The notes under the pieces are model-generated. The model was not told the DNA's origin, did not search any database, and worked only from the letters and a program-made list of their open reading frames with translations. The position numbers were made by a program, and so were the translations under genes. Of a DNA stretch of 28,464 nucleotides, positions 1 to 28,464 are shown piece after piece (within the stretch, counting starts at the first letter, position 1; each line of letters begins with the position of its first letter). This stretch comes from Porogramme epimiltina (taxonomy: Eukaryota > Basidiomycota > Agaricomycetes > Polyporales > Polyporaceae): NCBI GenBank assembly GCA_900155495.1, contig FTLJ01000571.1, positions 1-28,464 on the forward strand, in the 5' to 3' direction.

Positions 1-1855
1 AAGATAGGGCGGGGGGGGCGGGGGCGGAGGGGACGGTGGTCGGGGCGGGAGAGGGAGAGGGAAAGGGAAATCGGGCGAGAGAGCGGAGGACTTGAAGGGG
101 AAGAGGGTGGCAGGGAGTGAGCGAGCCCCGAGCGCTAGGGCCAAGCTGGGACGCTCTCTCGCGCGGAAGACGAGAAACAGAAACAGATTCAGAATCCAGC
201 TCTCTCCCGATCATCACCCTTTATTTTCTCCATTATTTTCCCTATCCCTCCCCACAATCGGTCCCGAAATCCGCCCCCTTCCCTTTTCCGGCCCTATTCC
301 CTCCTCGGCCCGCCCACAGCCCGACCGCTCCCTGCTCTGCGTTCCCTTCCAGTCGACCCGAGCCCCGCTCCCTTCCCGCTGCCCGCTGCCCGCTCCCCAC
401 TGCCCAAGCCTGCCCACGCCTCCCCGCCGCCCCTACCCCCGCGCGAGGCCGTGCCCGCTGCCCGCTGCCCCGCCCGGCGTCTCCCCCTCCGTCGCCGCTC
501 GAGCGCCCGCCACTGCATGCACGCCCGTCCGCCCGCGGCTGCCACCCGCGGCTCGCCTATCACCCACAGTCGACAATCGGGCCCATTGCGCTCAATGCAC
601 GCACGCCTAACCCGCCACCGCCCGGCGTCTCTCTCCCGCCAGACCGCGCGCCCCCCCCCCTCCTGATAAGTATCGATATGGGGATGCCGCCGCCGGCGCG
701 GGCTGATTTGTTTTTTCTCCTTCCCTCTCGCGCAGACCCACCCCCTCACCCGCGCACGGCCAGCTCGCGGCAGGCGGCAATCCCTCGGGACGTCACGGCA
801 GGGCTCGCGGGCTGGGTTCAAGCTTCGACACGGCGGCCACCCCGCTAACGCCACAGAGCGCGTCCATGGCCCCGCTGCGAGTCTGATGGGCTGATTGGGT
901 AGGAGCTTGATGGGGCGAGAAGCGGGGCGCGGCGCGTGGACGCGGACGCATCGCTGTTCACCGAACCTTTCCCTTCTTCTTCCTGGCATGCACCGTGGCA
1001 GCCGCCCCCGTCTCCGTCGCCGTCCCCCGCGGCCACCAGCCGCACCCGCGGCCCAGGCGCAGGCCAGAAGCTGCCGTCGCCGGCGCACAGTCAGTCCTTG
1101 CTGCGAGACCCCCCCACCCGCGCGCTTCCTGCCTTCCCCCCCTAGCGGTGCCCCCAGCAGACTAGTGCAGGCTGCGCACCCGCACGCAAGCTCGCCATCA
1201 GAGAGGCGCACCACCGTTGCGGTCGCGCGGTTGCGATCCGCCAAAGGGCGCGCCGGCGCCCAACCCGCAAGCGCGGGCGCGGCCCCACCCCACCCACCCA
1301 CGCAGCCCACCACCACCACCGGTCGGCGACGTCGCCAGCCATCGGTCAGCTCGTTTAGGCTTCTTCAGTGCGGGCGTGATTCGCCGCGATCAGCGGATGA
1401 TGACCGGCAAGCGGCCTTGCTTCCCGATCCTGACGTGTCTCCCCCACGCCGGAGACAAATCCACCTTCCTCTTGGCCTCCAGCGTGGCTCCCAGCCGCTT
1501 CGCCCTAGCCGACGTCCCACACCGTTCAACATGAGCCCGCACGAGCCTCCCTCGGCCCCATCTCCGCCCGCGCCGGCCTCCCTCTCCACCAGCGCCCGCC
1601 CGCCGAGCATGCCAACATCCGACCCGCCCCGCCCCATCTCCGCCCGCCTCATCTCCAATCTCGCTCCCTTCCCGATCGTCCCGGCTCCCGTCCCGACTCC
1701 CTGCTAGAAGCGGTCATTATAGCTAGCGGTACATACTACAAGACCTTACGGGTCCCACACATCTACATCCTCGTCGACCACCGCACCCGCGCAAATCATC
1801 CTCGTCGCTCCGAAACATGCCAGCGCCTCGTCCCCCGCCTCTTCTCTTCTCCTCC
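1..1855. other. GC/C-rich region without a credible gene
   Basis: The plus strand is rich in C, with short reiterations such as CCCGCTG units around 370-395 and 450-475. Several overlapping frames on both strands stay open (for example 117-848 plus, 294-1319 minus, 895-1707 plus), but their products are Pro/Arg/Ala-rich, lack domains and overlap each other, as expected from a composition poor in stop codons. The last part, roughly 1700-1855, should contain the 3' untranslated region of the PRPP synthetase gene, which reads leftward into it. An exon of a gene extending off the left edge cannot be excluded. Confidence 0.5.
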
Positions 1856-3213
1856 CTAGTACGGCACCTCGTCAAACAGCTTCGACACGCTCTCTCCATA
1901 GTGACTGCGCCTGATCACCTCGGCTAGCACGTTCCCGATGTCGATGACCTCGATCTTCGCGCACTGCGCGACGTTCTCCGACTGCGGCAGTGTGTTCGTC
2001 ACGATCAGCTTCGCCAGCGCAGACTCCTCGACGTTCTTCAGCGCGTTCCCGCTCAGGATCCCGTGCGTCACCATCGCGTACACCCCCGTCGCGCCCGCCT
2101 CCGCGAGGTGCTTCGCGGCGAGGCAAAGGGTCCCGCACGTGTCCGCCATGTCGTCCACCAGGATGGCGATCTTGTCCTTCACGTGCCCGACTAGCACCAT
2201 CCGTGACACCTCGTTCGCCTTCTTGCGTTCTTTGTGGAAAAGAGCGAAGTCGACCCCTAAGCGATCAGCTATCGAGGTGGCGCTGGTGGGGCGAGCGCAA
2301 TGGAGTCAGTACGTTACGCGCGTAGCACAATGCACCGCCAGCCTTACCGCTTCGCTCCACCGGCGTCCGGGGAGACGATGACGATGTCCGCCAGGCTGAA
2401 ATTGGAGCGGATATACATGATGGCTGAGGGTTCCGCATACAGCTGCGTTTACGGCATGTGTGAGCGTCCAATAAAAACGCAAATAGACCTGGCAGACGTC
2501 ACTTACGCTGTGCGGCGGAGGGAAAGTAAGCTTTCATTTCATCCGCTTATGAGTGGTAAAACACCCACTTGTCTACGGGCACGTCAAAGAAACCCTGTAT
2601 CTGGGAAGCGTGTAGGTCCATGGTCTGTGCGCATGCGGTCCGAAAAAAGTTTGTGCCACAGCCCTCCGTCAGATCGTGCGCGGGAACATGCAAGGACCGG
2701 CGTGCAAACTCACGATGACATGGTCGCACCCAGACTTTTGGAGCATGTTCGCGACAAGCTTTGCAGTGATGGGCGCGCGGCTCTTGTCCTTCTTGTCCTG
2801 GCGGGCGTAGGGGAACAGGGGGAGGATGGCGGTGATGCGCTTCGCGCTCGCGATTTTGCATGCGTGGATCATTATGCAGACCTCCATGAGGGCCGTGTTG
2901 ATCTCCCCGCACGCGGTGTTGATAATGTAGACGTCGTCCTCGCGCACGGACTCGATGATGCGCACTTGGCTCTCCCCGATGCCGTTCTTCGTGACCTCCG
3001 CCCGTCCGAGGGGCACACCGAGCCTGTGACGCAGCTCGGTCAGAAACGAGGCACGTACTCGATGCGCAACGGTAGGGTGTACCGTCTAGTGATAATCTCC
3101 ACGAGCTCGGGATGGCTCGTGCCTTGGAACACGGCGGATGAGGCTGACAGGCAACCATCGATGCCAGAGTGCAACTTACCGGAGAAGATTTTGATCCCGT
3201 TTCCAGTGAACAT
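1856..3213 (-). CDS. Ribose-phosphate pyrophosphokinase (PRPP synthetase), 7 exons including a 1-nt exon
   Basis: Makes PRPP from ribose 5-phosphate and ATP in the cytosol, feeding purine, pyrimidine, NAD, His and Trp synthesis. Exons on the minus strand: 3213-3180, 3122-3083, 3023-2714, 2624-2569, 2507 alone, 2442-2348, 2282-1856. They total 963 nt, or 320 residues, the normal family length. Visible landmarks are the ATP-site loop [15 protein letters not shown] (about residues 95-109), HASQIQGFF (133-141), the signature [10 protein letters not shown] (170-179) and the PRPP loop [11 protein letters not shown] (220-230). The start ATG opens [12 protein letters not shown], which aligns with the family N-terminus. 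Introns are 57, 59, 89, 61, 64 and 65 nt. The fifth exon is one base (C), which completes Asn147 of PVDNLYAEP. It resembles the human PRPS and yeast PRS2/PRS4 type. The family call is secure; paralog identity is not resolved. Confidence 0.95.
2507..2507 (-). other. Single-nucleotide exon in the PRPP synthetase gene
   Basis: On the minus strand the bases around 2507 read CCGCACAG-C-GTAAGTGACG, a strong acceptor, one base, then a consensus donor. The upstream exon ends GTA GAC AA at 2569, before GTGGGT. The downstream exon starts CTG TAT GCG GAA at 2442, after AAACGCAG. Only AA+C+CTG yields the conserved Asn-Leu of PVDNLYAEP in the right frame. The flanking introns are 61 nt (2508-2568, with a GCTTAC branch-like motif) and 64 nt (2443-2506). 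A longer exon reaching back from 2442 is excluded by an in-frame TAA eight to six bases upstream of the CTG. Confidence 0.85.
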
Positions 3214-3420
3214 GTTTGTAGTAGCAGTCGTCTCAGCAGTAGTCCATGAAATGAATAAAGATACAAGGCGAAGAATGTGGGCAAGAGAAGAGGAAGTGGA
3301 GCAGTGAGGATTTTAGCAGGAGCAAAGACGAGGAGAGCAGAGATGATGATTTCACCGGGGGTGGCCTTGCCATATCAGGCTATTTTCTTCTTCCGAGATG
3401 TCGGACTCAAACCCGATTAT

Positions 3421-3426
3421 CACGTG
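3421..3426. promoter_or_regulatory. CACGTG E-box upstream of PRPP synthetase
   Basis: A perfect CACGTG palindrome about 208 bases upstream of the PRPP synthetase start codon. Fungal bHLH factors of the Cbf1/Pho4 type bind this core. Any role here is inferred from position only. Confidence 0.3.
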
Positions 3427-5374
3427 CATCGTGGGACGCCCTCACCACCTCGACGCCCACGTTTGTTGGAACTGGAAGATGTCAGAGCGCTAGGCAGTGT
3501 CCAGAAGCCCAGCTAGGACACTGAAGTGGTAGGTGATGCAAGCGTCCACCACCTGGCAGTGTTCCCGCTCTGCATTAATTGCGCACGAACACGTCTTCAA
3601 ATGCTCTTCTCGCCTTCTTCCAGCTTCCCTCCACACGGGTCCTTGGGAGTCCATGCATAGGACCTTCTTCCGGTGTGAACCAATCCCTTCTCAGTCCCAC
3701 GCGTCCATTTGTCCGATCGCGCTCACCGTTGTTATTCGCTGGCAGGCTGAGAGGCAGCGATCCACGTTCTCCGCCTCCTCGTGCCCTCCTCTCGAGAGCC
3801 TGGAAATGCTTGTTCCAATGGCCCCGTGACGTGCACCCAGAAGCTCGGGCTCTGAATTCCCTGCGACACTTCCATCGCCGGCCCTTCAGGAGCGTCCCCA
3901 CAAACCCGATCTGGTGACCGGGACGCCCTATCTGCGCGCTGGCAGCACAAACACCTCCGGCGCACCGCCGCGCTGCCAGTTCGAGCCCAAGCCATAGGCT
4001 CTCGGGGGACCCGTACTTCGTCAGCACCTCGAGCCATTTTTACGCAGCGAGTCTGCCCTCCACCGCGAGAGGGCCACGACCGGTGTGTGGCTATATGACG
4101 CGGACAGCCATCCTTCGACGGACATCACCTTCATTTCCTCTCCTCCCCCCGCGAGAGAGGGGGCGGCGCCGTCCCGCTGCCCCCCCTCTCGTGGCGCGCA
4201 CGTTGTTGCGCCTCGCCCAGCGGCAAGCTCGCGGGCGCCGCGCAGAGCGGTTCTGCGACGGCGTCCCGGCGCCTGCCCCCTCACTTCTCGCCAGCCACGC
4301 CCGAGCGCCCCCGCCGACCCCATACGGCCATCGCCTGTCCATTCGCGGCGCGGCGCGGTGGCCTGGCCCCCTCCCCACCCCTGCCCCCCCCTCTCCCGGG
4401 CCTGCTCGCCTCGCGCGCGAGAGCAGAAAGTTTTCCACAGCCCCGCTACGCCGCGCCGTCTTCCTCCTCGGCCTCCTCACGCCCATCCGGAGCTTCCGAC
4501 AACACGCCAGGCCAACGGCGCCCAAATCCACCGACTGTGGCCGAGGCGGCGCTTCTCGCAGTGGCCAGCAACTCTGCCCGTCCGCCTGCGACGCGGGCAC
4601 ATTTAGGGCCCGCGTTCGCGAACTGCGACGGGAATGGTGGACGACGACGACAGGACGACGGGGGCGACCCGCGCTCGACGTCCCGTGCGAAGCGCGAAGG
4701 AAGCAAAGGGAAGAAGAGGGGGTGGTAAGTAGGGGCTGCTCGAGGCGGCGCGAGAGGCGTGGGCGCGTGGGCGCGCACAACCGCCGCACCCGCGCCGTAA
4801 CGCGGGCTGGGTAAGCGGCGCCCCCCGTCACAGAACGCAGAACACAGAGCACAGAACGCGCGCGCACGGTTGGAGGGGGATCCGCGGGGTTTCTCCGCGC
4901 GCTTCGCGCCTTCCTGCGGGGCGACGCACCCTCTCGCGCGCACCAGTGACCGGCGGCACAGGACGGCGGGGTTTTCCCTCGGTCGCCTGGACGCGCGAGA
5001 GGCGTCGCGCACGGCACGGGCGACGTCTCAATCTCAGGGTGCACTCCCTTCACGCTCGCGGCCGCACGCGCACGCGCAGCGAGCAGCCCGCGGGCGGTCG
5101 GGGAAGCATGGCGACGCTAGGCGGACATGCACTGTCGCCCGCTGTGCGTCGTACGTACTACGGCCCAGACCAGCTTGGTCCCCTCCTTTTTTCACAGCGG
5201 CTCGGGAGAGGCGCCGGGGTGGGACCGCGAGAAGGCGTCGAAGGTCGAAGGCGCGTCGAGGGCCGGCCGCGTCTGAGCTCGACGCGGCAGCCCGACGGCG
5301 CACGCCCCTCGCCCCCGATCCGGTCCCCTGCCCCACCCCACCCCACTCTCGTCGGTGGGTAGACCGCCGGAGAC

Positions 5375-6814
5375 TTGTGGGCGCCACCAGTGGCTGGATC
5401 ATGGATGGACGGGACGCGAGCACAGCATTTTTTCCAGCGAGCGCGGTGCCCGACGCGGGCTGGTGCGTGCTTCCCGCCTCCTCTCTTCCGTGCTCCATCC
5501 GTTAAAGTTTTCCGACAGGAGTGGGCCCTAGCCTCCAGCGCATCACGCTTTACGTTGGACCGCCTTCCACGGCTCCCGCTCGACGCCCACCAGGGGGGCA
5601 GGCAGACGCCGGGCACCTGGGGGGCCCTTCACGACGCGCGGTCACGGTGGTGGTGGCGGCGGCGGTGGACGAACCTACCGCGCGAGCGACCGCCCGCGAA
5701 CAAGACCCAAAGGCCCTCGCTCTCTTCTCCGCCGCGCGGCCGCGCGCAGACGAACAAGCCCCATGATGCACCCCCGCCGGCATCTCCCTCGCACAACCTC
5801 TTCACAATGCTTGCCTGTCCTGACTCCTCCTCACACCCAGCCGCCCCCACGCTGTGTCGTCCGCGACGCCCCAGAACGCAGGGCGACCTCGGGACCCGCG
5901 GCTGTCTCTGTGAGGTGCTCGTTGTCGTCGTCGCAGGCCCATTGTGCGCTCGGCGGACGGCACCGTCTCGTGGCTACCCAACACTAGTGCCCATGATACC
6001 CGCGCCCCGCCTTTTGTTTTTTCTCTCGCCCCCCCCCCCAAGCAGACGCTCACCTCGCCCGCCGATCAGCAATTTCACACCAGCCCCCAGCGCTCGTCAT
6101 ACGTACGTCCAAGTCACACGACGCGACCGCACTCTCCAACAGCGCCCCCCTCCCTCCCGACGACGGCCAGCGTCAGACAGATCTCTGGATACGGGGTGGA
6201 GGTGGTACGTCCTGGATCCGCTCTACTCCACCGCGATGATGCCTTGGCCAAGGCGGCTCGCGCCGAACGCGCTCCATTTTTTTCCGCGGCCGCGCGCTCC
6301 CAGGACCAGCTGCCCGCCCAGCGGCGTGCTGTCCGGAATCCGGATTCTGGATATCTCCACGGGCTCCGCCTTCAAGCGAGCAGGCTGCGCTTCCCGCGAG
6401 GAAGGAGGGTGGGCTGCGCGCGCCGCCCTCCCCAGCCCGACCAGTACACCGATGGCCTATCTAGATGTTGACGTCATGATGTGTGGGCGGGCGCTCCTCG
6501 CTGGGGGCGATAGAGCGAGCCTGAACATCGCGACGGCGACACACCCGCTCCCATATCCGGACGTGTTGCACAACGAGGTGGGTGGCGCGGTGGTGAGAGC
6601 TCTGCCTTGCGGCCGCACAAGGCGGAACGTGGCCTCAGCATATGGCGGGAACCGTCAATCGGGCCGAACGTATGAACAAGTATTTTATAGAACACAGCCA
6701 GTATGGGCACTTGGACGGACGAGGCCGCCTCGTGGCCCGTACGAGTTGACATCTTCTTACTATTACCGATGTAAATACTGTATATTCGGTTGGCTCGTCA
6801 ATATATTTCGTTGA
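5375..6814 (+). other. Long open frame of doubtful coding status (479 codons)
   Basis: The longest uninterrupted frame in the window, starting at an ATG and crossing both the GC-rich core and the more balanced DNA after about 6450. The translation is rich in Arg, Pro and Cys and has poly-Val, poly-Trp and poly-Pro patches. I see no recognisable domain, signal peptide or conserved motif, and no paralog nearby. All confident genes here are intron-rich, so a 1.4-kb single-exon gene would be atypical. C-rich, A-poor sequence has few stops, which explains much of its length. I think it is probably not a gene. Confidence 0.12.
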
Positions 6815-6935
6815 ATTAGACGGCGTCTCGCACGTGAAAGATTGACTGCACGCTGAACACAACAAGTTGGATTGCGACGGTCGACGAACATAAGCAGACA
6901 TTTGAGCACTACGCTACAAAACTACAGATGGCGAC

Positions 6936-7300
6936 GCGATGTGTGGGGGGAACTGCGATAACGAAACGACGGGAAAGAGAGCGAGGGACGACGCACAAAA
7001 GTCGTGCAGTCTGGGGGAATCAGAGGTCGATAACGTAAAGGAAAAAGGAGAGAGGGTCGGGAGCGAGACGGGGGATAAAGTCGTAAAGGAGAGAGGGAAC
7101 GACGGAGGCCCCGCAAACTGTAGCGGGGCCGGAGGTGAGGAGGAAGAGATGCGAGACATGAGGGAAGGATAGTGAGGACAGAGTGAGGAGAGAACTGATC
7201 GCTGTGGCTGCACTGTCCGAACGCTGAGCAGTTACGACAGAAAGATGAGCGACGATGAGGGGAGGAGTAGGGAGGGGTGGATGTAGTGCGGGGATATGCG
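6936..7300 (+). repeat. Purine-rich, low-complexity tract
   Basis: The plus strand is dominated by GA-rich runs (GGGAAAGAGAGCGAGGG-like motifs) interrupted by short mixed sequence. Its frames give Glu/Gly/Lys-rich or Ser/Pro/Leu-rich products typical of low complexity. It lies 230-600 bases past the DCP2 stop codon, so it may lie within or just beyond the DCP2 3' untranslated region. Confidence 0.45.
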
Positions 7301-7531
7301 ATTGAGAGACAAAACCAATACTAGGACTAACCATATCAATACACGAAGAGAGAGCGCACTGCCTCAATATCATCGACATTATCTAGGGCCGGTACTGTTA
7401 TGACTAGGTCACGCCCGATATACGGGGTTCGGTGCGTTAAGGATAGATAGTAGTTGGGCGTTGTTCGCGGCGCGGACGACATTATTGTGAGCTGTAAGTA
7501 AGTTAGTTAATGGCCACGGTGGGTAGATAGA

Positions 7532-9845
7532 TTATATGGACTGACCAATATGGGAAGCAGGAGGGAACTGGTAGGGAGGGAGAGCACGGGCAGGGCTTGT
7601 CGGAGGCCGTGCGTGGGGCTGCGCGTGAACAGCATACGGCGAGTGGCCAGGAGGGAATGCAGGCGCAGGGCCATTGTTCCACTGTCCGTTCAGTGGCAGC
7701 ATCGCACGCAGCTGATGCTCGTTCATGCTTTGGCGAGGGACCCCCATGACACCCAATGGGGCACCGTGGAATGTGTGGCTAGTCCGAGGGCGACCCATCA
7801 TCAGTCCCTCGGGAACGGGGGGTTGGTACATAGTGTGTTGAGGTAGCGCGCGAGGAACCTGTTGCTGCATGCCGGGAGTGGAAGAATAAATCACCGACTG
7901 CTCAAGGCCAATAGGGCGGGGAGGGATAATTTGTGGGACCGGGAGGGGGGCCGCTTGAAGGGGGGCTGCCATGGGAGAGCGATGAGACATCCGAGAGGCT
8001 GCCCGGTCGGATTCCTGAGCCACGCTTTCCAGAATGGAAATGTAGCGCATCTCCTTAGTAATGTTGCGAGGCTGCGAGAGGTACGGAGAGATGTCGGCGG
8101 TGGCAGTAGAACTACGCCGTGTATGGCTGGGGCTAGCCGGTGGAGGGCGCAAAGAGGGAGGAGCTGTGGGTGGCGCTACCACACTCTGCGCCGGGGTAGG
8201 AACAGGTTGGAGAGACACACGATCGAAGGGCTTTGGAGAGAGCATCGCGGGGGACGACCGGGCCTGGGGGATGTTGACCTGGACTGTGCGCCTGGCAGGC
8301 ACACGGGCCGACCAGTCGGGGCTGACATCAGGAGCGGGATGTTGAGGCACTGGGGGTACCATCGGCACAGACTCGACCGAGACCAACTGAGGCTTCGAGA
8401 TATCCTCAACAGTCAAAGAGGCGGCGGAGCGTTGGAGGCTGCTAAGGAGGTTCGCCAAATGGAGACCTTCTTCCGCGTTGGAGGCCTGCCGTGCAGGATC
8501 TGGCGTGCTCGAATCAATGGACGAATCGAAAGTGGACTGGTGCACGCGGGCGGCGCTGTACTGAGGAGACGGGGTTTGCGGCTCTGCGGACGAAGCTTGA
8601 GAACTAAGCTCTTGTGAGTTACCCACAGACGACTGGTCATTGACTGTCGGGCCATCCTCTTCACTAGATGAATGGGCCTCCTCCTTGACTGTGGGAATAT
8701 GGGACTGGGGCCCCTTTCGGGCCATGTTACGGGGTTTGCGGTCATGAATGAAAGCCTTGAGCGGTCTTGTGACACAATGTAAGACTAGTGGATGCCATTG
8801 AGAGTAGCTAGACTCACCCGATGAACGGCGAAATGAGATAAAACTTGCCAGGCGCGGTTCTGTTGCGCTTCCATGTAGGGAGATCGGGCAATCGGAACCA
8901 AGAGATTTTCTGATTGCGTCTTCAGATCAATGATTTTGGCTGCGGTAGAGAGCCCACTTACGCTGATCTCCTTCCTCGTCTTCGTCTTGAAAGGGAAGTC
9001 TTCCGGGACCCCCGGGACTACGTACAACGATATAGACTGCTCCTTGATAGACAGCTGGATAACATTGTCGGGGTCCAGCTGGCCTTCCAAGTCGTATCCT
9101 GTCTCCTCAAGAACCTAGGGGGGGGTCTAGGTGAGCGATAGAAGTCTAGACTTCGATGGACCTATCGCACCTCCCGGATGGCACATCGGTGCTTCGGTTC
9201 CTGCTCATTAATCTTTCCCTTAGGAAACCCCCACCCTGCCGACGACTTCCAACCCTTTACAAGGACAACCTGCGGTAGGGAACAATGGGTCATTACGTAA
9301 TCGAATAAATGGTTTCCGAAGGTGCGCCACATACCTTATCCCAGGCAGCGTTGAGCATGATTGCACCACATACAGGGACACGGGTTTTATATTTCATGAA
9401 GGAGTCGAATGTGCGGTCGTGGTCTACTGCCCAGTGGGCGAGAAGTGGGCAGGCGCGGAATAGTGCTTCGGAGAAGGTCTTGAGAGTGTACGACGGAAAC
9501 TTGGTGGGGTTCTGTTCCCGGATGAAATCCTCATAGTACCAGTGACTGGATCAACAGAGATCAATAGGTAGGAGACGTATATGGAGGGGAATAACTCACG
9601 CTTGTTCTACCTGGAAGCAAACCCTCTCGACTGATGCGAGTTCCTCTTCCGGGAGGTTCAGAATGAAGCGACTGGTACCATGAGAACCACCTCGAGTGGG
9701 GATTGTGGACGAGTGAGACACACCTAGACAGATCTTCGAGGACTTCGTCTCGACTGAGGTCCGAGTATTGGGCCGACGCAAATTGGTGGGATGATGACGC
9801 TGCGGCAGCGGAGAGCTCAGGGGAGGAGGACGATGATGAAGCCAT
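7532..9845 (-). CDS. DCP2: mRNA decapping enzyme Dcp2, 7 exons
   Basis: Catalytic subunit of the cytoplasmic/P-body decapping complex; it hydrolyses the 5' m7G cap to start 5'-3' mRNA decay. Exons on minus: 9845-9724, 9671-9600, 9545-9335, 9269-9171, 9114-8962, 8909-8818, 8765-7532, giving 660 residues. The introns are 52-65 nt and GT-AG. The N-terminal regulatory domain runs from about residue 30 (EVLEDLSSRFILNLPEEEL) to 130. The Nudix box has the expected spacing: G153, E159, R167, E168, E171, E172 and G174. Box B follows (WFRLPDLPTWKRN, then KFYLISPF). After about residue 265 the tail is Ser/Pro/Gln-rich and disordered; LHLANLLSSL at about 351-360 looks like a helical leucine-rich motif of the type that binds Edc3. 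The ATG at 9845 opens a Ser-rich leader just before the conserved domain. The gene is head-to-head with the TPR-MYND gene. Confidence 0.96.
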
Positions 9846-10168
9846 GGCGGCTGGGGAAATGCGAAGGAGAGAAACCGAGAGATATATAAGAAGGAACGGG
9901 GCAAAGCGCGAGATTTGTGTGGAGGGACTGTTGGAGGTTGGTGGTGGCTGGAGAATGAACGCCTACCGAGCCGAGCCCAGTTGGCTCCCATGCTCAGCCA
10001 CAATAGAAACAAATACAAACCCCAGCCCCCGCGCCACGCCCGCAGCGCCCACCGGCCCACTCGCCGGCATCGGTCTTGTTCTCGGCCCCTTCCAGCTTTT
10101 TCCTTTTCTCATTGGCATTTCCCCGCAATTTCAGTTGCTTCCGTGTTCCGTCTAGTCGTTCAACCAGG
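9846..10168. promoter_or_regulatory. Divergent promoter between DCP2 and the TPR-MYND gene
   Basis: The 323 bases between two start codons facing away from each other must hold both promoters and 5' leaders. On plus, about 10075-10160 is pyrimidine-rich (CTTTTTCCTTTTCTC-like), typical of fungal transcription start regions. A plus-strand ATG at 10076 is in frame with the TPR protein but gives a hydrophobic/Phe-Ser leader unlike the rest. No clear TATA box was found for either gene. Confidence 0.55.
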
Positions 10169-10902
10169 ATGTTCCTCAATACCCAAGTGAACCCCTCTCC
10201 TGCCTCAACCCAAAGCATCAGGGAAGGCACCCAGCTCAACAACGAGGCCTTGCGCCTGGAACGTCAGGGGGACCTCGCCGGAGCGGAGCAGCACCATCTC
10301 CAGGCCATTCAGGTCAAGGAGGCTGGCTTAGGCGTGGACCATGTTACCACCGCTTTATCCTATAATGGCCTGGGTGAGCTTTACTTGACGACCAATAAAC
10401 TCGACAAAGCAGAGGAATACCTCAAGAAGGCCTTGCGCGTGCGCGAGCACTCGGGTGCCAAATCCGACCTTGCGGCGACTCGCGACAACATGGCTAGGCT
10501 CTTCGAGATGAAGGGCGATTTGGACGCAGCAGAGGAGATGCGTCGCAGGGGTGGCCCGGACAATGTGGCTTGTGGGAGCTACAACGTAAGTGCGATCGCT
10601 TAGCCTGCCTTGCGGCTTCGACGAGGCCACTGTTATCTAGTGCCCTAAGCTGTCGAACTCGCTGAGCGACCTGTCCAAATGCACCGTATGCAAGGTACGT
10701 ACCTTTGTCGGACGTTCTCGGTGGTCCGTCTCACTCTATCGTACAGGCCATCTTCTACTGCTCTCGGCCGTGTCAGGTATGTTTCATCAGTACCAAGGAC
10801 GTCTTCATAGCCTACCCTCTTTGCTACTGCTAGGTTGCCGACTGGAAGAGACACAAGAAGTATTGTAAAGCGCGTGCTCAAGGTGGCGCGACGCCAGTGT
10901 AA
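10169..10902 (+). CDS. Small TPR and MYND zinc-finger protein, 4 exons
   Basis: Exons 10169-10585, 10641-10694, 10747-10776 and 10834-10902 give 189 residues; introns are 55, 52 and 57 nt. Residues 20 to about 132 form two to three tetratricopeptide repeats of the type with a conserved tyrosine/asparagine (SYNGLGELYLTTNKLDKAEE), likely a peptide-binding solenoid. The C-terminal MYND finger shows all eight probable zinc ligands: C135, C140, C153, C156, C162, C166, H174 and C178, with the family's FYCSRPCQ and DWKRHKKYC blocks. The finger is spread over four exons. I chose the ATG at 10169 because it follows a pyrimidine-rich leader and starts a soluble N-terminus. An in-frame ATG at 10076 would add 31 residues. 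It is probably a protein-interaction or transcription-associated adaptor; its partner and pathway are unknown. Confidence 0.85.
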
Positions 10903-12105
10903 TCTCATGTAAGCGGAGCCTCCTCCTTTGTGGGGCGTCGTGTATGACGATTCTGGTTGTTTGCATTCTAGGGCGTGTAGCATCGAATGTGGGTGAAAGC
11001 AGACGCTATCCACACTGTAAAGTACAGAAGAACTGTTAGACATAAAGTTAGCAGTTAACCGATATTAAAGAGAATTTCTGTTGAACCACAGTTTATTGGT
11101 GATGTCGACGCAAACGACGTTTAATAGTGTTGTCCGGGCAGTGTCCAGCAAACATCTATCTCATCGGGACGCCTTCGGAAGGCAGCATGTCGTGATGCGG
11201 GTGGACATGGTAAGGGTAAAACTCACCTCTCGGCTAACTAACTAGGGAAAACCCGAACACAATAGAGCCCTAGGTCTCAGTCGATTCTAATCCATTCATG
11301 CATAGGCTGATTGGAGGGACGTCAGGCTAAGAATAATCCAAGATGTCGGTAGCCTTCCTAGCAGCGTCCGGAGAGAGAAGAAAATGCGAGACTGTATTCA
11401 ACAAAGGCCGAAAAGAAGCGGTCCCCACCTTCCGCAGACCACACGGTCATGTCAACGGTCATGACAGCTGTCACATAAGTATCCGCAGAAACCACATAGC
11501 TCCGAGTAATCCGGATATCCAGAGAGCGAGAACGAAGCGTGCAAAGGACACCTTTGTATCCGACGTAGATGAATGTCAGTGTCAACCACTCACCAGTGGC
11601 AGGCAGTGACCTTGTTTCACGTGCAGTTGCAACCTGTATCTTAGTTTCCAATACGCGGAGTGTGTCGCAAATGCCTTCTCGTACCTGTTTCGCTATACAT
11701 AGACACGGTCCCACTTGTGGAAGTGGACGAGAGGCAGAGTGTGGTTCAGCCACCAGCGAATGCAGCGCGTCGACGCGTTTGATCTAGCCGAGTCACGTGA
11801 GCATCTAATAGACGCCTGTTGCACCAAGCCGCACCGAGCGATATTGTTGATTCCATCCCAGTATCTAGCACTCTTCTAGGTTTCTGCACACAATCTGAGC
11901 CTTCCTTGGACCTTGACAGACTGTTCCCTGAGCGAGCTTTACGGACTGCCAACCCCCTCAGCACAATTCCGGCCGTGTGGGTCAGTTTCTCCAGCCGCTC
12001 GGCCTGGTGGGAACTTGGAAGTACCCTAGTCCTTACGGCATAGAAGACAGAAATATCTCAGCGTTCCTTGTGCTCCAGCAAGGAAGTACTCTCCCCTCAA
12101 GCACC
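10903..12105. other. Intergenic region before the GRAM gene
   Basis: About 1.2 kb between two plus-strand genes. It contains the TPR-MYND terminator region, which is AT-richer around 11040-11100, and the GRAM gene promoter. A minus-strand frame at 11358-11753 (131 codons) and a plus frame at 11343-11609 overlap and have no recognisable domain, so I do not call either. A TCACGTGA palindrome lies at 11793-11800. Confidence 0.5.
11793..11800. promoter_or_regulatory. TCACGTGA palindrome upstream of the GRAM gene
   Basis: A perfect eight-base palindrome with a CACGTG core, about 306 bases before the GRAM-protein start codon. It is the core for bHLH factors such as Cbf1. Assignment to this promoter is positional inference. 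Confidence 0.3.
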
Positions 12106-14729
12106 ATGTATGACGAGGATAACCGCAGGCAGCCTCCGCCCGTGCACCCGACCCGCTTTCCCGTGCCCATGCCCTCTAGCTTCCCGTCCCAGTCACCAGA
12201 ATTACCACCCAGGCGAGAGGCCCCCGCATTTGTCCCTCCGCCCCCCAACATTTATCAACCCGAACCACTCACACCGCCAGCTCTCCCTCCTCGACCCCAC
12301 CCACTTTTATCTCTTCCGATCTCGAGCTCGTCTTCGCCTTTCCTCAACGTTCCGTCCCCGCGTCTGCCGCCCCTCCCGGATGCCTCGTCTTCATCACTCA
12401 CGTTGGACACGGACCTAGACTCAGACTCGGACTCGGGAAGCTTCGTAGCCGTTCCCACCCCGGTGCAGGGGTCCGCCGTGTCTACGGAAAGTTTGCTGGT
12501 TCAGAAGGACGAGGAGGGCCTGTCCGAGGTACAGCTGCGAGAGCTGTACGACGATGAGGAGATAGAGCGGTTCTTACACCTGTTCTCGACGGTGCGTGTG
12601 CAAGCTTCGTGTCGTGGCGGACTGGGTCTCAAACAACATCAGTATGTCCGTGAGGTCAGAGTGGTGGACCAAGATGCGGCGGCGTCCCAGGCCCACTTAG
12701 CTCACGCGGCGTCGGCGAGTACACCCTCGCTGGTTCAACCCCCTGCAGGTGGATCAAATAATGGTGTCCCCAGACCTCCATCGGAGTGGGACGACACGAT
12801 ATCGCAGCGCATAGCACTCGTAAGTTCATCTATGCCTGCTCCCCAAATCCGTCTTAATCTCTTCGCGGAGTACAGGATTTCCTGCTGCCCATGCTCCCAG
12901 CCCCTAGACCTCCGCTACCGGAATTCTCGCTCGGTCGGCTTAAGCAAACCTCGCAGCGACTCTATGTCGCTCTCGAGCCTTATTTTACATCTGGAGCCTT
13001 GCCACTTTTGAAGCTTGCTACCTGGAAGCACCCTACCACAAGCTTTGCGTATTGTGCGGTGAGTGTTGCGAGAATTAGTATAGCGAAATCCATTACTCAC
13101 ACTTTGCTTTAGCTCTATTGGGTTCTCTGGTATCACGGGCTGCTCCTTTCTGCTCTCATGCTGCGTCTGTTATACCATATCGTCCGATGGAAGCTGCATC
13201 CATACCCTACCCTTAAACAGCTTCAGGAGCACCGCGAGAGGATTGACCGTTCACAGACATTCGGCACAATCTTTTCGACCCGCCTAGCTGCAACACCTGC
13301 AATTGGGATTCGCGACATGTGGAGCCTGTTCGGAGACTACAGGCACTTGCAGAAGCTCAAGAAAAAGGCTAAACAGGATTCAAAGGAAAAGAACGACCCG
13401 GGCGCCGCCGACTCTGCGAGTTTGTATGAGGGAATGGCGTCGCACAGCACCTCGGACCTGACGGACGACCATTCTTTGCGAGAGGCGGCGGAGGAGGCGG
13501 ACCTCAAGCGGCTGGGTCTGTTCCTAATGAACGAGGCAGCCGATTTGCTGGAGCGAGTGAAGAAGTGCGTGCAGTATAGATTGTACATATCGTCGTTTCC
13601 GCAATCTAAACTGAAACTGATATTAGTGTCTTCCTATGGCGCCAACCTAGCGCAACTGTATATTACACCCTCGTGAGTATATCAGAGCGAAGGCCGGTAA
13701 TTAATTCGTTTGGTCTAACTCATACACCTAGATGATCCTGGGCTATTTCTTCCTCGGGCTATTGCCGGCCCAATACGTGGTTCGCGCCGTTGGCTTTGTC
13801 GCAGGGATATGTTTCTGGCATATTATGCCTGTGCTGGCTGCGATCCCTCCGTCCGAACGTGATAGGTGCGCGCGGTTTCCTTGCGAAACACTCTTATCGA
13901 GCTCACGTGTTCTCGCTATGCTAGGATACCCTCGCCATTATGGATTGTGCCGACAGACACAGAATATGCGATGGAATTGATCTCGCAACGGGTGGCACGC
14001 GGCCTTCCTGTGAAGCCGAAACGGCGGCGGCATCGGTTCGGGCACAAATCGACAGGTTCCGGGGGCGACTCTGCGGGGAGCATACACACGAGTGAACATG
14101 GCGGAGAGCACGGTGCGAGCTCGTCGATCGACTGGAATAAATGGGGAGACCGGATCACAGAGACTAAGGAGCGTGCGAGCGAGCTCAAGCAGATCTTCCG
14201 CGATGGACAGGTGTGCTCTTTCCGGAGACGGCTTCGCTGTCGCTGCTTGTCTGACGGACGCCTCGTGTATGGCAGTGGAAACAGCCCGACAGCTGGAAGG
14301 CGCTCAACCCGCTCGCCCCCAAGGTCGCCGCGCCCCAACACGGCTCCGAGCCGCGCGTCGAGACCCAGAGTACGTCGATCAAACACCGGGGGATGGATGT
14401 TCGAGGCGCATCGCTGACGAGATCCGCGCTGTCCCATAGCGTTCCCCGCACAACTGAAAAAGAACCCGGGGCTGATCACTTTGACGGAGGCCGCGCTGTA
14501 CTTTACGCCGCTCATGTCGTCCCACGCGACCCTCGCCATCCAGCTCGCGGACATCACAGGGGTGAAGAAGACGAGCATGACCAAGGGGGTCGACATCCAC
14601 TACGCGGAGGTTCGCCCAGACGGGACAAACGAAGAAAAGGAGGCCGGCTTTATGTTCGTCGGTGGGCGCAGCGAGCTATTCGCTCGGCTCGTCAGCTGGG
14701 GCGGTGGCGGAAAGTGGGCCCAGGTGTAG
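12106..14729 (+). CDS. GRAM-domain membrane protein, GRAMD4-like, 9 exons
   Basis: Exons 12106-12591, 12643-12819, 12876-13058, 13113-13564, 13627-13672, 13732-13865, 13925-14210, 14276-14369 and 14440-14729 give 715 residues. Residues 1-110 are Pro/Ser-rich and disordered, followed by an acidic stretch with DLDSDSDSGS. Two hydrophobic regions are visible: about 283-305 (LYWVLWYHGLLLSALMLRLL) and 449-487 (MILGYFFLGLLPAQYVVRAV onward), the second long enough for a hairpin or two spans. A charged, coiled-coil-like segment with KLKKKAKQDSKEK lies between them. The last exon encodes a C-terminal GRAM-type lipid-binding domain (about 620-715). This order, disordered N-terminus then membrane segments then terminal GRAM, matches animal GRAMD4 and points to an endomembrane or contact-site protein. 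The first intron (51 nt) is also open in frame, so its removal is a judgement from splice sites. Confidence 0.75.
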
Positions 14730-15028
14730 CCAACTGTAGACGTCATCGGTATATATCGGACTAGGCTTCGGTGAGGAGCCCTTCTTGCGTGGCTTGACAG
14801 GTGCCTCGATCGCTGACCCTGCGCCATAGGGCTTTGTTGTTGTAACCATACATATCTATCGAATGTGCTTACTACTCGCTTGCGCAAGTATATTGAGCTA
14901 CTCGTCTAGAACGACCTGCTCCTTCAGGCGGGGCACGCTCCGAGCTCAGCTTTCCGTCCGCTCATCCTCTCGGCTAGGACTGGCCACGCGTCGCTCTCGG
15001 TATTGGCGACTGTCCTTCCCCCACTCCC
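14730..15028 (+). promoter_or_regulatory. Short intergenic region, GRAM gene 3' end and REC8 promoter
   Basis: 299 bases separate the two tandem genes, so the GRAM terminator and the REC8 promoter are packed together. TATATAT-like sequence near 14750 and TATCTATCG near 14850 are AT-rich. No defined meiotic control element was recognised. Confidence 0.35.
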
Positions 15029-17975
15029 ATGTTTTTCACACAGGAGCTCCTGGAGCGCAGGGACAGCGGATATGGTCTCCTTTGGTACGTATATGCGTGC
15101 TTAAGACCCTCCTGGAGATAACTTGATGCACCGGCAGGCTCGCAGCAACCCTCGGCGCGAAGTCGTCCTTCAGGAAGCTTCCCAAACGATCCGTTCTCAC
15201 TGCAGACATCTCACAGCTATGCGGTCTCATTGTGGAACCCTCAGAGCCCCTTGCACTTCGGCTCTCTAGCAACCTGATGATAGGCGTCGCCCGGTGCGTC
15301 AACACCGTCTCTTCTCTCTTATATCTCTGACACTTGGACTCGGTCAGAGTTTACAAAGGTATACCACTGCAATACAATTTCCCGTAATGATGACGGCCGA
15401 CAATGCATCCAGTCAAGCAAGACATGTTCCTCACGGATGTGACTTCGTGCTTCAACGCTCTCAAGAAGGCAGTCCAAGACCTCACTTTCATATCGGCCAA
15501 CGCGGCTCACCTCCAAATGGGGCAGCCAAGTCTTCGGTGAGCAAACTTGTTCACCCGTTCAATTCTTGCTCATTATATCTTCTTGGACAGTGCCGAAGTG
15601 CTTACCCTAGTTGCGGATCCAGCTGGGACCTTCGGCATCGACTTCGATAATCTGTTCATGGTACGTTCCCATATTCATATACACAACGTGTTCTCATTGT
15701 CCCCAAGACCTGGGAGGAGCGCGCACACGCAGGTGAATTCCTTCCTACTTGGGTTAAATCTCCCCCAACACCACTCTACGAACAGAGGCCGCCGACGTGG
15801 AAGAGGAGGAGGAGGATGACGAGTACAACCCTAAGTCTAAAAAGGCTAAATCAAAATCAAAAGAGAAGGACGTCCCTTCAGTGGCGGGGGAACAAGCTCG
15901 TGCTCTACATACACTGGACGAGAACCACAACCGTCTGATGTTCGGCGCCCTGAACTCGTCGATCACAGGTAGCATCCAGGGAGCCGGGGGGGCTGAACCC
16001 TCGTCATCTATGATGGATGGAGGGTTCGGTTTCGATGACGTGTTTGCCTTCCCAGCGGACGCCGGAGGGGCGGACATTGGGGATGAGCTTGCTCGCGAAC
16101 TCGGGGAAGGCTGGGGAGCATCGGCGGTAGTACCAGGAGGGCCGTGCGTACAGTTGTCCTTTCGCTTCTTTGTGCAATGTCACTTACTGGTTTTATCGTG
16201 TTCAGTCAACTCGGACTCGAAGATTTCATACCAGGTCAAGACATAGCCCCTGATGTCGGTGACGACTTCAGACTCGACGTTCAACCTGAGACAGGTCCTC
16301 AAATCGGACATGACGGCCATGAAAGATGTAGGATCATGCCCCTTGCGCAACTGCGTTTCTATTAATTCTCTTAACAGCCAGCCTCCCCCCTTCTGGCTCA
16401 GTAATCGTTCCTCTGGACCCCCTGACCCCGCCAGGTATGGAAGGTGAAACAGGTCTCGCCATCGATGGTCAACAGCTTCAATCCGTACCGAGAAAGGCTA
16501 AACGCGTCAGGCTGTTATTGGACGCCAGGATTGAATTGACTGACGAAGAGCTGAAAGTAAGTGTTGACGACCGTCGATGCGGTTCAGCCTGGGTTTGATG
16601 TCCTGGAAAAGGCAGCTCGCGCCAACTATGTACAAGACCAAGAAATGCTACAACTTGGTGTTGCACAGAAGAAGATCGAGAAGGAAAACAGTAGGCTCAT
16701 TGAGGAGATGATATACGGCGCGCCCAAAGGAGGTGAGATGACCTTTGCTTGCTCGCCGCACGATAATTGATTCGAGTTGCCATAGTGGAAGCACCCGTTT
16801 TAGTCGACTTCTGGCTAGAGAACTTCCGGCTGCATGTAGGTGCACGCTCAGGGCAACTCTACGTGGATATGGAGGGTGCGTCGGGGGCTGCGAGATGTGG
16901 GTTTCCCCACTGATTGGAGCGTAACAGGTGAACCCCCAAGGAAGAGAGCGAGGGTGCACGACCCTGATCTCGAACCATTCGCCGAAGCCGTTGGGGTGCC
17001 CCTTCAGGGTGACCTCCCAATGGAAGTGGACCAAGGCTGGGATTTTGGCACCGGGTTAGGTGGCTTCCGTAAGTATTCGAGTAATACTATTCTACTCGCG
17101 CTTTCTAACATTCCGTAACTAGATCATCCGAGCGAGGACCCCTTCGATTCTCGGATGCGTTCTTCTGAAGCACGTTCGCTTCTACTATATTCGCAGATTT
17201 CGAATGTTAATTGTATTCTAGGAACCCGGTCAAGCTCGTCAAGGATCTCGTCCCCCTTCTGCTATAGGAAGCCACCTAGGGTTTGACTATCGCCCAACGC
17301 AAGACCTGCCCTCAGGCTCTCAGCGTAGTGGGCTCTTCCCATGGGATCACGCCGGTCCAAGTTCGTCCGTCGGTGGCGGATTCGGCATTGACGGAAGTGA
17401 CGTCTTAAGTGTTTTGCGGGCTCCGGGTGCGGATAGACGTGCTAGTTCTCTCGGAAGCGGACGCGAAAGCTTCATCCTTCCTGGCGGGGGCAACGTTCTA
17501 TCTTTTCAGGGAGAAGATTTCCACTTTAACGGTAGATCCACACCTCACTGTTATTTGACGTCGGGCTGAGTGAATAACGGCGTGTCTAGAGCCAGACGAG
17601 CCGGAAGTCCCGGAGGAGTCACAGCAATCTAATATCTTGACACTGGAGAAGAATTCGTTCAACTTCCTAGAGTAGGTGCTGCCGAATAGTTCCAATCTAA
17701 TGCTAATATCGCTACCGGTCGTTCCAGATACGCGAAGATGCAATTGAGTGCCTTTCCTTCGGTGAACTCGGAACTCGACTTCGACGATGTCGTGCCGAAG
17801 GCTACGAGCACCCGCCGCGTTGCTGCGGCTGCGTTCTATCACTGCTTAGGTGCGGACGCAGTCACATTTCTTACAAGGGAAGCTGTTAACAGTCGGAGTA
17901 GTTCTTGCTACGAAAGACTTGCTGGGCGTTCGTCAGGACGACACGTACGGTGCACTGAAGATAAGAGTGAGGTGA
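15029..17975 (+). CDS. REC8: Meiotic cohesin kleisin Rec8, 17 exons
   Basis: The kleisin that closes the SMC1-SMC3 ring in meiotic cohesin and is cleaved by separase. Exons: 15029-15084, 15138-15293, 15348-15358, 15413-15536, 15591-15660, 15708-15732, 15786-16143, 16206-16327, 16378-16556, 16612-16732, 16786-16875, 16928-17068, 17123-17154, 17222-17531, 17590-17671, 17728-17849 and 17893-17975, giving 693 residues. The N-terminal Rad21/Rec8 domain (1 to about 115) starts MFFTQELLERRDSGYGLLW and has LALRLSSNLMIGVARVYKV. The WLAATLG and LALRLSSNLM blocks favour Rec8 over mitotic Rad21. A middle block ends IELTDEELK (about 367). The C-terminal winged helix (about 620-693) has TSTRRVAAAAFYHCL and ATKDLL. 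Oddities are an 11-nt exon, a 25-nt exon, and an intron at 17155-17221 with an AT rather than GT start. The model around that intron is the least certain part. Confidence 0.88.
15348..15358 (+). other. REC8: 11-nt microexon of REC8
   Basis: Eleven bases between GGTCAG and GTATAC. They encode the middle of ARVYKV: the upstream exon ends CG, this exon supplies A-GTT-TAC-AAA-G, and the next begins TC-AAG. Both flanking introns are 54 nt with GT-AG ends. Skipping it would delete Val-Tyr-Lys from the kleisin N-terminal domain and shift the frame. Confidence 0.85.
17155..17221 (+). other. REC8: Putative AT-AG intron in REC8
   Basis: The exon before reads ...GAT TCT CGG and the following sequence is ATGCGTTCTTCTG; the 67-nt segment ends TTGTATTCTAG before GAA CCC GGT. 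The downstream frame (EPGQARQGSRPPSA onward, over 100 codons) needs an intron length of 1 mod 3, which this segment satisfies. One base change, G for A at 17155, would make a consensus GTGCGT donor. Alternatives with canonical ends are 17159-17234 and 17159-17243, but their GTTCTT donor is poor. Confidence 0.45.
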
Positions 17976-18269
17976 TGACAATGCCAGGATGCTCGGAATA
18001 CGGAATTGTCAATGGCTTCTTGCTCGACCTGTGCTTTAGGGAGTCGCAACTCCGATCGCTGCTACACGTCTCAATCTGGCGCGCTGTGATAGGCTGGTGG
18101 AGCGCAAAGTGGGACGTTATATAGAGTTTGTGCTATAGTTACGTAATCAAATGTAAATGATTCTCTGGACTGAGGCGAGTTGTCTGACCCGCCGTTATTC
18201 CCGGCGCGGCTTGTTGGCGAATGTCGGACGATTTGGTGGCTCGTCTCTCTTGTCTCCTCCCTTTGCTAT
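17976..18269 (+). promoter_or_regulatory. REC8 3' flank and isomerase promoter
   Basis: 294 bases between tandem plus-strand genes. A TATATAG motif lies near 18118-18124, about 150 bases before the first candidate start of the isomerase. A pyrimidine-rich stretch (CTCGTCTCTCTTGTCTCCTCC-like) just before 18270 looks like a transcription start zone. Confidence 0.4.
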
Positions 18270-19362
<1,093 letters not shown>

Positions 19363-19604
19363 AGGAAGGTATCACTCAGGGAGTCAGGGGAGGGCGGGGT
19401 GCCCATGCCCATGTATATTTACGCCAACAATATAGACTTGATTCAAACACTACTACGCAAGAACACAGATCATCCGGGACGTTGTCGATATCGTACACGT
19501 ACAATTCACGGGAACTCGAGGCCTTTCCGGGACATACATTCGTATTTGGGGTTAACACTATCCGTGGGTTTCTCGGAGGATACACATCGATCCCTTGACG
19601 CGAC

Positions 19605-22015
19605 CTAGGAGCTGTGGAACACGCTACGAATGGTGTCCCCAACGCGGCGGAACACCGCCCTCGCCTTCGCTTTGGCGGAGGACCCCATCTCGAGTGCGGA
19701 ATTGGTGTCAGAAGCGGATCCACCCACGCCGGATTCTCCAGGATTATAGAAAGCACCTCGCAGTGCACGGTGCATCTGCCATAGAACAAGGCAGATTGCC
19801 GCGGCGACTGCAATTGAGGGCGCGTGGGAGATGAGTTCCGTGAGATCGCCCACGGCGGTGAGGACGCGGGCGGCGAGGAAGAAGAGGGAGTAGAACGTGA
19901 GCGCGCGGGGGAGTGCGTATGCCTGCGCGATCGGCTCGTATCCACTTCTGAAAGATTGGATGCGGGAGAGATGGTGGGCCTAGTGTGGACGTTCAGGCGT
20001 GGAAAATCGTCAGCAGAGGTATGTGCGTAGAAAGGGCGGGAGGGAATGGGGGGTTGTACCCGCAGTGCACGTGTCACGTACCACTGCGCCCGCATTGAAC
20101 TTCTCTGCACCGGAGTAGTATTGGAGGAGAGTACCACTAGAGGCAACCGCCGCAAGGGCGAAAACCATGGACAAGGTACCCAGGCCCTCCGATACCGCGT
20201 TCGCTCCGCTCGTTGAGCGAACCTGCACTTGAGCAGCTCCGGCACTGTCAACGTTCGGAGAGGGGGGGGGAAATAGAAAAGTAAGGCATTAGCCTTATGG
20301 GAGCACACCTGGGACACACTTACACAAAAAAACCCAACGCCTAATAATTAGTCAGTAAAGAGTACGTACGTGGGCAAGGATGGTAAGGAAACTCACCAAG
20401 TAGGCAGACTCACGCCAGTCTGCTAAGAGATCTGTGGCGAATGCCCGCCAATGCATTCCATACGTAAGGTCGTCAACTGACAACAGTTCGAGCTGCGCCG
20501 TGAGAGTGACGGGCAGCTTGAAAAGTAGCATTGAGACAATCCTAAGTGCAACCGGCCTTTCCGGCTCAGGCTTGTCGAACCTCTTTTGGTCCCTGGAAGT
20601 CTTGGCGTAGTCTTCGCCAAAGAACGTATTATATCTGTGCCTTGCTGCACCGGGGAATCAGCTCTTGATGCAGGTTAACAAGTCGGGCTACTTACACATG
20701 GTTGCCCAAAGCCGTGCTAACAGACAAGATCAGTACCTAATCCACACATACACAATCTGTCGGTCTTACAGATTGTCCATGTCATGAAATCGTTACATTC
20801 GCCTATTGTAACATTCTCAAACAATATCCTTCAGTGTCAGAAGTTTTGTGTGACGCACTGGAGCTGGACCTGATAATCTTGAGATATTCCTTACATTCTT
20901 GAGCGCTGTAAGGGAAAGTTGACAGTTCTGATGACAAAAGGTCTATTCTTTCAATGAGTCTCCCAGTCAATTATTTTCATGTGCAAAAAGACTCTAACCA
21001 GCTGTAGCTTGTCTGAATATGTCCACAAGTTGCATCCTCAGAACTTTTGGAACGCCCCGGTGCGGGAAATATTCACAGTGGATCCAATATTGTTCTTGCA
21101 AGACGTAACCTTCAATGAAACCAAGTCAGATTAGATTCATGCTTGGGAGAAATAAATAGAATGCATCTGGAGAATGCTCTAGATGCCTTCCGATTCTAAA
21201 GTGTTCCCGATGACAACCCGGTGACTACGGCTCGTCGTCGAGAACACCAAAGATCGGAGATGCTTTGGGACCTCTCCTCGACGCACTCGATTTATTCCGT
21301 TCTTCCTCCTGGATACGTACGCATATGATTGACGGAACACGCCGGTGATAGATTTATGTCGTGCCTTTCGGGGTCAATTTCTTCCAACCAGAAAACGGTC
21401 TGAGTCGTGTGATCGATGAAGTAGTATTTTCCCATCTTTTCGTCGTGGTCCGCGTCAAGGACGGTAACATATATTTCATACTCGTCAGGAAGGGCCAAGG
21501 AGTCTGCGGCCACTAGATGATAGAGGTGTTCCGTTAACAACATTATCTTCCTGCACACATCGGATTGATAGATTGGATCATCCGTAACGATGCGCTTGGT
21601 GTGGTTGACGTAAAAAGGGGATCCTTCAGGATTGATACGGAGGACCCATCCATACGCCAAATAGGGCGGCCTGGAATTTGACGATGTTGAGAGGAGGGAT
21701 CTTGGCCAGCACATGACATTATACGCACTCTGGCTGAAGCAGCATCGAATGCATTCCACGTGGGATTTTCATGGGGGCGGGCTGCACCCTGAACGATCAG
21801 AGGGGATGTTAGTGGTTGTTTCCCGAAACGAAAATTCGCTGAGACGATCCCTACAGAGTAACTCTGGAGTATCGATCGTTCTGCGACGGAATCGTCGGCA
21901 GGACAAGACCGTCCATGGTGTACTCCGGGGGGCTCTCTGGACATGACAGCTGTTCCAGTATAGCTATTGAGAGATCCGGTGTGTCTGGGGGAGTATCTGA
22001 GGGGGGGTCGGACAT
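19605..22015 (-). CDS. WW-domain protein with C-terminal membrane spans, 11 exons
   Basis: Exons on minus: 22015-21855, 21788-21729, 21670-21321, 21109-20999, 20942-20870, 20828-20770, 20716-20698, 20640-20397, 20340-20324, 20244-20082 and 19979-19605, giving 543 residues. After a Pro/Ser/Asp-rich start (MSDPPSDTPPDTPDLS), a WW-like motif spans about 80-104 (YGWVLRINPEGSPFYVNH). A second WW-like segment lies at about 137-170 (KYYFIDHTTQTVFWLEE). A middle helical region includes QEQYWIHCEYFP, STFPYSAQECKEYL and FFGEDYAKTSRDQ. The C-terminus has hydrophobic spans near 357-373, 387-407, 445-465 and 473-488. I remember this architecture as an expanded uncharacterised family of Agaricomycetes; no biochemical function is known to me. 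Exons of 19 and 17 nt, a 41-nt intron with a weak GTCCAG donor and one 211-nt intron (21110-21320) make it structurally unusual. The model closes in frame; single junctions may need correction. Confidence 0.75.
20324..20340 (-). other. 17-nt microexon of the WW-domain gene
   Basis: Between AATTATTAG and GTAAGTGTG on minus. It encodes ALGFF plus two bases of Val and starts the first hydrophobic span. The flanking introns are 56 and 79 nt, and the downstream exon resumes at 20244 with T-GCC-GGA. Confidence 0.7.
20698..20716 (-). other. 19-nt microexon of the WW-domain gene
   Basis: Flanked by TCTGTTAG and GTGTAAGTAG on minus, it encodes the SRLWAT-(M) junction together with the neighbouring exons (ATC T | CA CGG CTT TGG GCA ACC AT | G CAC AGA). 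The flanking introns are 53 and 57 nt. A second donor four bases around this end (CATGT before GTAAGT) would give another frame, so the choice rests on similarity of the joined protein to its family. Confidence 0.6.
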
Positions 22016-22479
22016 TTGAAATCAAGGGGAGACCGAGAGGGGGGCATAACAGGACCCAAGTATCGCTCCATCCCCGGCCCTCTTAAAGGTTGCCCGCGTC
22101 AAGGGGGGGAGGCCTTCTAGAAGCCACGTCAACGTCACTAATATGGTACGTTTTCCGGATACTCTGAACCTCCAACGCTTACCATACCTCGGGTCCCATC
22201 GCCGCCAAGATTGAATGAACTCATTGCGGGAGACGGAGAGGGTGTAGCTGGTCCTGGAGAGTATGGCCAGATCAAACAAAATATCTTAGCTGGCTGTAAA
22301 CTCACGAAGTAGCGGTGCGCATTGCTTATTGATTCGCCGAAGGCGTGGGCAGATAGGCTGTGGGCAGAATGGAACGTAGGCTGTACGAACGCCTTCGATG
22401 TTCCAAAGGTGTACTCGGTTTCCGCATACTCCACACGGCGGCGTTAGACCGTGTGATACAGACACAGGTCCCAGGATAT

Positions 22480-22873
22480 TCACAGGCTAGAGGCGCCTCT
22501 ATGGTTCACCTGCGTATTTGTGGATGATCACTGACAGGAGCACAAGTAACCGTTTAAGTTATGCCACACTCACCATCTCCGCCCAATTCCCCACCAGCGC
22601 ATTCTAATTGGAGTGATGTGAGAACAACCGTGAGACGGGCGGTAGTTCCAAACGTGTCGTTCAAGCGTTTGTCGGTACGTTCATGGCGGGAAACTCGACC
22701 ACCCTCGGTAAGCTGAGAGTCTGGGGCTGAAAGGGCCCGGGCTGGGTGGGGATGAGAGCTCTAAGCGCCGATGGGGAAGATGAAGCTGTGTAATAGACGC
22801 CTGAACAGGTGGCCACGTAGTCGCCCTGCACTTCATACACCCTAGCTCTCTCAAGCATTGTCCTCCTAGGCAT
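22480..22873 (-). CDS. Possible small hypothetical gene, 3 or more exons
   Basis: A plausible spliced frame on minus: 22873-22679 (MPRRTMLERARVYEVQGDYV onward), 22603-22574 (NALVGNWAEM) and 22509-22480 (VNHRGASSL, stop). It has GT-AG introns of 75 and 64 nt, giving about 84 residues. The ten-codon exon between AATTAG and GTGAGTG is the most convincing part. Splicing could instead continue at GTGAAT (22484) into 22428 and beyond, making a longer Arg/Ser-rich protein. I recognise no domain. It is upstream of and in the same direction as the WW gene. Confidence is low because coding quality is judged by eye only. Confidence 0.3.
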
Positions 22874-24904
22874 GCTTCTCGGAGGGAGCTGTTATCTTGT
22901 ACCTTGTGCATGTGGCCGCCGCGCCACATGGACGAAATCATCATCGCCCGCTGAACGGTCAAGCACCTTCAAAGTTTGGCATATCTGGGTTATCACAGCC
23001 TTCTGACCTCATCTATAGAAAGGAACTTTCCTCCAGACTTCCTGAAGCTGCTCCGAGTTTCCGGATATTTCTCTGTATTAGGTTTGCAGCACACGAGGTA
23101 GCTCAAGTGGCCGGAAGAAATGTATGAGGAAGAAGGACACTGAGGGCCGATGTCCAGAACAGTCTTACTTCCACAGCCTCATGTCCGGGTTCAGGTCGCC
23201 TCCGATGCCGCTTGTCAAATCCCGCGCCCGCTCGGAGATGACAGACGTACTGCGCGTTCGAGTCCTGGGGCGTTATGGAGATCGTTCCGTTTATCTGCAT
23301 CCTTAACCGCAACCCCCTTTGGTAGTGAGCGGAAGATATTCAACCTTTTTTCAAGTAACTTCGGCTATCCTTTCGAGTCGTGAGTCAACTTAGCCGAAGT
23401 CTTCTGCCGCATGTATTCCATACATGTGGAGGTTTTCTGGCAATGCCAGCACATGTGTCCCTGCCGTTACATGCGAAGATAGCGTCTCCGTTGTGGCTGT
23501 CATCAGCCGCGCTTCAACTGCCACACCGCCGCCTTCTCAGAACATAATTCCTCCACGCAACTGCGCACTCCTTCTCCTTCTTTCGTCTGTCGCCTACTTA
23601 CTGAGCAACCATTTAAAAGTGACCTATGAAACCTTCGGACGTCAATAATTAGCAGGGCGAGAGGATTGCCAGTTGCTTTCGGCCTTAGGCCACAACTTGA
23701 TTCAAATACCTTTAGATCAACTCTACATCCCCTAAGTGCTCACAACTTCGTGGCGGAGAGCTTGTAATCCCCCTCGAATCTGGTTGTGTCTTGTTATTTA
23801 CGCCAGGAACAAGTGAAGAGCTAAGATTATAATCTGCAAAGTATATATAAAGCTTGTGCTACGCCCAGTTGACAGCGCCCAGAATTCAAAGTGACACGAT
23901 CACGTGAATGTATGACATCGCGCTCACACGCCAATCCATTGTTTTTGAAGGCGGGTTGAATTCAACTCCGAGGTTTATCGTCTTCCACCGGCCGTTCGCC
24001 GTTCATCTCATAGATCTCTAGCTCCAAACATCGCTCTCATTTATACCCTCATGAATATCTTGACTTTGGTCTACAAGATGCGTTGACCCTAATACAGCCT
24101 GGACCACAAAGCTCATTGTACCAATGTGCGATGGGTGGATCGGGTAAGTGGTATGACCGCCAAACACAACTCACGAAGTGACTAGCTCTGACACACGTTT
24201 ATACGAAAGTGGTTGAACTGCCGATGTCGGATCGCGCACAAATTCTTCCTAAGTCATAGGATCGCTTCCATCAGCCTGGAAGAGGGCAGAGAACAAACCG
24301 AAATTGCACCACAGGGCCTGAGATCGAGGGCGAGGACTTCGAGTGGCGAAGGTTACGAGGCATTTCGGAGGTCGTCGGTGGTTTGTTATTGCCGATGTTG
24401 CTCCATCGACCAGTCCAAACCACACTTCTATGTGAGTTCTGTCTTCGAACCATGTTTACGAGCCCTCGAGGACAGCGTTACAAGTACACTCCTCAATGGG
24501 CCACGCCTTCGCATCGCACTGTGGGCCGGAAGCGATTAGTGTACTGCTATAACCTACGGACCTTCCAAAGGGCTCCGCGGCTTCTGACGGGGTACTGCCG
24601 CCCACATCATTGATTTCGTAATCCGTCAAAGATATGTGGTTGTAACACTTAGACCCTGCCCATATAGACAAGCATTGCTCTAGCCGTGTTCCGTGGCGCC
24701 ATCCTTCATCGAAGATGCTGACATGGGGCAATGCTTTCCACCCTAAGCTCTAGCTCATAGGTTGATCATTGGTCCCTAGAAGGGTGTAGGTGTTTCACAC
24801 ACTGGCAGGTGCGTTTCCCAAAACTACTTGTCCCTCCTGTGCTAAAATTTCTCGAACCGTGACAGGGCGATGTGTTGCTGCACTAGCTAGGTCACGCACG
24901 GTAA

Positions 24905-24910
24905 CACGTG
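24905..24910. promoter_or_regulatory. CACGTG upstream of tandem gene A
   Basis: A perfect E-box core 44 bases upstream of a TATAAA box and 141 bases before the start codon of tandem gene A. Spacing is compatible with a proximal promoter element; function is inferred. Confidence 0.35.
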
Positions 24911-24953
24911 GATGCTTTAGGTAGCCACCCCAGTCCTAGACGTCCCATCGCGC

Positions 24954-24959
24954 TATAAA
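24954..24959 (+). promoter_or_regulatory. TATAAA box of tandem gene A
   Basis: GCTATAAAGG, 91 bases before the ATG at 25051, a normal TATA-to-start distance with a pyrimidine-rich leader (CTACCTCCGCAACATCTC) in between. Genes B and C have similar CTATAAG boxes. Confidence 0.55.
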
Positions 24960-25050
24960 GGAGGGCATGCCTCGATCCAAGATCCAGAGAAAAGTGTTCT
25001 CCTAAACATCTTCCATCTGAGACTCTACCTCCGCAACATCTCTTCACCGT

Positions 25051-25639
25051 ATGACGAAAATCACTCCCAACGTCTACACCTCGTACGACGAGGTTGAGTG
25101 CACCGTGTCCCCACAAGGTCGTCTCGTTCGCGATGACCTCTCTACGTACGTGATAATTACAACGTCTGCTCCGTGGGGCTAATACTTTACCCCAGGGAGC
25201 ATGCCGGCCCAGCCCCCAGCAAGGCTGAGGATGTGCTGACAGAACGCGCTAGTACTCCGGACTCAGCTGGTAACCACTCTACTGAGTGTGTTCCGCTGGT
25301 TGCGGCAAGCCCCGAAGGCCCTGTCTTGTCAAGTACCAATGTGATTCCTGACGTCTCATTGTGCGTTTTTACTCTGGAAACTGTTTAAGAGAGTCGTGAA
25401 CCCTGATGGCGACATACAGCGCTTCTGCGACCTTCGACGCTCCACGCATCCTGAACCTCCTCGACGATCGGGTTGGGTTGCACCCCGATGCGACTGGGGA
25501 CGAAGGATCTGATTCCGATACCACAGAAGATGAGTGGAAACCGAGGGCACCTCCCAAGAATCCCACGCACACTGTCAGTGCCCCTCCGAAGCCGAAGCCT
25601 GTGCCAAAGCCTCCTAAGCCGAACAAGCCATCCCCGTGA
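25051..25639 (+). CDS. Tandem gene A: small disordered protein with acidic patch and K/P-rich tail, 3 exons
   Basis: Exons 25051-25145, 25196-25360 and 25420-25639 give 159 residues; introns are 50 and 59 nt and both are phase 2. The N-terminus (MTKITPNVYTSYDEVECTVS) is followed by a Ser/Pro/Glu-rich linker. A third-exon acidic patch follows (EGSDSDTTEDEW), directly before KPRAPPKNP, and the tail is Lys/Pro-rich (KPKPVPKPPKPNKP). No signal peptide, membrane span or known domain is seen. The acidic patch, aromatic-x-P-R-A-P motif and basic tail recur in the next gene and, more loosely, in the third, so I take them as tandem paralogs. Function is unknown; a nuclear or nucleic-acid/protein-binding role would be speculation from charge alone. 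Confidence 0.6.
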
Positions 25640-26207
25640 AAAGGATAATCACACGGAATATCGCGGCGGATGATATGTTATGGTTCTAACGTTTTGGGAT
25701 AGGATGTGTCCCCCCTCTATGATTCGTCTTTGCGGACAATTTCTATGTCGTGGATGATCCGGACTATGACGCAGAGAAACGGCACCTAGTGAAGCAGTGT
25801 AGTTACCCTAGGTTCTAGGACCTACAGATTCTATAGTTTGTTATACCCTTTCGAGCGAACATCGGCACGGCCCTGTGTTTGACATCCAACCACATGAGCG
25901 TCCAGGTACCCAGGCTGTGTCCCCCGCCTTCGACCAAGTGACCACCACAAATAGTACATGCATTGCGCGCTGGGCGGACTTCTATAAGAGACCGCCCATC
26001 GAGCCTTGAAGTAGCGGCAAGTACACATCGGTCTGCGTCCAACTCCTGTCCCCGAACCAAGCGCCTCACCTCATCCTCGGCTATCCGTGGATAGAATCGC
26101 CGGCAGAGGAGTCTATCGAGCGACTTCCCACTCTAGATTACCCAGTCTACGGATATCGACCGCACGAGGCCGAAGCAATCCACACCGTCACGGCGTCCAC
26201 CGTCCAG
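25640..26207. other. Intergenic segment between tandem genes A and B, with open frames on both strands
   Basis: On minus, a frame from about 26130 to 25815 stays open for about 105 codons, with a CTICGGH (CxxC) block and HSLGTWTLMWLDVKHRAVPM, and no ATG near its start. On plus, the frame of gene B stays open upstream of its ATG from about 26030, reading LILGYPWIESPAEESIERLP, also without an ATG. A stretch near 25730-25800 (FYVVDDPDYDAEKRHLVKQ) is open on plus. These may be remnants of an older gene or element. I cannot assign any of them. Confidence 0.3.
25983..25988 (+). promoter_or_regulatory. TATAAG box upstream of tandem gene B
   Basis: TCTATAAGAG, 225 bases before the ATG at 26208. No ATG is visible between the expected start site and 26208, so a long leader is possible. 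It matches the CTATAA boxes of genes A and C in sequence but not in spacing, so confidence is lower. Confidence 0.35.
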
Positions 26208-26855
26208 ATGTCCGAGTCCACGCCGCAGACGTAAGTGGACTTCCGAAACCGCTGTCAGGCTAACGCCTGGCTTCGGAGCCTCCGAGCCTGCTGAGCGCCG
26301 CGATGGGCTGACGTGCTCCTCCTTCCCGCCTCTCCTAACAGCACGAGCCAACCGATTAGCACGGAGGCCACGATAACGAGGGAGGTAGAAGTTGTCTACA
26401 ACGAGCAAGATGGACCCGTGCCGGCGGTTCTTGAAGTGAAGGTGACACGGTAAGCCTATAGACACCCTTCACTTGAGCGTGCCCGTGTGCTGATTCCTCC
26501 GCGTCTGCGGTGGGTTGCTCAGCTTCGAGGGGGATCTCAGGTGCGCAGCTTTCTAGTGCGTAACGTCTCCCGTGGCGATTCTAACAGAGTTTTGTCCACG
26601 GCCGCCGCTAGCGAGTCCGATGATGACTCGGATGACGAGTTCACTCCGAGAGCCCCGCAGAAGAAACCAACTGCCACTGGCACAACAGCTACTTCCAGCC
26701 TCGTTAAGGCCGATAAGAAGAAAGGTAGTGAAGCTAGCAACTTGAAGAACAACGGGGGTGATACTGGCGAGGGTGACAACCAAGGCGGGGGCGATGACGA
26801 GCAAGACAGGGACAACGGCCAGCAAGGCGAGGGAAAGAAGGAGAAGGGCAAATGA
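26208..26855 (+). CDS. Tandem gene B: small acidic/basic disordered protein, 4 exons with an 18-nt exon
   Basis: Exons 26208-26230, 26342-26449, 26523-26540 (18 nt) and 26588-26855 give 138 residues; introns are 111, 73 and 47 nt, all phase 2. The protein starts MSESTPQTTSQPISTEA, followed by VEVVYNEQDGPVPAVLEVKV. The short exon gives FEGDL; the last exon has the acidic patch SESDDDSDDEF, then TPRAPQKKP and a Lys/Gly/Asp/Gln-rich tail ending KGK. The 18-nt exon is supported by good splice sites (GCTCAG and GTGCGC), frame, and the 24-nt exon at the same place in gene C. Skipping it leaves the frame intact (one 138-nt intron), so it could be optional. No known domain. Paralogous to genes A and C by layout and motif. 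Confidence 0.6.
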
Positions 26856-27804
26856 GATTGCAGAATGGTAGCAGAAACACGACTGAGTTGGATTGGAGCA
26901 TTTTTAGGACGCACCGGGTGCGTTGGCGTCGCACTGTAGACACTGCAGGGAATAGAGATACCACAATCATGACAGAACTCTGTGCGCAGCGGAAAGGAGT
27001 AGTTATGTTAAGCTTGTCTCTCCGTGGCTCTCGTCGTTTGTTGGGACATCTTTAGCTTTAAAAAGCACCACTACACCAGCATAGTATCTCAACCTGCATC
27101 AACGTTTTAACGACGGTCTCCGGTGCTGTACGCTGATTAGCCCCGAGTCGGACCGGATCAGAGTAGGGTGGTGGAGCTAACCGTAAGTTTGTAAACTATG
27201 ATTGACACAATCGGCACAATGTCGAAGACAAGGCTCAGGGCGTTAGCCACAGTACAGCCAATAGTACACAGGAAACGAGTTGGTGGTGGTAGGTGGCAGA
27301 GTGCGATGCACCCTTTCCCGATTGATACGCGACCCGGCCGATCGATCGAGAGCCGGAGGCGCCCGGCGTCAATCCCCATCACCCTGGTCATCCTCCCACC
27401 GCCCGCAAATTTCTCTAGAAGTGGACTTCATTTGGACGTTGGTACAGATACTTGAATCAAGTGTGATGTGTGTGGTTTCTTGGGGGGGCCGGGGTTTGAG
27501 GGGTTGTGACTGACACCGGGACTGGTATCGGGCGCGCTGGGCCAAGTCCCTCCGCTCATCGGACGAAGATGCTACCACACGCAAGCTGTGAAGCTATACA
27601 TCGAAGTGTGGCCACCTTGCCTTGCAGCCGTCATGCAGCACCGACTCGTCCACAATAGACAGGCTATGTGCCCTCTTACACCTATCCCCCTGATATATCT
27701 ATTTTCTTAGCGCTGCCTGGTACCCGTGCTTGTGCAGCTATAAGAAGCAGTCGCCACCGGCGAGCTTACCAGCCTCAGTCACACTTGTGCCTCTCCATCA
27801 CGCA
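26856..27804. other. Intergenic region before tandem gene C
   Basis: About 950 bases. It holds the end of gene B's transcript, a TTTAAAAAG run near 27056, and the gene C promoter with a TATAAG box at 27739-27744. Frames at 27198-27455 plus and 27158-27391 minus overlap on opposite strands and have no domain. No degraded fourth copy of the acidic-patch motif was found. Confidence 0.45.
27739..27744 (+). promoter_or_regulatory. TATAAG box of tandem gene C
   Basis: GCTATAAGAA, 60 bases before the ATG at 27805, followed by a pyrimidine-rich leader ending CTCTCCATCACGCA. Similar to the box of gene A. Confidence 0.5.
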
Positions 27805-28437
27805 ATGTCTGTCCGGGCTTCCCTTCCGGTAGTGGTGATGACTGAGGTATCTGAGAGTCAAGAGGCCTCGTAAGCGAGGTTAGCAGCAGCGTGATCAGAC
27901 ACCTAACTGACTCCAGTTCCGTCTTATCTCAGGAACGGGCAGCCTTCGAAAACAACTATTGAAGAGCATATAGTGGAGAAAAATGGCGGGGAGGATGAAG
28001 ACGTACCGCCGAAAGGGCCATTGACCGCCGCCACCAACGTGGAAGCTTTAGATGTGACACAGTGAGTAGACTATCGCGCCGATATATCTGGCAGGATCCC
28101 TTGCTAACTCGGGGGTATATTGTAGAAGTACAGCAGTCGACGAGTCCAGGTGAACGAGATTGTCTTGAGTGATATTCATCGATGGTCTACTCACGTCGTC
28201 TCTAGTTCGGGCGGCGATGATTCTGCTAACGATAACGATACCGTTGACGACGACGACGACGACGACGACGATCTCGACTTCATCCCGAAAGGGAAGAAAA
28301 ACCCACCTAGTGCAGCAAAGGGGGTAAAGGTGAGGCCGAACGTCGACAAGACGAAGTCCCTAGGATCCCAGCCCCCACCCCCACCCCCACCCCCGCCTCC
28401 AGCGCCGGAGGAGACCAGGGGGAGGGGCCGGCGTTAA
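27805..28437 (+). CDS. Tandem gene C: small protein with poly-Asp patch and poly-Pro tail, 4 exons with a 24-nt exon
   Basis: Exons 27805-27869, 27933-28061, 28126-28149 (24 nt) and 28206-28437 give 149 residues; introns are 63, 64 and 56 nt, all phase 2, as in gene B. It starts MSVRASLPVVVMTEVSES; exon 2 reads GQPSKTTIEEHIVE with an acidic stretch and VPPKGP. The last exon carries nine consecutive Asp residues, then LDFIPKGKKNP, which matches the aromatic-x-P-basic position of WKPRAPPKNP and FTPRAPQKKP in genes A and B. The tail has eleven or so Pro residues and ends GRGRR. The Asp run is coded by (GAC)8, so its length may vary between strains. No recognised domain or signal peptide. Confidence 0.6.
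28246..28269 (+). repeat. (GAC)8 trinucleotide repeat in gene C
   Basis: Eight perfect GAC units followed by GAT, in frame, coding for nine Asp residues. An in-frame triplet repeat changes patch length without breaking the gene. Confidence 0.9.
28372..28400 (+). repeat. C-rich CCCCCA-type repeat coding for poly-Pro
   Basis: Short CCCCCA/CCCCCG reiterations in the last exon of gene C coding for a run of proline. Both this and the GAC tract lie in the same exon, which makes this gene prone to length variation. Confidence 0.75.
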
Positions 28438-28464
28438 ATGAAACGGTCACAAGGAAATCTGCTG

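Follow-up and report, generated by a model that had tools for sequence, protein, structure and literature searches.

In Arabidopsis APC11, a lone A at position 333 of a 422-nt annotated intron was tested in minigenes as a one-nucleotide exon, and sequential intron definition together with recursive splicing was proposed for its inclusion (PMC4674806). One-nucleotide microexons of VPS55 and APC11 have been described across land plants (PMC8831610). In Fusarium, the one-nucleotide exon of CYP621A is a lone G found in one genus, in a P450 of unknown function; it was confirmed by RNA reads, and its authors present it as the second case of its kind and the first from fungi (PMC12940212). Exons "as small as 1 bp" were also noted in Cryptococcus neoformans, in passages that leave the genes unnamed (PMC3990503), and organelle one-nucleotide exons are mentioned in the literature as well. 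APC11 was named as precedent in the original prediction for the locus described here, and it holds as a precedent but not as the sole known case, since VPS55, CYP621A, and Cryptococcus neoformans have also been published. In the literature searched, in which subscription journals are largely missing, no title or abstract among the papers listed named a one-nucleotide exon in a PRPP synthetase gene, and searches on Asn144 of PRPS1, on fungal one-nucleotide microexons, and on PRPP synthetase splicing in Basidiomycota found no papers.

The window analysed here, a stretch of 28,464 nucleotides from Porogramme epimiltina (contig FTLJ01000571.1), carries a gene on the minus strand (3213..1856) whose seven exons, when joined, encode an uninterrupted protein of 320 amino acids. 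Judged by its sequence, this protein is a PRPP synthetase (ribose-phosphate diphosphokinase). It matched the PRPP synthetase model TIGR01251 over its full length (357.6 bits versus a cut-off of 113), exceeded the cut-offs of PF13793, PF14572, and PF00156, and had chains of human PRPS1 as its best solved-structure match, aligned over residues 6-319 with an E of 1.3e-131 for the top chain. In the gene model, exons 1 (3180..3213, 34 nt, beginning with ATG), 2 (3083..3122, 40 nt), 3 (2714..3023, 310 nt), and 4 (2569..2624, 56 nt) precede a lone C at position 2507, exon 5, and are followed by exons 6 (2348..2442, 95 nt) and 7 (1856..2282, 427 nt), all on the minus strand. Exon 4 ends in GAC AA, the lone C provides the third base of the Asn147 codon (AA/C) within PVDNLYAEP, and exon 6 starts with CTG, encoding Leu148. 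Exon 7 contains the stop codon and the sequence DDMADTCGT, which begins at residue 222 and which we take to be the PRPP-loop motif. A paralogue on contig C94 of the same genome (L010, G000:C94:7200-9300) reads PVDNLYSEP without a break at the Asn site and has one TGA elsewhere in the matched stretch; additional partial PRPP synthetase matches were seen on contigs C159 and C777. Elsewhere in the window, an open reading frame at 18642-19007 (+) contains a NUDIX domain, and together with that at 18180-18554 it resembles, we presume, isopentenyl-diphosphate isomerase.

C2507 is bounded by an acceptor AG and a donor GT in CACAG-C-GTAAGT (2512..2501, minus strand), the only AG-N-GT in the 126-nt stretch between exons 4 and 6. 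Intron 4 (2508..2568, minus strand, 61 nt, GTGGGT...CTTAC...GCACAG) and intron 5 (2443..2506, minus strand, 64 nt, GTAAGT...CTCAC...ACGCAG) each possess a GT, a branch-like CTNAY, and an AG, with the branch-like A 19 nt and 18 nt from the intron end, respectively; a second CTNAY lies further upstream in intron 4. The six introns of the gene measure 57, 59, 89, 61, 64, and 65 nt, so that introns 4 and 5 are not unusual in length for this gene and a fused 126-nt intron would be its longest. The splice signals on both sides of the lone C, the lengths of the two introns, and the exon sum of 963 nt (320 amino acids plus stop) are as originally predicted. YAGNGTRAGT occurs twice in the window versus 0.66 copies expected, and at least two copies were reached in 15 of 100 shuffles; not being rare by itself, this motif was rejected as stand-alone evidence. 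Among 200,000 Markov-simulated 126-mers, a pyrimidine between YAG and GTRAGT, placed such that both introns were at least 45 nt long, was found in 0.031%, and the looser AG-Y-GT was found in 9%. By eye, the second CAGCGTAAGT copy in the window (8956-8965, minus strand) appears to be the regular end of an exon, GAGATCAGC/GTAAGT, within a gene that resembles the mRNA decapping enzyme DCP2.

Alternative splice structures were enumerated within set coordinate ranges, requiring the same protein and allowing a middle exon of 0-7 nt. Identical protein was encoded by 95 structures, only one of which, 2569 / 2507 / 2442, is built solely of GT-AG, GC-AG, or AT-AC introns. No canonical-intron solution other than the one-nucleotide exon was found for the PRPP synthetase protein, and the Asn-supplying base C2507 is needed for both the frame and the conserved protein. 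Six single introns of the GT-AG, GC-AG, or AT-AC type, starting at 2609, 2593, 2582, 2576, 2564, and 2550, keep the frame and were rejected because each alters the protein; the altered products include PVDKWLYA (donor GTGTTT) and DVPLYA (donor GTAGAC). Obtaining PVDKLYA from this window requires an intron with TG-AG or GT-CA ends, or worse.

A homology search yielded 7,993 matches, the best 120 of which, comprising 62 named genome-derived models and 58 jgi/lgn contigs, were examined; the nearest protein among the matches listed was 93% identical. For 57 of the 58 jgi/lgn entries the longest contig was below 2 kb (P0048, 6.3 kb), and the protein was encoded without interruption. Size and uninterrupted frame suggest that these contigs are transcripts. 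Among the 120 matches listed, 56 of 62 genome-derived models, including some that share a species, departed at the residue 147 junction versus 1 of 58 transcript-size contigs (Fisher p 4e-26). Around the other four junctions, departures were restricted to 0-2 of the 62 models and 0-1 of the 58 contigs listed, which argues against generally bad annotation. The most variable position outside the intron sites was residue 95, which departed in 11 of the 62 models and in 2 of the 58 contigs and where the differences represent, as far as can be told, ordinary variation. In the 62 models listed, the junction was read as PVDKLYA (24), DKWLYA (12), DKYLYA (5), VPLYA (4), DNVSDLYA (2), or one of nine other departing forms, and three of the rival structures that can be built here (KW, VP, and Lys) occur as annotated models of relatives. 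The remaining six listed models (P0026, P0027, P0043, P0044, P0079, and P0080) have the normal Asn; in these, the exon may have been annotated, an intron may have been lost, or the model may be transcript-based. Asn was present in 57 of the 58 listed transcript-size contigs and Ser in one. This contig, P0056, reads PVDSLYA and shows two more differences from Laccaria P0044; its Ser is either a sequencing error or a real variant. A control search, which was aimed at Lys-type models beyond Polyporales and returned mainly animal sequences, along with other fungal and unnamed ones, showed Asn in all 120 homologues listed.

Some of the departing models appear to retain a trace of the lone base. The Tricholomella (P0099) and Lyophyllum (P0110) models read PVDNVSDLYA, and that of Phanerochaete sordida (P0065) reads NVSA, in DNVSAPSFHLLYA. 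When the lone C of this window is read on into intron 5, NVSDVCQ results, the NVSD of which is the same as in P0099 and P0110. Such NVS-type models would result if GTNAGY came directly after an Asn codon, i.e., if a pyrimidine preceded the donor. The protein models suggest that the lone base is probably present in the genomes of relatives as well.

Close pairs of a transcript-size contig and a named model permit a direct comparison. Outside the junction, no differences in 320 residues were found between P0031 and the Postia placenta model P0036, between P0116 and Pleurotus ostreatus P0291, and between P0053 and Leucocoprinus leucothites P0104; P0004 and Fomes fomentarius P0016, as well as P0054 and Macrolepiota fuliginosa P0075, showed 1 difference in 320. 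At the junction, the models P0036, P0291, P0104, P0016, and P0075 have K, K, RGYYS, KW, and NLYYS forms, respectively, and all five paired contigs read PVDNLYAEP. The remaining close pairs, three with Laccaria bicolor P0044 and one with Wallemia ichthyophaga P0288, involve named models that have Asn. It is the frame, the conserved Asn, the unique solution, and the relatives that make the case for the exon, the motif itself being weak. We are highly confident that this PRPP synthetase gene is intact and that its mRNA includes C2507 as a constitutive one-nucleotide exon completing the Asn147 codon. The central claim of the original prediction, that the lone C joins AA at 2569 to CTG at 2442, is borne out by the sole canonical structure found and by the Asn in the contigs of relatives; we infer that C2507 is spliced in this way in Porogramme epimiltina itself.

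A further search used a query with Lys at the site and, being biased to such models, was left out of the frequencies. Of the 120 proteins it listed, 60 were new, 39 unnamed and 21 named. All 39 unnamed proteins have Asn, and at least one of them, P0266, matches Wallemia. Among the 21 named ones, 18 have Lys and 3 have Asn (two from Wallemia, which belongs to another subphylum, and one labelled Adiantum). The Lys error form was found in seven further orders, represented by Sphaerobolus (Geastrales, Phallomycetidae), Serendipita (Sebacinales), one species of Auriculariales, Rickenella (Hymenochaetales), Gloeophyllum (Gloeophyllales), Peniophora (Russulales), and, from the first homology search, Jaapia (Jaapiales). 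This distribution, in a sampling that leaves out Cantharellales, Dacrymycetes, and Tremellomycetes, suggests that the exon is as old as the Agaricomycetes and originated at or before the base of the class. The Gloeophyllum trabeum model P0244 has a second odd stretch, VYIITSPSPSITPSATSVNTALMELC, which probably reflects another mis-spliced junction, and a similar stretch is present in P0295. The latter is labelled Adiantum nelumboides, a fern, but looks like a basidiomycete PRPP synthetase, possibly owing to fungal contamination of the fern assembly.

The layout of the locus allows a splicing mechanism to be proposed. Each of the two small introns, being short and complete, would be recognised across itself. 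The inner splice sites, AG and GT, are one base apart, so their simultaneous use should be impossible and the two introns would be removed one after the other; Guo and Liu reasoned in the same way on the inner splice sites of APC11 (PMC4674806). The upstream intron would usually be the first to be removed, because no AG comes before CACAG downstream of CTTAC and because removal of this intron leaves AAC/GTAAGT, a strong donor. For a 9-nt potato exon the reverse order of removal was reported, as cited by the same study (PMC4674806). Either order would lead to the same mRNA, with the expected cDNA junction GACAACCTGTATG.

It is tempting to speculate that the exon, besides being real, serves as a regulated switch, in which skipping or intron retention would direct the mRNA to decay and so tune PRPP synthesis. 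The original prediction already considered such control of nucleotide synthesis. This would be an addition to the constitutive exon and is compatible with it. Skipping of C2507 leads to a stop after 182 residues, ahead of the motif starting at residue 222, as foreseen by the original prediction, and retention of intron 4 or intron 5 leads to a stop after 153 or 205 residues, respectively, so mis-splicing would be unproductive. However, most frame-breaking mis-splicing gives early stops too, and no regulated skipping was seen among the proteins listed, which, being open reading frames, would probably not reveal skipped forms. We regard such a switch as unlikely. A broader scenario is likewise unlikely as a whole. 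Under it, the exon had a single origin that predates the radiation of the Agaricomycetes and was retained in most of them because it has to be spliced in two obligatory steps, which would determine how much PRPP synthetase is made; failed splicing steps would produce dead-end messages only, and the splicing of a single base would thereby gate the PRPP supply.

Explanations that dispense with the exon fared far worse. A single intron of 122 nt, starting at 2564 with GTGTTT as a weak donor, is GT-AG, keeps the frame, and would produce PVDKWLYAEP, a form read by 12 of the 62 listed genome-derived models, with the DKY form in 5 more. However, it adds a residue and abolishes the Asn shared by all 120 control homologues listed, its product is read by none of the 58 listed transcript-size contigs, and the contig matching the Fomes model but for 1 difference elsewhere reads PVDNLYAEP. 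We consider this intron very improbable. Even less credit is due to a single non-canonical intron with TG-AG or GT-CA ends, yielding PVDKLYAEP. Such an intron has the right length, and PVDKL is found in 24 of the 62 listed genome-derived models and in 18 of the 21 new named ones from the Lys-biased search, yet the contigs that elsewhere equal the Lys models of Postia and Pleurotus read Asn, and a Lys pattern is what alignment of a cDNA that ignores the one-nucleotide exon should produce. The original prediction had allowed that a single intron with a non-canonical site might overturn it; when 150 single introns of suitable length were tried, whatever their terminal dinucleotides, none encoded the identical protein. 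It had also allowed for an assembly error. Loss of one C ahead of the donor, leaving a single ordinary 126-nt intron, would likewise have its frame restored by one base, but the same phase problem affects 56 of the 62 listed genome-derived models, and neither CACAG-C-GTAAGT nor the presence of a branch-like site in each of the two halves (61 and 64 nt) would be explained; we judge this, too, very improbable. At a recursive splice site with a zero-length exon, the acceptor AG directly abuts the donor GT and no base is kept. This arrangement is ruled out by the one needed C between AG and GT, as is a [D1,2] stwintron by the two intact donors, GTGGGT and GTAAGT.

With C2507 as a constitutive exon, an exon of the minimum possible size appears to be included constitutively in a core enzyme throughout a fungal class. 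One-nucleotide exons were already known, and that of PRPP synthetase is a new, apparently widely conserved, and misannotated case. In 56 of the 62 listed genome-derived models, a wrong residue, an insertion, or a deletion in a conserved motif is, by this reading, due to the exon. Because it is sampled so widely, the locus lends itself as a natural test for the handling of splice sites one base apart by the spliceosome, and annotation software could readily be benchmarked on it. Should the 1-bp remark on Cryptococcus neoformans (PMC3990503) apply generally, basidiomycete genomes may conceal further exons of this kind.

Among the described systems, the C. neoformans genes resemble this locus in being basidiomycete and having very small exons, which there were annotated on the basis of RNA-seq (PMC3990503). 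Like [D1,2] stwintrons, it comprises two short introns that would be removed successively under intron definition; however, the internal intron of a stwintron interrupts the external donor after G1, ahead of its second base (PMC12403724), whereas both introns are complete here and one coding base lies between them. With APC11 it shares a constitutive one-base exon that completes the frame of a core gene and was overlooked by annotation, but it is fungal rather than from a plant and has two introns of about 60 nt (PMC4674806). Similarities to the VPS55 and APC11 microexons of land plants include apparently deep conservation, absence from reference annotations, and, for VPS55, the GTRAGT donor; the genes and the kingdom differ, and for VPS55 isoforms with and without the microexon are described in some plants (PMC8831610). 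Like the exon of CYP621A, the PRPP synthetase exon is fungal, lies within a conserved motif between exons that are out of phase, and is wrongly annotated, and its apparent breadth exceeds the single fungal genus of that report (PMC12940212).
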